Of a stretch of 64,000 bases of DNA, positions 1-64,000 are shown one piece after another (positions within the stretch are counted from its first letter, which is position 1; each line of letters opens with the position of its first letter). The notes below the pieces were generated by a model. The model ran no database searches and had not been told where the DNA came from. It saw only the letters and a list, made by a program, of their open reading frames with translations. The translations under genes were made by a program, and so were the position numbers. This DNA is from Halpernia humi (GTDB lineage Bacteria; Bacteroidota; Bacteroidia; Flavobacteriales; Weeksellaceae). The DNA lies in NCBI RefSeq assembly GCF_900108025.1, contig NZ_FNUS01000004.1, positions 124,001-188,000 on the forward strand, written 5' to 3'.

Positions 1-5
1 AGGTT

Positions 6-695
6 TTAGTTTGTTTTAGTATCAATTGCAATTCCAGGGCTCATTGTAGAAGACATATAAATGCTTTTTACATAAACACCTTTTGCTGCAGTTGGTTTCA
101 ATTTATTCAAAGTTTGAATTAATTCTGTAGCATTTTCTTTGATTTTCTGTGCATCAAAAGATACTTTTCCAATCGCGGCATGTACGATACCGTATTTATC
201 TACTTTGAAATCTATTTTACCTGCTTTTACTTCTGCCACTGCTTTACCAATATCCATGGTTACAGTTCCAGATTTTGGATTTGGCATTAAACCTCTAGGT
301 CCTAAAACTCTACCTAATGGGCCTAATTTTCCCATCACGGCAGGCATAGTAACGATTACGTCAACGTCCGTCCAACCTTCTTTTATTTTTTGTAAATATT
401 CGTCTAAACCAACATAATCAGCACCTGCTTCTTTCGCTTCTGCTTCTTTATCTGGAGTTACCAAAGCCAAAACTTTTACGTCTTTCCCGGTTCCGTGTGG
501 TAAAGAAACTACGCCACGAACCATTTGATTTGCTTTTCTTGGATCTACACCCAATCTTACTGCTAAATCTACAGACGCATCAAATTTTGTAGTATTTATT
601 TGTTTCACTAATGCAGCTGCTTCTTCTAAATTATAGATTTTATTTGCATCTACTTTGCTGTGTGCTTCTTTTTGCTTTTTTGTCAATTTTGCCAT
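6..695 (-). CDS. rplA: 50S ribosomal protein L1
   Basis: Large-subunit protein L1, which binds 23S rRNA at the L1 stalk and often represses its own operon. The 229-aa length is normal for the family. The conserved segment around residues 115-145 ([20 protein letters not shown]) is the classic L1 signature. The stop codon lies at the very edge of the window, so the gene is complete. It starts 12 bp after the rplK stop, so the two are one transcription unit, as in nearly all bacteria. Confidence 0.98.
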
Positions 696-706
696 TTCTA
701 TTAGTT

Positions 707-1150
707 TTAAGCGTTAGTTGGTTTCGTTCCTGTTACTCTTAAACCCATAGATCTTGCGGTTCCTGCCACCATTGTAAGTGCTGAATCTATTGTGAAACAA
801 TTAAGATCACTCATTTTATCTTCAGCAATTTTTTGAACTTGCGCCCAAGATACTGTACCAATCTTTACACGATTTGGTTCGCCTGAACCTTTTTTTTGCT
901 TAGACGCTTCTAACAATTGAATTGCAGCAGGAGGTGTTTTAATAATAAACTCGAAAGATTTATCCTCGAATACTGTAATTGAAACTGGTAAAACTTGCCC
1001 TGGTTTATCTTGCGTTCTTGCATTAAACTGTTTACAAAACTCCATGATGTTTACACCAGCGGAACCCAAAGCGGGACCAACTGGTGGTGAAGGATTAGCA
1101 GCGCCACCTTTCACCTGGAGTTTCACCATTTTAAAGACTTTTTTAGCCAT
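707..1150 (-). CDS. rplK: 50S ribosomal protein L11
   Basis: Large-subunit protein L11, part of the GTPase-associated centre. It has the expected 147 aa, with the N-terminal motif [20 protein letters not shown] and the C-terminal RNA-binding domain ending [12 protein letters not shown]. It is the first gene of an rplK-rplA unit. A separate promoter and an upstream terminator set it apart from nusG, although the order nusG-rplK-rplA is conserved. Confidence 0.98.
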
Positions 1151-1243
1151 TTTATTTTTTTAAAAAATTAATAATTTATGAATGTGGAAGCATTTATAAA
1201 TCTGCAGATTACCTCTCATCTGGCAACTCTACATTTCGGACTG

Positions 1244-1274
1244 CAAAATTAAGATTTTTTTTCTATTATACAAG
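1244..1274 (-). promoter_or_regulatory. Promoter of rplK-rplA
   Basis: On the minus strand there is a TAATTTTG -7 box (1244-1251) with a CTTG -33 element 19 bp upstream (1271-1274). This fits the Bacteroidetes sigma-ABfr consensus TTTG-N19-TAnnTTTG. It lies in the 370-bp space between nusG and rplK, about 95 bp before the rplK start, leaving a leader long enough for autoregulation by L1. The rest of 1151-1469 is AT-rich, with no other feature seen. Confidence 0.6.
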
Positions 1275-1469
1275 ATAAATTATATTAATTTTAAATAGAA
1301 TTACAAAAAAAGTAGCGATAAAAAAGCAGTACATTTTAAATTTTTAAATAAATACAACTTCATTAATGGAATTTAACTTCAAAAAGTTAGAAAAATTTCG
1401 AAACACATCACTTAAAGGAAAAAAAAACTATTTTAGACTAAAAATAAACCATCATTTTGGTATTTCAAC

Positions 1470-1499
1470 TAAAAAACCACTCTTTAAAAGAGTGGTTTT
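1470..1499 (-). terminator. Terminator after nusG
   Basis: A 12-bp perfect inverted repeat (arms AAAACCACTCTT and AAGAGTGGTTTT, 3-nt loop) is followed on the minus strand by a T run. It sits 21 bp after the nusG stop and separates nusG from rplK. Confidence 0.8.
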
Positions 1500-1520
1500 G
1501 CTATATTTTAAAGAAAAAAT

Positions 1521-2063
1521 TTAAACTTTTTCTACTTGCATAAAACTAAGTTCCATTGGTGTTTTTCTTCCGAAAATCATTACCGAAACTTCAATTTTTT
1601 TCTTGTCTTCGTGTATTTTTTCTACTGTTCCGTTAAATCCGTTGAAAGGCCCGTCTGTTACTTTGACGCTGTCTCCTACAATAAAAGGAATATCCATATC
1701 TACAGCAAACTCAGAAAGTTCATCCATTCTACCAAGCATTCTGTTAACTTCAGATTTGCGCATCGGTACAGGATCTCCACCTTTGGTTAAACTTAAAAAA
1801 GAAATTACACCCGGGATATTTTTTATAATGTGAGGGATTTCTCCGACTAAATTGGCTTCCACCATTAAGTAACCTGGATAATACGGTTTTTCTTTTGGCA
1901 CCTTTTTGCCATTACGCATTTGGATTACCTTTTCCATTGGAATGACAACTTGGGTAACGTCGTTTTCGAACCCCAATCTTTTCATTTCGTTTTCGATATA
2001 GGTTTTCACCTTATTTTCTTGCCCGCTAATGGATTTTAGGACGTACCAATTTGTTTCACTCAT
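1521..2063 (-). CDS. nusG: Transcription termination/antitermination factor NusG
   Basis: NusG binds RNA polymerase, controls elongation and couples transcription to translation. The 180 aa show the NGN domain at the N-terminus (NWYVLKSISGQENKV) and the KOW motif near residues 125-150 (GDSVKVTDGPFNGFNGTV). It lies 21 bp downstream of secE, the usual secE-nusG pair. A strong terminator follows. Confidence 0.97.
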   Translation of the reverse strand: MSETNWYVLKSISGQENKVKTYIENEMKRLGFENDVTQVVIPMEKVIQMRNGKKVPKEKPYYPGYLMVEANLVGEIPHIIKNIPGVISFLSLTKGGDPVPMRKSEVNRMLGRMDELSEFAVDMDIPFIVGDSVKVTDGPFNGFNGTVEKIHEDKKKIEVSVMIFGRKTPMELSFMQVEKV

Positions 2064-2084
2064 TTCTTTAGGAAATTAATATTA

Positions 2085-2291
2085 TTAATTAAACATATTA
2101 ATCAAACTGCCTACCGCATTTTTGATTATCGTACTAAAACCAGTATCTACAGCAAAAGTAAATAGGGCTAATAGCACAGATGTTACAGCAACTACTACGG
2201 TAGAAGATTGCAATTCTGCCCATTTTGGCCACTCTACTTTGGTGGTAAATTCGGTATAAGAACCTTTTATAAAATCTATTAATGAACTCAT
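2085..2291 (-). CDS. secE: Preprotein translocase subunit SecE
   Basis: The small membrane subunit of the SecYEG translocon. It is 68 aa with one transmembrane helix (about residues 28-50) and the conserved motif EFTTKVEWPKWAEL just before it. The start chosen is the ATG at 2289-2291 (MSSLIDFIKG). A longer open frame upstream runs through the tRNA-Trp gene and is not a plausible N-terminus. It lies between tRNA-Trp and nusG. Confidence 0.95.
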   Translation of the reverse strand: MSSLIDFIKGSYTEFTTKVEWPKWAELQSSTVVVAVTSVLLALFTFAVDTGFSTIIKNAVGSLINMFN

Positions 2292-2303
2292 AATAATATT
2301 TTG

Positions 2304-2374
2304 CACGGGCACAAGGATTCGAACCCTGATCAACGGTTTTGGAGACCGGTATCCTACCATTGGACGATGCCCGT
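2304..2374 (-). tRNA. tRNA-Trp (CCA)
   Basis: A 71-nt cloverleaf: acceptor arms ACGGGCA/TGCCCGT, a T-arm with GGTTCGAATCC, and an anticodon loop CTCCAAA with anticodon CCA. It sits between tuf and secE in the same direction, so it is processed from the tuf-secE-nusG transcript, a common Bacteroidetes arrangement. Confidence 0.95.
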
Positions 2375-2428
2375 AGATTAAAAAAATTCCGCAAGTTTCC
2401 CTGCGGAACATTTTTTATTTAATTTTAA

Positions 2429-3616
2429 TTAGTCTAGGATTTCAGTTACCTGTCCTGCACCAACTGTTCTACCTCCTTCTCTGATTGCAAATCTAAGACC
2501 TACGTTAAGAGCGATTGGTTGTAATAATTCAACAGTAATAGTTAAGTTATCGCCTGGCATTACCATTTCTACACCTTCTGGTAAGAAAATCTCACCTGTA
2601 ACGTCTGTAGTTCTTACATAGAACTGTGGACGATATTTGTTGTGGAATGGTGTGTGACGACCACCTTCTTCTTTTGAAAGAACGTAAACCTCTGCTTTGA
2701 ATTTTTTATGCGGAGTTACAGATCCTGCTTTCGCAATAACCATACCTCTTTTAATTTCAGTTTTCTCAATACCTCTTAACAATAAACCAACGTTATCTCC
2801 CGCTTCACCTCTATCCAAAATTTTACGGAACATTTCAACACCTGTAATTGTAGAAGTTAATTTTTCATCACCCATACCTACGATATCTACAGCATCTCCA
2901 GTATTGATAACACCTGATTCGATTCTACCAGTAGCAACAGTACCACGACCAGTAATAGAGAATACATCTTCAATTGGCATTAAGAATGGTTTATCTTGAT
3001 CTCTCACAGGAAGTTCAATCCAAGAATCAACTGCATCCATCAATTCTTCTATTTTTGCAACCCATTTTGGATCTCCATTAAGACCACCTAAAGCAGAACC
3101 TTGAATAACTGGTGTGTTATCACCATCATAATCGTAAGAAGAAAGAAGATCTCTTACTTCCATTTCTACTAATTCTAATAATTCTTCATCATCTACCATA
3201 TCCACTTTATTCATGAATACTAAAACGTTAGGTACGTTTACTTGACGACAAAGCAAGATGTGCTCTCTTGTTTGTGGCATTGGGCCATCAGTAGCCGCAA
3301 CTACTAAAATTGCGCCGTCCATTTGCGCAGCACCAGTTACCATGTTTTTTACATAATCCGCGTGACCTGGACAGTCAACGTGAGCGTAATGTCTATTTGC
3401 AGTTTCATACTCAATGTGAGCAGTATTGATTGTAATACCTCTTTCTTTTTCTTCTGGAGCAGAATCGATAGAAGAGAAATCTCTTGCAGTTCCGAATCCT
3501 TTCTCAGATAATACTTTACTGATTGCTGCAGTAAGTGTAGTTTTACCATGGTCAACGTGACCAATAGTACCAATGTTCAAGTGGGGTTTGTTACGATTAA
3601 ACGTTTCCTTTGCCAT
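2429..3616 (-). CDS. tuf: Elongation factor Tu
   Basis: EF-Tu carries aminoacyl-tRNA to the ribosome as a GTPase. It is full length at 395 aa. The GTP-binding P-loop is [14 protein letters not shown] (residues 18-31), switch/G3 is [12 protein letters not shown], and G4 is NKVD. It is transcribed after the tRNA cluster and before tRNA-Trp-secE-nusG. Confidence 0.99.
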
Positions 3617-3664
3617 GATTTAAATATTTATTATTTTATTAATTTATTTGATTTTTTCAGTGCG

Positions 3665-3672
3665 CAAATATA
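3665..3672 (-). promoter_or_regulatory. -7 box of a tuf promoter
   Basis: On the minus strand the octamer TATATTTG fits the Bacteroidetes -7 consensus TAnnTTTG and lies about 48 bp ahead of the tuf ATG. A second match (TAAATTTG) lies at 3770-3777. No clear -33 element is visible for either. The region 3617-3869 holds only these sites. Confidence 0.45.
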
Positions 3673-3869
3673 GTGAAATTTTGAATAAAAAAAATTATTT
3701 ACTTTAATTTAATAACTTTTTAACAGTCAAACCCACCAAATTGTACTATAGCCGAAAAAATTAGAAGTGCAAATTTACGAATTTTTTTAAAGAAATGAAA
3801 ACCAAAATCTCCCTTAAAATAATTTGCATAAAAAATCCTTAATACAAACCAAGAATTTCTAAAAATTAG

Positions 3870-3941
3870 AGCCAACTACGGGAATTGAACCCGTGACCTC
3901 TTCCTTACCAAGGAAGCACTCTACCTCTGAGCTAAGTCGGC
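3870..3941 (-). tRNA. tRNA-Thr (GGT)
   Basis: A 72-nt cloverleaf: acceptor GCCGACT/AGTTGGC, anticodon stem CTTCC/GGAAG with loop TTGGTAA (anticodon GGT), and T-loop GGTTCAATTCC. It is the last of four tRNAs upstream of tuf. Confidence 0.95.
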
Positions 3942-3989
3942 AAAAAATAAAAAAATCACAAACGAACAAACTTTTGTGATTTTCCTTGG

Positions 3990-4062
3990 AGCGGAAGACG
4001 AGGGTCGAACTCGCGACATTCAGCTTGGAAGGCTGACGCTCTACCAACTGAGCTACTTCCGC
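3990..4062 (-). tRNA. tRNA-Gly (TCC)
   Basis: A 73-nt cloverleaf: acceptor GCGGAAG/CTTCCGC, anticodon loop CTTCCAA (anticodon TCC), and T-arm GAGTTCGACCCTC. Third of the cluster. Confidence 0.95.
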
Positions 4063-4131
4063 AATTTTTGTTTCCAAAAATATTGATATACGTTTCGCAA
4101 ATTTAAAGATAAATCCAATTAATAAAAAAAG

Positions 4132-4212
4132 TGGGGAGAGCAGGATTCGAACCTGCGAAGTTTTCACAACTGAGTTACAGTCAGTCCTCGTTGGCCGCTT
4201 GAGTATCTCCCC
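4132..4212 (-). tRNA. tRNA-Tyr (GTA)
   Basis: An 81-nt class II tRNA with the long variable arm expected for bacterial tRNA-Tyr. Acceptor GGGGAGA/TCTCCCC, anticodon loop CTGTAAC (anticodon GTA). Second of the cluster. Confidence 0.95.
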
Positions 4213-4231
4213 GCTATCCTTTATTTTATTG

Positions 4232-4305
4232 AGCCTCCAGAGGGACTCGAACCCACGACCTGCTGATTACAAATCAGCTGCTCTAGCCAGCTGAGCTACG
4301 GAGGC
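4232..4305 (-). tRNA. tRNA-Thr (TGT)
   Basis: A 74-nt cloverleaf: acceptor GCCTCCG with its pairing arm, anticodon loop TTTGTAA (anticodon TGT), and T-arm GGGTTCGAGTCCC. First tRNA of the cluster. Confidence 0.95.
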
Positions 4306-4343
4306 AAAGATTTTAATGAACTTCTTATCTGTTTTTGCGAGTG

Positions 4344-4351
4344 CAAATATA
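4344..4351 (-). promoter_or_regulatory. -7 box of the tRNA cluster promoter
   Basis: On the minus strand, TATATTTG lies about 39 bp before tRNA-Thr(TGT). A TTTG (4373-4376) sits 21 bp upstream as a possible -33 element. It probably drives the tRNAs and contributes to tuf expression. Confidence 0.5.
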
Positions 4352-4405
4352 AGATAGTTATTTTGAAATCTACAAATTTTTTCTAATATTTTTTTAATTT
4401 TTTTT

Positions 4406-4696
4406 TTAAGCCAATTCTTTTTTCTTGATTAACAGTTTTTTAGCAACTTCAGCACATAGATCCAAACTCTCTTCAAAACTTGCGCTGGTCTTCTTTACAA
4501 CTATATCATCACCTGGAACACCTACTATAATTTCAGCCGTTTTATTCTCTTTTTCTGAACTATTTTCTACCTTCAAAAACACTTTGCAATCTATTATTTT
4601 ATCATAATAAGTCTCTAATTTATTTAGTTTTTTTTGTAAATGCTCTTCAAGTGGTGCATGCGGAGTTAATCCTAATGATTTTACGTGTATTTTCAT
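4406..4696 (-). CDS. hpf: Short ribosome hibernation promoting factor (HPF/RaiA family)
   Basis: A 96-aa protein of the ribosome-associated sigma-54 modulation/HPF family, which binds the 30S decoding site and helps store inactive ribosomes. It starts MKIHVKSLGLTPHAPLEEHLQKKL and has the usual beta-alpha-beta-beta-beta-alpha pattern with charged helices. The length is that of the short form, lacking the C-terminal dimerisation domain. It lies 26 bp after the xerC-like gene on the same strand. Confidence 0.85.
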   Translation of the reverse strand: MKIHVKSLGLTPHAPLEEHLQKKLNKLETYYDKIIDCKVFLKVENSSEKENKTAEIIVGVPGDDIVVKKTSASFEESLDLCAEVAKKLLIKKKELA

Positions 4697-4722
4697 TTTA
4701 ATAAATTTTGGTTAAAATTAAT

Positions 4723-5613
4723 TTATTTATCTTGCTTTTTTGCTCTCGGATGTGATGCATTTAATACTTTTTTTAATTGCTCAATATTTGCCGAGGTGTA
4801 AACTTGTGTAGAAGCCAAACTGCTGTGTCCTAATATTTTTTTTACTTTGCTAATCTCTGCGCCGTTTTCTAAAACCTGCGTCGCAAAAGTATGCCGAAGT
4901 ATGTGTGGACTTTTTTTCTTCTTTAAAGTTACAAGACCAAGATAGAAATTTACCACTGAATAGACAAACTTTTCATTTAGTTTTTTACCCTTTTTACTCA
5001 CAAAAAAATACATCTCGCTATCTATCAATGCCTTTCTTTCTGCCTCTAGGTAATGTCGCAATTTATTTCCCAGTTTTTCACTAATGGGAACGATTCTTAT
5101 TTTGTTCCCCTTTCCTGATACTAAAATTTCCCCTTTATTAAAATCCACATTTTTCAAAAGAAGATTGCATAATTCTGCTTTTCTGATACCAGTTTGATAG
5201 AGCAATTCAACAATACATTCTTTTAGCAAGTCTTGGGACTTTCCAAAAACCTTTTCCAAATTCTCCATCTCTTCCAAAGACATCGGAATTTGCTTTTCGG
5301 GATAAAATTTTAATAATGAAATACTTTCCATCGGATTGATCGAAATATCTCCTACTTTTAATAAAAAGAGATACAAAGATTTTAAAGCGGAAATTTTACG
5401 ATTGATGCTGCGTTTAGAATAATTTTGTGACGAAAGTTCAACTACAAAATTGCGAACTACTTTTTTTGAAACTTCAAGTAGATTTTCTGAATTTTCTGTT
5501 TTTAATATAAACGTTTGAAAATCGGCCAAATCTTTAGCATAACTTTTCACTGTGAGAGGCGAATAGCGTTTTTCTACCAATAAATAATCTAAAAACTTCT
5601 GAATCATAAGCAA
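4723..5613 (-). CDS. xerC: Tyrosine recombinase XerC/XerD type
   Basis: A 296-aa site-specific recombinase for resolving chromosome dimers at dif. It has an N-terminal SAM-like core-binding domain (residues 1-90). The C-terminal catalytic domain shows all expected residues: Arg in TGIRKAEL, HILRHTFAT with His and Arg, LGHSSLASTQVYT with His and the tyrosine nucleophile. Unlike the ICE integrase at 15.9 kb it keeps the first catalytic Arg. XerC or XerD identity is not settled by sequence alone. Confidence 0.88.
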   Translation of the reverse strand: MLMIQKFLDYLLVEKRYSPLTVKSYAKDLADFQTFILKTENSENLLEVSKKVVRNFVVELSSQNYSKRSINRKISALKSLYLFLLKVGDISINPMESISLLKFYPEKQIPMSLEEMENLEKVFGKSQDLLKECIVELLYQTGIRKAELCNLLLKNVDFNKGEILVSGKGNKIRIVPISEKLGNKLRHYLEAERKALIDSEMYFFVSKKGKKLNEKFVYSVVNFYLGLVTLKKKKSPHILRHTFATQVLENGAEISKVKKILGHSSLASTQVYTSANIEQLKKVLNASHPRAKKQDK

Positions 5614-5655
5614 AAAAAATCACTCCTCAAATATAGTAATTTAAGAAGTGATTTT
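5613..5655 (-). terminator. rpsU terminator overlapping the xerC promoter
   Basis: Inverted repeat AAATCACT/AGTGATTT, followed by a T run on the minus strand, downstream of rpsU. The loop contains TATATTTG (5628-5635), a -7-like box facing xerC, 15 bp before its start. Termination and re-initiation signals thus appear to overlap. Confidence 0.5.
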
Positions 5656-5683
5656 ATGTTAAAAAGGTAAAAACCTAGGATTT

Positions 5684-5881
5684 CTATCCTTGCTCTTCCT
5701 TGCTGATTAATCTTTGTTTGTGCGCCGCTTTTAAATTGGCTTGTCTTTTTACAACAGAAGGTTTGTTAAATTGTTGACGGCTTCTCAAAGCTCTAACTGT
5801 CCCTGTTTTATCAAATTTTCGTTTGTATTTTTTAAGGGCTCTATCGATAGCTTCGCCATCTTTTACTGGAATTATTAACAT
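5684..5881 (-). CDS. rpsU: 30S ribosomal protein S21
   Basis: A 65-aa basic protein of the small subunit. It has the S21 pattern: VKDGEAIDRALKKYKRKFDKTG near the N-terminus and a basic tail. A TATTTTTG -7-like box lies at 5905-5912 on the minus strand, 24 bp before the start codon. Confidence 0.95.
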   Translation of the reverse strand: MLIIPVKDGEAIDRALKKYKRKFDKTGTVRALRSRQQFNKPSVVKRQANLKAAHKQRLISKEEQG

Positions 5882-5942
5882 AGTTTACATCTCATTTTGG
5901 TTTGCAAAAATACGATTATTTTTTAATTCTACAATTATTTTT

Positions 5943-7295
5943 TTAAATTAATTTCTCGTGAAATTCTTCTATTTTATTTACCAATTCCACTACAATTCCC
6001 AATTTCTTCTTGGCAATTTTATTTAAACCAGACACAAATATTTTATCATAACCCAATTTTTCTGCCTCCGAAATCCTTTGCTCAATTTGCGGAACCGGTC
6101 TTATCTCGCCACTCAAGCCAATTTCACCCGCGAAACAAAATTTTTCAGAAATTGCAACATCTTCATTGCTTGAAAGAATGGCAGCAATTACAGCTAAATC
6201 CAAAGCGGGATCATCAGTTTTAATTCCGCCTGTAATATTTAAAAAAACATCTTTTGCACCGAGCATAAAACCTGCTCTTTTTTCTAAAACCGCCAAAAGC
6301 ATATTTAATCTTTTTCCATCAAAACCCGTAGAACTTCTCTGCGGCGTTCCATAAACCGCCGAACTTACCAACGCTTGAATTTCTAATAACATCGGGCGAT
6401 TTCCTTCTAAAGTTACGGCAACTGCGTTCCCAGAAAGTTCTTCAAATTTTTTCGTAATTAAAAGTTCCGACGGATTTTTTATTTCTCGTAAACCTTGTGA
6501 AACCATTTCATAAATCCCGATTTCTGCGGTAGAACCAAATCTATTTTTATTTGCTCTTAATAATCTAAACATGTGATTTCTGTCTCCGTCAAAATTTAAA
6601 ACCACATCAACCATGTGTTCCAAAACTTTTGGGCCGGCAATTTGCCCGTCTTTTGTGATGTGCCCAACTAAAAAAACTGGAGTTCCGGTATCTTTTGCGA
6701 ATTTTATAATTTCGGAAGAACATTCTCTGATTTGCGACACTGTTCCCGGCGAACTTTCAATCAATTGACTTTGCAAAGTTTGAATAGAATCTATAATTAC
6801 AAAATTTGGTTTTAATTTTTTGGCTTCCGTTAAAATTTTCTCTACCGAAGTTTCCGTGTAAAGAAAACAGTTTTCTTGGTGAATTTCTGTTAATCTATCA
6901 GCGCGCATTTTTATTTGCGAAGCACTTTCTTCACCAGAAACGTAAAGCACTTTTTTTCGCATTTTTAGTGCGATTTGCAATAATAAAGTTGATTTTCCGA
7001 TTCCGGGTTCGCCGCCAATTAATGTGACTGAACCCAAAACAATTCCGCCGCCTAAAACACGATTTAGTTCTTCTGAAGGTGTAGAAATTCTTTGTTCTGC
7101 GCCAGTTTCTACATCAATAATATTAACGATTTTCTGTTTCCCAGAACCCAAAATATCATAAGTAGAACGCGGCGATTTCTCGATAATTTCTTCCACCAAA
7201 GTATTCCATTCGCCACAGGCTTTGCATTGCCCCATCCATTGCGAATAATTGGTGCCACAGTTTTGACAGATGAACGCGGTTTTTATTTTTGCCAT
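5943..7295 (-). CDS. radA: DNA repair protein RadA (Sms)
   Basis: A RecA-like ATPase that helps branch migration during recombinational repair. It is full length at 450 aa. There is an N-terminal zinc finger (CQNCG...CKACG, residues 10-28), Walker A GGEPGIGKST (about residues 93-102), the RadA-specific KNRFG motif, and a C-terminal Lon-protease-like domain. It is not obviously co-transcribed with rpsU. Confidence 0.97.
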   Translation of the reverse strand: MAKIKTAFICQNCGTNYSQWMGQCKACGEWNTLVEEIIEKSPRSTYDILGSGKQKIVNIIDVETGAEQRISTPSEELNRVLGGGIVLGSVTLIGGEPGIGKSTLLLQIALKMRKKVLYVSGEESASQIKMRADRLTEIHQENCFLYTETSVEKILTEAKKLKPNFVIIDSIQTLQSQLIESSPGTVSQIRECSSEIIKFAKDTGTPVFLVGHITKDGQIAGPKVLEHMVDVVLNFDGDRNHMFRLLRANKNRFGSTAEIGIYEMVSQGLREIKNPSELLITKKFEELSGNAVAVTLEGNRPMLLEIQALVSSAVYGTPQRSSTGFDGKRLNMLLAVLEKRAGFMLGAKDVFLNITGGIKTDDPALDLAVIAAILSSNEDVAISEKFCFAGEIGLSGEIRPVPQIEQRISEAEKLGYDKIFVSGLNKIAKKKLGIVVELVNKIEEFHEKLI

Positions 7296-7341
7296 AGATT
7301 ACAAAATTGCGGAAAAAAAAATGATGTAAAAAATTTTTTCG

Positions 7342-7363
7342 GTAGAAACGCGATTTATCGCGT
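7342..7363. repeat. REP palindrome 1
   Basis: A 22-bp element beginning GTAGAAACGCGATTTATCGC, containing a palindromic GCGAT..ATCGC core. Copies occur at 7495-7516 and 7782-7803 in the opposite orientation, with a degenerate one at 8095-8120. Together they surround and invade the neighbouring transposase gene, the expected relation between REPs and their RAYT. Confidence 0.8.
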
Positions 7364-7471
7364 TTCAATTAAATAAGATTGAGTTTCAATTAAAACAAAC
7401 AAGATCACCTTTTATTAAATAACGATTCAGCGCATTTTGATTTTAATTAAATTAGATATTAAACAAAATTA

Positions 7472-7516
7472 ACCGAAAACGCGATGAACCGAAAACGCGA
7501 TGAATCGCGTTTCTAC
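7472..7516. repeat. REP palindrome 2 with partial duplicate
   Basis: Two tandem copies of ACCGAAAACGCGATGAA-like sequence. The second continues into TCGCGTTTCTAC and so forms a full REP in inverse orientation to the one at 7342. It lies just beyond the 3' end of the transposase gene. The intergenic space 7296-7518 contains only these REPs. Confidence 0.75.
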
Positions 7517-7518
7517 GG

Positions 7519-8082
7519 TTATTTTAACGAATCATTATCCCAATTTTCTGGATTATTTTCTATATATTTTTGAATATTTTCAAATGATTTGCTATTTCTT
7601 ATAATATGATCATAAAATCTCGGTTGCCATTTAAAACCAGACGAAATTTTATTGATTTCAAATGTACATCTTCCTTTATACCACCTAATTATTGTGGAAA
7701 TATTTTGATGCAACATTGGATTTTTAATTCCTGTGATTCCGCCTTTTTTTTGAATTACTTTTTCTTCTGATTCTATTTGACACGCGATAAATCGCGTTTC
7801 TACGGGTTTATTATTTATGATTAAAATCCCGTGAATGTGATTGGGCATTATGACGAAATTTCCCAATTCCACAAACGGAAATTGAACAGGAATTTCTAAC
7901 CAAATGTTTTGTGCTATTAATCCTAAATCATTTAAAATCATTTCGCCATTTACTACTTTCCCGAAATAATTCTCTCGATTTGCGGTGCAAATGGTTAAAA
8001 AATAAGCGCCGTTTGCAGAATAATCCCAAGATTGCAAACGTACTGATGAAATTCGATATTTATTTCGAAATTTTTTATCCAT
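7519..8082 (-). CDS. REP-associated tyrosine transposase (RAYT, Y1/HUH family)
   Basis: A 187-aa HUH-type single-strand transposase related to IS200/IS605 TnpA and thought to mobilise REP sequences. The two-histidine metal site is in MPNHIHGIL (about residues 80-88). The N-terminal YFLTICTANRENYFG strand is typical, and the C-terminal part IIRNSKSFENIQKYIENNP carries the usual RAYT signature. One REP palindrome (7782-7803) lies inside the reading frame and encodes the residues PVETRFIAC. It does not break the frame. Confidence 0.85.
   Translation of the reverse strand: MDKKFRNKYRISSVRLQSWDYSANGAYFLTICTANRENYFGKVVNGEMILNDLGLIAQNIWLEIPVQFPFVELGNFVIMPNHIHGILIINNKPVETRFIACQIESEEKVIQKKGGITGIKNPMLHQNISTIIRWYKGRCTFEINKISSGFKWQPRFYDHIIRNSKSFENIQKYIENNPENWDNDSLK
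7782..7803. repeat. REP palindrome 3 inside the RAYT gene
   Basis: The reverse complement is identical to the 22-bp element at 7342-7363. It lies in frame in the middle of the transposase coding sequence. Confidence 0.8.
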
Positions 8083-8094
8083 AATATTTACCGT

Positions 8095-8120
8095 TGAGAC
8101 GCGATAAATAGCATCTCTAC
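8095..8120. repeat. Degenerate REP 4
   Basis: GAGACGCGATAAATAGCATC resembles the other REPs but the right arm has changed. It is immediately upstream of the transposase start, so the gene is bracketed by REPs. Confidence 0.55.
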
Positions 8121-8134
8121 TCTTACTGATTTTT

Positions 8135-8566
8135 CTACCTTTCAGACAAAGTTACCGTCAAACTTTCCACAATATTTTTTTGGCTTTTGTATTTAGAATC
8201 ACAGAAATTAGAAGTGAAAGTATAATTACCTTTATCAACAATTAGATAATTTTTATCGTGTTTATAAATAGGCAAAGTATAATTTTTTGTACCATAAATT
8301 CTAACAATAATATTGCAATTAGTAGTATTTTCAAAAACAAGTGCGGCCACTTTATCGCTCGGACTGTCGTTTATTAATTGAGTGACAACTGCTGCACTTC
8401 TTTGGTTTCTGTCTAATTTGTCTTTTTGCATTAAAGCTTCAAATTCATTTTTTTCAGTATAAAATGAAGAATTATTTGTATTAAACACTCTATTTGATGG
8501 ATAATTTGTACTCTCGCAACTGTTAAAAATTACAATTAAAATAAAAAGTAAAATGGCATTTCTCAT
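8135..8566 (-). CDS. Putative lipoprotein, unknown function
   Basis: A 143-aa protein with a lipoprotein signal (hydrophobic MRNAILLFILIVIFNSC, Cys at residue 17). The mature part has a beta-rich look, with ASYN-type spacing such as ESTNYPSNRVFNTNN. It resembles small lipoproteins common in Chryseobacterium-like genomes, but I do not recognise the family with certainty. It probably sits in the outer or inner membrane facing the periplasm. Confidence 0.7.
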   Translation of the reverse strand: MRNAILLFILIVIFNSCESTNYPSNRVFNTNNSSFYTEKNEFEALMQKDKLDRNQRSAAVVTQLINDSPSDKVAALVFENTTNCNIIVRIYGTKNYTLPIYKHDKNYLIVDKGNYTFTSNFCDSKYKSQKNIVESLTVTLSER

Positions 8567-8658
8567 CGATTTAATTTTATATAAATTTAAAAAAAATTGA
8601 AAATTAAAACCTTATATTTATAAAGTCTAATTTTAATCTCTAATAAATCAAAAACTTT

Positions 8659-9402
8659 ATGAAATTATCATCTACTTTAATTGCCTTATTTATAACCATC
8701 CAATTTACAATGGCACAAACACTAAAACCTGTTTCTTATAATGACGGAACTCAAAAATTAAATGGTTTTGTCACTTCAAACTCAGGGAAAAATTTACCAG
8801 GCGTTTTAGTTCTTCCCGCTTGGAAAGGCATTGACGATGAAGCAAAAAACACCGCTTTAGAACTAGAAAAAGCAGGCTACATTGCTTTTGTTGCTGATAT
8901 TTATGGTGAAGGAAATATTCCTACAGATAATGCTTCTGCGGCAAAAATTGCAGGAAAATATAAGAGTGATTACAAAGCCTACCAGCAAAGAATTTTTTTG
9001 GCTTTGGAACAATTGAAAAAAGCGGGCGCAAACCCTGATAAAATTGCCGTAATTGGTTTCTGTTTTGGCGGAACAGGCGCTTTGGAAGCCGCAAGAGGGA
9101 ATTTACCGGTTGTAGGAATTGTTTCCATCCACGGCGGACTTTCTAAAGATGCAGCAAGAGAAAACACAGCAATTACAACAAAAGTTTTGGTGGAAAATGG
9201 CGCAGATGATCGCGGTGTAACGCAAGAAGTTTTGGCAGCACTTACAACAGAATTAAATGTGGGGAAAACCGATTGGCAAATGATTACTTATGCCAATTCA
9301 AAACACACTTTCACTAATCCAGAATCGCCAGATTATAATGAAACCATGGCAAAAAGAGCGTGGCAACATACTTTGATGTTTTTGAATGAGATTTTGAAAT
9401 AA
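8659..9402 (+). CDS. Secreted dienelactone hydrolase family protein
   Basis: A 247-aa alpha/beta hydrolase with a Sec signal peptide (cut after FTMAQ). The nucleophile elbow is GFCFGG (Cys nucleophile, as in dienelactone hydrolases). The acid is in GADDRG and the histidine in SKHTFTNP. Substrate is unknown; esters or lactones are likely. It stands alone. Confidence 0.88.
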   Translation: MKLSSTLIALFITIQFTMAQTLKPVSYNDGTQKLNGFVTSNSGKNLPGVLVLPAWKGIDDEAKNTALELEKAGYIAFVADIYGEGNIPTDNASAAKIAGKYKSDYKAYQQRIFLALEQLKKAGANPDKIAVIGFCFGGTGALEAARGNLPVVGIVSIHGGLSKDAARENTAITTKVLVENGADDRGVTQEVLAALTTELNVGKTDWQMITYANSKHTFTNPESPDYNETMAKRAWQHTLMFLNEILK

Positions 9403-9774
9403 TTGCGAAAATTACTGCTCGCTGATTTACCAGATTAGGCAGATTATAAATTCACAAACGAAAATTTTCATTATTGATAGCGAACAGATTTCACGGATAT
9501 ACACAGATTTTATATTGTTTTTAAAATAAAGTTTTGTTTTACACATACACCGCAAAAGGGATTGAAGTGGAAATCCTTTTTTGCGAGGGCAAATATAAAA
9601 TATAAGAATAGAGCGGCTGGAAAAAAGATTGCAACGGAAAGCCCGACCCGAGAAATGGCAATTGCGGCTGCGAGGGATTTGCTATAAATGTTTTCTAATA
9701 AAAAAATTAAAATTAAATCCCGTTCAGATTTGCCAATCAAACCAGATAGTTTAACTTTGCGCAAACCTAAACTA
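9403..9774 (+). other. Intergenic region before pyrG
   Basis: No gene is seen here. The only clear element is the pyrG promoter at its right end. The stretch near 9420-9510 has repetitive-looking text resembling decayed intergenic repeats. Confidence 0.5.
9729..9759 (+). promoter_or_regulatory. pyrG promoter
   Basis: TTTG (9729-9732), 19 bp, then TAACTTTG (9752-9759): an exact Bacteroidetes TTTG-N19-TAnnTTTG promoter. It lies 15 bp before the ATG at 9775 and decides that start. A longer open frame from 9688 would run through this promoter. Confidence 0.75.
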
Positions 9775-11382
9775 ATGAGCAAAAAACAAACGAAATACAT
9801 CTTCGTAACTGGCGGTGTAACGTCTTCTTTGGGAAAAGGAATTGTATCTGCTTCTCTCGGACTTCTACTAAAACAACGCGGTTTTAACGTCACCATTCAA
9901 AAATTAGATCCTTATATTAACATTGATCCAGGAACACTAAATCCTTATGAACACGGCGAATGCTACGTTACGGAAGATGGCGCAGAAACTGATTTAGATT
10001 TGGGACATTATGAAAGATTTCTAAATTCCCCAACCTCGCAAAACAACAATGTAACGACCGGAAAAATTTACCAAACCGTCATCGATAAAGAACGAAAAGG
10101 TGATTTTTTAGGAAAAACCGTTCAAGTTATTCCGCATATTACAAACGAAATTAAGCGAAGAATTAAAATTTTAGCCAAGAAAAATTACGATATTATCATC
10201 ACCGAAATTGGTGGAACTGTCGGTGATATAGAATCGCTTCCTTATATAGAATCTGTACGACAACTGAAATGGGAATTGGGCGAGCATAATTCTATGGTGA
10301 TTCATTTAACTTTATTGCCTTTTTTGGCGGCAAGTGGAGAGTTAAAAACAAAACCTTCACAACATTCCGTTCGTCAATTAATGGAAAGTGGCATTCAAGC
10401 AGATGTTTTGGTGTGCAGAACTGAACATAAAATACCAAAAGAACAACGGGCAAAACTGGCGCAATTTTGCAATGTTTCATTGGAAAATGTTATAGAATGT
10501 ATGGATTTGGAAACCATTTATGAAGTCCCACTTTATCTGCAAAAACAAGATTTTGATGATGTTGTTCTTAAAACTTTAAATTTAAAAACAGAGCAAGAAG
10601 CCGACCTCAAAAACTGGAAAGAATTTTTGAAAAAATACAAACATCCGAAAAAAACGGTAGAAATTGCTTTGATTGGAAAATATGTGAAATTGCAGGACTC
10701 TTATAAATCTATCACAGAATCTTTTATACACGCAGGTGCAGCGCAAGAAACTGAAGTAAAAATTAGATGGGTTTACTCTGGTGATTTATTAGAAGATAAT
10801 ATTGTTAAAGAACTGAAAGGCGTTGATGGAATGCTGATTGCGCCGGGATTTGGCGACCGAGGAATTGAAGGAAAAATTTTAGCCGCAAAATATGCGCGCG
10901 AAAATAAAATACCACTTTTGGGAATTTGCCTCGGAATGCAGATTATGACCATAGAATTTGCCAGAAATGTTTTGAATTTATCCCAAGCAAATAGTGTAGA
11001 ATTCGACACGGGAACGCCCGAACCTGTGATTGCTTTAATGGAGGAACAAAAAAATGTGGTAGAAAAAGGTGGCACAATGAGACTTGGCGCGTGGAAATGT
11101 ACTTTGAAAAATGGCTCGAAATTAAGTGAAATTTATGGCAGCAGAACGATTTCTGAACGGCACCGCCATAGATATGAATTTAATAGTGAATATAAAGAAA
11201 TCTTTGAAAAAAATAATTTCATCGCTTCTGGAACAAACCCGGAAACCGATTTAGTAGAAACCATTGAGTTAAAAGACCATCCATTCTATATCGGCGTGCA
11301 ATACCATCCGGAATACAAAAGTACGGTTGCCAATCCGCATCCTTTATTTTCTGCTTTCATAAAAGCGGTTTCTACAAAGTAA
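9775..11382 (+). CDS. pyrG: CTP synthase
   Basis: Makes CTP from UTP, ATP and glutamine. From MSKKQTKYIFVTGG it is 535 aa, the normal length. The synthetase domain has GGVTSSLGKGI (P-loop region) and DPYINIDPGT. The C-terminal glutaminase domain has the nucleophile in GICLGMQ and a catalytic His-Glu in QYHPEYKS. It is followed by yidC, a common Flavobacteriia order. Confidence 0.98.
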   Translation: MSKKQTKYIFVTGGVTSSLGKGIVSASLGLLLKQRGFNVTIQKLDPYINIDPGTLNPYEHGECYVTEDGAETDLDLGHYERFLNSPTSQNNNVTTGKIYQTVIDKERKGDFLGKTVQVIPHITNEIKRRIKILAKKNYDIIITEIGGTVGDIESLPYIESVRQLKWELGEHNSMVIHLTLLPFLAASGELKTKPSQHSVRQLMESGIQADVLVCRTEHKIPKEQRAKLAQFCNVSLENVIECMDLETIYEVPLYLQKQDFDDVVLKTLNLKTEQEADLKNWKEFLKKYKHPKKTVEIALIGKYVKLQDSYKSITESFIHAGAAQETEVKIRWVYSGDLLEDNIVKELKGVDGMLIAPGFGDRGIEGKILAAKYARENKIPLLGICLGMQIMTIEFARNVLNLSQANSVEFDTGTPEPVIALMEEQKNVVEKGGTMRLGAWKCTLKNGSKLSEIYGSRTISERHRHRYEFNSEYKEIFEKNNFIASGTNPETDLVETIELKDHPFYIGVQYHPEYKSTVANPHPLFSAFIKAVSTK

Positions 11383-11389
11383 TTTTTTG

Positions 11390-11450
11390 TAAACCACAAA
11401 GATTTCATTAAAAAAGATACAATAAATTTTTCTTGGCTTTGTGGTTTGCA
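11390..11450 (+). terminator. Possible terminator of pyrG
   Basis: Inverted repeat AAACCACAAAG/CTTTGTGGTTT with a 35-nt T-rich loop just after the pyrG stop. The loop is long and no T run follows closely, so this is a weak call. Confidence 0.35.
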
Positions 11451-11494
11451 ATTTCACAATTTTTATTGATTGCAAAATATTAAAATAAAAATAG

Positions 11495-11502
11495 TAATTT
11501 TG
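11495..11502 (+). promoter_or_regulatory. -7 box of yidC promoter
   Basis: TAATTTTG, 65 bp ahead of the chosen yidC ATG. A -33 element is not clear. Confidence 0.5.
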
Positions 11503-11567
11503 CAGCCAAAAATTATTGGAAAAAGTACGTGCAAAATCGTGCACAATTCCATCATCAAACAAACAAA

Positions 11568-13355
11568 ATGCAACAAAATAACGGCCTCGATAAAAACCAA
11601 ATCATCAGTTTTGTCCTTTTTTCATTAGTATTATTCGGTTTTATGTTTTACTTTCAAACAAAACAAGCGAAAGAAACAGCGACCAGTAAAGCAAAAGAAC
11701 CGGTAAAAACCGAACAAGCGGAGATAAAACCATCAGAAGTTCAGAACATCAATCCGCAAATAAATCAGGATTCCATAAAAACGGTAAGCCTTAAAAATGA
11801 CTTACTAAATGTTCAGTTTTCTAGTTTGGGCGGGCAAATTTCTTCTGTTGAATTGCTTAAATTTAAAGCCTATAATAAAAAAACAGATAAAGATACAGAT
11901 CCACTTTATTTGTTTAATAAAAACAATGCATCTTATGGTTTCCAGTTTAAAGACAAAACTGGGAAAGTGTTCAATACCAAAGATATGGTTTTCAGCCCAA
12001 GTGTAAAGGGAAATACTGTGACGATGCAATCCAACATTAATGGCGCAATCATTCAGTTTATTTATACTTTAAACGAAAAATATGCTATTGGTTTTAAAGT
12101 AAAAACGCAAGGTTTAGCACAAATTGTAAATGACGGAAAAGCAGATTTCACTTGGGATTACACCGTTCGTGGTGCAGAGAAAGGCCGCTCACAAGAAGAA
12201 ACGCATACAGAATTTTCCTACGCATTTAATAATTATAAATCGAACGATTATGATGGTCGCACCACCATGGAAGAACCGAAGGAAACTTTGAATTGGATCG
12301 CTGTGAAACAACAGTTTTTCGGCGCAATTATAGAAGCGAACAGTGGTTTTACAAATTCTAAAGGAAACCAAGACCCCATAAAAGAAGGCGAATTTTTGAA
12401 GAAATTCACCTTTGACGGACAAGTAAAAATGGCTGGTAACGAACTGAATCAAGATTTCACTTGGTATTTTGTACCGATGGATCTAAAATTATTAAAATCT
12501 TACGATAAAAACTTTGATGAAATTATCCCGCTTGGATGGTCATTTATTGGCACTTTAAACCGACATTTTTTCATCCCGATTTATAATTTGCTTACCTCTT
12601 GGGGAATTGCTGCGGGTTGGGTGATATTTTTAATGACGATTATTACAAAAATTATTTTGTCGCCTGTGATGTTTAAGCAACATAAATTGAGCGCGATGAT
12701 GCGTGTTATTCGTCCAGAAATAGATGAAGTAAACGCAAAATATAAAGATGCAGACGCCATGAAAAAACAGCAAGCAACGATGGCTGTTTATAAGAAAGCG
12801 GGCGTCAATCAGATGGCGGGATGTCTCCCGGCGGTCTTGCAAATTCCGATTTTTTATGCGCTTTTTCGATTTTTTCCTAATAATCTGGATTTGCGTGGGC
12901 AAAGTTTCTGGTTTGCAAAAGATTTAACGGCTTATGATGATGTGATAAAATTACCCTTCAATATTCCATTTATTGGAGAACATTTAAGTATTTTCGCTAT
13001 TGCGTGTACCATTGTAATTTTAATTTACACTATCCTTACTTCTGGTAATATGCAGCAACCAACGCAACCTGGAATGCCAAACATGAAGGTTCTAATGTAT
13101 ATTTTCCCTGTAACGTTTTTATTCTTTTTAAACACATCGGCATCTGGTTTATCTTGGTATTATTTCGTTTCGAATGCAATTAACATTGTCATCATCTTGG
13201 TAATTAAATATTGGATTTTAGACGAGAAAAAAATACATGCACAAATACAGGCAAACAAACAAAAAGAGCCGAAAAAAGAAGGAAAATTTCAAAAAAGAAT
13301 GCGAGAAATGATGGAGAAAGCGCAGGAACAACAGAAAGCGCAAGGCAAGAAATAG
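11568..13355 (+). CDS. yidC: Membrane protein insertase YidC
   Basis: Inserts and folds inner-membrane proteins. The start at 11568 (MQQNNGLDKNQIISFVLF) puts the first membrane helix at residues 8-25. An open frame begins 39 bp earlier but adds a non-conserved tail. At 595 aa it has the large periplasmic beta domain of Gram-negative YidC followed by the conserved five-helix core (VMFKQHKLSAMMRVIRPEI, MAGCLPAVLQIPIFYALF). The C-terminus is strongly basic (KKEGKFQKRMREMMEKAQ). Confidence 0.97.
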   Translation: MQQNNGLDKNQIISFVLFSLVLFGFMFYFQTKQAKETATSKAKEPVKTEQAEIKPSEVQNINPQINQDSIKTVSLKNDLLNVQFSSLGGQISSVELLKFKAYNKKTDKDTDPLYLFNKNNASYGFQFKDKTGKVFNTKDMVFSPSVKGNTVTMQSNINGAIIQFIYTLNEKYAIGFKVKTQGLAQIVNDGKADFTWDYTVRGAEKGRSQEETHTEFSYAFNNYKSNDYDGRTTMEEPKETLNWIAVKQQFFGAIIEANSGFTNSKGNQDPIKEGEFLKKFTFDGQVKMAGNELNQDFTWYFVPMDLKLLKSYDKNFDEIIPLGWSFIGTLNRHFFIPIYNLLTSWGIAAGWVIFLMTIITKIILSPVMFKQHKLSAMMRVIRPEIDEVNAKYKDADAMKKQQATMAVYKKAGVNQMAGCLPAVLQIPIFYALFRFFPNNLDLRGQSFWFAKDLTAYDDVIKLPFNIPFIGEHLSIFAIACTIVILIYTILTSGNMQQPTQPGMPNMKVLMYIFPVTFLFFLNTSASGLSWYYFVSNAINIVIILVIKYWILDEKKIHAQIQANKQKEPKKEGKFQKRMREMMEKAQEQQKAQGKK

Positions 13356-13406
13356 ATGTTAGATGTTAGATGTTAGATGTTAGATGTTAGATGTTAGACG
13401 TTAGAC
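13354..13406. repeat. Heptamer tandem repeat
   Basis: Seven and a half copies of AGATGTT, the last ones with one change (AGACGTT), beginning on the yidC stop codon. Probably slippage-prone. Confidence 0.9.
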
Positions 13407-13417
13407 AAAATTAAAAG

Positions 13418-13448
13418 AATCCTGGCAAATATTGTCAGGATTTTTTTT
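13418..13448 (+). terminator. yidC terminator
   Basis: Inverted repeat AATCCTG/CAGGATT with an 11-nt loop, followed by a run of T. Confidence 0.75.
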
Positions 13449-13460
13449 GTAATTATTTAA

Positions 13461-13525
13461 TACTTCATAATTCATACTTCATAACTCATACTTCATAACT
13501 CATACTTCAAAACTCATACTTCATC
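13461..13525. repeat. 14-bp tandem repeat upstream of rnpB
   Basis: Four and a half copies of TACTTCATAACTCA with small changes, ending about 15 bp before the rnpB -7 box. The copies occupy the place of the -33 region. Confidence 0.85.
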
Positions 13526-13540
13526 CTTTTAAAATTTTTA

Positions 13541-13548
13541 TATCTTTG
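13541..13548 (+). promoter_or_regulatory. -7 box of rnpB
   Basis: TATCTTTG, five bases ahead of the first paired base of the RNase P RNA. This is the expected distance for a directly initiated RNA. Confidence 0.65.
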
Positions 13549-13552
13549 CCGT

Positions 13553-13883
13553 CCATGAGAAAAACAGCTTGTTGATTTCAATTTATTTTGGAATAGGAAA
13601 GTCCGGACACCAGAGAGCAGCAAAGCGGCTAACAGCCGTCGGTCGCGAGATCAGGACAAGTGCAACAGAAAGTATGTATATTAATTTATAGTGAAACCAG
13701 GTAAACTCTTTGCGGTGCAATGTTAAGTATATCGATGCTTTTAGATTCGTCTAAAATAGGAGTTGCTCGCTCCGAAAATCGAGGGGTAAACAGCTAAAGT
13801 CTTGCAGCAATGTACGATGTAGATAAATAACAGGCGTTCAATTTATTTTGGAAACAGAATCCGGCTTATCGTTTTTCTCGTGG
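13553..13883 (+). ncRNA. rnpB: RNase P RNA, class A
   Basis: The catalytic RNA of RNase P, which removes 5' leaders from pre-tRNA. Conserved segments are present: GGAAAGTCCGGACACC near the 5' side, ACAGAAAGTA and GGTAAAC in the middle, and ACAGAATCCGGCTTAT near the 3' end. The ends CCATGAGAAAAAC and GTTTTTCTCGTGG pair as helix P1. A run of T follows, so P1 doubles as a terminator stem. Confidence 0.93.
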
Positions 13884-13890
13884 TTTTTTT

Positions 13891-14706
13891 TCAATTCGAT
13901 GATTCAATTTCTACTTTCCCTAAATTCTTATTGAAAAATTTTATGCCGAAATAGATTAAAATTATTCCCCCGAAAGTCGTAATTAACCAATAAAAAATAT
14001 TAAAATGAAGATTGGTTAAATTTTCTATTAATGTCGCTCCATAAAATCTTATAAGCGAAACAATTAAATTTACAACAAAATGAAAAACTAAGGTGTAAGT
14101 TATATTTTTGGTCTTTACATAAATGTATCCAGCAATTACTCCAAATATAAAAGTCGGTAAAAGATTTCTGAAATTTGGAAAATGAAAAAGTGAAAAACAT
14201 ATACTTGAAAATAGTATTGCTTTTTGAACGGAATTCTCTTTTAGCAAATTGCCAAGTAAATATTTTCTAAATATTATTTCTTCAAAAATCGGCGCAACTA
14301 CTAATGATGAAATTAGAGAGAAAATTAAAGAAATATTCAATTCTACATTTTTAGTATGCTTAAAAATATTCAAGAATTCTTTTGGTACAAAAATTTTATC
14401 GTACATATCAAACAATGGTTTTTCAAAAAACTCTAAACCAATAGCAATTAAGATAATTGGAAAAATTAAGTTGTCACTTATTAAACGAAAACTTGCTTTA
14501 ACCTGTATATCTGTTTCTTGTTTTAAGATATATTTAAAAAACAAAAAATAAGAGATAATCGTTGTAAAAACATCAATTATTGGAGCCGTAACTTCTTGGT
14601 ATTTTAAGAAATATTTTATTATTCCTCCTAAAGTTCCTACTAGTAAAAATATTACAAATAACTTCAAAAATTGCAAAAATGCTTTCCGAACACTCATTCT
14701 ATTCAC
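13891..14706 (-). CDS. CPBP family intramembrane glutamic endopeptidase
   Basis: A 271-aa membrane protein of the CAAX-protease/bacteriocin-processing family with about seven hydrophobic helices. The three conserved motifs are visible: APIFEEIIFRKYL (EExxxR), SLFHFPNF and LVFHFVVN. Its physiological substrate cannot be told from sequence. It overlaps the end of the PPK2 gene by 8 bp and is probably co-transcribed with it. Confidence 0.85.
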   Translation of the reverse strand: MNRMSVRKAFLQFLKLFVIFLLVGTLGGIIKYFLKYQEVTAPIIDVFTTIISYFLFFKYILKQETDIQVKASFRLISDNLIFPIILIAIGLEFFEKPLFDMYDKIFVPKEFLNIFKHTKNVELNISLIFSLISSLVVAPIFEEIIFRKYLLGNLLKENSVQKAILFSSICFSLFHFPNFRNLLPTFIFGVIAGYIYVKTKNITYTLVFHFVVNLIVSLIRFYGATLIENLTNLHFNIFYWLITTFGGIILIYFGIKFFNKNLGKVEIESSN

Positions 14707-15568
14707 TTTCCAAATTTAATTTTGCCACTTCCAGTTCGCCCAATTCTGTATTTGATAATGTTGGAAATTTCAAATCCATTTCTTCTAAATTTTCTATGAT
14801 AATTTGAAGTGCCGCCAATCTCGTAAACCATTTGCTGTCGGCTGGCAAAACATACCACGGTGCATAATCTTTAGAAGTCTCGTTGATCGCATCTTCATAA
14901 GCTTTTTGATAATCGTCCCACAATGCGCGTTCTTTCATATCTCCCAAACCAAATTTCCAATTTTTATCTTCTTCATTAATGCGGTCTAGAAATCTTTGTT
15001 TTTGCTCATCTAAAGAAACATGAAGGAAAAATTTTATAATTTTTGTGCCATTTTGGGCAAGGTGTTTTTCGAAATTGCGGATACTTTCATATCGGTTTTT
15101 CCAAAATTTATCATCAAAATCCTCCACATTATCCCAAACTTTTTCGCTTAAATTAAATGCAGGATGCACTTTGCAAATCAAAACACTTTCATAATGCGAA
15201 CGATTGAAAATTCCGATTTTTCCTTTTTGCGGTAATGCTAAATAATGCCGCCAAAGAAAATCATGCGAATAATCTTTTGAAGTAGGCGTTTTGAAACTCG
15301 TTACTTCACAACCTTGGGGATTAATACCACCAAAAACATGCTCTATTAAAGAATCTTTCCCAGCGGCATCCATCGCTTGAATAACTATTAATAAAGATTG
15401 GCTTCCATCTGCATAGAATTTTTCTTGCAAAAGACGAAGTGTTTTCATTTCATCTTCCAGCATTTTTTCGCCATCATCTTTAGAAATTGAACCCTTATAA
15501 TTTGTTTCAGATTTTGAAATATCAAAAGTACCTTTTACAATTAAACTTTTTGAAAAACTATCAATCAT
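14699..15568 (-). CDS. ppk2: Polyphosphate kinase 2 family protein
   Basis: A 289-aa PPK2-type phosphotransferase that moves phosphate between polyphosphate and nucleotides. The Walker A region is VIQAMDAAGKDS (about residues 62-73). The lid and Walker B region is IGIFNRSHYESVLICKVHP. The length suggests the class that phosphorylates nucleoside mono- or diphosphates; I cannot pick the substrate. This is the last chromosomal gene before the conjugative element. Confidence 0.9.
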   Translation of the reverse strand: MIDSFSKSLIVKGTFDISKSETNYKGSISKDDGEKMLEDEMKTLRLLQEKFYADGSQSLLIVIQAMDAAGKDSLIEHVFGGINPQGCEVTSFKTPTSKDYSHDFLWRHYLALPQKGKIGIFNRSHYESVLICKVHPAFNLSEKVWDNVEDFDDKFWKNRYESIRNFEKHLAQNGTKIIKFFLHVSLDEQKQRFLDRINEEDKNWKFGLGDMKERALWDDYQKAYEDAINETSKDYAPWYVLPADSKWFTRLAALQIIIENLEEMDLKFPTLSNTELGELEVAKLNLESE

Positions 15569-15905
15569 ATTTTTTAATTTTTAATAAATTTAATAAAAAA
15601 AAACCGCCCAAATATAAAATTTGAACGGTTTGAATATTTTAATTAAAAAAGATTAGTAAAAAGCAAAGTTAAGCAAAACGATTAAATCCGTTGCTATACA
15701 ATGTTTTATAAAGAAGTAGTCTTTATTTGGAACTCGGTGTCTGATAGGTTTTGGGTTTGAAATGACAAAGTTAAGTTACTAATTCGTTACCGATTAATAG
15801 AGGTTCCTTATTAGTTTAAACGGTTATATTTCAGTGTTTTGCACTTATTTTTATATTTCCTTGTAACTCAATGTAAATTAATTTTAAACATTAAACATTT
15901 GAGTT
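15569..15905. other. Chromosome/ICE junction region (attL expected here)
   Basis: 337 bp without a gene, between ppk2 and the ICE integrase. A weak inverted repeat AACCGCCCAAAT/ATTTGAACGGTT is at about 15601-15632. An attachment site should lie here because CTnDOT-type elements carry int next to one end. I cannot define the core because the matching attR is not in the window. Confidence 0.4.
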
Positions 15906-17156
15906 ATGACGCAGACAAAAAAATCAACGTTCAAACTGCTTTTCTACTTGAAAAAGAACGAACTAAAAAAAAATGGTAATGCTCCAATTATGGCACGTAT
16001 TACCATTGACGGAACACCTAAAACTTTTGGGACAAAGTTAGAAATTGACCCTAGCAATTGGGATCTAAAATATGGAAGAGTTGAGGGCAAAAGCGCAACA
16101 GCTTTAAATATTAATAAAAAGTTGGATAACATACGTGGGCGTATCGACAAAATTTATGAAGATATGCTGAAACACGAGGGCTTTGCTACTTCCCAAAAAG
16201 TAAAGCTCTCATTCTTGGGTGTTGGTGTAATGGATGATGCAATTCTAAAAGTCTTTAACGATAAAAATGAGGATTTTAAAAAATTGGTTGACAAGGAAGA
16301 ACGTTCACAAAGCACCTACAACAAGTACATCACGGTTTATAATCATCTTACCACTTTTATCAAAGAACGCTATCATCGTGATGATATGGCCTTTCGGGAA
16401 TTGACTGGAGATTTTATTAGGGAATTCGATTTTTATCTTCGGTACGATTTACAATCTACACATAATACGGTTTGGGTTTACACGATGCCCGTACTAAGTC
16501 TGGTAGAATTGGCTATAAAAAAAGGTTTGATACGTGATAATCCGTTTCAAGATTATGAAATTAATATGGAAGAAACCGACAGGGGTTATATTCTTAAAGA
16601 AGATGTAGAAAAACTGATGATGTGTGCACCGCCCCACCCACGGTATGAGCTTGTAAAAGATCTTTTTATTTTCAGTTGTTTTACCGGACTTGCTTATGCG
16701 GATATTAAAAAACTAACAAGGAACAATATTCAGTCTTTCTTCGATGGCCATCAATGGATCATCAGCAGAAGAAAAAAATCAGATATTGCTTCTAATGTTC
16801 GGTTAATGGAAATCCCAAAACGTATCATAGAAAAATACCTCGGTAGCACTCGTAATGAGTTTATCTTTCCAGTTCCAACCAATGTAACCTGCAATACTCA
16901 CATTGGCAAATTAATTGAAAAAGCTAAAATTATTACAGAACAAAAAGTAACTTTTCACACCGCAAGACACACATTTGGAACGATGTTTTTGACAGAAGGT
17001 GTTCCCCTTGAAAGCCTTAGTAAAATGATGGGGCATAAAAATATTTCTACTACACAGATTTATGCTAAAATTACCAGCCAAAAGATTAGTAAGGATATGG
17101 ATTTGGTAGCTCCTAAATTTAAGGAGATTGAAGAAGCGTTTTTACAGGTTATATAG
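15906..17156 (+). CDS. int: ICE tyrosine integrase (IntDOT-like)
   Basis: A 416-aa tyrosine recombinase with an N-terminal arm-binding region, a SAM-like core-binding domain (about 120-210) and a C-terminal catalytic domain. HTARHTFGT and MGHKNISTTQIYAK supply His, Arg, His and the Tyr nucleophile. The usual first catalytic Arg is replaced: the motif reads FTGLAYADI instead of TGLRxxEL. The same position is also non-Arg in IntDOT of Bacteroides, so this is a feature of the subfamily and not decay. It is expected to integrate and excise the whole element. Confidence 0.92.
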   Translation: MTQTKKSTFKLLFYLKKNELKKNGNAPIMARITIDGTPKTFGTKLEIDPSNWDLKYGRVEGKSATALNINKKLDNIRGRIDKIYEDMLKHEGFATSQKVKLSFLGVGVMDDAILKVFNDKNEDFKKLVDKEERSQSTYNKYITVYNHLTTFIKERYHRDDMAFRELTGDFIREFDFYLRYDLQSTHNTVWVYTMPVLSLVELAIKKGLIRDNPFQDYEINMEETDRGYILKEDVEKLMMCAPPHPRYELVKDLFIFSCFTGLAYADIKKLTRNNIQSFFDGHQWIISRRKKSDIASNVRLMEIPKRIIEKYLGSTRNEFIFPVPTNVTCNTHIGKLIEKAKIITEQKVTFHTARHTFGTMFLTEGVPLESLSKMMGHKNISTTQIYAKITSQKISKDMDLVAPKFKEIEEAFLQVI

Positions 17157-17179
17157 TTAATCACAATTTGATAATTACG

Positions 17180-17207
17180 AGCAGAACTTAACGGTTCTGC
17201 TTTTTTT
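17180..17207 (+). terminator. Integrase terminator
   Basis: Inverted repeat AGCAGAAC/GTTCTGCT with a short loop, then seven T, 24 bp after the integrase stop. Confidence 0.85.
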
Positions 17208-17804
17208 ATGCCCATATTTTATAGCCAAAGCACATTTACTTCGCTCTGCTATTCCCTTTCTGTAAAAGAGCTTTTCGGCTACTTCTGGAACAGAAGATTA
17301 AAAAATGTTGCCATCTACGCCTCCCACACAAATACAATTTTTTAATCCTCTATTAGTGTGGCTTTGATAGCCCCACCGCTTTAAAAAAGTGTTTTAAAAA
17401 TTCAGCGAATTGGAAGTGTTATTTCAATTCACTGTAAACCATTTCTCAATGCCATCTTCTTAGCTTCCACATTCATTTTTATCCAAAGACCCGTATGCTT
17501 TTTGTCCCATTTCAAGAGCAAAGGTATTTCCGTGTTCTTAACGCATCACAAAGGTCAAGCAAGTTTGGAAAATAATCTCCACCCGTTGGGTAGTATTTTT
17601 TTCCAAAACCTTGGTGATGCTAAACACGAACCTTTTATGCTCGTGAAACGAAACATAGCATACTCCGGCTCTTTAAACGAATAAAAAAAATGTCAGATAC
17701 GAAAATTAAAAACATTGGAAATGGTAATGAAACGAAACAGCACCTCCTCTCATTGCCGAATAAATCTAAAAAAAATCAAAATCAATAACTAAAAATTAAA
17801 GAAT
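17208..17804. other. Intergenic region before ssb
   Basis: About 600 bp. A 60-codon open frame at 17502-17684 has no recognisable motif or ribosome-binding context, so I do not call it a gene. No convincing promoter is seen. Confidence 0.4.
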
Positions 17805-18197
17805 ATGAACATCACAGGAAGACTGACAAGGGATGCGGAAGTACGCACAACGTCACAGGACAAACAAGTAGTAAATTTTTCAGTAGCGACCAACGACAGC
17901 TACCGTAACAAGCAAGGCGAACGCATAGAGCAAACAACCTATTTCGACTGCTCCTATTGGATAACCCCGAATGTAGCCAAGCTACTCACAAAAGGCACTT
18001 TGGTAGAACTATCGGGACGAGTAAGTACAAGAGCGTGGACAGGTAATGATGGAGAGCCAAGAGCAGGTCTGAATTTCCACACCTCACAAATCAAATTGCA
18101 CGGAGGTAGTAAGAGAACCGAAAGCGTACAAGCTACTGCACAAACAGGAAACAACAGTACAGCAGGAAAAGGTACAGAAGACGACCTTCCATTTTAA
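17805..18197 (+). CDS. ssb: Single-stranded DNA-binding protein of the ICE
   Basis: A 130-aa SSB with the OB-fold start MNITGRLTRDAEVRT and motif VVNFSVATNDSY. It has a flexible Gly/Thr/Gln linker and a C-terminal acidic tip EDDLPF that recruits repair and replication proteins. It opens a gene block typical of the leading region of Bacteroidetes conjugative elements and probably protects the transferred strand. Confidence 0.93.
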   Translation: MNITGRLTRDAEVRTTSQDKQVVNFSVATNDSYRNKQGERIEQTTYFDCSYWITPNVAKLLTKGTLVELSGRVSTRAWTGNDGEPRAGLNFHTSQIKLHGGSKRTESVQATAQTGNNSTAGKGTEDDLPF

Positions 18198-18241
18198 TCA
18201 AGAACATTCAATCCATTTTTTATATCAAAATTTTAAACATT

Positions 18242-19315
18242 ATGGCACATAATATCAATTTCAACGAGAGAACAGGACGTTATTCATTTTTCAGCGTTCA
18301 GCAAAAAGCGTGGCACGGTTTAGGGCAAATCGTGGAGCAATACCCAACAAGCGAGGAAGCTATCAAACACGCAGGATTAGATTACGAAGTCGTAAAATCC
18401 CCACTATTTACCAAAGGTTCGGGCATTATCGAAACCACCAACGGTATAGAGATAGGCAGTAGCGAATTGGAAGTACCTAACTATTTCGCCAACATACGCA
18501 CCGATAACAATGCCGTATTGGGCGTAGTCGGTAAGGATTACCATATCGTACAAAACCGTGAAGCCTTTAATTTCTTTGATGCTATTGTAGGCGGTGACGA
18601 GGGCATTCTGTACGAAACCGCAGGAGCAATAGGCAACGGAGAACGCATTTTTATTACAGCCAAATTGCCCGATTATATTCGTGTAGGCAATGGCGATGAT
18701 GTTACAGAAAAGTACATTTTCCTTACCACTTCGCACGATGGTAGCGGAAGCATCACAGCCGCATTTACGCCTATCCGTATTGTTTGCCAAAACACGCTGA
18801 ATGCATCTTTACGCAGTATGACCAATGTTGTTCGTATCAAACACACTTCGGGAGCAAAACAACGTATCGAGAACGCTCACAAGATTATGGGACTTGCCAA
18901 CACATTAAGCAATCAATTGGAGAGTATTTTCAACGAATGGGCAAAAGTAAAGGTAACGGACCAAGAGGTTAAAAAGCTAATCCAATTGGCACTTTGCCCG
19001 AATAAGGAAACGCTTGACCTTATCAAAAAAGGTGCAGAAGATGAAATTTCCACCGTGTTCAAAAACACCGTTGAAGATGCTTTTGCATACGCAATGATAA
19101 GCGACACCCAACAAATGGATACGACAAAAGGAACATTGTTCGGAGCTTATAATGCGGTTACAGGTTACTATCAGAACGTAAGAAATTACAAGAATGATGA
19201 AGCCAAGTTGCAGAGCATTGTATTGGGTGGCACTGCTCAACTCAAATCACAGAAAGCATTTGAATTGTGTAATGGTTTTGCTTTAGATGGTGCAGAAATC
19301 CTAAACCTTAATTAA
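18242..19315 (+). CDS. DUF932 domain protein
   Basis: A 357-aa protein of the DUF932 / phage-plasmid-like family found on conjugative elements. Conserved parts include AWHGLGQIVEQYPTSEEAI near residue 20 and PIRIVCQNTLNASL near residue 180. Its biochemical role is unknown. It follows ssb by 44 bp in the same direction. Confidence 0.85.
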   Translation: MAHNINFNERTGRYSFFSVQQKAWHGLGQIVEQYPTSEEAIKHAGLDYEVVKSPLFTKGSGIIETTNGIEIGSSELEVPNYFANIRTDNNAVLGVVGKDYHIVQNREAFNFFDAIVGGDEGILYETAGAIGNGERIFITAKLPDYIRVGNGDDVTEKYIFLTTSHDGSGSITAAFTPIRIVCQNTLNASLRSMTNVVRIKHTSGAKQRIENAHKIMGLANTLSNQLESIFNEWAKVKVTDQEVKKLIQLALCPNKETLDLIKKGAEDEISTVFKNTVEDAFAYAMISDTQQMDTTKGTLFGAYNAVTGYYQNVRNYKNDEAKLQSIVLGGTAQLKSQKAFELCNGFALDGAEILNLN

Positions 19316-19367
19316 ATAACAACAGGCTACCGCTTTAATCGGTGGTAGCCTACTAAAAACAAAAGTT

Positions 19368-19850
19368 ATGGCAAATTGGTGCAGTAATACAGTTGTATTC
19401 GAGGGGAAACCCGAAACAATCACAGCAATACAGGAACTTTTTCAATCAATGAAGGAAAAGGAAGAAAAAACCGAAGAAGGGCAACTACCCGAATTTATTT
19501 CTAAAAATAATGGTGGTTATTTCTTCAATATCTATTGGAATGAAGGCGATGAAGGGCAATTTCAGTATGAAACAAAATGGTCGCCCAATATAGAAGTAAT
19601 TCAAAAGATAGCGGAACATTACGAAGTGAACTTTACACAGGATTATGAAGAAATGGGCAATCTTATATATGGTAGGGCAACATTTTATGACAAGCTACTC
19701 ACAGATATTTATTTGGAAGACGAAGATTTTGAACAATACGGGTTTGATGAAGAAACGGACACCTACCATTTCGAAGGAGAAATTTACGAAAGTGATTACG
19801 AGATATTGGAAACCTTGTTGGAACGAAAAATCAAAAATCAGCAACCTTAA
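19368..19850 (+). CDS. DUF1281/Api92-like protein
   Basis: A 160-aa acidic protein beginning MANWCSNTVVFEGKPETI, the signature of a ferredoxin-like fold shared with phage Api92-type proteins. The middle (WSPNIEVIQKIAEHYEVNFTQDYEE) fits the same family. Function unknown. It is a regular member of the ssb-PRTRC block. Confidence 0.75.
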   Translation: MANWCSNTVVFEGKPETITAIQELFQSMKEKEEKTEEGQLPEFISKNNGGYFFNIYWNEGDEGQFQYETKWSPNIEVIQKIAEHYEVNFTQDYEEMGNLIYGRATFYDKLLTDIYLEDEDFEQYGFDEETDTYHFEGEIYESDYEILETLLERKIKNQQP

Positions 19851-19861
19851 AATCTACCGCA

Positions 19862-20203
19862 ATGGAAATAGTAACAATAATAGCCACAAAGTTTGTACGC
19901 CACGATGTACCCGAATTGGCAACCCTGCAAAATGCAAAGGTTTACTTATTAAGGGAAAAACTGAACAAAGGCGAAAAATTGAACCGAGCCGAAAAAAATT
20001 GGCTTGCAGAAGCAGTAAACCGAAACGCCTATTTCAAAAGAGCTGTACCGCTTATGGGTTATCGCTTTGGATTTGAGGATGTTTTAAAATCCTATATCGT
20101 AAAGCAGTACGGTAGTTGGGCAGAATACAACGCTCCCGATAAAACAAGTCTTAGAAGTATCATTTATGGCAGGATTGACCAAATAGCGGAAATCAGCAAA
20201 TAA
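19862..20203 (+). CDS. Hypothetical ICE protein
   Basis: 113 aa, mixed helical, lysine-rich (REKLNKGEKLNRAEKNWLAEAV). No motif recognised. It starts 11 bp after the previous gene and is followed at 18 bp by the next, so it belongs to the same operon. Confidence 0.65.
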   Translation: MEIVTIIATKFVRHDVPELATLQNAKVYLLREKLNKGEKLNRAEKNWLAEAVNRNAYFKRAVPLMGYRFGFEDVLKSYIVKQYGSWAEYNAPDKTSLRSIIYGRIDQIAEISK

Positions 20204-20221
20204 CACTTAAAGCCAAGTACG

Positions 20222-20404
20222 ATGAAAATCATAGATAAAAAAGGGAATTGGATTGAAGTTACCGACCTCATAAAAGCTATTCAACAAACAGGTTGGTATA
20301 AAGAATATCAGCACCACCCACCAACAGAAACAGACAAGGAAAGACAGGAATATTGGGCAGATATGCACGAGAAACTTAAAAAAGAAAAAAGTAATAACAA
20401 TTAA
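20222..20404 (+). CDS. Small hypothetical ICE protein
   Basis: 60 aa, starting MKIIDKKGNWIEVTDLIKAI. No known motif. Kept as a gene because of the tight spacing on both sides (18 bp and 12 bp) and the fitting codon use. Confidence 0.6.
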   Translation: MKIIDKKGNWIEVTDLIKAIQQTGWYKEYQHHPPTETDKERQEYWADMHEKLKKEKSNNN

Positions 20405-20416
20405 AATTTAAGAACG

Positions 20417-21034
20417 ATGAACACCAATTTTTTCAATCAGATACAGCAGTTGGACTTTACAGGAGTATTACAACTGAACATTTCAAAAGGAATAGAAAGC
20501 AACCTAATTGTAACAGTATTGCTCAATAACGAACAATGCGGAGATAGTGCAAAAAATCTAATTCCACCATTGACCTTTAACGCCACACCCCAGGAGTTTG
20601 ACGAGGGATTTTTTGAGCAGATAACCACACCTATACAAAAGGTATCGGGCTTAATGGTGGATATGGAGAAATTTCAAAAGCAACTTGATGAAGCCAAAGC
20701 ACAATCGGCAATCGAGAAAGCAAAAACCGAAAAAGAGAAAAAAGAAAAAGAAGTCAAAGACAAGAAGTTTAAAGATGCAATGGCAAAGGCGGACGAGTTG
20801 GAGAAAGAGGGCAAATTCCGTGAAGCGTGGATAAAAGTTCCCGATATAACGGAGTTTCCCGAAAAAGCAGACGAGATACGCAAACGCAAAATAGCATTAT
20901 CCGACAAATTCGCAACACCGAGCCTTTTCGGAGCAATGGACGAAGCAAAACCCGAACCACCAATAGAGCAAGAAATTACTGCCGATTATCCTATTGATGA
21001 AACAGACGAAGATGAAAAGAATAGTAATCATTAA
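20417..21034 (+). CDS. PRTRC system protein E
   Basis: A 205-aa protein whose first 80 residues (MNTNFFNQIQQLDFTGVLQLNISKG) match the N-terminal domain expected of PRTRC protein E. A long charged coiled coil follows (residues 90-150, rich in K and E) and an acidic tail. PRTRC stands for ParB-related, ThiF-related cassette, a conserved block of unknown function on plasmids and ICEs. Confidence 0.75.
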   Translation: MNTNFFNQIQQLDFTGVLQLNISKGIESNLIVTVLLNNEQCGDSAKNLIPPLTFNATPQEFDEGFFEQITTPIQKVSGLMVDMEKFQKQLDEAKAQSAIEKAKTEKEKKEKEVKDKKFKDAMAKADELEKEGKFREAWIKVPDITEFPEKADEIRKRKIALSDKFATPSLFGAMDEAKPEPPIEQEITADYPIDETDEDEKNSNH

Positions 21035-21045
21035 AACAGAACATT

Positions 21046-21264
21046 ATGTTATTAGCAACGCAATTAGAAAGAGTTTTTATACTCAAAGATAAAGGACAGG
21101 ACATAAGACTGACCGACCCCGAACCACGTTGGAGCGTGGAAGCCGTAATGAATTTTTACGCCAATATGTACCCGATTTTGACTACGGCAAAAGCATCTGC
21201 ACCGCAGATAAAAGACGATGCAGTCGAGTACAAATTTGAGAGCGTAATGGGAACGAAAGGTTAA
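21046..21264 (+). CDS. PRTRC system protein C
   Basis: A 72-aa protein (RVFILKDKGQDIRLTDPEPRWSVEAVMNFYANMYPILTTA) with the ubiquitin-like length and the WSVEAVMNFYANMYP core that marks PRTRC protein C. Its small size next to a ThiF/E1-like gene suggests a modifier-and-activator arrangement, but this is inference. Confidence 0.8.
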   Translation: MLLATQLERVFILKDKGQDIRLTDPEPRWSVEAVMNFYANMYPILTTAKASAPQIKDDAVEYKFESVMGTKG

Positions 21265-21281
21265 ACCAAAATTTTAAAACA

Positions 21282-22445
21282 ATGAATTATGCAACGCAAC
21301 ATCATATCGGGAACTATCAGCATACCCGAACAGAAACGACAACGGCAATTGCACCGACAGTTGGGCGAGTTCGCCAATTGGCTACAAAGACCAAAGGACG
21401 CAAACCAAGTGCAGAAAGACAAGCAGAAATCCGTACCAATAGCAATGCTACCAATGGTATTCTAAAGTGTACGTTTCTGCCAAAACTGAAAACAGCAAAA
21501 TCCGTACAGGCTTGTCAGAAAACGGAGAGGGATTTTTACAAGTCCCTTTCCCAACTTGCCGAGCATTACAACATTGAGGCAACACAGACCAAGGATTTTG
21601 GTTTTCCCTACAATATCGTATTGGCTATGTGGGATATGGAAACCAAAGTAAAACGTACCAACAAAAATTGGGATAGTTTCAAATTGGTACAGGACAGTAA
21701 GAAAACCTTTTTCGTAAGCGAGGAAAGGTACAATGTGGGTACGACCTTGTATTATATTCCAATTATACCACTATTTCAAATGCTCAAAGACCCGAAGCGT
21801 AAAAAGACTGCACCGCTTCTATTATCAGTATGTAGTTATCTGTACCATATTGCCGATGTGCCGTATTACAGACAGGAAGACAGCTATCTGTATTGGTTAT
21901 ATGAAATGCACAAAGATTGGGTGGAACAGGACGAGAAAACGGACGAAACGGAAAGTTACAAACGTGAGTTGAGAAATGCCGAATACATTGGCGATAGAAT
22001 AGAACAAAAGCTATTTAATCGAACTAATCTAAAGGTATTTGAACAGCGTTTGAACCGATTTAAAAGTGTTGATATGTTCGACAAGGAATGTTGGCAAGTG
22101 GCTTGTAATGCGTTTGCCCTTTGTACAGAATATCCGAACACCACTATTTTCAGCAACGCAACATTGCCCGAAAAAGACCCTTATGATGATGACGAAAATG
22201 AAGTAATCGGAATGGAAAAGTACATTTCATTTATTGCAGATACCAGAGGCTGGTTATACGAAAGCCTTTCAGATACCATCAACAATGAATTTAACGAGTA
22301 CGGAGCAATGGAAGAACCTACTATTTCCAAGCGATTTGACGGAAGCGAAATACCAACAGCCAATCTTGATTTTGAGAACCGTTTGTTTGGTTTATTGAAT
22401 GATTTGAGTGGAATATTATACGAATACAAAACGATAGAAAAATGA
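21282..22445 (+). CDS. PRTRC-locus hypothetical protein (F-like)
   Basis: A 387-aa protein with a basic N-terminus (residues 1-75) and a helical remainder containing YNVGTTLYYIPIIPLFQML. It occupies the place of PRTRC protein F between C and B. I do not recognise a catalytic motif. It overlaps the next gene by 4 bp (ATGA), so the two are translationally coupled. Confidence 0.65.
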   Translation: MNYATQHHIGNYQHTRTETTTAIAPTVGRVRQLATKTKGRKPSAERQAEIRTNSNATNGILKCTFLPKLKTAKSVQACQKTERDFYKSLSQLAEHYNIEATQTKDFGFPYNIVLAMWDMETKVKRTNKNWDSFKLVQDSKKTFFVSEERYNVGTTLYYIPIIPLFQMLKDPKRKKTAPLLLSVCSYLYHIADVPYYRQEDSYLYWLYEMHKDWVEQDEKTDETESYKRELRNAEYIGDRIEQKLFNRTNLKVFEQRLNRFKSVDMFDKECWQVACNAFALCTEYPNTTIFSNATLPEKDPYDDDENEVIGMEKYISFIADTRGWLYESLSDTINNEFNEYGAMEEPTISKRFDGSEIPTANLDFENRLFGLLNDLSGILYEYKTIEK

Positions 22446-23164
22446 ATACAACAACAGATATAACAGACCATTTTGGCACATTGTACCATCCGAAATCTGC
22501 TTTGGTTTTCTATGAAACCAAAGGAACTGAAAACGATATGTATGTTGAGCATTTTGATATGGACATCAACGGAACGCCTATCAATGCCCATCCATTAACT
22601 GTAAAAGAAGCCAATATTTTAGCAAAGTCCTTACAGACCGATGAAGAAAAGAACCAAGCTTTTTTAAAACCAAAAGGAATTTTGCCGACCAATATCTTAC
22701 ACATCAATCCAAATGCGGAAAAAGGTACGGTACTTTGGTACACCAAAACACAGCAACGGAAACTGTATTTTGTGGATAGTTTGGGCATACCCAGCGGAAT
22801 GGCACAAGTACCGCCAATGCTTTGGTTGGCAAGCAAAAGCAGTCTTACGTTATTTGCTTTGGCAAGCGACAGAAGACCCACCGAGAAAACGCCATTGCAT
22901 TACGCACCTTACTTCAATATCTACGAGAAAGGCAATGTTTGTATGGGTACGGTGAGTGTTGATATTAAAAATTCGGCTTCGGTTGAGGAATTTCTACAGG
23001 CTTGGGAACATTATTTTTTCAAGTCCTATTTCAGTCATTCATTATGCGAAAACTTGACGAAAAAAAACATTGTGAACCTTTGGAAAGACCTTATCAATAC
23101 CGATAAACCCTTTCCTAAAGAAGTATTGAAAAAGAACAACAAAATCCTTAAAAATCTATTGTGA
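22442..23164 (+). CDS. PRTRC system protein B
   Basis: A 240-aa protein with the segment GILPTNILHINPNAEKGTVL followed by WYTKTQQRKLYFVDSLGIPSG, typical of PRTRC protein B. It ends FFKSYFSHSLCENLTKKN. Role unknown. It overlaps both neighbours by a few bases. Confidence 0.8.
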   Translation: MNTTTDITDHFGTLYHPKSALVFYETKGTENDMYVEHFDMDINGTPINAHPLTVKEANILAKSLQTDEEKNQAFLKPKGILPTNILHINPNAEKGTVLWYTKTQQRKLYFVDSLGIPSGMAQVPPMLWLASKSSLTLFALASDRRPTEKTPLHYAPYFNIYEKGNVCMGTVSVDIKNSASVEEFLQAWEHYFFKSYFSHSLCENLTKKNIVNLWKDLINTDKPFPKEVLKKNNKILKNLL

Positions 23165-23970
23165 TGAATACAGCAAAAACCGCAGTTCATTTTACAGATA
23201 ATTACCTGCTCAATCCTACCAATCCGATTTCGGTAAACCTTATCGGGGCAGGTGGCACAGGCTCAAAAGTATTGACTGCTTTAATGGAAATAAACGAAAG
23301 TTTGATTGCGTTGGGACACGCAGGGTTACAAGTCCGCCTTTGGGACGATGATGTTATCACGAGTGCCAATTTGGGCAGACAGCGTTTTGCAGAAAGTGAA
23401 ACAGGATTATACAAATCCGTTGCTTTAGTCAATCGTTGTAACCGTTGGGCAGGAACAAATTGGAAAGCCGAAACGGTAAAATTTGAAAAAGATAATTTTG
23501 GCAGACCACCCGAAAAAGCAAGGGTAACCATTACCATTACTTGTGTGGATAATGTACAGGCGAGGTTTGGTGTTGCTGAAATTCTTAAAGAAATAAGTTA
23601 CCGCAGACATTATCAAGACGAACCAAAATATTGGTTAGATTTTGGCAACAGCCAAGATACAGGACAAGTGCTACTATCTACTATCGGAGAGATAAAACAA
23701 CCAAATTCTGAAAAGTACGAAACGGTGGCAAGCCTGCCATTTGTTACCGATGAATTTGGCGAACTATTGAAGCAATCCGAACAAGAGGACAACACGCCAA
23801 GTTGCTCACTTGCCGAAGCGTTGGAACACCAAGATTTGTTTATCAATTCATCATTGACACAAATGGGTTGTTCGTTATTGTGGAACTTGTTTCGCAAAGG
23901 AATGACCGAATACAGGGGATTTTTTCACAATCTGAAAGATTTCCGCACCCACCCGATAAAAGTCGCCTGA
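23164..23970 (+). CDS. PRTRC system ThiF family protein
   Basis: An E1/ThiF-like adenylating enzyme, 268 aa. It has the Rossmann nucleotide-binding motif NLIGAGGTGSKVLTAL (about residues 21-36) and LWDDDVITSANLGRQRF further on. In ThiF relatives this fold adenylates the C-terminus of a small protein; protein C of the same cassette is a possible substrate (inference). The start is taken at the ATG that overlaps the stop of protein B. Confidence 0.82.
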   Translation: MNTAKTAVHFTDNYLLNPTNPISVNLIGAGGTGSKVLTALMEINESLIALGHAGLQVRLWDDDVITSANLGRQRFAESETGLYKSVALVNRCNRWAGTNWKAETVKFEKDNFGRPPEKARVTITITCVDNVQARFGVAEILKEISYRRHYQDEPKYWLDFGNSQDTGQVLLSTIGEIKQPNSEKYETVASLPFVTDEFGELLKQSEQEDNTPSCSLAEALEHQDLFINSSLTQMGCSLLWNLFRKGMTEYRGFFHNLKDFRTHPIKVA

Positions 23971-24397
23971 CCCGAAAATTTGGGTGGCAAAAATGCAATT
24001 CCTCGCTACGGTCGGAAACGCATTTTTGCGGTTTAAAGCGGATGCAACCACTTTGTCAAAATGCACCACTACACAATTGCCTTTCCTTACATTTTACCAA
24101 ACAGATTGCTAAATTATTACGTGGGATATTCGCTATCCCATTTGCTGTATTTAGTATTGACTTCTTTTCTTTCCACACAGCGATCAAAGAAAAGCAAAAG
24201 AACGTCGCCTGATTAATGATCGCTTATGACCTGTTTTTCGGATAGAAATATTTCGAAGAAAATTACTATTTAGCAGCTTAGCAGCAATATGAATTTAGTA
24301 GACAATTTAAGCTAATAACAAACTTAAACTGACAAAAAGTCTGAACCAAATAAATGGGCAACTGTTTGATATATAAAGATGTATAAAAACTAAAATT
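23971..24397. other. Gap between PRTRC block and CBASS operon
   Basis: About 430 bp. An open frame of 136 codons overlaps the end of the ThiF gene in another frame and is not credible. Composition shifts here from the more balanced ICE backbone to the clearly AT-richer defence cargo, so this is the likely left edge of the cargo. Confidence 0.45.
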
Positions 24398-25381
24398 ATG
24401 AAGTTATCAAATAAAGATTTACAAAACTTTATTGAGAAGATCAAACTGCAGCCTGAAAATATGGGTAAATACAGAGATCAAATCAATAATTTGAAAGAAA
24501 AATTAGAAAAAAAAATTGCTGAAGATGATAGTCACGGATTAAAAGTTCAAAAGTACATTATTGCTGGTTCGTGGAAAAAGCATACAATTTTAAAACCTAC
24601 TGGAGAAAACCCTATAGATATAGATTTGGTACTCTTTATTTCTGGAGATAAAGAAATTCATAATGATCTACCCAAATTATATGATTATATTGTTTCCTAT
24701 TTAAAAAGTATATATCCACAAAAGGATATTCAAAGAGATGTTGATGCTAAAGGAAATACAAAATCAATAACAATTTCCTTTAGTGGAACAGGTTTACAAG
24801 TTGACATTGTTCCTGTTGTTCCACTACAAGATATAGCCGAATATGTTTGGCAGCCAAGTCGACGCGGTGGAAAAAAATATATAACAAGTATCAGTAAACA
24901 ATTAAGCTTTTCACTAGAAAAAAGGCAAAAAAATCCATCTTACACCTCCATTGTTAGAACAATAAAATGGTGGAAAAATTATAAAGAATTGCAGCCTACA
25001 GACAACGAACCAGGTTTATCATCATTTTCAATTGAATTAATTGTTGCTTATTTAGATGAGAACTATGGTATAGAAGAAAGTATTGAAGAAGGTGTAATTC
25101 GATTCTTTCAATTCGTAAGTAATCCATCATTTCCCATAATTGAATTTAAAGATTCAATTAAATCAATTCCTGGCAATTATGACTCACCTATTTACATTGC
25201 TGATAATACAAACAAAGAGAACAATATTGTGAAACGTCTTGATAAAAACAAATGGGATGAAATTATTGAAGAAGCTGAAGATGCCTTTGATACCTTAAAT
25301 ATTGCCGAATCAAAAAATAATAAAGGAGACACTATTCAAGAATGGAAACGTGTTTTCGGACCAACTTTTAATTTAGATTAA
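24398..25381 (+). CDS. CD-NTase (CBASS cyclic oligonucleotide synthase)
   Basis: The sensor-synthase of a CBASS anti-phage system, 327 aa. The nucleotidyltransferase fold shows GSWKKHT at residues 57-63, the metal-binding pair DID at 74-76 and the third acid at D136 (LQVDIVPVV). A helical C-terminal domain follows. Activated by infection, such enzymes make cyclic di- or trinucleotides. The clade (C or D would fit the HORMA context) is not certain. It overlaps the HORMA gene by 1 bp. Confidence 0.88.
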   Translation: MKLSNKDLQNFIEKIKLQPENMGKYRDQINNLKEKLEKKIAEDDSHGLKVQKYIIAGSWKKHTILKPTGENPIDIDLVLFISGDKEIHNDLPKLYDYIVSYLKSIYPQKDIQRDVDAKGNTKSITISFSGTGLQVDIVPVVPLQDIAEYVWQPSRRGGKKYITSISKQLSFSLEKRQKNPSYTSIVRTIKWWKNYKELQPTDNEPGLSSFSIELIVAYLDENYGIEESIEEGVIRFFQFVSNPSFPIIEFKDSIKSIPGNYDSPIYIADNTNKENNIVKRLDKNKWDEIIEEAEDAFDTLNIAESKNNKGDTIQEWKRVFGPTFNLD

Positions 25382-25896
25382 TGCCTATGTACGGAACAAC
25401 TACAAAAACCAGCACTTATACAGTTTTAGATATAAGAAAAACCTTTGAAGGCTGTGAAGCTGATATTAGAACAATTGCACGAAGAACTGGAAAATGGACA
25501 ATGGAATATGTTGATAAACTATTCTATGACATACTTTTATTGGCTGAAAATGAATATTTATATTCAGTTGATGTTGTATTACTAAACAGCGAGACAGAAA
25601 GAGTAATTCGAGCTTCAAAATTTATTGTGAATTCTCTTGGAACATCTACAGAAAGTGAAAGAGCAGGTAAGAATAATGATTGGACTGACATTCCAAATAC
25701 AAGATTATCAGTCATTTTGGCATATACTCAAAAATGGAAAAATTTAAATGCTTCAGAAAAAGAAAATTTTTCAAAAGGTTTTAAATTATCATGGACGGCA
25801 TCCTCTATTGATAATTCATTCCCCAGTCTTCAAAGTTCAAATGCTCAATTATATGCTAGCAAAGGATATGAATTAAAAAAAACTAATTACAAATAG
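25381..25896 (+). CDS. cap7: CBASS HORMA-domain protein (Cap7)
   Basis: A 171-aa protein with the layout of bacterial HORMA domains of type III CBASS: an N-terminal TYTVLDIRKTFEGCEADIRTIA helix, a central DKLFYDILLLAENEYLYSVDVVLL strand-helix region, and a C-terminal segment that would be the closure belt. In known systems it binds peptides from infecting phage and switches on the CD-NTase. The call rests on position between CD-NTase and TRIP13 as well as on the pattern. Confidence 0.75.
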   Translation: MPMYGTTTKTSTYTVLDIRKTFEGCEADIRTIARRTGKWTMEYVDKLFYDILLLAENEYLYSVDVVLLNSETERVIRASKFIVNSLGTSTESERAGKNNDWTDIPNTRLSVILAYTQKWKNLNASEKENFSKGFKLSWTASSIDNSFPSLQSSNAQLYASKGYELKKTNYK

Positions 25897-25898
25897 CT

Positions 25899-26783
25899 AT
25901 GAATAATATTTTTGACAATATAGTTGAATTACCTAACAAGGGTATACAAGAAAGAGCAAAGAACTTAGTTGGTTTTGATTCAAAATTCGATAGAATTTTT
26001 TCTAACTTAAAATTATTACTTGATCAAGAAGGATTAAGTGAATGGAGTAAAAAGTTTCACAAAGTAGAGCTACCGATTATTTCTCAGCTTCAAGAGAAGT
26101 ATCCGCTAATTATACTGTCTGGAGACGCAGGTACCGGAAAAACAATTTCCGCTGAAGCAATTGCAGATAGAATGTTACGAGAACTTAAAAAAGACGGTTT
26201 TTTTCTCAAACTAAGTACAAGAGTAAGAGGAGAAGGTTTACATGGTCAAATGGGTAACTTGGTAAATGATGCGTTCAGTGAATTAAAAAATCAAGCGGGA
26301 AAAAGAAGAATTGCATTTTTATTGATTGATGAGGCTGATGCTATAGCCTCAACTAGGTCAACTATGCAAATGCATCAAGAAGAAAAGGCAGCTGTTAATA
26401 CATTAATTCAAAAAATTGACGAATTAAGAGAATTAAATGGTAGAGCTATTTTATTCATGTCAACAAATAGACTTCATTTTCTGGATGAAGCAATTATTCG
26501 AAGAGCTGCAATAATATTAGAATTTGAGAGACCTACTTTTGATGAGAGAAAGCAATTGTTTGAAAAATCAATTGGAGAAATTGGATTAAACGATAAAGAA
26601 TTAGAAACTTTAGCAGATTTAACTGGTGAAAAACATAATAATGGTTTAGCTTTTTCTTTTTCAGACATTCGATTGAGAGTCTTACCTGAAGCAGTATCTA
26701 AATGTTTTCCTTCAAAAGCATTGGACTTTGAATCGGTAAAAGAAACAATCATTCAATTAAATCCAAGTCCAAAAATAATATGA
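25899..26783 (+). CDS. cap6: CBASS TRIP13-like AAA+ ATPase (Cap6)
   Basis: A 294-aa AAA+ ATPase. Walker A GDAGTGKT is at residues 75-82, Walker B LLIDEADA at 141-148, sensor 1 in FMSTNRLH, and an RRAAIILEF arginine-finger region. TRIP13/Pch2 relatives remodel HORMA domains from closed to open; in CBASS this keeps the system off. It starts 2 bp after the HORMA stop and overlaps the effector gene by 4 bp. Confidence 0.88.
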   Translation: MNNIFDNIVELPNKGIQERAKNLVGFDSKFDRIFSNLKLLLDQEGLSEWSKKFHKVELPIISQLQEKYPLIILSGDAGTGKTISAEAIADRMLRELKKDGFFLKLSTRVRGEGLHGQMGNLVNDAFSELKNQAGKRRIAFLLIDEADAIASTRSTMQMHQEEKAAVNTLIQKIDELRELNGRAILFMSTNRLHFLDEAIIRRAAIILEFERPTFDERKQLFEKSIGEIGLNDKELETLADLTGEKHNNGLAFSFSDIRLRVLPEAVSKCFPSKALDFESVKETIIQLNPSPKII

Positions 26784-27415
26784 AAGATAATCTCATAAAA
26801 TATACCATACCTATTTTACTTATTATTATTGGATTATTTGACAATGATTTTTGGCATTCTCCATTTACAAGAGCAGGTATAATTTCTTTAATAACATTGA
26901 TTTTAGGTTGGTTAATAGATAATTATAAACAACTAATATTAATTATTAATACTCAAATTTTGCACCGCAAAAAAGATTTTCGTTTATCAATTGCGTATCT
27001 GTACAGAATTAAAGTTGACAATGAGTATTTACTAGTAAAAAGTAGAACCAGAAATTATTATCAGCCAGTAGGTGGATGTTATAAAACATTACCTAGTAGT
27101 AGTGCTATTTTTGAAAAATTAGAAGTAAAACCTGACAGAAAGTTTGAAACAGAAAAAGGAATAGCTAAAAATGATTTGAGAGTTTATGTTAGGGGAAAAA
27201 ATGTAATCTCTTTTCTTAAATGGTTCGATTCAAAAAAGGATAGGGAAATTTCTCCATGGAGAGAGTTTTGTGAAGAATTAATCTCAGAAGACATTTTACC
27301 CTGGAGACAATTTCGCTTCATTGATTATGTAGGCTTCCCCTTTTTAGTACAAGTTAAAAGTATACAATATTCTATTACGTTTACAGTTGAAGGACTAAGT
27401 GATGCGAAGGCGTAG
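26780..27415 (+). pseudogene. cap16: CBASS effector, 5' part (Cap16-type: 2 TM + NUDIX), cut by IS3
   Basis: The first 201 codons of the effector, then IS-derived codons to a stop at 27415. Two hydrophobic helices (about residues 8-20 and 32-48) precede a SMODS-associated NUDIX domain. QPVGG at 95-99 and REFCEEL at 161-167 fit the NUDIX box REuxEE. Joining this to the fragment at 28570-28860 across the IS gives a continuous 297-aa frame (...SITFTFFGGAYNYEF...). The truncated product lacks the last third and is probably inactive. Similar proteins are named Cap16 in CBASS surveys; how they kill is not settled. Confidence 0.8.
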
Positions 27416-28220
27416 CCGTAGCGGAACGCAGTCCTTCAACTGTTTTTTCTTTCTTTATTTTATAGTTCACCGGGCTAATACCCTCTAGAGAATCGTGTGG
27501 TCTGTGGTAATTATAATCTTCTATCCATTGGTCGCTTATTTCTCTGACTTGGTCAATGCTATCGAACAAATATGCATCGAGTACGTTTTCACGATAACTT
27601 TTGTTAAAACGTTCTATTAAAGCGTTTTGTGTTGGTTTACCTGGTTGGGTGTATTTAAATTCAATTTCCATAACTTGGCTCCAATCCTGTGCTAATTTAG
27701 CAATAAATTCAGGTCCATTATCCATTCGTATTCGTTTTGGCTTTCCGTGTTTATTTACAAGGTGTTTTAAAACCCAAATGACTCTGCTGCTTTTGAGTGA
27801 ATAATCAGTTTCTATAAATAATACTTCTCTATTAAAATCATCAATAACATTAAAACTTCTGAACTTTCTTCCGTTGGTTAAACTATCGCTCATAAAATCA
27901 ATACTCCAAGTGTGGGTAAAACTTTCAGGAATTTCAATAGTTTCTTTAACTCGCTGCGGTAAGCGTTTTTTAGTCTTTCTACGATGAGGAAGACCAATCT
28001 GTTTGTAAACCCTATGCAATCGCTTATGATTTACTTTGTCTCCATCATTACGAAGGCGATAATAACATTTCCAAAAACCTTCTCTCGGATGGTCTTGAGC
28101 AAATTTCTCTAATCGCTGGATTAAATCAGAATCATTTTTGATGGATTGATACTCCAAGCTACTTCGACTAGTCTGTAAAATACGGCAAGCCTTGCTTTTG
28201 CCTTTCGGATATTTGGTCAA
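27381..28220 (-). CDS. IS3 family transposase OrfB (DDE integrase core)
   Basis: About 280 aa as an open frame; the real product is probably an OrfAB fusion made by frameshift. The HTH_21-like start is followed by the rve core. The DDE residues are in WSIDFMSDS, RMDNGPEF and NALIERFNKSYREN. The last residues (GLRSATATPSHHLVLQL) are encoded by the terminal hairpin of the element and the stop is contributed by the host junction, an unusual end for this family. Confidence 0.93.
   Translation of the reverse strand: MTKYPKGKSKACRILQTSRSSLEYQSIKNDSDLIQRLEKFAQDHPREGFWKCYYRLRNDGDKVNHKRLHRVYKQIGLPHRRKTKKRLPQRVKETIEIPESFTHTWSIDFMSDSLTNGRKFRSFNVIDDFNREVLFIETDYSLKSSRVIWVLKHLVNKHGKPKRIRMDNGPEFIAKLAQDWSQVMEIEFKYTQPGKPTQNALIERFNKSYRENVLDAYLFDSIDQVREISDQWIEDYNYHRPHDSLEGISPVNYKIKKEKTVEGLRSATATPSHHLVLQL
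27383..27443. repeat. 14-bp inverted repeat at the left IS end
   Basis: Perfect arms ACAGTTGAAGGACT (27383-27396) and AGTCCTTCAACTGT (27430-27443) around a 33-nt GC-rich spacer that is itself rich in GCGTAGC/GCTACGC-like text. The outer arm coincides with the IS end. Confidence 0.85.
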
Positions 28221-28255
28221 AACATCTTTTATGATAGCTCTTTTATGGCAAGGCT

Positions 28256-28522
28256 TTAAAGCTTTTTTTCAATGATGTACTTAGCCATATCTAATTCTAA
28301 AGCCAAATCAGCATACATCCGTTTGAGTTTGGCGTTTTCTTCTTCAAGACCTTTTATTTTCTTTAATTCACTTGCTTCCATGCCGCCGTAGCGTTGACGC
28401 CACTTATAAAACGTAGCTTTGCTAACTCCATGTTCTCTAACAATTGTATTAATATCTTTTCCAGATTCAAATTCTTGAAGGATCTTCGAGATTTGAGTGG
28501 GACTAAATTTACTACTCTTCAT
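28256..28522 (-). CDS. IS3 family transposase OrfA
   Basis: An 88-aa helix-turn-helix protein (HTH_Tnp_1). The recognition region is [19 protein letters not shown], followed by a leucine-zipper-like coiled coil ([21 protein letters not shown]). It binds the IS ends. It starts near the right end of the element. Confidence 0.93.
28262..28268 (-). promoter_or_regulatory. Programmed -1 frameshift site (A AAA AAG)
   Basis: The minus-strand heptamer AAAAAAG lies in the OrfA frame as A AAA AAG, two codons before the OrfA stop. After a -1 slip the reading continues [18 protein letters not shown] into OrfB without a stop. This is the standard IS3 mechanism for making OrfAB. Confidence 0.8.
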
Positions 28523-28569
28523 AATTACAGTTTAGTTTAAAATTAATAATTTTTCTCGTTTTAAACTGT

Positions 28570-28860
28570 ACTTTTTTTGGGGGAGCTTACAATTATGAAT
28601 TTAAAAAAAAGATTCAATCTCCAATTATCAAATTAGATAGCGGGGGTAAAGGGATATTTATTTTTGAAATTTTTGATTTGGTTATTAATAATGAACAATT
28701 ACCAATTCTAGAAAAACTAAAATTAGAAAAAGAATCAAACAAATTTATTTGGGTAACTGACGATTTGATACAGACACTTGGACATAGTTTAAATAGTAAG
28801 GAGTATATGTTTGAAATCTCACCCCATACTAAATATGCTCAAAACTTAAAATGGGAATAA
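28570..28860 (+). pseudogene. cap16: CBASS effector, 3' part
   Basis: The remaining 96 codons of the effector, in frame from ACTTTTTTTGGGGGAGC onward (TFFGGAYNYEFKKKIQSP) to the TAA ending at 28860. Near the junction it is beta-strand-like, as expected for the C-terminal half of a NUDIX fold. A later internal TTG (28678) or other start could give a peptide, but it would lack the NUDIX box. Confidence 0.78.
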
Positions 28861-28863
28861 TAT

Positions 28864-29439
28864 ATGAATACTGATAAAAACAAATCAAACGAACAAATTA
28901 CAATTAAACTTTTAGACCAAAAAGATTGGAAAATTGTTAAAGAAATAAGTGTTGTTTCAACAAACCAATTTGGTGTTGAAATTACTATTGGTGTTATTAT
29001 TTATGATCGTCAAATTACGAGTGATTATAAGCTTAACGATGATCCAGAGCCAAATCAGATAAAAAGATTATTAGATTATCCTAAACAAGAGCTATTTACA
29101 AATGACGAGCTTGATGAATTAATCTTAAGTGCTGTAAAAAGTAAGTTTCCAAAATCCTTTGTAAGGAGTCATCAAGTTTTATGGGATTCTGATAAAAAAA
29201 GATATGATTATTTACTAAAAAGGCCAAGTGAGAAAGCATTTTTAGAAATTAGACCAGACTTTTCGAGTATAGATATTTACAGTTTAAATGGTAAAACCTT
29301 TACTGTATTCAATAAGGAAATAAATATCTATCAAGATTTTACGTTGGAAAGTATTAAATCTCATTTTTTTACGGTAAACTGTGATTTTGAAAGAAGAGAG
29401 AGTTTAATCACTGAACTCTATAAAATAATATTCAAGTAA
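28864..29439 (+). CDS. Unknown protein in the CBASS operon
   Basis: 191 aa, starting 3 bp after the effector stop, so co-transcribed with the CBASS genes before the IS arrived. No transmembrane segment and no known motif. The composition is acidic-lysine mixed, with a segment QVLWDSDKKRYDYLLKRPSEKAFLEI in the middle that suggests an alternating beta-alpha fold. Possible roles are an accessory, immunity or unrelated cargo protein; I cannot choose. Confidence 0.7.
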   Translation: MNTDKNKSNEQITIKLLDQKDWKIVKEISVVSTNQFGVEITIGVIIYDRQITSDYKLNDDPEPNQIKRLLDYPKQELFTNDELDELILSAVKSKFPKSFVRSHQVLWDSDKKRYDYLLKRPSEKAFLEIRPDFSSIDIYSLNGKTFTVFNKEINIYQDFTLESIKSHFFTVNCDFERRESLITELYKIIFK

Positions 29440-29464
29440 AATAATTGTTATAACATTCATATTA

Positions 29465-29863
29465 TTAGTTAGAGCTATAGACAGCTTGGTCAATGGCTCT
29501 TTTAAAATCATCTGCATCGCTACCAATGAGTAGATAACCTGCAAAACCAATGTCTAAAAGAGGTTTACCGACTTTTTTATCATCAATATCACTATGTGCA
29601 ATCAGTTTTATTGTTGGATATTTTGTTCTTAATTCTTGAAGTTCAACCAAAACATTCTTGTTGTAAAAATCAAGGTCGATAATACAAATTTTCGGGAGTT
29701 CATTTAATGAAGATAATTGTGATAGTCCATCTTCAATGCTTTCCGAACGAAATAAGACTTCAGTTCCTGAAGCAATGAGGTCTTTACAAATGAAATCTAA
29801 AATTGGGCTTTTATCATTGATAAAGGCGAGTGTAATTTTTTGTTGTGCTGTACCAGTTTCCAT
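29465..29863 (-). CDS. Stand-alone response-regulator receiver domain protein
   Basis: About 132 aa from METGTAQQKITLAFIND. It has the CheY-like fold: acidic start at LAFINDKSP, phospho-acceptor Asp in CIIDLDFYNKN, a T/S position near LIAHSD and a Lys in the GYLLIG loop region (less clear). No output domain. A longer open frame to 29959 is contradicted by the structured leader it would have to cross. Its partner kinase is not in the window. It may regulate ICE functions. Confidence 0.72.
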   Translation of the reverse strand: METGTAQQKITLAFINDKSPILDFICKDLIASGTEVLFRSESIEDGLSQLSSLNELPKICIIDLDFYNKNVLVELQELRTKYPTIKLIAHSDIDDKKVGKPLLDIGFAGYLLIGSDADDFKRAIDQAVYSSN

Positions 29864-29931
29864 ATCATCATACTTTTTTAAAGTTGATGTAGCCCTGCAC
29901 AAAAAGAAAGCGCAGGCAACTACACTTACCG

Positions 29932-30041
29932 CACATTGAGGTACTGGTATACCCGACAACGAATAAGCGAGCGCCCACGCCTATGGCATGAGCGTTCTTC
30001 CTTATCGTCCCGTTGTCTAAAAATTACCAGTTTTCAATGTG
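29932..30041 (-). ncRNA. Strongly folded leader of the receiver gene
   Basis: Nested perfect inverted repeats: CACATTGA/TCAATGTG (29932-39 and 30034-41), ACTGGTA/TACCAGT (29943-49 and 30025-31), GACAACG/CGTTGTC (29955-61 and 30011-17) and ATAAG/CTTAT (29963-67 and 30001-05). A small extra hairpin CCTGC/GCAGG is at 29894-29916. Together they form one long stem with bulges, between a minus-strand promoter-like box (30087-30094) and the receiver start. It could be a regulatory leader, a small RNA, or a DNA-level site such as a MITE-like insertion. Confidence 0.5.
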
Positions 30042-30086
30042 GGACTTAAAGCAAAAACACTTTAAGTATTTCTATATTTTACATAG

Positions 30087-30094
30087 CAAAGATA
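30087..30094 (-). promoter_or_regulatory. -7 box of the receiver gene transcript
   Basis: TATCTTTG on the minus strand, about 225 bp upstream of the receiver start. It would give a long leader containing the folded element. Confidence 0.5.
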
Positions 30095-30134
30095 CTAAAC
30101 TCTTGCTATTAGATGTATTAATGCAACAAAAAGC

Positions 30135-30440
30135 TTAGCCTGAATTTGTTTTGTGATTGATATAATTCTGCTCCAATATTGTCATCAAATCTGTTTCCTT
30201 ATAAATAATTTTGCCACCGATCTGAATATACGGCAGGATATTATCATCACGGTATTGCTGTAAAGTCCGTTTGCTGATATGTAGCAATTTGCATACATCT
30301 TCGCCCGACAAATAAATTTCTCCGTTCATTACAGGACGATAATTTTTTAATATGCTTTCAATACGGTTTCTCAACTGCATTATCATTTGCTGTTGTTCGA
30401 TTACTTCTTCAGCTTCATTCGTCAATAAATTCATTGTCAT
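30135..30440 (-). CDS. Helix-turn-helix (MerR/excisionase-like) protein 1
   Basis: About 101 aa from MTMNLLTNEAEE. The C-terminal half has an HTH_17-type domain: LSGEDVCKLLHISKRTLQQYRDDNILPY. Such small proteins on Bacteroidetes ICEs act as excisionase/recombination directionality factors or regulators. It overlaps the upstream homolog by about 26 bp. The N-terminal start could also be the ATG at 30434. Confidence 0.75.
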   Translation of the reverse strand: MTMNLLTNEAEEVIEQQQMIMQLRNRIESILKNYRPVMNGEIYLSGEDVCKLLHISKRTLQQYRDDNILPYIQIGGKIIYKETDLMTILEQNYINHKTNSG

Positions 30441-30726
30441 TGGTATTGTAGGGGTGTCCAGCTTCGAGCAAAGACAGTACATCCGAGCGTTTATAATAAT
30501 TTTTGCGGTTCAGTTTGGAATATGGCAATAGCCCTTTGTCTTTATAGGTCTGCAAAGTCCGTTTGGTAATATCCATCATCAGGCACACTTCCTGGTTATC
30601 GAGCCACTTTTCTTCTTTGAAAATTGGAGTATATTTCCGTACAGCATTTTCGGTCATTTCTAAAAGTGCTTTTAGTTCATTCTTCATTCCGTCTAATGTG
30701 GATTTTTGTATTGCAATAACTTCCAT
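30415..30726 (-). CDS. Helix-turn-helix (MerR/excisionase-like) protein 2
   Basis: A 103-aa paralog of the next gene with the same layout: N-terminal coiled coil, then LDNQEVCLMMDITKRTLQTYKDKGLLPYSKL as HTH_17. The two are a tandem, overlapping pair and probably a regulator/Xis pair for the element. Confidence 0.78.
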   Translation of the reverse strand: MEVIAIQKSTLDGMKNELKALLEMTENAVRKYTPIFKEEKWLDNQEVCLMMDITKRTLQTYKDKGLLPYSKLNRKNYYKRSDVLSLLEAGHPYNTNDNEFIDE

Positions 30727-30855
30727 AATCTGCTCAATTTTTCTGTGGAAGTGGAATTTATCAAGGATTTGTAAAGGCTTGGAAAATGTTGTATTGATTG
30801 GCGTTGAAAGGTAGTATTTGTCGCCACGATATAAATTTCAAGATAGTTTATTTTG

Positions 30856-30863
30856 TAAATTTG
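30856..30863 (+). promoter_or_regulatory. -7 box ahead of the PLD two-gene operon
   Basis: TAAATTTG on the plus strand, 33 bp before the ATG at 30896. No clear -33 element. Confidence 0.45.
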
Positions 30864-30895
30864 AAGAATATAGGTTACTGATAAATTAATTTTAA

Positions 30896-32497
30896 ATGGC
30901 AGTATTACAAAAAGGCAATTCAAATTATCCGTTTTGGGGAGCATCAATAAGTCTAATCACTGGACTTGACCCGTTAGGCCTTCAAACAACCTCAGAAGCG
31001 ACTTACGCCACTATGTTGCCTGGAATTTCCAATTTGACTAATCGTCTCCGTTATTATGGGTTTTATTGTTGGCTTTTAGACTTCTATTTCAAGACCGAGA
31101 AGAAAGGCAACTCAAAAGAACAATATCGTTTTATCCGCAGAGCTGAATTGATGATTGCCATAATTATGCAAAGCGAGCGTAAAGGAGTTCAACAGATAAC
31201 AGGAAGTAACTTTGCTTCAAACCTAATAAATACAGCTGAGGAAACTTATTTTGACTTAGCCGAAGGAGCAGACAAGGACAATACCGATAAAAATGTTTAT
31301 TGGAAATATCCATCCGGTGCATTCGGACAATATTATTACGGAGCAATGCAGGCACTTTCCTTAATTATTACAGCAATAAATGATGATGGAGATGTTATTT
31401 ACAACATTAGTAAACCACACCCAAGACAAAAAGTTTCTGGGAAACAATTAGCCGAGGCTTTTGAAGGATCATTGTCACCACAAATAAAAGAGTTATTTTA
31501 TATTAATATCAAAAAAGGAAAACTCTACCAAGATGATATTTCAGAACTGATAAAGTATTTTGCGATTGATACGGTACAAACAGAAAATGCCGAATGGCAA
31601 CTATATGTAGAAATGCTTTTGGACAAAGACGATCCAAGTCAAGAAATGGAAGAACGTTTTACTTTTCACAGAAGGGAAACAATTTTGTCGCTCTTAAATA
31701 CAGCTGTTAAAAATGAAAATAATTACGACTGGTATAGATTTCTATTGGAAAGTTACCGAAAGAAATTGGGAACAAATGGTTATCCTGAAACGGAAACTAA
31801 TATTGGTTGGTACTGCTATCAATTAAATGAGTATTGGCAGTACAGTTGCGGTACGATGTTTTGGGCTGTATTACAACATCTTTACGATTTCCAACAAGAC
31901 CAATATCTACCATTGTTTGTAAAGAAATTTTCAAGCAGTATTACAAATGAAATATGCAAAGAGCTAAAGCAAGCTACAGAGCCAACAAGTTCACTTGCAG
32001 AAATTTTGGAGTTAATCCCTGACACAGAAGATGAGGAAAACATCAAAAAGGAAATTGATGGAACAAACGACCCTGTTATAGTAGCAAAATATGGCTTTAT
32101 TCTTTTGCTTCAAATATTCAAAAATAATAGAGAGCAACTTCATCCATTGAAAGAATTTATGAGCAGAAAAAAGATAGAAAGGGATGGGAATATGGTTGAT
32201 GGTATCTTGACAGTTCACACAGCAGAAAACGATACACTTCAAGATTTTGTTGAACAATTTATTTTACGCAAAATTATTTACAGGCACTCAATGGTTGCAC
32301 TCAGAAAAATGGGCAACGGCTCACAGGCTACTCACAAATTTTTTATTGAGGAACAATACATCCGTTTCATAGATACATTTCCTCCAAGAAACACATCGCC
32401 AAGAATGAACGCCTTGCAAAACATAATGTTTGATTTACAGGTAATCAACGACCAAAGGGTTTTATCGCCATTACATAAGAAACTTTTGATTGACTGA
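30896..32497 (+). CDS. Unrecognised 533-aa protein coupled to a PLD-like protein
   Basis: The conserved-looking N-terminus is PFWGASISLITGLDPLGLQT, then LPGISNLTNRLRYYGFYCWLL. The rest is mostly helical without transmembrane segments. I do not recognise the family. The gene overlaps the following PLD-like gene through a shared ATGA, so the two products are made together and probably work together. The pair sits in a cargo region with other defence genes, so a defence role is likely by association, not shown. Confidence 0.85.
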   Translation: MAVLQKGNSNYPFWGASISLITGLDPLGLQTTSEATYATMLPGISNLTNRLRYYGFYCWLLDFYFKTEKKGNSKEQYRFIRRAELMIAIIMQSERKGVQQITGSNFASNLINTAEETYFDLAEGADKDNTDKNVYWKYPSGAFGQYYYGAMQALSLIITAINDDGDVIYNISKPHPRQKVSGKQLAEAFEGSLSPQIKELFYINIKKGKLYQDDISELIKYFAIDTVQTENAEWQLYVEMLLDKDDPSQEMEERFTFHRRETILSLLNTAVKNENNYDWYRFLLESYRKKLGTNGYPETETNIGWYCYQLNEYWQYSCGTMFWAVLQHLYDFQQDQYLPLFVKKFSSSITNEICKELKQATEPTSSLAEILELIPDTEDEENIKKEIDGTNDPVIVAKYGFILLLQIFKNNREQLHPLKEFMSRKKIERDGNMVDGILTVHTAENDTLQDFVEQFILRKIIYRHSMVALRKMGNGSQATHKFFIEEQYIRFIDTFPPRNTSPRMNALQNIMFDLQVINDQRVLSPLHKKLLID

Positions 32498-35148
32498 TGA
32501 TACTAGAAAGAGAAAACATACTAACATTGATAGGAAGCAGAAGATATCATTCTGCAATTCTTACTACCTTCAGCTTTGACTTTTATTTTTTTGAAATGAA
32601 AGCAATGAAATGGTTGCGTTCTTGTGGCGTGAGAAACATCAACGTTTTTATTGATGGACATTATTATTCAGAGTTAATGCAACAAGCGACAGGAGAAGAA
32701 ATGCAACTTTCTGCCGGTTATTCACTTTATCCTGTTTTTCAAAAGTCAGTATTCCATCCAAAAATTTGGATGTTGTTTGGTGAAAAAGAAGGATTGCTTA
32801 TTGTTGGTTCTGGAAACCTTACAAATTCTGGAAATGGCAACAATGATGAGATTTGGGGAGCATTTCATTTTGATATTCGTTCAACCGAAAATTCATCAGT
32901 CTTTTCGTCAGCTTGGGATTATCTATCAACTCTTTCATCGTCAGTTAAAGGACAGATGAATGAAAAAACTACAAAATGGATACTTGAACATTCTAAATGG
33001 CTGAATGAATTGCCAAAGACAAAACCATTTCAATTTTTCGAAACGTCGCAAAAAGAGAAGGTTGCTTTCCTGTTTAATACTGAAACAACTTCTATTTGGA
33101 ACGAACTTTTAAAACATCTTAGCAATGAGAAAGTAGTAGAAATAACTACCATTTCTCCATATTATGACAAAAATGGGAAAGTATTGCAAGAACTTAATTC
33201 TCTTTTTCCTTCAGCCATAGTAAAAGTCATATTGGATGAAAGTGGTTTAATCCCTTCTGCAATGCAAGTGAACAAAGCGTTTACATTTTACGATTGGTGT
33301 GATGCAGGCGTAAGCAAAATCCAATATGCAAAATCTGGAAACTCAAAATCAAAACTTCACGGGAAGATTATTCATTTCAAGACAAAAAATGGAAAAGAAT
33401 TTTGCTTGTTCGGTAGTGCCAATATTACACCTGCAGGATTGGGATTATTGGGCAAAAATTCAAATGCAGAAGTTTCACTTCTTATTCAGTCAGAAAAAGG
33501 TGGATTATTAAATCAATTAGGCATAAAACTGAAAACAAGCAATAGTAAAAGCCTTGATGAATTTACAGCGACTACAAATCAGTCAATTTATGAAACTATA
33601 ATCAAGAACAATCAATTTAAAGTACAGTTGCTTTGTGCAGAGTTGATTTATGATGAATTTATACTTCATTCCACTGGAACTTATACCGATGAATTCAAGG
33701 TTGTTTTCTTCGATAAACAAAACCGATTTTTGTATTCCAAAACTTTCTCAAATTATGCGAAAGAGCTAAAAATAACAGTCAATTTAGAATTAGGCAGTTT
33801 CCTATATGTGCAATTGACAAATGTTAATGATGGGATTATCTCAAATAAACTATTAATTTCCGATTATTTCCTTTTGGCGAAAACGCATCCTAACCCAAAA
33901 ACAGAGGAAATTGAGAAAATTTATAGCGAAATTCAAAATGGCGAACTAAGTAAAGTTCTTGACTTGTTGCATTACGCCATCTTTGACGAAACAGAAAATG
34001 AGACAGGAGCCAGCTTTTTAGATAGTAGGAGAAGCACGTTTACAAAGCTGAATGATGACAAAGAACCTGAAAAACTTTACGATCTCTCTTCCTATAAAGC
34101 AATAGAAAATTCTGGATTTGAAAAAAACCTTCTACTCTCTTCTCTTTCCCTACGTGTTTTAGATGTTTTGAAGTTCATCAATTTAAATGGAATTTCAACA
34201 AATAAACAAGCTGATATAAGTATTGATGAGCAAGAAGACGATTTAGGCAACATAAATGGAAATGAGGAAGGAGAAGTGGCAACGGTTCGTAACCTCTCTT
34301 TTGTCATTCTTAAATCTGAAAAAAGAAAGTTGATGAACTACTTTGATAACCTTTACAATTACCAACAAGAAATTCTCTATGGGAATAGTCGACCAAAAAC
34401 ATATAGGCCTACACTTACAGATTTGACTAAATATTTAATCGCTCTTGAGTTGATAAGTGAATACGGAGGGAAATCTGCAAAGTATGACGAACAAGACACG
34501 CACCATTTTTTCAGTTATTTACCATTTGTAGACGATTATGACAATAACAATGTAAAGGGTTGTTGTTTAAACTTAATTGGCGACTTTTTGATGCTGGCAA
34601 GAAGCGGATTTAAAGCGTATGAATTTGACTATACAAAAAAGAAAATCGAGGAACTAAAAAAAGAGGCACTCATAAATACAATTGTTTGCTTAATTAACAA
34701 TCGATGGAAAGATGATGAATTACATTACTTTTTTACTATGGCTTTAAATGCACTTCATTATTTAGGTTGTAGGAATGTAGATGATTTCAATAGCAATTTT
34801 GTAGAATTAAAATCCAAAATTAATATTAGAATTTCCGAGCTGAAAAACAGAACAAAAGGATTTGAAAAAAACTTAGAGATATTTTACGAAAGACTATGTC
34901 CTTCGTTTATAAAAGTGATTGAACAGATTGAAGATAAGAACTTTGATACATCAGCAGTTAACGGGCAAATTATTTACAAATCGCCTTGGGGTTATAGCTA
35001 CGTTCAGTACGTAAATAAAACAAACGATTTTACTTTAATCAGACCTGGCTTTATGTGGGACTATGATAAAGAAGATTACATAAAACACAGTCCAGACGAA
35101 ATTTATTTACCTCTAAAACTCTCATCTTTTATATGCACCGATTTGTAA
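32497..35148 (+). CDS. Phospholipase D-like domain protein, possible nuclease
   Basis: An 883-aa protein with two PLD half-sites in the first 320 residues: HPKIWMLFG...GSGNLT at residues 87-109 and LHGKIIHF...GSANIT around 287-312. These HxK and G-S-x-N patterns form the active site of PLD-fold nucleases and phospholipases. The remaining 550 residues are mostly helical and unknown; they may hold the target or partner-binding part. The protein lacks a signal peptide, so it acts in the cytoplasm, which favours nucleic acid over lipid as substrate (inference). Confidence 0.85.
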   Translation: MILERENILTLIGSRRYHSAILTTFSFDFYFFEMKAMKWLRSCGVRNINVFIDGHYYSELMQQATGEEMQLSAGYSLYPVFQKSVFHPKIWMLFGEKEGLLIVGSGNLTNSGNGNNDEIWGAFHFDIRSTENSSVFSSAWDYLSTLSSSVKGQMNEKTTKWILEHSKWLNELPKTKPFQFFETSQKEKVAFLFNTETTSIWNELLKHLSNEKVVEITTISPYYDKNGKVLQELNSLFPSAIVKVILDESGLIPSAMQVNKAFTFYDWCDAGVSKIQYAKSGNSKSKLHGKIIHFKTKNGKEFCLFGSANITPAGLGLLGKNSNAEVSLLIQSEKGGLLNQLGIKLKTSNSKSLDEFTATTNQSIYETIIKNNQFKVQLLCAELIYDEFILHSTGTYTDEFKVVFFDKQNRFLYSKTFSNYAKELKITVNLELGSFLYVQLTNVNDGIISNKLLISDYFLLAKTHPNPKTEEIEKIYSEIQNGELSKVLDLLHYAIFDETENETGASFLDSRRSTFTKLNDDKEPEKLYDLSSYKAIENSGFEKNLLLSSLSLRVLDVLKFINLNGISTNKQADISIDEQEDDLGNINGNEEGEVATVRNLSFVILKSEKRKLMNYFDNLYNYQQEILYGNSRPKTYRPTLTDLTKYLIALELISEYGGKSAKYDEQDTHHFFSYLPFVDDYDNNNVKGCCLNLIGDFLMLARSGFKAYEFDYTKKKIEELKKEALINTIVCLINNRWKDDELHYFFTMALNALHYLGCRNVDDFNSNFVELKSKINIRISELKNRTKGFEKNLEIFYERLCPSFIKVIEQIEDKNFDTSAVNGQIIYKSPWGYSYVQYVNKTNDFTLIRPGFMWDYDKEDYIKHSPDEIYLPLKLSSFICTDL

Positions 35149-35154
35149 GTTAAA

Positions 35155-35184
35155 AAATCGGATAACTTTTGGGTTATCCGATTT
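35155..35184. terminator. Bidirectional terminator
   Basis: A 12-bp perfect inverted repeat AAATCGGATAAC/GTTATCCGATTT with a 6-nt loop between two convergent genes. The T/A flanks serve both directions. Confidence 0.8.
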
Positions 35185-35187
35185 GCG

Positions 35188-35988
35188 CTATTTAAGTCCT
35201 GTTTTGTAAGTGTTATCAAGTTTGTTATGAATAATTGTAGCTACAACCAATACTTCAGTCATTTCTGAAAGTTGAGTGTCTTCTAATATTTTCGGGTTAT
35301 GCGCTTTTGGATTTCGGTACATAGAAAAAAATCCTTTACAGAAGTTGCCGAAACCCTTATGCTCACTTTCTTCGCTTGGATTATTCAGCATATTAAAAGC
35401 AAGCATAGGTCTTTTGTCTTTTCCTAAAGCAAAACAATCATCAACCAGATCTACTCCATCTGAAGTATAGCCACTTTTCTGCCTAAGTCTTTCCGCAACA
35501 CTTTTTGTGATTTCTAGTATAGAGTGAAAATAATTTTCTTTCAGCCATTCGGCTTCGCAGTATGGTAAAATTTCTGAATGAACTCCGATACCGTGTACTT
35601 TTTCTTTGATTTTAAGTGACCTGCTTTTAGCTTCTGAAATGGTTTTAGCCTTTTCAACTAGTCGGGGTTGTCCGGTTTTATCAATTTCTATCCCTTCGTA
35701 AACTAATTTTTCATTGATAGTTGTTCTGTCTCTTTCAAATTCGTCTTCGGAATTATATCTTTTAGGATTTAATAACCTAACTACAAATGCCAATACATTA
35801 TTTCCACAATTGTCTTGTATTTGCTTTTCTTTTAATGCATAAAAAAGTCTGTCGGTTTTGTTTGTACCAATTTGCGATTGAGAAATATTAGCACCAGCTA
35901 AATGTTCTGTGATTTTTGTATGCGTTAATAGATTTGATATAATGTCAGATATATTTCGCAAGGTTATGTCATCAAAGGATTTTGTCAT
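35188..35988 (-). CDS. TIGR02391 family (HEPN-like) protein
   Basis: A 266-aa protein of the TIGR02391/Ymh family often found in defence islands. The C-terminal region has FFSMYRNPKAHNPK, with RNPKAH at residues 225-230 matching the R-x4-H motif of HEPN RNases. The preceding VKDCFALGKD-type helix region and GFGNFCKGFF are also family marks. It is convergent to the PLD operon and shares its terminator. It may be a toxin or effector RNase. Confidence 0.8.
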   Translation of the reverse strand: MTKSFDDITLRNISDIISNLLTHTKITEHLAGANISQSQIGTNKTDRLFYALKEKQIQDNCGNNVLAFVVRLLNPKRYNSEDEFERDRTTINEKLVYEGIEIDKTGQPRLVEKAKTISEAKSRSLKIKEKVHGIGVHSEILPYCEAEWLKENYFHSILEITKSVAERLRQKSGYTSDGVDLVDDCFALGKDKRPMLAFNMLNNPSEESEHKGFGNFCKGFFSMYRNPKAHNPKILEDTQLSEMTEVLVVATIIHNKLDNTYKTGLK

Positions 35989-35998
35989 TTAAAAATGA

Positions 35999-36271
35999 TT
36001 AATTCTGTTTCTGGATTTCCATGTTTTGGATTTCCCTATCTTTTTTCTCACGAGAATAAACCCAAAGTGATAAAAGTCCAAATATAATCAATCCATAAGC
36101 TATCCATTTACCAACCTTTTCAATAAATTTAATGAAAACCGAACTTTCATAAGATGAAAAACCTTCGGCTCCCATCGGACCACGCCTGTAAAACTTTCGT
36201 CGGTTAAGCCAATAGCGAAGTCCTAAACCTGCAATCAAAAATATTATTCCTATAACCAATGATGCGACCAT
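35999..36271 (-). CDS. Small membrane protein at the end of the tra operon
   Basis: 90 aa with two hydrophobic helices (about residues 3-18 and 55-70) and a basic loop RRKFYRRGPMGAEG between them. No known function. It starts 68 bp after the tra terminator, so it is probably separate from the transfer operon, and ends 10 bp before the HEPN-like gene's start on the same strand. Confidence 0.65.
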   Translation of the reverse strand: MVASLVIGIIFLIAGLGLRYWLNRRKFYRRGPMGAEGFSSYESSVFIKFIEKVGKWIAYGLIIFGLLSLWVYSREKKDREIQNMEIQKQN

Positions 36272-36338
36272 AACAAAACACTTAAAATCTACTTTTTAAA
36301 TTTACAAAAAAAAACAGTTTTAATATCCCTTAAAAAGA

Positions 36339-36366
36339 GAAATCCTGCTTTTTGTGGCAGGATTTC
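36339..36366 (-). terminator. Terminator of the tra operon
   Basis: Inverted repeat GAAATCCTGC/GCAGGATTTC with a short loop just after traQ, with a T-rich tail on the minus strand. Confidence 0.8.
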
Positions 36367-36373
36367 ATTGTTT

Positions 36374-36823
36374 TTAATCAGCACTATTAAACTGAAAACT
36401 TATCTGTTTTTCATTTCCAAAGCTGTCCGAAATCCAAACATCAAAGGATTGCGAAACGGCAGATGTTGAAGTATAGTACAACCGAAATTGCTCTGTGGGT
36501 AATGGGTATAAATCGTTCGGTAAATATGGTTGCTCATCGTAATACCGCAATATGCCTTGTCCGTCAAATTGGAAATAGCGAAGAAAATACTGTGTGTTGC
36601 TGTAATTGCCTGTTCGCTGTATGTCAATGCGTATTTCTACCGTTTGTCCATTGGCTACATCTTTTGGAACTGGCATCACGTTTACCTCGAAAGGAAAATC
36701 GTTCTGTATTTCGAGTTCATCATCTTTACTACAAGATACTAAAGTTACCGAAGCTGTTAGGATTGCCAGCATTACATATATCGGCACTAATCCTATTCTG
36801 AATTTATTAAATATAGCTATCAT
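36374..36823 (-). CDS. traQ: Conjugative transposon protein TraQ (DUF3872)
   Basis: A 149-aa lipoprotein-like protein: membrane helix and Cys in ILTASVTLVSCSKDDE, then a beta-rich domain with FPFEVNVMPVPKDVANGQTV, characteristic of DUF3872. Part of the Bacteroidetes transfer apparatus. Last gene of the tra operon here, 13 bp after traO. The traP gene, normally between traO and traQ in CTnDOT, is absent. Confidence 0.88.
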   Translation of the reverse strand: MIAIFNKFRIGLVPIYVMLAILTASVTLVSCSKDDELEIQNDFPFEVNVMPVPKDVANGQTVEIRIDIQRTGNYSNTQYFLRYFQFDGQGILRYYDEQPYLPNDLYPLPTEQFRLYYTSTSAVSQSFDVWISDSFGNEKQISFQFNSAD

Positions 36824-36835
36824 TGTTTTAAGTTT

Positions 36836-37396
36836 TTAAAAATTAAACCTTAATCCCACACCTGCGGATGGTCGGAATTGCTCTAAGTCCGTACCCCAAA
36901 ATACTTTTGTGCGTCCTTGCAGGATTAACACAAAACGGTCTGATAGATATGTTTCAAGAGTGAGCCGTCCACCAGCTCCGTAGATGAAGTTATCCTCGCT
37001 CAAAATCTTTGCTCCGTCATACAACATCGCTTCGCCACGATTGATGCTTTCATAACCGACAACACCTGTTATTCCGAAGTTCAGCGTAATGTTTTTACGA
37101 GCATCGCCCAAAAGGAAGAAACTGTAGCCGCCTTCGGAAGTGTAGGTTTCCTGCGGTATGCGGAGGTCTTTGTAGTCGTGGTATTGGTGGGTGTATTCCA
37201 ATGCCCAAAGCTGATAGTTCCCGTTTTTACCGTTCACGGTCATTCCAATATTGAGGTAATAATCATTACCAATTTTATCTTTGGATACTACACCTGTACT
37301 TACTTCCAGTCCTTTCTGTTTTGGGAGCATTCTTTGTGCCTGTGTAACCGTGATGGCCATCAAGATGAGCATCACGGTATAGATATACTTTTTCAT
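36836..37396 (-). CDS. traO: Conjugative transposon protein TraO
   Basis: A 186-aa outer-membrane-type protein with a signal peptide (cut after VTQAQ) and an alternating beta pattern ending in a terminal Phe (RPSAGVGLRFNF), as in beta-barrels. TraO of CTnDOT-type elements. It is 21 bp after traN. Confidence 0.88.
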   Translation of the reverse strand: MKKYIYTVMLILMAITVTQAQRMLPKQKGLEVSTGVVSKDKIGNDYYLNIGMTVNGKNGNYQLWALEYTHQYHDYKDLRIPQETYTSEGGYSFFLLGDARKNITLNFGITGVVGYESINRGEAMLYDGAKILSEDNFIYGAGGRLTLETYLSDRFVLILQGRTKVFWGTDLEQFRPSAGVGLRFNF

Positions 37397-37416
37397 ATTA
37401 TTGGATTAAAATGTTA

Positions 37417-38310
37417 TTAAAATTTTAGGTGCATATCGTTTATTAAACGAGCTTTTATCAAATCCGAATTTTCTACCTGCAAAGTTTGATGTCTGCCACC
37501 GTTCTTCTCGAAAATCTCAATCAACAGTACCTTGTCATCGGCAATGGTAAATTGGTCTAACAGGAACACGTTTTGTTCGGTTAGTTTCCCGCCAATCTCG
37601 TCCAAAGGCTTGTAAGTTCTGAGGGGTATCATCGGGCGTTCTTGTACCACAGTACGTTTGGCTACCTTTTTATCTACTACTTTGAAATTGATAAAATCAA
37701 TCTGGAAAGGCACATTGGTTTTATTTCTCAATTCCGTATGGAAATAGTATTTGCCGTTGTGGATATAAATGCCTTTGAGAATAAACTGAATGCCGAAACT
37801 CTTAGCCCCAATGTGCTTTACAATCCGATTATCATTTTTGTAAATTGTTTCTAATAGCAAGCCTGCTAGTGAAGGCGAATTATTGCCCAATTCTTCAAAA
37901 AGCACATCGTTTCCATTGGCTTTATCCACTGCCTTTTGCATTGTAAGTAGGTCGTAGCTCATTGCCTCCGGGTAAGAACTGTAATACACATTAAAGCTGT
38001 AAAAACGTCCGTCATTCGTAATGACCGAAAAATTGGTTTCAGGTTCGAAATCCCTTACCGTTGCTTTTACACGCAACACGTTTTCCGCATCTTCTGCTTT
38101 TCCTGCAATTAGATATTCGCTTCCCAAATCCACATAACGGATAGCGGTCGGAAAAATCAAGTGCGAAGTTTTATCGTAGGTAACTTCCATTTTATACGGT
38201 TCTATCTTGCCTAATGCAAGCGGAGTTCTGATGCTGTCTTGTGCAAAAGATTGTACGGCAAAGCCGAGTATCAGGACAATTGCCCAAAAGGTTTTTAAAT
38301 GATTTTTCAT
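37417..38310 (-). CDS. traN: Conjugative transposon protein TraN
   Basis: A 297-aa secreted protein (signal peptide ending AVQSFAQ). It carries the VirB9-like DUF4138 pattern: a beta-domain with SVITNDGRFYSFNVYYSSYP and ENKYFHTELRNKTNVPFQID-type C-terminal strand repeats. Expected in the outer-membrane core of the transfer channel. Confidence 0.9.
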   Translation of the reverse strand: MKNHLKTFWAIVLILGFAVQSFAQDSIRTPLALGKIEPYKMEVTYDKTSHLIFPTAIRYVDLGSEYLIAGKAEDAENVLRVKATVRDFEPETNFSVITNDGRFYSFNVYYSSYPEAMSYDLLTMQKAVDKANGNDVLFEELGNNSPSLAGLLLETIYKNDNRIVKHIGAKSFGIQFILKGIYIHNGKYYFHTELRNKTNVPFQIDFINFKVVDKKVAKRTVVQERPMIPLRTYKPLDEIGGKLTEQNVFLLDQFTIADDKVLLIEIFEKNGGRHQTLQVENSDLIKARLINDMHLKF

Positions 38311-38334
38311 TATTAAAATTATTTGAGTTCAACA

Positions 38335-39684
38335 TTATTTTTTAGATACCAAGAAGACTTGATATCCTGCTTTCAGCGTAACTTTTGGGGTTCTTACCTT
38401 TTTGGCGAAGTAGCCCGAAATTCCCTGTACCACGCCACGACTAAGGTCTGCTGCAACCTGCTGTCCAGCATTTTGCGTGAGCATTACGCTTGTTCCGCCT
38501 GTCTGGCTCATATTGCCTGCCATTTCGGTAAGGGCATTCATTTCCGGCGAATATGGAACGTACAAGCCTTGCTGTCCGTCCAAATCGTAAATGGTTATAT
38601 CTACCGGGATGATATTGCCCTCCAGTTCTATCGAGGTAACTTTTAGTTGTAAACGCCCTCCCTGAAATTTCGCATTAGCCGTTAAAATCGTTCCTTTTGG
38701 AATGGTACGGCTCGGTGTTTTTGCAGGCTCTAATAATCGTAAACGCACACCTGTTTCGCCAACTACTGTTTGGGCATCGTGTACACAGGCTTTGATACTG
38801 TTTTTGGGTTGTGCCATTTGTTCCACAGAACCAGCGGTATAAAACCCACGGTTCTTTGTTTCGCTCCAATCCGCTAAAAAAGCACTGTCCGATGGTTCAC
38901 GGTAAAGGGTTGATACTGTATTTTTTCTTGCTGATGTGAACGATACAAAATGCTCTTTTTGGTTAGTAGCCATAGCACTAATAGCATCCGGAACAGCACC
39001 ATTAGCAGGTGTTGAATTTTCGGTATTCGCATTTTTTGGCAGATACTTTGCTGCCATTTCATAGGATTTCTCCATTAGCTTCAATTGGTCATCAACTGTG
39101 GCCACAGGTGGCACATCCTTTTCTGATAATTTTTCTTTCAATTCGTCCACCTGCTTACGCAGTTCCATTGTTTCAGCGTTATCATCTTGATAAAAGGAAC
39201 TCAATGCGCTTTGGCTATTTCGATAGCTGTTCAAAGCAGGGTTACTGCTTCTTGCCGAATTTCTCCCACTACCGCCAAAGCTGTTGTTTTCCTCTTCTTC
39301 ATTAAACGGTTCGTCGGTTGGCTCTTCTTTGTCTTCTGTATTCCAGTAGTCTGAAAGTGTAGCCAATGCATTGCGTTTTTCCTGCTCTTTGCGTTCGAGC
39401 ATTTCCTGTTCATACGCCTTGCCTTTGTCGGCAGGCATTCCAGTTCCAGTAGCCTCTGGTACCGCATCGTTCAGCCCTACATTTTCAATTGTCTTTTTGT
39501 CTTCGGATGGTTTAAATATGAGGTACATACAACCCACGAAAACAATCGCCATTAAGCCGAAAATTAAGGGCTTTTTGAGCTTCTCCTTATTATTCTGTGT
39601 GCCGTCTTGCAACACATCAGCAGTTGCTGTCGAGTTCCCCTCCGTTACCCGAACAACCGATTTTTTGTTCTCATTTTCTTTCAT
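38335..39684 (-). CDS. traM: Conjugative transposon protein TraM
   Basis: A 449-aa VirB10-like protein: cytoplasmic N-terminus, one membrane helix (about residues 38-58, LIFGLMAIVFVGCMYLIF), a long Ser/Asn/Glu-rich linker, and a C-terminal beta domain (GTILTANAKFQGGRLQLKV). It spans the periplasm and links both membranes of the secretion machine. It overlaps traL by 14 bp. Confidence 0.92.
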   Translation of the reverse strand: MKENENKKSVVRVTEGNSTATADVLQDGTQNNKEKLKKPLIFGLMAIVFVGCMYLIFKPSEDKKTIENVGLNDAVPEATGTGMPADKGKAYEQEMLERKEQEKRNALATLSDYWNTEDKEEPTDEPFNEEEENNSFGGSGRNSARSSNPALNSYRNSQSALSSFYQDDNAETMELRKQVDELKEKLSEKDVPPVATVDDQLKLMEKSYEMAAKYLPKNANTENSTPANGAVPDAISAMATNQKEHFVSFTSARKNTVSTLYREPSDSAFLADWSETKNRGFYTAGSVEQMAQPKNSIKACVHDAQTVVGETGVRLRLLEPAKTPSRTIPKGTILTANAKFQGGRLQLKVTSIELEGNIIPVDITIYDLDGQQGLYVPYSPEMNALTEMAGNMSQTGGTSVMLTQNAGQQVAADLSRGVVQGISGYFAKKVRTPKVTLKAGYQVFLVSKK

Positions 39685-39958
39685 AAATTTGATTTTTTAA
39701 AATTGTTGATACACTATCCTGCAATCTTGCAGGACTTCCATTTTTTTTGAGGACAGGATTTTCGATATGCTCTATGATCATATCGTTTCCAGACTTTGAG
39801 GTATCGTACCAGACTTTGAAAATTACACCTGTGGTAAGCAGTAGATATCCCACAAAAAAGTACAGGGTATATTGGTGCTGCTTGCGCACTGGCAATGCCT
39901 GCCAACGTTCGTCGAGCTTATCAAAATACCTATCCATATTTGCTCTTAGTTTTTTCAT
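39671..39958 (-). CDS. traL: Conjugative transposon protein TraL (DUF3989)
   Basis: A 95-aa protein with one membrane helix (YTLYFFVGYLLLTTGVIFKV) and a polar tail. Position between TraK and TraM and size fit TraL. Confidence 0.85.
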   Translation of the reverse strand: MKKLRANMDRYFDKLDERWQALPVRKQHQYTLYFFVGYLLLTTGVIFKVWYDTSKSGNDMIIEHIENPVLKKNGSPARLQDSVSTILKNQIYERK

Positions 39959-39981
39959 ACTCTTAATTTTTTATGATGATG

Positions 39982-40410
39982 TTAGAGCTTGAACCGCTTG
40001 GAGATTTTACCCACATTTTGCTTTTGTTCATCATTAACCAAAGCAATAACCTCAACTGCATTGGGTACGACTATTAAAGAGAGGTTTGTCAGTTCCGATT
40101 TTTTTAGCAATTGCCCAAATTGGTCTTTTCTTGCCACCTCCATTCTGTTGAGTGAGAATTTGCCGTTCAGATAATTTACCCACATACTGCATTCTACACT
40201 TGGCTTGTCTTCTCCCGACCATTGTAGGTAGCCTGTCAACAACAAGTCTTGTTTAGGCAAAGTATCTGCACCTTTTTGGCAGCTTTCAAGGTAATCGCTG
40301 ATACTTTCTTTCAGCTTTCCGGCATACGCACCCTGCGTATGAAAATAGCCGTTATATCCTTTTTCTGTAAGGATTTTTGCGAACGTGTTTAAATCTGATA
40401 ATGTTTCCAT
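39982..40410 (-). CDS. Extra hypothetical gene in the tra operon
   Basis: 142 aa, soluble, starting METLSDLNTFAKILTEKGYNGYF. It sits between traK and traL, 11 bp after traK and 23 bp before traL, so it is co-expressed with the secretion genes. It is not one of the canonical CTnDOT Tra proteins, and I recognise no domain. Similar inserted genes occur in flavobacterial elements, but the role is unknown. Confidence 0.7.
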   Translation of the reverse strand: METLSDLNTFAKILTEKGYNGYFHTQGAYAGKLKESISDYLESCQKGADTLPKQDLLLTGYLQWSGEDKPSVECSMWVNYLNGKFSLNRMEVARKDQFGQLLKKSELTNLSLIVVPNAVEVIALVNDEQKQNVGKISKRFKL

Positions 40411-40421
40411 AAGATTGTTTT

Positions 40422-41045
40422 TTAGCGTTCGATGACTTCTATATCCCTGTTTTCCACGACTGCAAATTTTTCGATATTGAAGCCTTGTGGGTTGTTGTCA
40501 GAGCGAACGGAGTTGACTAGGTAGCAGGAAGTAATTAAGTTACGTCTGGTTACATTGCTTGACCGAATGATGAATTGTTTTGCATAGGTTCGTACCGCAT
40601 AAGGATGGGTATCGAAATTGCAGACCACACTATCTACTTCGATGCGTTGCTGTACGTTTCCTGATATAATACGACTGTAATAGCCTTTTTCTGACAAGTC
40701 TTTATAGTAGTCGAAGGCACTTTTGTCGGCAAGATTGAATGCCCTGCTCATATTGCTTTCTATAGCGTTTTTGTCGGGAGCAAGTGTAAAAAACAGCTCG
40801 TGAAAACGTCTGACGTGTTCCCTTGCTTCCACAGGTCGGTTGATACTTGCATCTTGCGATAAGGCAAGCATCAAAGATTTGCCGTTATCCAATACATAGA
40901 TTTTTTGGCGTTGTTCTTCTGCAAAGCGGTAGGACTGCCATACGGCATATCCTACCACGCCAATACAGAGAACCGCAAACACAATGGCATATAGTCTTAT
41001 CTGCCTAAAGCTGTTTTCGATATTTCTTAGCGTTTTAAATTCCAT
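40422..41045 (-). CDS. traK: Conjugative transposon protein TraK
   Basis: A 207-aa VirB8-like protein: a short cytoplasmic segment, one membrane helix (YAIVFAVLCIGVVGYAVW) and a periplasmic domain with motif EFFTLAPDKNAIESNM-like text. Inner-membrane assembly factor of the channel. It is 19 bp after traJ. Confidence 0.92.
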   Translation of the reverse strand: MEFKTLRNIENSFRQIRLYAIVFAVLCIGVVGYAVWQSYRFAEEQRQKIYVLDNGKSLMLALSQDASINRPVEAREHVRRFHELFFTLAPDKNAIESNMSRAFNLADKSAFDYYKDLSEKGYYSRIISGNVQQRIEVDSVVCNFDTHPYAVRTYAKQFIIRSSNVTRRNLITSCYLVNSVRSDNNPQGFNIEKFAVVENRDIEVIER

Positions 41046-41064
41046 TTTTTTGAATGATTTATTG

Positions 41065-42060
41065 TTATTTATTCATCAGTTTACCGCCGATGTTTCCTAC
41101 TGTAGATCCTGCACCAGCACCCGCAAGGTTTCCTGCCTTCATCGCTGTTTGATTTACATTACGAGTAAAGTTTCCTGCACCTCCGGCTTGGATTACCCAA
41201 CCTGTTACTGTTGGAATTGTGAAGTAGCCAACGATACCGATAATCATAAAGATGATGTACACCGTATTGCTCGTATCGGGTATGTAGGTCGGGTCGGCAA
41301 GCATTGCTATATCCCTTTCCAGTATGAGGGATTGTATTCTTGCCAGCATCGAGCTGAACAAATCGGAAACAGGAAGCCAGAGATATACGCTGACATATCT
41401 CGTGATCCACTGTGTGAGCGTGGACTGAAATCCGTCCCAAACGGAAATAGCAAAAGCTATTGGTCCGAGTATCGAAAGGACTATCAGGAAAAATGTTCGT
41501 ATGGTATCAATAACTAAAGCCGCCGCCTGAAAGAGTATTTCCAATAAATTGCGAAACCAATCCTTTATTGCTTTCTCTATCTTGTAGGCTTGCCTGTCCA
41601 TATACATTCCTGCCATTGTACCAACGTCCGATGGCGACCAGCCCAATTCATCCAGCTTTTTATCAAACTCTTCGTCTGATGCCATATAGGCGGTTTCGGG
41701 ATTTCGTACCATTGCTTCGTATTCCAATTGGTCTTTCTGTTGCTGGAGTTGGTTGAGGTCAAGCACCTGGTCTTCGAGTATGGCGTGAGTTCCTGTAACT
41801 ACCGGGCTTAATACTGCATTAATGGTTCCCAACACGATGGTTGGAAAGAACATTATACAAAGACCCAGAGCGAATGGACGCAGTAACGGAAACACATCGA
41901 TAGGCTCGGCTCGGCTTAAAGCCTGCCAAACCTTTAATGCTACATAGAACAACGCACCCAATCCCGCCAATCCTTTAGCCACAGCCGCCATATCACCTGC
42001 AAGCGGCATCATATCGTCGTAAAGTGAACGAAGGAGTTCGTGAAGATTATCCCATTCCAT
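41065..42060 (-). CDS. traJ: Conjugative transposon protein TraJ
   Basis: A 331-aa VirB6-like inner-membrane protein with several hydrophobic helices (for example LAGLGALFYVALKVW, FALGLCIMFFPTIVLGTI, FFLIVLSILGPIAFAISVW). The C-terminus is Gly/Ala/Thr-rich. It directly follows traI (2 bp). Confidence 0.92.
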   Translation of the reverse strand: MEWDNLHELLRSLYDDMMPLAGDMAAVAKGLAGLGALFYVALKVWQALSRAEPIDVFPLLRPFALGLCIMFFPTIVLGTINAVLSPVVTGTHAILEDQVLDLNQLQQQKDQLEYEAMVRNPETAYMASDEEFDKKLDELGWSPSDVGTMAGMYMDRQAYKIEKAIKDWFRNLLEILFQAAALVIDTIRTFFLIVLSILGPIAFAISVWDGFQSTLTQWITRYVSVYLWLPVSDLFSSMLARIQSLILERDIAMLADPTYIPDTSNTVYIIFMIIGIVGYFTIPTVTGWVIQAGGAGNFTRNVNQTAMKAGNLAGAGAGSTVGNIGGKLMNK

Positions 42061-42062
42061 TT

Positions 42063-42695
42063 TTACCAGTATTTTTGGTTAGAAGTTCCGTAGAGTTCAA
42101 GAACTCTCTGTGCGTCGTTTTTCTTTTTCGCTCTTAGGTAGCTTACAGAAATGTTCTTATTAGTGTAGTAGCGTACAAGGCTGTGGTAATCCTTTACCTC
42201 TTTGTACACACGATCAATAATATCCATACGCTCTTTGTCGTTTAGCGAAAGGCTTGAAGAGGTTATAATTTGCTTCAATTCTTTCAGCAGTTCGGTACTT
42301 TCATTGAGCAGTGCCGAATAACCATTGCCGATTGCAACCAATTCCTGTGGTGTGAAATTGGGATCGTTCATCATTTTTCCAAAGTTCTGAACATATATTT
42401 CGGACACATCGCCTACCAACAATACGGTTTGCTGTACTTTACGGGCATCTTTCACAAGGTTGTTGATAGCTTTTAGCTTGTCGTAATATTCCTTGCCCTG
42501 ATCGTACACTTTTTTCACTTCGTTGAAGTTCTTTACGACATTGCTCACGGTGGAAGAAGTCTGTATGATTTCGTTCGCACTGTTGATAATTCCTGATGCC
42601 AGATTTGCAGGGTCAGTTACTACAAATTGAGCTTTCGCTGACGGTGCTACGGCGAGCATTAGTGCCGTACACACCAGATACAATACTTTTTTCAT
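42063..42695 (-). CDS. traI: Conjugative transposon protein TraI (DUF4141)
   Basis: A 210-aa exported protein (signal peptide ending PSAKAQ) with the DUF4141 core: VVTDPANLASGIINSANEI, then helices with YDQGKEYYDKL. It is the VirB5-like slot of the operon. Confidence 0.9.
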   Translation of the reverse strand: MKKVLYLVCTALMLAVAPSAKAQFVVTDPANLASGIINSANEIIQTSSTVSNVVKNFNEVKKVYDQGKEYYDKLKAINNLVKDARKVQQTVLLVGDVSEIYVQNFGKMMNDPNFTPQELVAIGNGYSALLNESTELLKELKQIITSSSLSLNDKERMDIIDRVYKEVKDYHSLVRYYTNKNISVSYLRAKKKNDAQRVLELYGTSNQKYW

Positions 42696-42724
42696 TGTTT
42701 CTGAATTTTTAAATTGTTAATTGA

Positions 42725-45229
42725 CTATTGATTTACTTTGTCCCGCCTTTGCATTGCGATATGCTTGATGGCGAGTTCTACATTGCCGTCCAGTTCAGCA
42801 GCAAGCTGCATCACTTCCATTTTTTCGGTTTCTTCGGTGGTGTAAGCAAGGTATTCCTCCAAACTAACTTCGGTGGCATAGACTGCCGAGTGCGTACCAC
42901 CTAAGCCTATCCAAACCTCTTTGTAAAGTCGGCTTGCATCGTTGTTCATATTGATAGAAAGTACCTGCCCTTTTTCCTTATCTGTAAGCCCCAACATCGC
43001 CTGTATATCATCAAACTTGTTCATATACTTGCGTTGGTCTAAAAGGATTTTACAATCACTGTTGTTAATGATACTTTCCTTAACAATGGGCGACTGGATG
43101 ATGTCATCCACCTCCTGCGTTACCACGATGGCTTCACCGAAAAACTTCCTAACCGTTTTAAACAAATACTTTATATATTCTGCCATACCTTCCTTCGCAA
43201 TCGCTTTCCAGGCTTCTTCAATTAGTATCAGCTTTCGGATGCCTTTCAACCTCCTCATCTTGTTGATGAAGACTTCCATAATGATGATCGTGACTATGGG
43301 AAAGAGGATTTTGTGGTCTTTTATCGCATCAATTTCAAAGACAATAAAGCGTTTGGAAAGCAGGTCTAACTGCTTATCGGAATTGAGCAAATAATCATAC
43401 TCACCGCCCTTGTAGTAGGGTTCGAGTACGTTAAGGAAATTGGCAATGTCAAAGTCTTTTTCCCTTACCTGTTTTTCTTCGAGTACCTTGCGGTAATCGC
43501 CTTTTACATACTCATAGAAGCCATTGAATGATGGATAAATATCTTCCTGTTTGATGCGCTCGATATAGCCTGATACAGCATTCGATAATGCTACTTCTTC
43601 TGAACGGGTTGGTGGTTCATCATCACGTTTCCAGAGTGTCAGTATCAAAGTCTTGATACTTTCACGCTTCTCAATATCGAATACGCCATCATCGGTATAG
43701 AAAGGATTAAAGGCAATTGGGTTGTCTTCTGTATAAGTAAAGTAAACACCGTCTTCGCCTTTGGTTTTACCTTTAATGAGTTCGCACAAACCTTGATAAG
43801 AATTTCCGGTGTCCACAAGCAAAACGTGAGCGCCTTGCTCGTAATACTGTCGTACCATATGGTTTGTGAAGAAAGATTTACCACTTCCCGATGGACCGAG
43901 TATGAACTTGTTACGATTGGTAATAATTCCACGTTTCATCGGCAAATCCGAAATATCCAAATGGATAGGCTTTCCAGTCAGGCGGTCAGCCATCTTGATA
44001 CCAAATGGTGATGGCGAATTGTGGTAATTGGTTTCTTCCGTAAAAAAGCACAATGCAGGCTCAATAAAAGTGTAAAAACTTTCCTCTGCGGGAAAATCAC
44101 CTGCATTACCCGGCATTCCTGCCCAGTACAATGTTGCTACATCCGTAGTGTTGTGTCTGGGTTTACATTCCATCAATGCTAAAGCACTTCCACAATCATT
44201 TTTTAGCTGTTTCAGTTCTGCCGGATCATCCGACCACGCCATAATGTTGAAGTGAGCACGAACAGAAGATAGCCCAAAACTGTGGGCTTCGTTTAGGTAC
44301 TTTTCTATCCACTCTTTGTTGATTTGGTTGGCACGACTGTAACGAGCCAGTGAGTGCATATTCCTTGCGGACTTCTCAAACTTTTGTAGACTGGCTTCGC
44401 TGTTATCCAAAAACAAATATTGGTTGTAAATGTGGTTGCAGTTTAACAACAAGCCCACAGGTGCGGCGAATGACAAACGGCAATCACTTCGGTCGGTAGA
44501 TAGCTTTTCAAAACGGGTATCAGCCGACACCATTCCGGGTAAATCGTCAGTATCGGACAAGGTGTGCAGGCTCAACCTTTTGTTCCCGATACGGACTTCT
44601 TCCGTTCCGAGAGCGATGTCCTGCATCGGTGTTCCAGCTTCCCTTGATAGCGTAAGGTACTGTTCCAATAATCCCTGTTTTTCGTCCGTTCCGATAATGT
44701 CATCTTCGGTAAGACGTTTCAGGGTTATGAAACCGCTATCGTTTACGATACGTTCAAACTGTGCCACCGCTTCCATAAAACGGTGTATCGTTTCCTTGTT
44801 CCTGATTTCCTTTGGTATCAGCGAACCTTTGCAAAGCGATGAAAAATTACTTTGCATACGCATACGCTCTTTAGTTGTCTTGGTTAAAAAGAGGTAGCAG
44901 TAATGGTTTAGGAACGGTCGCTCATTAAAATGACGTTGGTAAGACTTCGATAAAAAGCTCTGGTCTTCGATTGCCAAATTGGGCGTATAGCTTTCCTTAA
45001 TATACCAATCCTGTTTGTGAATAACTGTAAAATCAGGCAAGGTCTTGATAGCCTTGTGCCAAGCGGAATGAATGGCTTCATATTCCGCAGAAGCGACCGT
45101 AAACAGTTCCGGCAAACGCACTTCAAAACAGGCGGTAATATCTGCATCTTTAGATAAGATGCAGTTGTTTTCTACCGCCAACAACGGAAATTTGTTCTCC
45201 AGCGTTGTTGTTTTAGATATATTTCTCAT
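42725..45229 (-). CDS. traG: Conjugation ATPase TraG (VirB4-like)
   Basis: An 834-aa motor ATPase of the type IV secretion system. Walker A is GPSGSGKSFFTNH (about residue 430), preceded by ITNRNKFIL. Walker B LILIEEAWKAIA is near residue 670, with VTQEVDDIIQS further on. It energises assembly and transfer. The start overlaps the traF stop. Confidence 0.95.
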   Translation of the reverse strand: MRNISKTTTLENKFPLLAVENNCILSKDADITACFEVRLPELFTVASAEYEAIHSAWHKAIKTLPDFTVIHKQDWYIKESYTPNLAIEDQSFLSKSYQRHFNERPFLNHYCYLFLTKTTKERMRMQSNFSSLCKGSLIPKEIRNKETIHRFMEAVAQFERIVNDSGFITLKRLTEDDIIGTDEKQGLLEQYLTLSREAGTPMQDIALGTEEVRIGNKRLSLHTLSDTDDLPGMVSADTRFEKLSTDRSDCRLSFAAPVGLLLNCNHIYNQYLFLDNSEASLQKFEKSARNMHSLARYSRANQINKEWIEKYLNEAHSFGLSSVRAHFNIMAWSDDPAELKQLKNDCGSALALMECKPRHNTTDVATLYWAGMPGNAGDFPAEESFYTFIEPALCFFTEETNYHNSPSPFGIKMADRLTGKPIHLDISDLPMKRGIITNRNKFILGPSGSGKSFFTNHMVRQYYEQGAHVLLVDTGNSYQGLCELIKGKTKGEDGVYFTYTEDNPIAFNPFYTDDGVFDIEKRESIKTLILTLWKRDDEPPTRSEEVALSNAVSGYIERIKQEDIYPSFNGFYEYVKGDYRKVLEEKQVREKDFDIANFLNVLEPYYKGGEYDYLLNSDKQLDLLSKRFIVFEIDAIKDHKILFPIVTIIIMEVFINKMRRLKGIRKLILIEEAWKAIAKEGMAEYIKYLFKTVRKFFGEAIVVTQEVDDIIQSPIVKESIINNSDCKILLDQRKYMNKFDDIQAMLGLTDKEKGQVLSINMNNDASRLYKEVWIGLGGTHSAVYATEVSLEEYLAYTTEETEKMEVMQLAAELDGNVELAIKHIAMQRRDKVNQ

Positions 45230-45558
45230 AGGGCATTCTGTTTAGGAGTGAATTTTAAATAGCGGTGTACAGGCTTGCGACAGATGATGTATCGGGGATG
45301 CCGCTTATTCGCGGCTATTTTCATCAATCCGTGCTCGCCATATTTCCTGTTCAGTGAAAAGGTCTGCCATACAATCAGCGAAGCACCACCAGCACCGAGA
45401 AACAGGCAGATGTAAGAGTTTATTCCTGCCATATACAGTATCATCACGAAGATGAGCGTGCCGAGCAGCCCACCTGCGAAAATGAACAGGTATTGTGCTT
45501 TCAGACCCTTAAATTCCACCGTTCTTCCTATGCCTTTGTTTATGTTGTAATTGTTCAT
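45226..45558 (-). CDS. traF: Conjugative transposon protein TraF (DUF4133)
   Basis: A 110-aa protein beginning MNNYNINKGIGRTVEFKGLK, the hallmark of DUF4133. Two membrane helices (LFIFAGGLLGTLIFVMILY and YICLFLGAGGASLIVW). VirB3-like slot. Confidence 0.92.
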   Translation of the reverse strand: MNNYNINKGIGRTVEFKGLKAQYLFIFAGGLLGTLIFVMILYMAGINSYICLFLGAGGASLIVWQTFSLNRKYGEHGLMKIAANKRHPRYIICRKPVHRYLKFTPKQNAL

Positions 45559-45569
45559 AAACTAGAGGA

Positions 45570-45875
45570 TTAAAGAAAGAATGAACGCAGGATGGTAGCT
45601 GCCACGATTAAAAAGATACACGCACCAAACCAGCTTGCCGCAGTTTTGGATGTATCGGGGTCGCCCGAACTGAATTTGTTGTACACCTTAACACCTCCGA
45701 TTAACCCGACTACTGCACCTATGGCGTAGATTAATTGGGTTGCGGGGTCGAAATAAGACGTTACCATTTGGGTAGCTTCCGTGATACCTGCTGTACCATT
45801 TCCCTGGGCGAATGCACTGATTCCTGAGAGCGTTAAAGTAGCTGCCAGCAAAACTTTTTTTCTTTGTTTTTCCAT
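45570..45875 (-). CDS. traE: Conjugative transposon protein TraE (DUF4134)
   Basis: A 101-aa VirB2/pilin-like protein: signal peptide MEKQRKKVLLAATLTLSG..FAQG, then two helices (PATQLIYAIGAVVGLIGGV and WFGACIFLIVAATILRSFF). First gene of the main tra operon. Confidence 0.92.
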   Translation of the reverse strand: MEKQRKKVLLAATLTLSGISAFAQGNGTAGITEATQMVTSYFDPATQLIYAIGAVVGLIGGVKVYNKFSSGDPDTSKTAASWFGACIFLIVAATILRSFFL

Positions 45876-46193
45876 GATTTAAACACATTAATTTGTTATT
45901 ATTTCCCCGCTTCCTGCGGGCTTTCTGGACAAAGATGTCGTGAAAATAGAGGCGTTACAACGAAGTGGTAGTGAGAGGAATTACTTGGCAGCGAGTGGCG
46001 AAAACCGCAAGAAAAAAAATGAATTAAAGCCAAACTTTTCGATTCAGAATAGTTGATAGAACACTTCCCTTTTGAATTTATGAATTATCCATTCCCCTGA
46101 AAAGCCACTGGATATTCTATTGATCTGTTTATGCACATTACAAAACCAAAAGAGTCTAATTCCTATCAATTAAAAAAAAACTTGTTTAAAAGT

Positions 46194-46220
46194 ACTTATT
46201 TAAGAATTTGCTTAATAAGT
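46194..46220 (+). promoter_or_regulatory. Operator of the mer operon
   Basis: A near-perfect palindrome ACTTATTTAAG..CTTAATAAGT. Its centre includes TTTG (46207-46210), 20 bp upstream of the -7 box TAATTTTG (46231-46238). An ArsR-type repressor bound here would cover the -33 element. Confidence 0.65.
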
Positions 46221-46230
46221 ATTTTATCAT

Positions 46231-46238
46231 TAATTTTG
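46231..46238 (+). promoter_or_regulatory. -7 box of the mer operon
   Basis: TAATTTTG, 29 bp ahead of the regulator ATG, with TTTG 20 bp upstream. Good Bacteroidetes promoter. Confidence 0.65.
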
Positions 46239-46267
46239 CGGATTAGTAAATCATAAATAGGGAAATT

Positions 46268-46645
46268 ATGGGGAACAAACAATCATGCATTAGAGTTTTT
46301 GCCGACAAGGTTCAAATAGACAATTGTAGAGTAATACTTCAAACCAACGACAAGGCATTCAGCCAACTGAGTGGACTTTTAGCATTGGCAGGAAACGAAG
46401 TAAGGTTGAAAATCTTATTTCTCTTAGAAGAAGAAAACGAACTCTGCCCTTGCGACCTTTCAGACATTCTCGGAATGAGCATTCCTGCCGTTTCGCAACA
46501 CCTCAGAAAACTAAAAGACGGAAACGTCATTGAAGGGAGAAGAGAAGGACAAACCATTTTCTACTCTTTGAAACAAGAGCAACTGACTTTACTTCGTCCA
46601 TTTTTTAAACACATCATAAACAATTCAAAAAAGGAAACAGTATGA
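46268..46645 (+). CDS. ArsR/SmtB-family metal-responsive repressor
   Basis: 125 aa. The winged helix includes NEVRLKILFLLEEE, then the metal-binding helix motif ELCPCDL (two Cys, as in ArsR/CadC-type sensors), then IPAVSQHLRKLKDGNVIEGRREGQ. An additional Cys pair is near the N-terminus (SCIRVF, DNCRV). It is first in the mer operon and most likely is released from its operator by Hg(II). Classical mer operons use MerR instead. Confidence 0.85.
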   Translation: MGNKQSCIRVFADKVQIDNCRVILQTNDKAFSQLSGLLALAGNEVRLKILFLLEEENELCPCDLSDILGMSIPAVSQHLRKLKDGNVIEGRREGQTIFYSLKQEQLTLLRPFFKHIINNSKKETV

Positions 46646-47247
46646 ACAAGAAAAACAACAGACTTGTCGGAGCGGGAGTGCTTTCGGCAGTAGCAGCATC
46701 ACTTTGCTGCATTACACCAGTATTGGCACTTATTTCAGGAGCATCGGGAGTGGCATCTACATTTTCGTGGATGGAACCAGCAAGACCTTATCTTATAGGC
46801 ATCACCGTTTTGGTGTTGGGCTTTGCTTGGTATCAGAAACTTAAACCACGAACAGCTGAAGAAATCCAATGCGATTGCGAAGAAGACGAAAAGAAACCCT
46901 TTATGCAGACCAAAACATTCTTGGGAATTGTAACCGTGTTTGCAGCCTTAATGCTCGCTTTTCCAAACTATGCACACATTTTCTATCCTTCAAACGACAA
47001 CAAGGAAGTTGTAATCGTCAATGCTTCTGACATCCAAACGGTAACTTTTGATGTAAAAGGAATGACTTGCAATGGTTGTGCTTCACACGTAGAAAATGAC
47101 GTGAACAAATTACCAGGCATTGTTAAGGTAGATGCGATTTATGAAGAAGCGACTGCCAAAGTAGAATTTGACCAAACCAAAGTGAGTCTTGCTCAAATTG
47201 AAGAAGCCATCAACGGTACAGGTTACAAAGTGGTTGGCAAGAAATAG
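46642..47247 (+). CDS. merT: Mercuric transport fusion MerT-HMA (MerTP)
   Basis: A 201-aa protein. Three or so membrane helices with the MerT motif LCCITP (Cys pair, residues about 22-23) take up Hg(II). A cytoplasmic CDCEED segment follows. A C-terminal heavy-metal-associated domain with GMTCNGC (about residues 140-146) is fused on, taking the role of MerP. It overlaps the regulator stop by 4 bp. Confidence 0.88.
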   Translation: MNKKNNRLVGAGVLSAVAASLCCITPVLALISGASGVASTFSWMEPARPYLIGITVLVLGFAWYQKLKPRTAEEIQCDCEEDEKKPFMQTKTFLGIVTVFAALMLAFPNYAHIFYPSNDNKEVVIVNASDIQTVTFDVKGMTCNGCASHVENDVNKLPGIVKVDAIYEEATAKVEFDQTKVSLAQIEEAINGTGYKVVGKK

Positions 47248-47294
47248 TATTTTTTTGCCCCTCGTATTTAAGAACTTAATTAAATAATTATACT

Positions 47295-47654
47295 ATGAAA
47301 AAGAATTTAATTCTATTGAGTGCTTTGTTCCTAATTGGAATTGCTCAGCTTAATGCTCAATGTTGCAAACCGAATGACAGTAAAGCACAAACAGCAAATA
47401 CAAACCAGCAAGAAGGTAAAACCCTGAAATTGAAAATAACGGGAATGACTTGTGCAGGTTGCTCCAACCATATTTCAAATGCCCTCAAAGAAGTGGACGG
47501 CTTTATTGAACACAAAGTGAAATATCCGGGTGATTTGGCAACTATCCATTACGACCCAAAGAAAACGAATCCTGATGCTATCATCGAAGTTATTGAGCAG
47601 ACAGGTTATAAAGCCGAAATCCTCAAGGAAAATCAAAAAGAGAAATCATTATGA
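47295..47654 (+). CDS. merP: Periplasmic mercury-binding protein MerP-like
   Basis: A 119-aa exported HMA protein. The signal peptide ends AQLNAQ, followed immediately by CCKPND, an extra Cys pair. The HMA motif is GMTCAGCSNHI (about residues 51-61). It hands Hg(II) to the transporter. It overlaps merA by 4 bp. Confidence 0.85.
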   Translation: MKKNLILLSALFLIGIAQLNAQCCKPNDSKAQTANTNQQEGKTLKLKITGMTCAGCSNHISNALKEVDGFIEHKVKYPGDLATIHYDPKKTNPDAIIEVIEQTGYKAEILKENQKEKSL

Positions 47655-49303
47655 ACAAAGAAACCATAAAACTTGACATCACAGGTATGACCTGCGACCA
47701 TTGTGCCACAGGCATTGAAAAACTACTTTCCAAAAACGAAGGTGTAAAAGAAGCAAATGTGAGCTATCCAAAAGCTACTTGTGAATGTTCTTTTGACCCT
47801 ACCAAAACAAGTAAAGAAGAAATCATCAATACCATTAACGGCACAAAAAACTATCGTGTAAAAAGTGAAATTTCTGAAAATGGAAATAGTAGGAATAATC
47901 AATTTGATTTAATCATTATCGGTGGCGGTTCGGCTGCATTTTCGGCAGCTATAAAAGCCGAAAGTTTAGGTTTAACGACCTTAATGGTAAACGGTGGTTT
48001 GGACTTTGGTGGTACTTGTGTCAACGTGGGTTGTGTGCCTTCTAAAAATCTTATTCGTGCAGGCGAGTCGGCTTATCACGCTACACATTCCAACTTTGAA
48101 GGCATCCGACCAAAAGGCGTTGATATTGATTTTGCTCAAATCATCAAAGACAAGAAAAAATTAGTAGCCACACTTCAAGAGAAAAAATATATGGATGTGG
48201 TAAGCGATTTTGAAAACCTGACTATGCTAAAAGGTTGGGCAAAATTCAAAGACAACAAAACCATTTTGGTTGACGGCAAGGAATACAAAGCCCTCAAATT
48301 TTTAATTGCTGCGGGAGCTACGACCAACATTCCGACTATTGAAGGATTGGACAAAATTGACTACTTGACCAACGTTTCCCTTTTCGACTTGGAAGAAAAA
48401 CCCGAAAGCTTGACCATTATGGGAGCAGGTTACATAGGTTTGGAAATTGCAATGGCGTACAATCGTTTAGGCGTTAAAGTCCGAATCATTGAATTTACCG
48501 ACCGTGTTCTACGGACACAAACCCCAGACATCAGTGAAGCATTGGAAACCCAAATGCGAAAAGAAGGCATTGAAATCTTACCTAATTTCAGAGCCGTGAA
48601 ATTCGAGAAACAAGGGAATGAAACCATCATTCACTGTAAATGTCCTGACGGTTCATTTACGCAAATTATAGAAAAAGGTAAGGTAGTAATTGCCACAGGC
48701 ACAAAAGCCAATACAAGCCAATTAGGGTTAGATAACATTGGTTTGGAACTCACCAAAAGCGGACATATCGCTGTAAATGAAAAAATGGAAACCAATCTAC
48801 CTAACATTTACGCAGCAGGTGACGTAACCAACACCCCTGCATTTGTTTATACAGCCGCTTTTGAAGGTAAAATTGCCGTTGAAAATGCGTTCTCAGGAAC
48901 AGATAATAAAGCCGATTATTCTTCTTTACCTTGGGTGGTGTTTACTGACCCACAAATTGCAGGGGCAGGTTTAGATGAAGCACAGGCAGAATCAAAAGGC
49001 ATTCCGTTTGAAGTGTCAAAATTGGAATTGAAAGACGTACCGAGAGCCATAGCAGCCAACGACACAAGGGGTTTCATCAAACTCATTCGTAACTCGGAAA
49101 CTGACAAACTTATAGGCGCAAGAGTAGTCGCACCCGAAGGTGGAGAACTCATCCAACAATTAAGTATGGCAATCAAATACAGAATAACAGTGAAAGACTT
49201 AGCAGACAGTTTCTACCCTTATTTGACTTTGGGAGAAGGCATAAAATTAGCAGCAATAACTTTCGGAAAAGACGTATCGAAATTGAGTTGCTGTGCGAGT
49301 TGA
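47651..49303 (+). CDS. merA: Mercury(II) reductase
   Basis: Reduces Hg(II) to volatile Hg(0) with NADPH. 550 aa. N-terminal HMA domain with GMTCDHC (residues 8-14), FAD motif IIGGGSAAFSAAIKA, redox-active pair in GTCVNVGCVPSKN, NAD(P) motif GAGYIGLEIAMAY, and the C-terminal vicinal Cys pair KLSCCAS that takes Hg from the opposite subunit. All catalytic parts are present, so it should be active. Confidence 0.97.
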   Translation: MNKETIKLDITGMTCDHCATGIEKLLSKNEGVKEANVSYPKATCECSFDPTKTSKEEIINTINGTKNYRVKSEISENGNSRNNQFDLIIIGGGSAAFSAAIKAESLGLTTLMVNGGLDFGGTCVNVGCVPSKNLIRAGESAYHATHSNFEGIRPKGVDIDFAQIIKDKKKLVATLQEKKYMDVVSDFENLTMLKGWAKFKDNKTILVDGKEYKALKFLIAAGATTNIPTIEGLDKIDYLTNVSLFDLEEKPESLTIMGAGYIGLEIAMAYNRLGVKVRIIEFTDRVLRTQTPDISEALETQMRKEGIEILPNFRAVKFEKQGNETIIHCKCPDGSFTQIIEKGKVVIATGTKANTSQLGLDNIGLELTKSGHIAVNEKMETNLPNIYAAGDVTNTPAFVYTAAFEGKIAVENAFSGTDNKADYSSLPWVVFTDPQIAGAGLDEAQAESKGIPFEVSKLELKDVPRAIAANDTRGFIKLIRNSETDKLIGARVVAPEGGELIQQLSMAIKYRITVKDLADSFYPYLTLGEGIKLAAITFGKDVSKLSCCAS

Positions 49304-49573
49304 TGTTTGTAAGTGTGCTATTAAAAAAGGTTTAACCCTATAATATTTGCGTATTTAATAACATATCCAAATACTTTAGTCCAATTAAGATAATAATTTC
49401 AAGCAATCTGCCAGCGAAGATGGATAGGTTGCTACTTTCTCCATTCTCCCACGCTTTACAGGTTTTCTGGACATTGCTGTGCAGTGAGTGGTAATTTCAT
49501 CAATAATTTGGCATAAAGCACGTCAGAACAAAATGCTGTCTGACGGGCTTCTTTCTAATCCTTTTTTATAAGG

Positions 49574-50407
49574 CTACATTTTTCGTCCTTTGTTTCCTTG
49601 CTCTTTTTTTGAAGAGAAAACAGGTTTGTTTTGGAGTTTTTTCTTGGTCATTTTTTCTTTCAGCACCTTCAGGTTTTCTGTTATTATTTGTGGTAGAAAT
49701 GTTTCCTTCCAGGGAATTGTCTTTGCTTCAAAATGAGATTTTAAACCTATACGTTTTAAATCTTCTTTGATATTCCAACCTCCGTTTCGATTCCATCCGA
49801 TAGGGTCAAGTTCTCTTTGGAAAGGGAATTGAACTGCGATAAGGTCTTTTGGTAATTCCAGAATGCTGTCGTAGTCTAATTCTTGGAATTCATGTATTTT
49901 GGGATTGTAGGGAATGATGTAAGCATTCGCTTCCTCGGAGAAGTAATGATCTATTTCATCAAAGACGATTCCTTTTGACAAAAAATCATCTTTAGGACGA
50001 AGCATACCCATTCGGATATCAACATAGAAGGTATGACCTTCAATATTGATTGTAGGAAGCATTCCCTTTTGGGTTCTGTCATTGAATGCCGTCTGATCCA
50101 CCATCAAGTCGAAGTCTGTTTTATTTTCTAATTCTTGGGGTGTTAGCTTATACTTTTCTGCCATTCCTGCTGGATCAAGCACAACGAGTTCCGGTATCTT
50201 TACTGAAGTGTCTTCTCCGTTACTTATAAGGTTCGGAATGTTCTTCTCCTGTAGACTATAGTTAAAAGCGTAGCCATCTTCTACATCGCTCATTACGTAA
50301 ATTGAAATGGTATTGACTGGATTGTTTTTTTCCCTTAACTCGACCTTATTTATATCGATCAAGAAATCTGTTCCCTCGATATTTATACTGGGCAATTCTC
50401 TTTCCAT
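49574..50407 (-). CDS. Hypothetical ICE protein with duplicated domain
   Basis: 277 aa. Two similar segments, LPSINIEGTDFLIDINKVELREKNNP and LPTINIEGHTFYVDIRMGMLRPKDDF (starting near residues 5 and 118), show an internal duplication. The C-terminus is very basic. The family is common on Bacteroidetes ICEs downstream of the traA/B/D genes; function unknown. It follows traD-like by 30 bp. Nothing was found in 49304-49573. Confidence 0.7.
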   Translation of the reverse strand: MERELPSINIEGTDFLIDINKVELREKNNPVNTISIYVMSDVEDGYAFNYSLQEKNIPNLISNGEDTSVKIPELVVLDPAGMAEKYKLTPQELENKTDFDLMVDQTAFNDRTQKGMLPTINIEGHTFYVDIRMGMLRPKDDFLSKGIVFDEIDHYFSEEANAYIIPYNPKIHEFQELDYDSILELPKDLIAVQFPFQRELDPIGWNRNGGWNIKEDLKRIGLKSHFEAKTIPWKETFLPQIITENLKVLKEKMTKKKLQNKPVFSSKKEQGNKGRKM

Positions 50408-50437
50408 ACTTCGTTGTTTTAAAAGACAAAGGGAAGT

Positions 50438-51073
50438 CTATACAAACTCCCCAATGTCGAAATTTTCCAAATCATTTTTCCGCAAAGTGGAAGAACTGGT
50501 TTCCGTTTCAGAAGAAAGGCTACTATCCAATAGCTCTGCTATTTTACGAGAAGTGCCTTCCATAGAATTTTCCAAAAGGCTGAATAATTCGGTTCCCTGT
50601 ATTTTCTGAACTATAGCTATCGCTGTTTCCTTTTGAGATTGCTCCAGTTTTTCTTTTTGAAGCAGTATCCCCACGGAGCTTAGTTCTTCAAAGGTAACCC
50701 CTTGGGCGAAACCGTTATCGCCATCGGATAATTCGTACCTATTCCATTCTTCCTCCTCTTCCCCAAAATCAGGCATATTACTGAAAACTTCGTCCAGCTC
50801 TTCCTGCGGAATTTGAATGCCGACGTTTTCATTTTCGTCGTATTCTATGTCAAAATTATCAGGATTTATTTCTGGTTTTTCAACTTGGCTTTCGGTGGCA
50901 TTGTTTGGCACCGAAAGGCTTCTCTTAGGTCTAGGTTGCCCCATAATATCGGGCAGTTTAGGGTTGCTTTTTTCCTGTATCGGTTTTCTTTCTGAACTTT
51001 TTTTGATTACAATCTTGTCCTGCACAAGCAGGGCAATCACAATCAGCAGGCATATCACAATTACTATTTCCAT
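50438..51073 (-). CDS. Conjugative transposon TraD-like protein
   Basis: A 211-aa protein with one N-terminal membrane helix (VIVICLLIVIALLVQDKIVI) and an acidic, low-complexity rest (EVFSNMPDFGEEEEEW). It sits in the traD position after the ParA- and DUF3408-like genes. Naming rests on position. Confidence 0.65.
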   Translation of the reverse strand: MEIVIVICLLIVIALLVQDKIVIKKSSERKPIQEKSNPKLPDIMGQPRPKRSLSVPNNATESQVEKPEINPDNFDIEYDENENVGIQIPQEELDEVFSNMPDFGEEEEEWNRYELSDGDNGFAQGVTFEELSSVGILLQKEKLEQSQKETAIAIVQKIQGTELFSLLENSMEGTSRKIAELLDSSLSSETETSSSTLRKNDLENFDIGEFV

Positions 51074-51075
51074 AA

Positions 51076-51480
51076 CTATAAAATGGGTTTAAAACGTTCG
51101 TTGAAATAATCAGTAATATCATCCCCAAACTCCCTAAAGTGGTGTTCAAGGATGTTGTCGATATAAGAATAGAGTGTAGTCTTTTCTTCTCTTGTTAATT
51201 GCACAATGCGGATTAACCTTTCGTGGTATTCGGGACGTATGTAAACGACCTTTCCGTTTCGACCTGAAGGAAACCGATTGACCAGAAATGTCTCCTCATA
51301 ATCCACCTTCTTTGAGGAACTATTGCGGGCTTTTTCTTTTGGTTTTGTTTCCTTCTGTATTTCCTGTTGTTGATTGGCTTCGGGTACAGTAAAAGACTGA
51401 TTACCACTCATGATATTCATGATTAATTCTTCATCAACAACAGGTTTATCGAAGTCTTTTCTTCTCTTATCTGTTGACAT
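51076..51480 (-). CDS. DUF3408 protein (TraB/TraC-like)
   Basis: A 134-aa protein with the DUF3408 core VVYIRPEYHERLIRIVQLTR...TLYSYIDNILEHHF, a likely ribbon-helix-helix DNA-binding domain, after a Lys/Gln-rich N-terminus. It follows the ParA-like gene by 11 bp and may serve as its ParB-like partner (inference). Confidence 0.8.
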   Translation of the reverse strand: MSTDKRRKDFDKPVVDEELIMNIMSGNQSFTVPEANQQQEIQKETKPKEKARNSSSKKVDYEETFLVNRFPSGRNGKVVYIRPEYHERLIRIVQLTREEKTTLYSYIDNILEHHFREFGDDITDYFNERFKPIL

Positions 51481-51491
51481 ACTTAACTATT

Positions 51492-52259
51492 TTAGAGGTT
51501 AACAATTTTTAAAAACTCCTCAACAAACAAATCCATTCTAGTTACTTTCATAAGCTGTGGTTCGGCAGGTAGCAAACTTGACCGGAATACACTGTTCAAG
51601 GTATCATCCGTTTCTTTCCTGAAACGTTTACTATCCATGATTTTTGAGGTCATTACAGATAAATCAAGCTCGTTAATGACACTTTGATAAGCCTCGTATA
51701 TTCCTGTCTTTTCCCGGCCATCTACCTGGTTCCAAAACATCCACATTTTCTGATCCTCATTACTCTCAGCAGTTTCGGGTAAGCCAAGGAATGCTTTAGT
51801 AAAGCTCAACGTACTTTCCATAACCAGACGGTCAGCACTGATTGGAGAAAAAATAAAATCCATTGTTCTTAAGGTAGTAAGCACACCTTTTGTATTAGCT
51901 GTGCCGGGAAGGTCAAAAAAAGTTATATCAGGCTCTATTGTAGATTGATTTACGTATTCCAAAGCCTTTGACAAGGCATCCTCCGCTTTACAACTGATAA
52001 TCGGATATGCCTTTTTATTGATGCTTTGATACAATTTCATTGCAGATCTTTTATGGTAATCATTCTGCATAATAGTTTTCAAATCCCTTTCTCTCATATT
52101 GGCTAAGCTGTGTTGTGGAAAATCACAATCCATTACAAGGACATTAAATCCTAAACGATAATGCAATACACTTGAAAGTAGTGCAGTCATAGTAGATTTT
52201 CCAACACCGCCTTTAGGCGTTGAAAAACTGATTTTTAAAGTTTTCTTTTCTGTTTCCAT
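51492..52259 (-). CDS. traA: ParA family ATPase (TraA)
   Basis: A 255-aa ParA/MinD-type ATPase with the deviant Walker motif PKGGVGKSTMTAL (residues 14-26) and FFDLPGTANTKGVL as Walker B. TraA of CTnDOT-type elements, thought to help keep or position the element and its transfer apparatus. Confidence 0.9.
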   Translation of the reverse strand: METEKKTLKISFSTPKGGVGKSTMTALLSSVLHYRLGFNVLVMDCDFPQHSLANMRERDLKTIMQNDYHKRSAMKLYQSINKKAYPIISCKAEDALSKALEYVNQSTIEPDITFFDLPGTANTKGVLTTLRTMDFIFSPISADRLVMESTLSFTKAFLGLPETAESNEDQKMWMFWNQVDGREKTGIYEAYQSVINELDLSVMTSKIMDSKRFRKETDDTLNSVFRSSLLPAEPQLMKVTRMDLFVEEFLKIVNL

Positions 52260-52457
52260 TATTTAAAGATTTATTGTTACACATTTTATTTGTTTGACAG
52301 GTTTGAATATTGGTGTATTTAAATAGCACCTATTTCCCGTATGCCTGTATTCCCTTTTTGGAAATTTTCTTGATTGTTATTTGCTTTCATTACCGCTTGG
52401 TGGGTAATCATTTTTAGCAACTGGTAAACCTTGTAGCTAGTAAATTGCTTTACCGCT

Positions 52458-52509
52458 TTTATGCTTTTACACTTTTATTGTTTTATGCTTTTAAAACCCT
52501 ATGCTTTTA
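52458..52509. repeat. Direct repeats TATGCTTTTA
   Basis: TTTATGCTTTTA at 52458-52469 and 52482-52493, and TATGCTTTTA at 52500-52509. They resemble iterons for a DNA-binding protein. Confidence 0.7.
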
Positions 52510-52625
52510 TTCCAAACCGCTTGTTTGCAAACCTGATTTTCTTCTTTGTTTAGATACATTTTTTACTACCTGCACTAAAATTATACGGCAAATAAAGCGA
52601 TTGATTTGCCCGCTGATTGCGGTGT

Positions 52626-52664
52626 GGCAGTGTTTGGCGTTCAAAGGCAGTGTTTGGCACTGCT
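52626..52664. repeat. Direct repeat pair GGCAGTGTTTGGC, 21-bp phase
   Basis: Two exact 13-bp copies at 52626-52638 and 52647-52659, spaced 21 bp, two turns of DNA. The second extends into an inverted repeat GCAGTG/CACTGC (to 52664). Confidence 0.75.
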
Positions 52665-52837
52665 ATACAGTACAATGCTTTCGTAAACAGGGCTTTACTT
52701 TGTACAATGATTTTTATTAATGGATTTATGCAAAATTCTTTTGACAAATCGGAGGGCAACAGGAACGGCATCGAGCCGTTTTTCCCTGTTACATTTAATC
52801 CGTCCCGCAGGGCGGATTTTTGTGTTCGACAGAACAC

Positions 52838-52893
52838 GGCAAGTTGTGTTTTGAGGCACTCGAAACCGAGTTAGTGCCTCAAAACAACTTGCC
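52838..52893. repeat. Long inverted repeat, candidate oriT hairpin
   Basis: Arms of about 21 bp, GGCAAGTTG(TG)TTTTGAGGCACT and AGTGCCTCAAAACAACTTGCC, with only a 2-nt bulge, around a 12-nt loop. It ends 64 bp before mobA. Relaxase sites commonly carry such a hairpin beside nic. Confidence 0.75.
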
Positions 52894-52957
52894 CTGCCGG
52901 GAGCTTAAAAAACCACTCCGAAGTCGAGGTTTTGTGTGAATTTAAAATGGATTAGTG

Positions 52958-53389
52958 ATGAATGAGAATAATAACAGAAAACAAAATAAAGGCGGACGGA
53001 AGGCAAAAACCGACCCAAGTATCCACCGCCACGTCTTTCGTCTTACTGATGAAGAAAATGCCAAACTTTTATCGCTTTTTGAAGCATCGGGAATGCCTAA
53101 CAAAGCAAAGTTTATCATTTTCCTGTTGTTTGGCAAGGAAATGAAATCGGTTAAAATTGATAAAGGAACAGTTGATTTTTATATGAGATTAACCTCGTTT
53201 CATAGTCAGTTTCGTTCTGTGGGTGTCAATTACAACCAAATAGTGAAGCTTTTGTACAAGAATTTTTCCGAGAAAAAAGCCGCAGCATTCCTCTATAAAT
53301 TAGAAAAACAAACTGCTGAAATGGCGATGTTATGCCAAAAAATCATTCAGATAACTGAAGAATTTGAAGCAAAACATTTGAAAAAATAG
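52958..53389 (+). CDS. mobA: Mobilisation accessory protein MobA-like
   Basis: A 143-aa basic protein. The N-terminal RHH-like part is HVFRLTDEENAKLLSLFEASGMPNK (split by the usual turn); the C-terminal part is helical. It is the relaxosome accessory that binds oriT. A GTG lies 3 bp upstream of the ATG used here. Confidence 0.85.
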   Translation: MNENNNRKQNKGGRKAKTDPSIHRHVFRLTDEENAKLLSLFEASGMPNKAKFIIFLLFGKEMKSVKIDKGTVDFYMRLTSFHSQFRSVGVNYNQIVKLLYKNFSEKKAAAFLYKLEKQTAEMAMLCQKIIQITEEFEAKHLKK

Positions 53390-53397
53390 CAGTAAAA

Positions 53398-54684
53398 ATG
53401 ATAGCAAAAATCGGAAGAAGCGGAAATTTATACGGAGCATTGGCGTACAATCAGCTCAAAGTGGAGAATGAAAACGGACAGATTTTGTTTGCAAACAAGA
53501 TGATTGAAACTGCCAACGGTCATTATTCTGTTGCGCAATTGGCTCAATCTTTTGAACCTTATCTAGTAGTCAACCGCAATACCGAGAAACATACCCTACA
53601 TATTTCACTCAATCCTGATCCCAAGGATGAAGTAAATGATGATAAGTTTAGGGAAATGGCGGAAGAATATATGCGTGAAATGGGTTACGGTGAACAACCA
53701 TTTGTAGTATTTAAGCATACCGATATTGATCGCAGTCATATTCATATCGTATCGGTTTGCGTAGATGAAGTGGGCAAAAAGATTTCAGATAAATTCGAGA
53801 AAATGCGGTCTATGAATATTTGCCGTGAACTGGAAAGGAAATATGGATTGATAACCGCAGCTGATAAAGAACATAAACAGAAAGACAAGATTTTCCATCC
53901 GGTAGATTACAAAGCTGGAGATGTAAAAAGCCAAATCGCTTCGGTTGTCCGCCACCTGCCTAACTACTACCAGTACCAAACTTTGGGTGAATATAATGCT
54001 TTGCTTTCCCTGTTCAATATTACCGCCGAAAAAGTGGAGGGCGAATTGCTAGGGAAAATGCAACAGGGTTTGTTGTACATCCCGTTAAATGAGAAAGGCG
54101 AAAGAGCCGGGCATCCATTCAAGGCTTCCTTATTCGGAAAAAGTGCTGGACTTCCTGCTTTAGAATTGCATTTTGCAAAAAGCAAAGAGGCTTTAAAAAA
54201 CCAACCGACAAAACCAACCATTAAAGCTGCCGTTACCTTTGCTCTGCAATCTACAAATAACGAACAGGCTTTTAAAAATCAGTTGAGCGAACAGGGCATT
54301 AACGTTGTGGTTCGTAGGAATGACACAGGTCGAATTTATGGTATAACTTTTATAGACCACAATTCTAAAACGGTTTGGAACGGTTCACGTTTGGGCAAGG
54401 AACTTTCTGCCAATACCTTTAATGATTATTGGAATAATAATATCAAATCTGGGATAAAAGAACCAGTTGAATTACAATCGAAAATATCAAGACCAAATGA
54501 TGCAGATCTTTCTGCGGAAGAACCTCATCACTTGTTCGACTTCCTGAATACTACTGAAAAACACGAAGACGGTTTGATTGAAGCATTAGGCGGTTTGCTT
54601 CCCGAAGCACAGGGCGAAGATTATGAGGAACAAGATTTTGCTAATAAAATGAAGAAGAAGCGTAAACGCAAAAGAAGTCAGTAA
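53398..54684 (+). CDS. mobB: Relaxase MobB
   Basis: A 428-aa relaxase of the Bacteroidetes MobB group. The three-histidine metal motif is seen in HTDIDRSHIHIVSV (about residues 112-125). The candidate nicking Tyr is among the early residues (GNLYGALAYNQL). It cuts oriT and leads the DNA strand out. The C-terminal tail is Lys/Arg-rich. It lies 8 bp after mobA. Confidence 0.92.
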   Translation: MIAKIGRSGNLYGALAYNQLKVENENGQILFANKMIETANGHYSVAQLAQSFEPYLVVNRNTEKHTLHISLNPDPKDEVNDDKFREMAEEYMREMGYGEQPFVVFKHTDIDRSHIHIVSVCVDEVGKKISDKFEKMRSMNICRELERKYGLITAADKEHKQKDKIFHPVDYKAGDVKSQIASVVRHLPNYYQYQTLGEYNALLSLFNITAEKVEGELLGKMQQGLLYIPLNEKGERAGHPFKASLFGKSAGLPALELHFAKSKEALKNQPTKPTIKAAVTFALQSTNNEQAFKNQLSEQGINVVVRRNDTGRIYGITFIDHNSKTVWNGSRLGKELSANTFNDYWNNNIKSGIKEPVELQSKISRPNDADLSAEEPHHLFDFLNTTEKHEDGLIEALGGLLPEAQGEDYEEQDFANKMKKKRKRKRSQ

Positions 54685-54694
54685 TAAACATTTA

Positions 54695-54720
54695 GCCAAA
54701 TACCGCCAAATACCGCCAAT
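54695..54720. repeat. 10-bp tandem repeat between mobB and mobC
   Basis: GCCAAATACC twice plus a partial third copy, ten bases after the mobB stop. Confidence 0.75.
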
Positions 54721-54786
54721 AACTTCCACATTTTAAGAGCCGATAGCAACAGCCTTTAAATTCACGCCCGAACATTAAATCTTAAA

Positions 54787-56787
54787 ATGATGCAGGGAGA
54801 AGACGATTTAAGAGGGCTTGCCAAGATAATGGCTTTTATGAGGGCAGTAAGTATTCTTTTGGTACTGATGCATCTTTACTGGTTCTGTTACGGTTTCTTT
54901 AAAGAACGTGGATGGACATTAGAAATAATCAACAAAATTTTAGGGAATTTCGACAGAACTGCGGGTTTGTTTTCGCAAAATTTATACACCAAAGTATTTG
55001 CGTTGGTATTGCTGGCTTTAAACTGCCTGGGAACTAAAGGCGTAAAAAATGAGAAGATAACCTGGTCTAAAATCTATGTGGCTTTGGCAATTGGCTTTGT
55101 CCTATTTTTTCTGAACTTTCCATTATTGAAGTTACCTTTACTTACTGCCACATTTCTATATATTCTTTCTACAGGTTTAGGTTATGTTGCTTTAATGGTA
55201 GCCGGAGTTTGGATGAGCCGTTTGCTCCGCAACAACCTGATGGACGATGTATTCAACAACGAGAACGAAAGTTTTCAGCAGGAAACTCGTTTAATGGAAA
55301 ACGAATATTCTGTCAATCTCCCCACGAAGTTTTATTACAAAGGAAAGTGGAACAATGGCTGGATTAACATAGTCAATCCTTTTCGAGCCTCGATTGTGTT
55401 GGGTACTCCGGGTTCAGGAAAATCTTATGCAATCGTAAACAATTACATCAAGCAGCAGATTGAGAAAGGCTTCTCAATGTACATCTACGATTTCAAGTTT
55501 GACGACCTATCTACCATTGCATACAACCACTTATTGAAGCATCGGGATAAATACAAAGTTCAGCCGAAATTTTATGTGATAAATTTTGACGACCCACGCA
55601 AGAGCCACCGTTGTAATCCTTTGAACCCCGACTTTATGACGGACATTTCGGATGCTTATGAAGCGGCTTATACCATAATGCTTAACCTCAACCGAAGCTG
55701 GATACAGAAGCAAGGGGATTTCTTCGTGGAAAGCCCAATCATTCTTTTGGCTGCTATTATTTGGTATCTGAAAATCTATGAAAACGGTAAGTATTGTACC
55801 TTTCCACACGCTATTGAATTACTGAACAAAAAGTATTCGGACGTATTCACGATTTTAACTTCATATCCTGATTTGGAAAATTACTTATCGCCTTTTATGG
55901 ATGCGTGGCAAGGCGGAGCACAAGACCAATTACAGGGACAAATCGCATCTGCAAAAATTCCGTTGTCAAGAATGATTAGCCCGCAGTTGTACTGGGTAAT
56001 GACTGGCGATGATTTTTCTTTAGACATCAACAATCCAAAAGAGCCAAAAATTTTATGTGTTGGTAATAATCCCGACCGTCAAAATATTTATTCAGCAGCG
56101 TTGGGATTGTACAATTCAAGAATTGTAAAGCTCATCAACAAAAAAGGACAATTGAAGAGTTCTGTTATCATTGATGAGCTACCCACTATTTACTTCAGGG
56201 GATTGGATAATTTGATTGCAACGGCGAGAAGTAATAAGGTAGCCGTGTGCTTAGGTTTTCAAGATTTTTCCCAGCTTATCCGTGATTACGGAGATAAAGA
56301 AGCTAAGGTTATACAAAATACCGTTGGTAATATTTTCAGTGGACAGGTAGTTGGTGAAACGGCAAAAAGCCTTTCGGAACGCTTCGGAAAAGTATTGCAG
56401 AAACGCCAAAGCATGACGATTAACAGGAATGATAAATCTACCTCTATTTCCACACAGTTAGACAGCCTTATTCCGGCTTCTAAAATCTCAACACTTACAC
56501 AAGGAATGTTTGTGGGTTCAGTTTCGGACAATTTTGATGAACGTATTGAGCAAAAAATATTTCACGCTGAAATTGTCGTGGACAATGAAAAAGTTGCCAC
56601 AGAAACTAAGGTATATCAGAAGATACCGGAAATCTTATCCTTTGTTGATGAACACGGAGAAGACAAAATGAAACAGGAAATTGAAAGCAATTACCGTCAG
56701 ATAAAACAAGATATTGTACAGATTATAGCATTGGAATTGGAGCGTATCAAGAACGACCCGAACTTACAGCATCTGATACAAGAGTGA
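54787..56787 (+). CDS. mobC: Type IV coupling protein MobC (TraD/VirD4-like)
   Basis: A 666-aa ATPase that brings the relaxase-DNA complex to the channel. N-terminal membrane helices (about residues 15-35, 70-85, 100-145), Walker A GTPGSGKSYAI (about 207-217), Walker B SSVIIDELPTIYFRG, and the motif GFQDFSQLIRDYG typical of the family. It is the last clear transfer gene. Confidence 0.94.
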   Translation: MMQGEDDLRGLAKIMAFMRAVSILLVLMHLYWFCYGFFKERGWTLEIINKILGNFDRTAGLFSQNLYTKVFALVLLALNCLGTKGVKNEKITWSKIYVALAIGFVLFFLNFPLLKLPLLTATFLYILSTGLGYVALMVAGVWMSRLLRNNLMDDVFNNENESFQQETRLMENEYSVNLPTKFYYKGKWNNGWINIVNPFRASIVLGTPGSGKSYAIVNNYIKQQIEKGFSMYIYDFKFDDLSTIAYNHLLKHRDKYKVQPKFYVINFDDPRKSHRCNPLNPDFMTDISDAYEAAYTIMLNLNRSWIQKQGDFFVESPIILLAAIIWYLKIYENGKYCTFPHAIELLNKKYSDVFTILTSYPDLENYLSPFMDAWQGGAQDQLQGQIASAKIPLSRMISPQLYWVMTGDDFSLDINNPKEPKILCVGNNPDRQNIYSAALGLYNSRIVKLINKKGQLKSSVIIDELPTIYFRGLDNLIATARSNKVAVCLGFQDFSQLIRDYGDKEAKVIQNTVGNIFSGQVVGETAKSLSERFGKVLQKRQSMTINRNDKSTSISTQLDSLIPASKISTLTQGMFVGSVSDNFDERIEQKIFHAEIVVDNEKVATETKVYQKIPEILSFVDEHGEDKMKQEIESNYRQIKQDIVQIIALELERIKNDPNLQHLIQE

Positions 56788-56802
56788 TAGTAATAATAAC
56801 GC

Positions 56803-56830
56803 ATCTATTCTATTATTTTGTTGAATAGAT
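56803..56830 (+). promoter_or_regulatory. Operator 1 of the ArsR-rhodanese regulator
   Basis: Inverted repeat ATCTATTC/GAATAGAT with a 12-bp centre, ending 5 bp before the -7 box. It shares the CTATTC/GAATAG half-sites with operator 2 at 57674. Confidence 0.65.
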
Positions 56831-56835
56831 TTTTA

Positions 56836-56843
56836 TACCTTTG
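56836..56843 (+). promoter_or_regulatory. -7 box of the ArsR-rhodanese gene
   Basis: TACCTTTG, 46 bp before the ATG at 56890. Confidence 0.6.
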
Positions 56844-56889
56844 CAACAGGAAAGTTAATGATGATTACCTCATTAGATAATTGATAAAA

Positions 56890-57564
56890 ATGAACAAACG
56901 AGAATTTAAAGACAAGGTATATACGGAATTATCTAAAATCGTTAAAGCGATGGCTAACCCACATAGGTTAGAAATAATAGACCTATTGGCGCAAGGGCAA
57001 TTTAGTGTTGAACAAATAGCAAAAAATACAGGGCTTTCTATAGCAAATACATCACAGCACTTGCAGAACCTTAAAAATGCAAAGCTTGTCAAGATAAACC
57101 GTAACGGTAATTTTATCAACTATTCACTTGCAAGCGAAAGTATGTATAGCACGATGGTATCTCTTCGGGAGTTGGGTATGACTTTTAATGCCGAGGTTGA
57201 AAAGGTCATCAGTGATTTCCGTAGTGGTCAAGGCGGAGATATGCAGGCTATCGATGTCGATACCTTGGCAACAATGCTTGAAAATGATGAAGTGATACTA
57301 TTGGATGTACGACCTGAAGAAGAATATAAAAGGGGGCATATCCACAAGGCATTATCAACACCAATAGAGAAGTTGGGCAATTCATTAAAGAATTTTCCCA
57401 AAAGAAAAATGCTTGTGGCATATTGCAGAGGTCCCTTTTGTGTCTATGCAGATGAAGCTGTTGCAATGCTTACGAAAAATGGCTATAATGCAATTCGCTT
57501 AGATGAGGGTTTTCCAGAATGGGCGTTAAAAGGTTATCCTATAGAAAAGACTGAAGTTTCGTAA
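56890..57564 (+). CDS. ArsR-rhodanese fusion regulator
   Basis: About 224 aa from MNKREFKDKVYTEL (an ATG 9 bp earlier is also possible). Residues 1-100: ArsR winged helix (AMANPHRLEIIDLLAQ, SIANTSQHLQNLKNAKLV) without any Cys. Residues 125-215: rhodanese domain (VILLDVRPEEEYKRGHI) with active loop CRGPFC. A sulfane-sulfur sensor is likely: persulfide formed on the rhodanese Cys would change DNA binding (inference). Two matching palindromes occur upstream of this gene and of the next. Confidence 0.88.
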   Translation: MNKREFKDKVYTELSKIVKAMANPHRLEIIDLLAQGQFSVEQIAKNTGLSIANTSQHLQNLKNAKLVKINRNGNFINYSLASESMYSTMVSLRELGMTFNAEVEKVISDFRSGQGGDMQAIDVDTLATMLENDEVILLDVRPEEEYKRGHIHKALSTPIEKLGNSLKNFPKRKMLVAYCRGPFCVYADEAVAMLTKNGYNAIRLDEGFPEWALKGYPIEKTEVS

Positions 57565-57673
57565 AGACACGAATAAGATAATTTGTGACAGGGTATCTCA
57601 ATTAAATTGGGATACCCTTTTCGTTTTTATGCATTTCAACCAAGGTTATTTAAACAAGAGAACTTATTCAAAA

Positions 57674-57707
57674 AATAACTATTCAATAATTCTATTGAAT
57701 AGTTATT
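57674..57707 (+). promoter_or_regulatory. Operator 2, perfect palindrome upstream of rhodanese-MBL gene
   Basis: AATAACTATTCAAT, six bases, ATTGAATAGTTATT: 14-bp perfect arms. It covers the -33 position of the promoter that follows. Confidence 0.75.
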
Positions 57708-57715
57708 TTTTTCTT

Positions 57716-57723
57716 TATCTTTG
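57716..57723 (+). promoter_or_regulatory. -7 box of the sulfur operon
   Basis: TATCTTTG, 21 bp before the ATG at 57745, directly downstream of operator 2. Confidence 0.65.
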
Positions 57724-57744
57724 CCTTAATAAAAGACATCAGTT

Positions 57745-58848
57745 ATGAGTACACAGGAAATAACAGTAGCAGAACTACAAAAAATGTTTCAGGACGGCAA
57801 AGAAGTGGTCGTATTGGACATAAGACCACAGGAACAAAGAGAAGAATGGCAAATTGCCAGCAGTGTTCATAAGAACGTGTATAACGGTCTTGTGAATGGC
57901 GATAAAACGGTCTTTGATGATACTGCGTTTGACAAAGACACTCCCATTGTAACCGTATGTGCCGGAGGAAAAACGAGCCTTATCGCTGCCGAAATACTGA
58001 ACGGAAAAGGTTATAATGCTTCGTCCTTACAAGGAGGTATGAAAGCTTGGAACTATGCGTGGAACACAGCAGAAATAAAAGATGAAAATGTAACGATTGT
58101 ACAGGTAAGGCGTGTAGCCAAAGGTTGTATCTCATACATTATCGGATCCGATAATGAAGCTATTATTGTGGATGCGTCCTTAGACCCAAGCGTCTATTTA
58201 GAATTAGCAAAAAAATACGGTTGGACAATCAAATATGTAATGGACACCCATATTCACGCTGATTACATTTCACGTACTATCGAATTGGTTAAAGCAACAG
58301 AAGCAACACAATTGTTTACAGAGGGTGCAGATGTTGAATACCCTTTTACACCATTCAAAGACGGACAATCAATCCTGTTTGGTGAAAGTGAATTGAAAGC
58401 TATTCATACTCCTGGACATACTCCCGAAAGTATCTCATACCTTATCAACGAAAAATATCTTTTAACGGGCGATACGCTATTTACCAATGGCGTAGGAAGA
58501 CCTGACCTTAAAGCAGACCAAAAACAAGCTGTACAAAAAGCCAATCAACTGTTTGCTTCTTTGGAGAAAATAAAAGCATTGAACGGAAGTACAGCAGTAT
58601 TACCAGCACATACTTCCAATGCAGTTGCTTTTGACAAAGAACTGATTACAGATACCGTTTCCAATTTGTTTGGAAAGATTGAGCTACTAAAATTGTCGCA
58701 AGCAGAGTTTGTAGAACAAACGATAAAACGCATTCCGGCTACACCTCCAAATTACATTCAGATTGCCACGCTTAACAGAAGCGGAAGCTACGAGGGCATT
58801 AATCCTGCGGATTTGGAAGCTGGAGCAAACAGGTGTGCGGTTTCATAA
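57745..58848 (+). CDS. Rhodanese-MBL fusion, persulfide dioxygenase-like
   Basis: 367 aa. Residues 1-110 are a rhodanese domain with active loop CAGGKTS. Residues 115-367 are a metallo-beta-lactamase domain with THIHADY, HTPGHTPES and GDTLFTNGVGRPDL, the pattern of ETHE1/Blh persulfide dioxygenases. The domain order (rhodanese first) is opposite to that of the protein at 60530. Expected reaction: oxidation of glutathione- or other persulfide to sulfite. Confidence 0.88.
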   Translation: MSTQEITVAELQKMFQDGKEVVVLDIRPQEQREEWQIASSVHKNVYNGLVNGDKTVFDDTAFDKDTPIVTVCAGGKTSLIAAEILNGKGYNASSLQGGMKAWNYAWNTAEIKDENVTIVQVRRVAKGCISYIIGSDNEAIIVDASLDPSVYLELAKKYGWTIKYVMDTHIHADYISRTIELVKATEATQLFTEGADVEYPFTPFKDGQSILFGESELKAIHTPGHTPESISYLINEKYLLTGDTLFTNGVGRPDLKADQKQAVQKANQLFASLEKIKALNGSTAVLPAHTSNAVAFDKELITDTVSNLFGKIELLKLSQAEFVEQTIKRIPATPPNYIQIATLNRSGSYEGINPADLEAGANRCAVS

Positions 58849-58880
58849 CCTATATTTTTTCTAACCAAAAAGCAAGTACA

Positions 58881-59240
58881 ATGAGCAAGACTATTTTAAT
58901 CATCATCAATGATGCGCCATACGGAACATAAAAAGCATATAATGGCTTACGCATCGCCAACCAAATGAATAAAAGCTATTCAGACATTCAGGTAAATATC
59001 TTCTTAATGGCGGATGCCGTCAGTTGCGCTATTGCTGGACAGAAAACCCCTAACGGCTACTATAATATAGAGCGTATGATGAAACTCTCCCTGAACAAAG
59101 GAACTAAAGTAAAACTATGTGGAAGCTGTTCGGATGCAAGAGGGCTGACCGCCGAGCAAATTATCGAGGGAACAGAAATGAGTAATATGGAGGAATTGGG
59201 CAATTGGATTGCAACGGCAGACCAAACCCTGACCTTTTAA
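58881..59240 (+). pseudogene. DsrE/DsrF-like sulfur relay protein, broken by a stop codon
   Basis: The frame reads MSKTILIIINDAPYGT, then TAA (58929-58931), then KAYNGLRIANQMNKSYSDI to the normal end. Without this codon it is a 119-aa DsrE-family protein with conserved Cys residues (VSCAIAG, LCGSCSDARGL). A GAA-to-TAA change is the simplest explanation, since EKAY is the usual family text. A restart at the ATG 58965 would lose the first beta strand and so probably the fold. Confidence 0.85.
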
Positions 59241-59253
59241 AACAGGATTTTAA

Positions 59254-60498
59254 GTGAAGAATATACAATTAGGATTAAAAGAAAACTGGCAACAATTTAC
59301 CTTACTTGTCCTCGTCAATATGATGGTCGGCGGTATGGTCGGTTTGGAAAGAACCGTAGTGCCATTAGTTGGGACTGAAGAATTTAACATACAATCAGAT
59401 ATTGTTGTCTTTTCCTTCATAATCGCATTTGGCATAGTCAAAGCGTTTACCAATTTGATTTCCGGTGTCTTGGCAGACAAGTACACCCGAAAGAAAGTAT
59501 TGATTTGGGGCTGGCTTGTCGGTCTTCCTGTTCCATTCTTATTGGCTTTTGCACCATCTTGGAATTGGATTTTGTTTGCCAATGTGTTGCTTGGCGTTAG
59601 CCAGGGATTAGCTTGGTCAATGACTGTTAATATGAAGATTGACTTGGTGGGAAAGAAAAGCAGAGGCTTGGCAATGGGGCTAAACGAAGCTGCAGGTTAT
59701 GGCGCAGTTGGGCTGACGGCTTTATTAACAGGTTACTTGGCTTCGCACTACGGATTAAGACCCGAGCCATTCTATATCGGGATTGCTTATACCATTGTAG
59801 GGATATTACTGTCCATTTTCTTGGTAAAAGACACGCGGAAACACGCAGAATTAGAGGCTGCCCAAATTCAGGCAACTACCTCGGGCGAAGAAGCCCACAA
59901 GCCGAATTTGTGGTGGGTATTTAAACAAACATCGTTCAAAAGCAAAAATCTATTTTCTATTTCACAGGCAGGACTGATCAATAATCTCAATGACGGGATG
60001 TCTTGGGGTGTATTTCCCTTGCTCTTTATGTCGTTGGGTGTCGGTCTGGAGGGTGTCGGGTGGATAAAAGCCGTCTATCCGGTGGTATGGGGTGTTGGGC
60101 AAATCGTGACCGGACCTTTAGCCGATAAATGGGGAAGAAAACCGCTCATTGTTTGGGGGATGTTCATACAGGTATTGGGTCATATCGTTATTGGTATGGA
60201 GATCTTGGATCCATTGACCGCAGGTTTGGTCGGTTCAGTTCTTTTAGGTTTAGGTACTGCAATGGTTTATCCAGCATTGTTAGCCGCTATAAGTGATGCT
60301 GCACACCCAAATTGGAGGGCATCTTCTCTTGGTGTTTACCGATTTTGGAGGGATATGGGGTACGCCATAGGTGCGCTGATGGCTGGTATCGTAGGAAACT
60401 TCTTTGGACTCATGTGGGCAGTCCATATTGCAGGTATCATAACATTCATTTCAGGTATTGTTGTTTGGGTACGGATGAAAGAAACATTGGAAAAATAA
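59254..60498 (+). CDS. MFS transporter
   Basis: A 414-aa major-facilitator protein with about 12 helices. Signature loops are ADKYTRKKVLIWGW after helix 2 and the equivalent ADKWGRKPLIVWGM in the second half. It starts with GTG; an ATG-only start would cut into helix 1. Its place inside a sulfur operon suggests export of a sulfur compound such as sulfite or thiosulfate; the substrate is inferred. Confidence 0.85.
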   Translation: MKNIQLGLKENWQQFTLLVLVNMMVGGMVGLERTVVPLVGTEEFNIQSDIVVFSFIIAFGIVKAFTNLISGVLADKYTRKKVLIWGWLVGLPVPFLLAFAPSWNWILFANVLLGVSQGLAWSMTVNMKIDLVGKKSRGLAMGLNEAAGYGAVGLTALLTGYLASHYGLRPEPFYIGIAYTIVGILLSIFLVKDTRKHAELEAAQIQATTSGEEAHKPNLWWVFKQTSFKSKNLFSISQAGLINNLNDGMSWGVFPLLFMSLGVGLEGVGWIKAVYPVVWGVGQIVTGPLADKWGRKPLIVWGMFIQVLGHIVIGMEILDPLTAGLVGSVLLGLGTAMVYPALLAAISDAAHPNWRASSLGVYRFWRDMGYAIGALMAGIVGNFFGLMWAVHIAGIITFISGIVVWVRMKETLEK

Positions 60499-60529
60499 CA
60501 AGTTTAACTATCTAAAAACTAAAGATATA

Positions 60530-62065
60530 ATGGAAAGCAGAAGAAATTTTTTAAAAACAGGGGCTTTATTTGGTGCGGCTTGTCTTACTTCGCCATTGAT
60601 TGCTTCTCCGCTGGTCAGCTTAGACCCGCCACAAAAGGAAACAGAGCATAAAAATAGCATTGAAAACTATTCGGCAGGTACTCTTTTTTTCCTGCGGGTA
60701 TTTGACTCCACGCTGGCACAGACCAGTTATGTCGTGGGCAATAGGCAAAGCAATGAGGTTATTGTCATTGACCCGAAACGTGACATCGATACCTATCTAA
60801 AAATTGCCGAAGAAAATAATCTGAAAATTACTCGGGTAACAGAAACTCATATCCACGCTGACTATTTAAGCGGTGCTCCTGAGTTGGCATATGCTACAGG
60901 AGCAGAATTGGTACTATCGGGCGAAACCGACCCTAATTGGAAATATGAAATTCCGCACAAGGCAATAAAAGATAGCGACAAAATCATAATGGGTAGTATT
61001 ATATTGCAGGCCATGCACACGCCGGGGCATACGCCCGAAAGTTTGACCTACTTACTGACCGATCTGTCCGTTTCCAGCCTACCTCAAAAAGCATTTACAG
61101 GCGACTTTATTTTTGTAGGTGATGTGGGTCGTCCCGATTTATTGGAAAAAGTAGCCGGACAGACAGGCTCACAGGATATTGGAGCAAAACAGTTATTCGC
61201 TTCCATGCAACGTTTTGCAACCCTTCCCGATGATTTAGAGATATGGCCAGGTCACGGAGCAGGCTCGTTCTGCGGTAAATCGCTAAGTGATGTACCACAA
61301 TCTACCTTAAAACACGAGAAATCGACAAGCAAAGCCTTTCAATTTATAAATGATGAAAAAGGGTTTGTAAAATACATCCTTGACGGGCAGCCAGAACCGC
61401 CAAATTATTTTGCTACAATGAAGCAATGGAACAGGATGCCCCGTCCCTTGTTGGTTGAGGTTCCAAAACGCCACAAATTAAGTGCACATGATTTCCTGAC
61501 AGCACAGAAAAATGGTCTAGCTATTGTTGATGCTCGTAAATTAGGAATAGTTGCAAAAGGTCATATTCCAAAAAGCCTGCATATTGAGGGCAACAAATCA
61601 TTTTCAACCTTTATGGGATGGCTGTTGAATTACCAAACGCAGTACGTTTTGATTGCAGACGAAAGCGAAATTGAGGATTTAACCCGAAAACTGATGCGTA
61701 TCGGGATGGACAATATGTACGGGTATGTCAGCAATCCGCAATCATTGGGAATTGCTTTAAAGCAAACGAACGTTCTGTCTAAAAGTGATTTTAAACCATA
61801 CTTCAATAACAAAAATGCTCAGATCATTGACGTACGAAGTAAGGACGAATACAAATCCGGTCATATTGCAACGGCAGAAAATATCGTATTGGCAGACTTG
61901 GAAAACAGTCTCAACAAAATAAGTAAAGACAAAGAGATCATTGTGCATTGCAAAAGCGGTGTACGAGCGGCAATGGGCTATTCCATTCTGAAAAAATACG
62001 GTTTTGAAAACGTAAAAACCTATACAGGGGATTTGGACGGATTGATAGAAGCTGATAAAAAATAA
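60530..62065 (+). CDS. Tat-exported MBL-rhodanese-rhodanese protein
   Basis: 511 aa. The N-terminus has the twin-arginine motif SRRNFLKTG followed by a hydrophobic stretch. Residues 45-300: MBL domain (THIHADYLSGAPE, HTPGHTPESL, GDFIFVGDVGRPDLL). Residues 310-395: first rhodanese domain without the active Cys (YVLIADESE). Residues 410-510: second rhodanese with active loop CKSGVR. It is a periplasmic persulfide dioxygenase candidate, which is unusual since most act in the cytoplasm. Confidence 0.87.
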   Translation: MESRRNFLKTGALFGAACLTSPLIASPLVSLDPPQKETEHKNSIENYSAGTLFFLRVFDSTLAQTSYVVGNRQSNEVIVIDPKRDIDTYLKIAEENNLKITRVTETHIHADYLSGAPELAYATGAELVLSGETDPNWKYEIPHKAIKDSDKIIMGSIILQAMHTPGHTPESLTYLLTDLSVSSLPQKAFTGDFIFVGDVGRPDLLEKVAGQTGSQDIGAKQLFASMQRFATLPDDLEIWPGHGAGSFCGKSLSDVPQSTLKHEKSTSKAFQFINDEKGFVKYILDGQPEPPNYFATMKQWNRMPRPLLVEVPKRHKLSAHDFLTAQKNGLAIVDARKLGIVAKGHIPKSLHIEGNKSFSTFMGWLLNYQTQYVLIADESEIEDLTRKLMRIGMDNMYGYVSNPQSLGIALKQTNVLSKSDFKPYFNNKNAQIIDVRSKDEYKSGHIATAENIVLADLENSLNKISKDKEIIVHCKSGVRAAMGYSILKKYGFENVKTYTGDLDGLIEADKK

Positions 62066-62088
62066 GACTTAATAAAAAAGATAAAATT

Positions 62089-62613
62089 ATGAAACCAAGT
62101 AACAAAAAAACAGGACTATCTACTAAATGCGTACACAGTGGTGAAATAGCAAACGAGCACGGTTCGCCACATACGCCAATATATAACTCTACAACCTTTA
62201 CTTTCGATACGACTAAAGATTTGTTGGATGTTGTGGACGGGCATAAAGCAGGAAGCCTGTACACACGATACGGCCTTAATCCGTCTATCACTTCACTGGA
62301 AGCTAAATTGGCAGAGTTAGAAGATACAGAGGCTTCTTTGGTTTTTAGCTCAGGAATGGCAGCAGAAGCAGCCTTATTCCTCGCATTAGGAAGAAGAGGG
62401 GTTATTTGTATAGGCGATGCCTACGGCGGTACCCTTGAATTATTGAATGTTCAGCTACGCAGTCTGAACATTCCTGTACATTTCCTTTTAGGGTCTGAAT
62501 TGAAGAAATTGGAGGAACTGTTACAGACAGGCGTTGAAATGGTGTTTTTTGAAACCCCGACCAATCCGACCATTGAAATACTTTGCGATGATGAAGCACT
62601 TAAACAAAGTTGA
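62089..62613 (+). pseudogene. Truncated Cys/Met metabolism PLP enzyme (cystathionine gamma-lyase/synthase type)
   Basis: The first 160 or so residues of a PLP enzyme: LSTKCVHSGE, PIYNSTTFTF, LYTRYGLNPSITSLEAKLAELE, SSGMAAEAALFL and ETPTNPTIEI are all family landmarks. Full-length members have about 380 residues; here the lysine-PLP and C-terminal domain are missing. The frame continues into foreign sequence and stops at 62613. It is a remnant left by a deletion. Confidence 0.85.
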
Positions 62614-63274
62614 TCGCCCGTTGCTTATAGATGTTCCGAAACATCCAGAGCTAACCAAAGAGCAGTTTATTTCTGCCTATGAAAAAGGTATTAAGGTAAT
62701 AGATACCCGTAATAAAGTAGAATTTGCCAAAGGTTTTATTCCTAATACGCTAAACATTCAGGGTAATAATTCTTTCGCTACTTGGTGCGGTTGGTTATTG
62801 AATTATCAAGAGCAGTTTATTTTGGTAGCCGAAGACAGTCAGATGGAAGATTTGACCCGTAAATTGATGCGTATCGGCTTGGACAACATTTTCGGATATA
62901 TTTCAGATGTAAATGCTACAGGAATTGAGCCCCATACTTCAGATGTCATTTCTTTGGAAGAATTTAAAACCCAGATAGGAAAGGATAATGTGCAGATAGT
63001 AGATGTTCGTGGTGCATCGGAATATGAAGCAGGACACGTTGAAGGTGCAGAAAACGTTTTTGTTGGAACATTACAGGACAACTTGGGTAAAATCAGCAAA
63101 GACAAACAGGTGGTTATACATTGTCAGGCAGGTGACCGATCAGCCATTGCCTATTCGATCCTTGCCAAAAACGGCTTTAAAAACGTGAAAAACTTTTCTG
63201 GAGGAATGAAAGAGTGGTTAGCAGAAAATGGTAAAACAATTGGATGTAATGAAGCATCTTGTACAAAAGCTTAA
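62588..63274 (+). pseudogene. Rhodanese half of a second MBL-rhodanese protein
   Basis: From YFAMMKHLNKVDRPLLIDVPKH onward it is collinear with residues about 298-511 of the protein at 60530 (YFATMKQWNRMPRPLLVEVPKR). The second rhodanese keeps an active loop CQAGDRS; the first is again without Cys (FILVAEDSQ). The MBL domain is missing. It could still be translated from the ATG at 62588 as a 228-aa double rhodanese, so it may have some function. Confidence 0.78.
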
Positions 63275-63285
63275 AATTTAAAACT

Positions 63286-63600
63286 ATGGGACTTTTTTCA
63301 GCAATATTTGGCAAAACAGATAACAGTCAATTATCAGAAGCTATAAAAGACGGTGCGTTTTTAGTAGATGTTCGCACACCTGACGAGTTTTCGGCAGGCA
63401 GTGCAAAAGGAGCGGTAAATATTCCATTGGATAAAGTACCAATGGAATTACCAAAATTCAAGGGCAAGAAAAATATCGTTGTTTTTTGCAGAAGTGGAAA
63501 TAGAAGCGGACAGGCAAAAAGTATTTTGGAGCAGAGCGGTTTTCAGAATGTTATAAACGGTGGCACTTGGGAAAATGTAAATCAGTTGATAAATGAGTAA
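63286..63600 (+). CDS. Single-domain rhodanese
   Basis: 104 aa from MGLFSAIFGKTDNSQ. Rhodanese fold with GAFLVDVRTPDEFSAGSAKGAVNIPL and active loop CRSGNRS. Transfers sulfane sulfur. An upstream in-frame ATG would add only nine non-conserved residues. Confidence 0.9.
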   Translation: MGLFSAIFGKTDNSQLSEAIKDGAFLVDVRTPDEFSAGSAKGAVNIPLDKVPMELPKFKGKKNIVVFCRSGNRSGQAKSILEQSGFQNVINGGTWENVNQLINE

Positions 63601-64000
63601 AGAAGAAAATAATATAGCCTGTTGCGTAACACAATGCGAAAACCCACTTGACCAAAACTATTGGAATGAACGGTGGCAGAAAAATGAAACAGGATGGGAT
63701 ATGGGACAGGCTTCGCCTGCTATTACGGAGTATATGACACAATACCATGATAAAAATGCAGCTATTCTTATTCCGGGTTGTGGCAATGCCTATGAAGCAG
63801 AATTTTTGATAGCGAATGGATTTACGAACATTACACTAATAGATATTGCACCAAAAGCAGTTGAAGCGTTAAAAGAAAAGTTTGCTGACAAAACACAGAT
63901 AAACGTTTTGTGCGAAGACTTTTTCAATCATCAGGGTAGTTACGATTTGATCATTGAGCAAACATTTTTTTGTGCCATTCCACCTGCTAGAAGAATTGAA
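63593..64000 (+). CDS. TPMT-family thiol S-methyltransferase (partial)
   Basis: 136 residues are visible, running off the right end. The protein begins MSKEENNIACCVTQCENP. QNYWNERWQKNETGWDMGQASPAI is the thiopurine-methyltransferase motif, and the SAM motif I is ILIPGCGNAYEAEFL. CEDFF and IEQTFFCAIPP follow. It overlaps the rhodanese stop by 8 bp. It may methylate sulfide or thiols, fitting the island. Confidence 0.85.
   Translation, partial: MSKEENNIACCVTQCENPLDQNYWNERWQKNETGWDMGQASPAITEYMTQYHDKNAAILIPGCGNAYEAEFLIANGFTNITLIDIAPKAVEALKEKFADKTQINVLCEDFFNHQGSYDLIIEQTFFCAIPPARRIE

Follow-up and report, generated by a model that had tools for sequence, protein, structure and literature searches.

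The RAYT locus and its REP copies

The window, a stretch of 64,000 nt of the Halpernia humi genome, contains on its reverse strand a gene for a REP-associated tyrosine transposase (RAYT) with REP copies both inside and around it. The features of the locus are the following:

7519..8082, reverse strand: RAYT of the Y1/HUH type, 187 aa (from the ORF, PF01797, NF047646 and Foldseek)
7702..7815, reverse strand: coding stretch of the variable loop, residues 90-127, between the HUH strand (82-89) and the next helix (128-144) (from the AlphaFold2 model and the alignment)
7782..7803, reverse strand: internal REP in the reading frame, inside the codons of PVETRFIAC (7780-7806) and with a GTAG foot on the coding strand
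7490..7516, reverse strand: 3' REP with its foot two bases past the stop codon (C3:131496)
7342..7367, forward strand: outer 3' REP in opposite orientation, with the same 22 nt as the internal copy (C3:131344)
8096..8120, reverse strand: decayed REP just upstream of the start codon, read by eye, with a partial CGCGAT core at 8100

The translation of the ORF contains NNKPVETRFIACQIE and matches PF01797 with 27.9 bits, above the cut-off of 23; the HUH motif and the catalytic Tyr of a Y1_Tnp domain are both present. The match to NF047646 has an E value of 2e-15, yet its 56.9 bits lie below the curated cut-off of 80, and on the genome it is split in two (131549-131707 and 131798-132019), with most of the REP falling between the two parts. 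The closest solved relative is 4er8, TnpAREP with a REP hairpin (sequence E 6.4e-4, Foldseek fold E 5.4e-7), and H82, H84 and Y173 are invariant in an alignment of 34 sequences. NHIH, WQ and YIENNP correspond to the motif row of subclass 2.4 in PMC6006769. The gene is flanked by REPs, namely two 3' copies (7490-7516 and 7342-7367) and, on the 5' side, only the decayed one at 8096-8120, while the copy at 7782-7803 lies in frame between HUH and Tyr. Judged by its motifs and its in-frame REP, the gene fits the published RAYT group 4, or TnpA-REP subclass 2.4.

Positions 7342-7363 read GTAGAAACGCGATTTATCGCGT, and 7782-7803 is the exact reverse complement of these 22 nt. On the RAYT coding strand, 7780-7806 reads CCC-GTAGAAACGCGATTTATCGCGT-GT and encodes PVETRFIAC (residues 93-101), the 22 nt of the internal REP covering V94 to A100 and the first base of C101. 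Sequence and translation thus confirm what the sequence-only reading had stated, an in-frame 22-bp copy of the nearby REP within the RAYT gene. At the 3' REP, a 16-bp unit (accgaaaacgcgatga) occurs twice in tandem at 7472-7503, a half-REP duplication.

The sequence-only reading had proposed looking for more copies in the genome. A search of the whole 3.12-Mb genome with the 19-nt pattern AGAAACGCGATWWATCGCG, allowing up to two mismatches, gave 11 strand matches that group into seven sites, the internal one included. The reversed control pattern had no match across the same 3.12 Mb, and the identity of the REPs is therefore not due to chance. Three of the seven sites belong to the RAYT locus (at about 7344, 7496 and 7778-7801 of the window). 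No ORF of at least 70 aa covers two of the four dispersed sites, and the other two reach into an ORF only at its stop end. At L088 and L092 of this genome (about 1500-1520), the GTAG foot of a dispersed REP supplies the TAG stop of the adjoining ORF. The genome holds five other Y1 matches, one of which (L099) gave no ORF and was left out; none of the four that were read carries the ACGCGAT/ATCGCGT REP core, one having an AT-rich 8-bp hairpin and three no hairpin. A single other genome of the genus was examined, and its match is interrupted by a stop.

Position of the internal REP in the protein

The AlphaFold2 model of the RAYT, built from 34 sequences, has a mean pLDDT of 82, with 118 of the 187 residues at 90 or above and residues 95-118 below 50. 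Strands 71-78 and 82-89 surround the HUH motif, after which no regular structure is predicted until about the helix at 128-144. In the alignment, this loop is the main region of length variation and ranges among homologs from almost nothing to more than 100 residues. In the predicted structure, the internal REP accordingly occupies a disordered, low-confidence loop that follows the HUH strand.

Among the relatives, L026 and L028 form an orthologous pair with 96% mean column identity and a single in-frame loop difference of 45 bp; the 45 extra bases in L028 hold a REP. Copies of this REP class (up to two mismatches) number zero in the L026 genome and four in that of L028, where the RAYT holds one and the other three lie in no ORF of 90 aa or more; both genomes are MAGs, so that the absence of copies may reflect incompleteness. 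The difference could equally be a precise loss, as the two further relatives found for polarising the pair have differing loops and leave gain and loss indistinguishable. Homologs were thus found to show the gap that an insertion predicts, in the form of this empty and filled pair and of a strongly length-variable loop. Together with the pLDDT below 50, they support the earlier suggestion of an insertion tolerated by a surface loop.

REP hairpins in the genes of relatives

Relatives were collected in three sets: the best 80 of 84 relative-encoding stretches from a search of genome contigs; 29 loci from the window's family, in which 28 of 320 genomes match (its own among them) and the 27 others supplied the loci; and the best 30 loci from the genus of L006, where 59 of 398 genomes matched. 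Loci were dropped if no single ORF with PNHxH was found in them or if their first 150 nt duplicated those of another, which left 120 distinct ORFs (that of the window, 72 of the 80, 23 of the 29 and 24 of the 30). Hairpins of 7 bp or more whose foot reads GTRG or CYAC were counted as elements.

Such an element is present in 88 of the 120 RAYT ORFs, whereas the codon-shuffled control averages 1.55 of 120 and never exceeds 4; the threshold was widened after the data had been seen, and the control was redone for it. The stricter foot window and score used at first gave 78 of 120 (shuffled mean 1.0, maximum 4) and missed the RAYT of the window. By set, the positives amount to 59 of 72, 11 of 23 and 17 of 24, plus the RAYT of the window. 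The phylum could be read for 69 of the 72 loci of the first set, many of them MAGs, and each of the 12 phyla represented has at least one positive (Bacteroidota 36 of 46, Bacillota 5 of 7). The retrieval queries were RAYTs that contain a REP peptide, and a small bias toward REP-bearing relatives is therefore possible; the peptide patterns of the contig search excluded that peptide.

An exact match of at least 15 nt to the own flank occurs in 54 of the 120 ORFs. In 44 of the 88 positives, 15 nt or more of the element itself recur in the flank, as compared with 5 of 1276 draws of control stretches from the same ORFs. Neither a hairpin element nor a flank match was found in 26 of the 120 ORFs, which is an upper bound because L121, L126 and L161 hold REP-like stretches below the threshold. 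The copies in L163 and L164 are visibly decayed. Subclades of Flavobacterium have one core in common, which is often found in their flanks as well. No REP-less homolog with the same residues at the loop was seen among the loci read.

Density of REPs in and around RAYT genes

Positive ORFs carry one element or several, and the total over the 120 ORFs is 120: 107 on the C-terminal side of HUH, 12 at 30-60 residues ahead of it and one elsewhere. Densities were counted for the 101 of 120 loci with a placeable C-terminal motif. Approaching the gene from the 5' side, they rise from 0.01 elements per kb (701-1500 bp) through 0.21 and 1.14 to 2.04 (1-100 bp); inside the gene they are 0.41 in the N part, 6.32 in the loop and 0.47 in the C part; on the 3' side they fall from 2.32 (1-100 bp) through 0.61 and 0.08 to 0.03 (701-1500 bp). 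An element is present in the loop at 70 of the 101 loci, in the first 100 bp of the 5' side at 20 and in the first 100 bp of the 3' side at 21.

Neighboring ORFs of at least 100 aa hold just 0.12, 0.09 and 0.05 elements per kb at score thresholds of 10, 13 and 15, which disfavors a general invasion of coding genes by REPs. Flank copies of internal elements nevertheless reach such ORFs in 11 of 68 cases, although some of these ORFs may be spurious.

For one REP class, 24 genomes were searched; 20 of them have sites, 81 in total, and 20 of the 81 are in the RAYT ORF. The 16 genomes with listed sites at the RAYT locus hold 74 sites in 68.9 Mb. The ORF contains 20 of these, and another 35 are no more than 2.5 kb away; the remaining 19 lie elsewhere, a number that includes by assumption three sites not listed individually. 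The eight genomes left out of this count hold seven sites (four with none, L019 with two, L023 with one, L030 with three and L051 with one), none of them in a RAYT ORF, one L019 site lying 49 bp from its RAYT. Five genomes (L006, L007, L008, L027 and L044) have exactly two sites in about 5 Mb at the stringency used: the gene holds the first, and the second lies 31-63 bp outside the matched stretch.

Frame, strand and divergence

Depending on the frame, one and the same REP encodes VETRLIAS or RDAINRVST, and the third frame is closed by the TAG of its foot; the loop peptides of unrelated REP classes are themselves unrelated. The GTRG foot is in phase 0 in 52 cases and in phase 1 in 10. On a weakly resolved tree built from the loci of this analysis only (98 rows, 128 columns; 54 rows scored for phase), the phase changes at least 8 times and presence or absence at least 18 times. 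Among the 107 elements C-terminal to HUH, GTAG is found on the sense strand only in 33, on the antisense strand only in 30 and on both in 37, seven having no exact foot on either. A foot without strand preference and the use of both open frames fit a DNA element. These observations point toward an element at the level of DNA, gained or lost repeatedly in a loop that permits it, rather than toward a peptide with a function or an mRNA switch tied to one strand.

Divergence was measured in 17 mutual-nearest ortholog pairs, all with a core identity of at least 0.70. Changes affect 59 of 525 REP sites, 472 of 2831 sites in the rest of the loop and 571 of 2196 third positions of the core, so that REP sites diverge less than either (Fisher p 0.0014 and 3e-14, respectively, values that are too small because sites were treated as independent). 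A count over columns marked as REP in both partners gave 9 of 242, an underestimate for which the union count above was substituted. The pairing of internal REPs is 11.68 of 14 and that of flanking ones 11.02 (p 0.02), with p 0.17 for perfect stem length.

Symmetric paired changes that keep the palindrome were found in L155 and L027 relative to L006 and in L121 as compared with L124, and these also alter amino acids. Such changes may result from selection or from template switching between the hairpin arms. Unpaired changes and decayed copies occur too (L161, L163, L164). The lower divergence, together with pairing equal to or better than that of flanking copies, suggests more than passive persistence.

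Origin and maintenance of the internal REP

The internal 22 bp are probably a genuine REP of this transposase's own family, lodged in the disordered loop of the RAYT. RAYTs of this group would work over short distances, on the REPs within and next to their gene. Any copy landing in the folded core or disrupting the frame would be lost, while loop copies would persist, protected against the majority of deletions by the frame of the downstream Tyr domain. The hairpin may be kept near-perfect by purifying selection for a cis-acting site or by template-switch repair over short distances, and the loop peptide itself is probably without function. Passive tolerance alone is insufficient, since it predicts at most the intergenic density, as opposed to the 6.32 per kb of the loop against 2.04 and 2.32 in the adjacent 100 bp. 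The excess may have three causes, gene-biased insertion, protection of in-frame copies from deletion and selection for a cis-site; we favor a mixture of the first two, with the third possible.

That third cause leads to the strongest alternative, in which the internal REP is a selected cis-acting site and putative binding or nicking of the single-stranded REP DNA by the RAYT limits the enzyme's own expression or marks the element for copying. We consider this possible and well short of probable. It would account for a loop density about threefold that of the adjacent 100 bp, for the prevalence of loop over flank elements among the 101 loci, for the lower divergence of REP sites and for palindromes that are kept despite amino-acid change, and the unbiased strand fits a DNA site. 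A selected site is harder to reconcile with the up to 26 of 120 ORFs that carry neither element nor flank match, with decayed copies such as those of L163 and L164, and with the at least 18 changes of presence. A bolder version, which we hold still more tentatively, is that the group's principal REP is the in-gene copy and not a flanking one, that this copy is kept as DNA, and that the enzyme can act on or limit its own gene. In this version, the transposase's putative recognition site lies within its own coding sequence, and gene and site are therefore inseparable.

A single ancient insertion, inherited vertically and kept perfect and cognate by arm-to-arm template switching and exchange with flanking REPs, is improbable. 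In-ORF elements do extend across many phyla, the Flavobacterium subclades have one core in common that often recurs in their flanks, and the symmetric double changes fit arm-to-arm correction (a hairpin mechanism treated in PMC8794818, as far as its accessible text goes); this history is nevertheless opposed by the repeated changes of frame and presence on the tree, by REPs at two further places of the protein and by the empty ortholog L026. Self-regulation on the mRNA, the other possibility raised from the sequence, fares worse: a sense-strand hairpin that is bound by the RAYT or stalls ribosomes and so regulates translation is very doubtful. The internal REP as single-stranded RNA folds at -9.3 kcal/mol with a z of -3.15 in 38 nt, which would suit such a switch, and z is only -1.79 in a 76-nt context. 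In addition, the foot orientation is unbiased (33 sense, 30 antisense), and the inverted iREP is reported, in the accessible part of PMC8266576, to be inactive with one group 2 and one group 3 enzyme, so that a strand-specific RNA switch is disfavored. Selection of the encoded peptide as a part of the protein can practically be dismissed: phase 0, the VETRLIAS type, is the commoner, and against this the same REP is used in two frames, different REP classes yield different peptides and the loop has a low pLDDT.

Relation to known systems

In-frame REP insertions between HUH and Tyr have been described for TnpA-REP subclass 2.4, which equals RAYT group 4 (Quentin et al., 2018; PMC6006769), and the accessible text of that paper calls a REP insertion inside the gene a unique feature of this subclass. 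Since the gene of the window fits subclass 2.4, its internal REP is a case of this known pattern. According to the same text, the likeness comprises the NH[IFV]H, WQ and YIxNNP motifs, flanking REPs, Bacteroidetes among the hosts and in-frame REPs in the variable domain between HUH and Tyr; the window copy differs from that description in having one GTAG foot instead of a double foot, and its genome in having only seven REP sites at the stringency used. Palindromic repeats in frame in proteins are also known from REPs in other ORFs and from Rickettsia palindromic elements (RPE), whose hosts, as far as PMC3733652 could be consulted, are other genes, whereas here the repeat lies in the gene of its own transposase. 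E. coli TnpAREP (4er8) and the REPtrons of PMC8266576 share the Y1/HUH fold, GTAG-foot hairpins and a gene delimited by REPs (PMC2817692), and belong, in the portions of these sources available, to groups 2 and 3 and not to group 4.

In-gene REP hairpins in most of the relatives examined are thus a pattern that is published but unexplained. No paper with density, frame, strand or empty-site data for in-gene REPs was found in a search that covered few subscription journals and not the supplements of PMC6006769. A group with a hairpin inside the gene bears directly on how REPs spread and why RAYTs persist. With the hairpin in the gene of its own enzyme and, in several genomes, only one further copy found, the group offers a two-part system for the study of insertion, autoregulation and retention.

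REP-like sequences also occur at other places in and near these genes. REP-like peptides or hairpins lie about 60 residues after HUH in L119 and L120, and about 38-58 residues before it in L016-L018, L025, L070 and L074. L018 carries an in-frame tandem REP array with a 63-bp period in the gene, and arrays with steps of about 127 and 53 bp lie roughly 200-700 bp upstream. In L106, a REP-encoded NAINRVST is in frame directly 5' of the RAYT start, with no REP detected in the loop. The loop of L178 contains a half-REP four times in frame (RVETLRVETLRVETLRVETLQ), as a tandem of a 15-bp unit.
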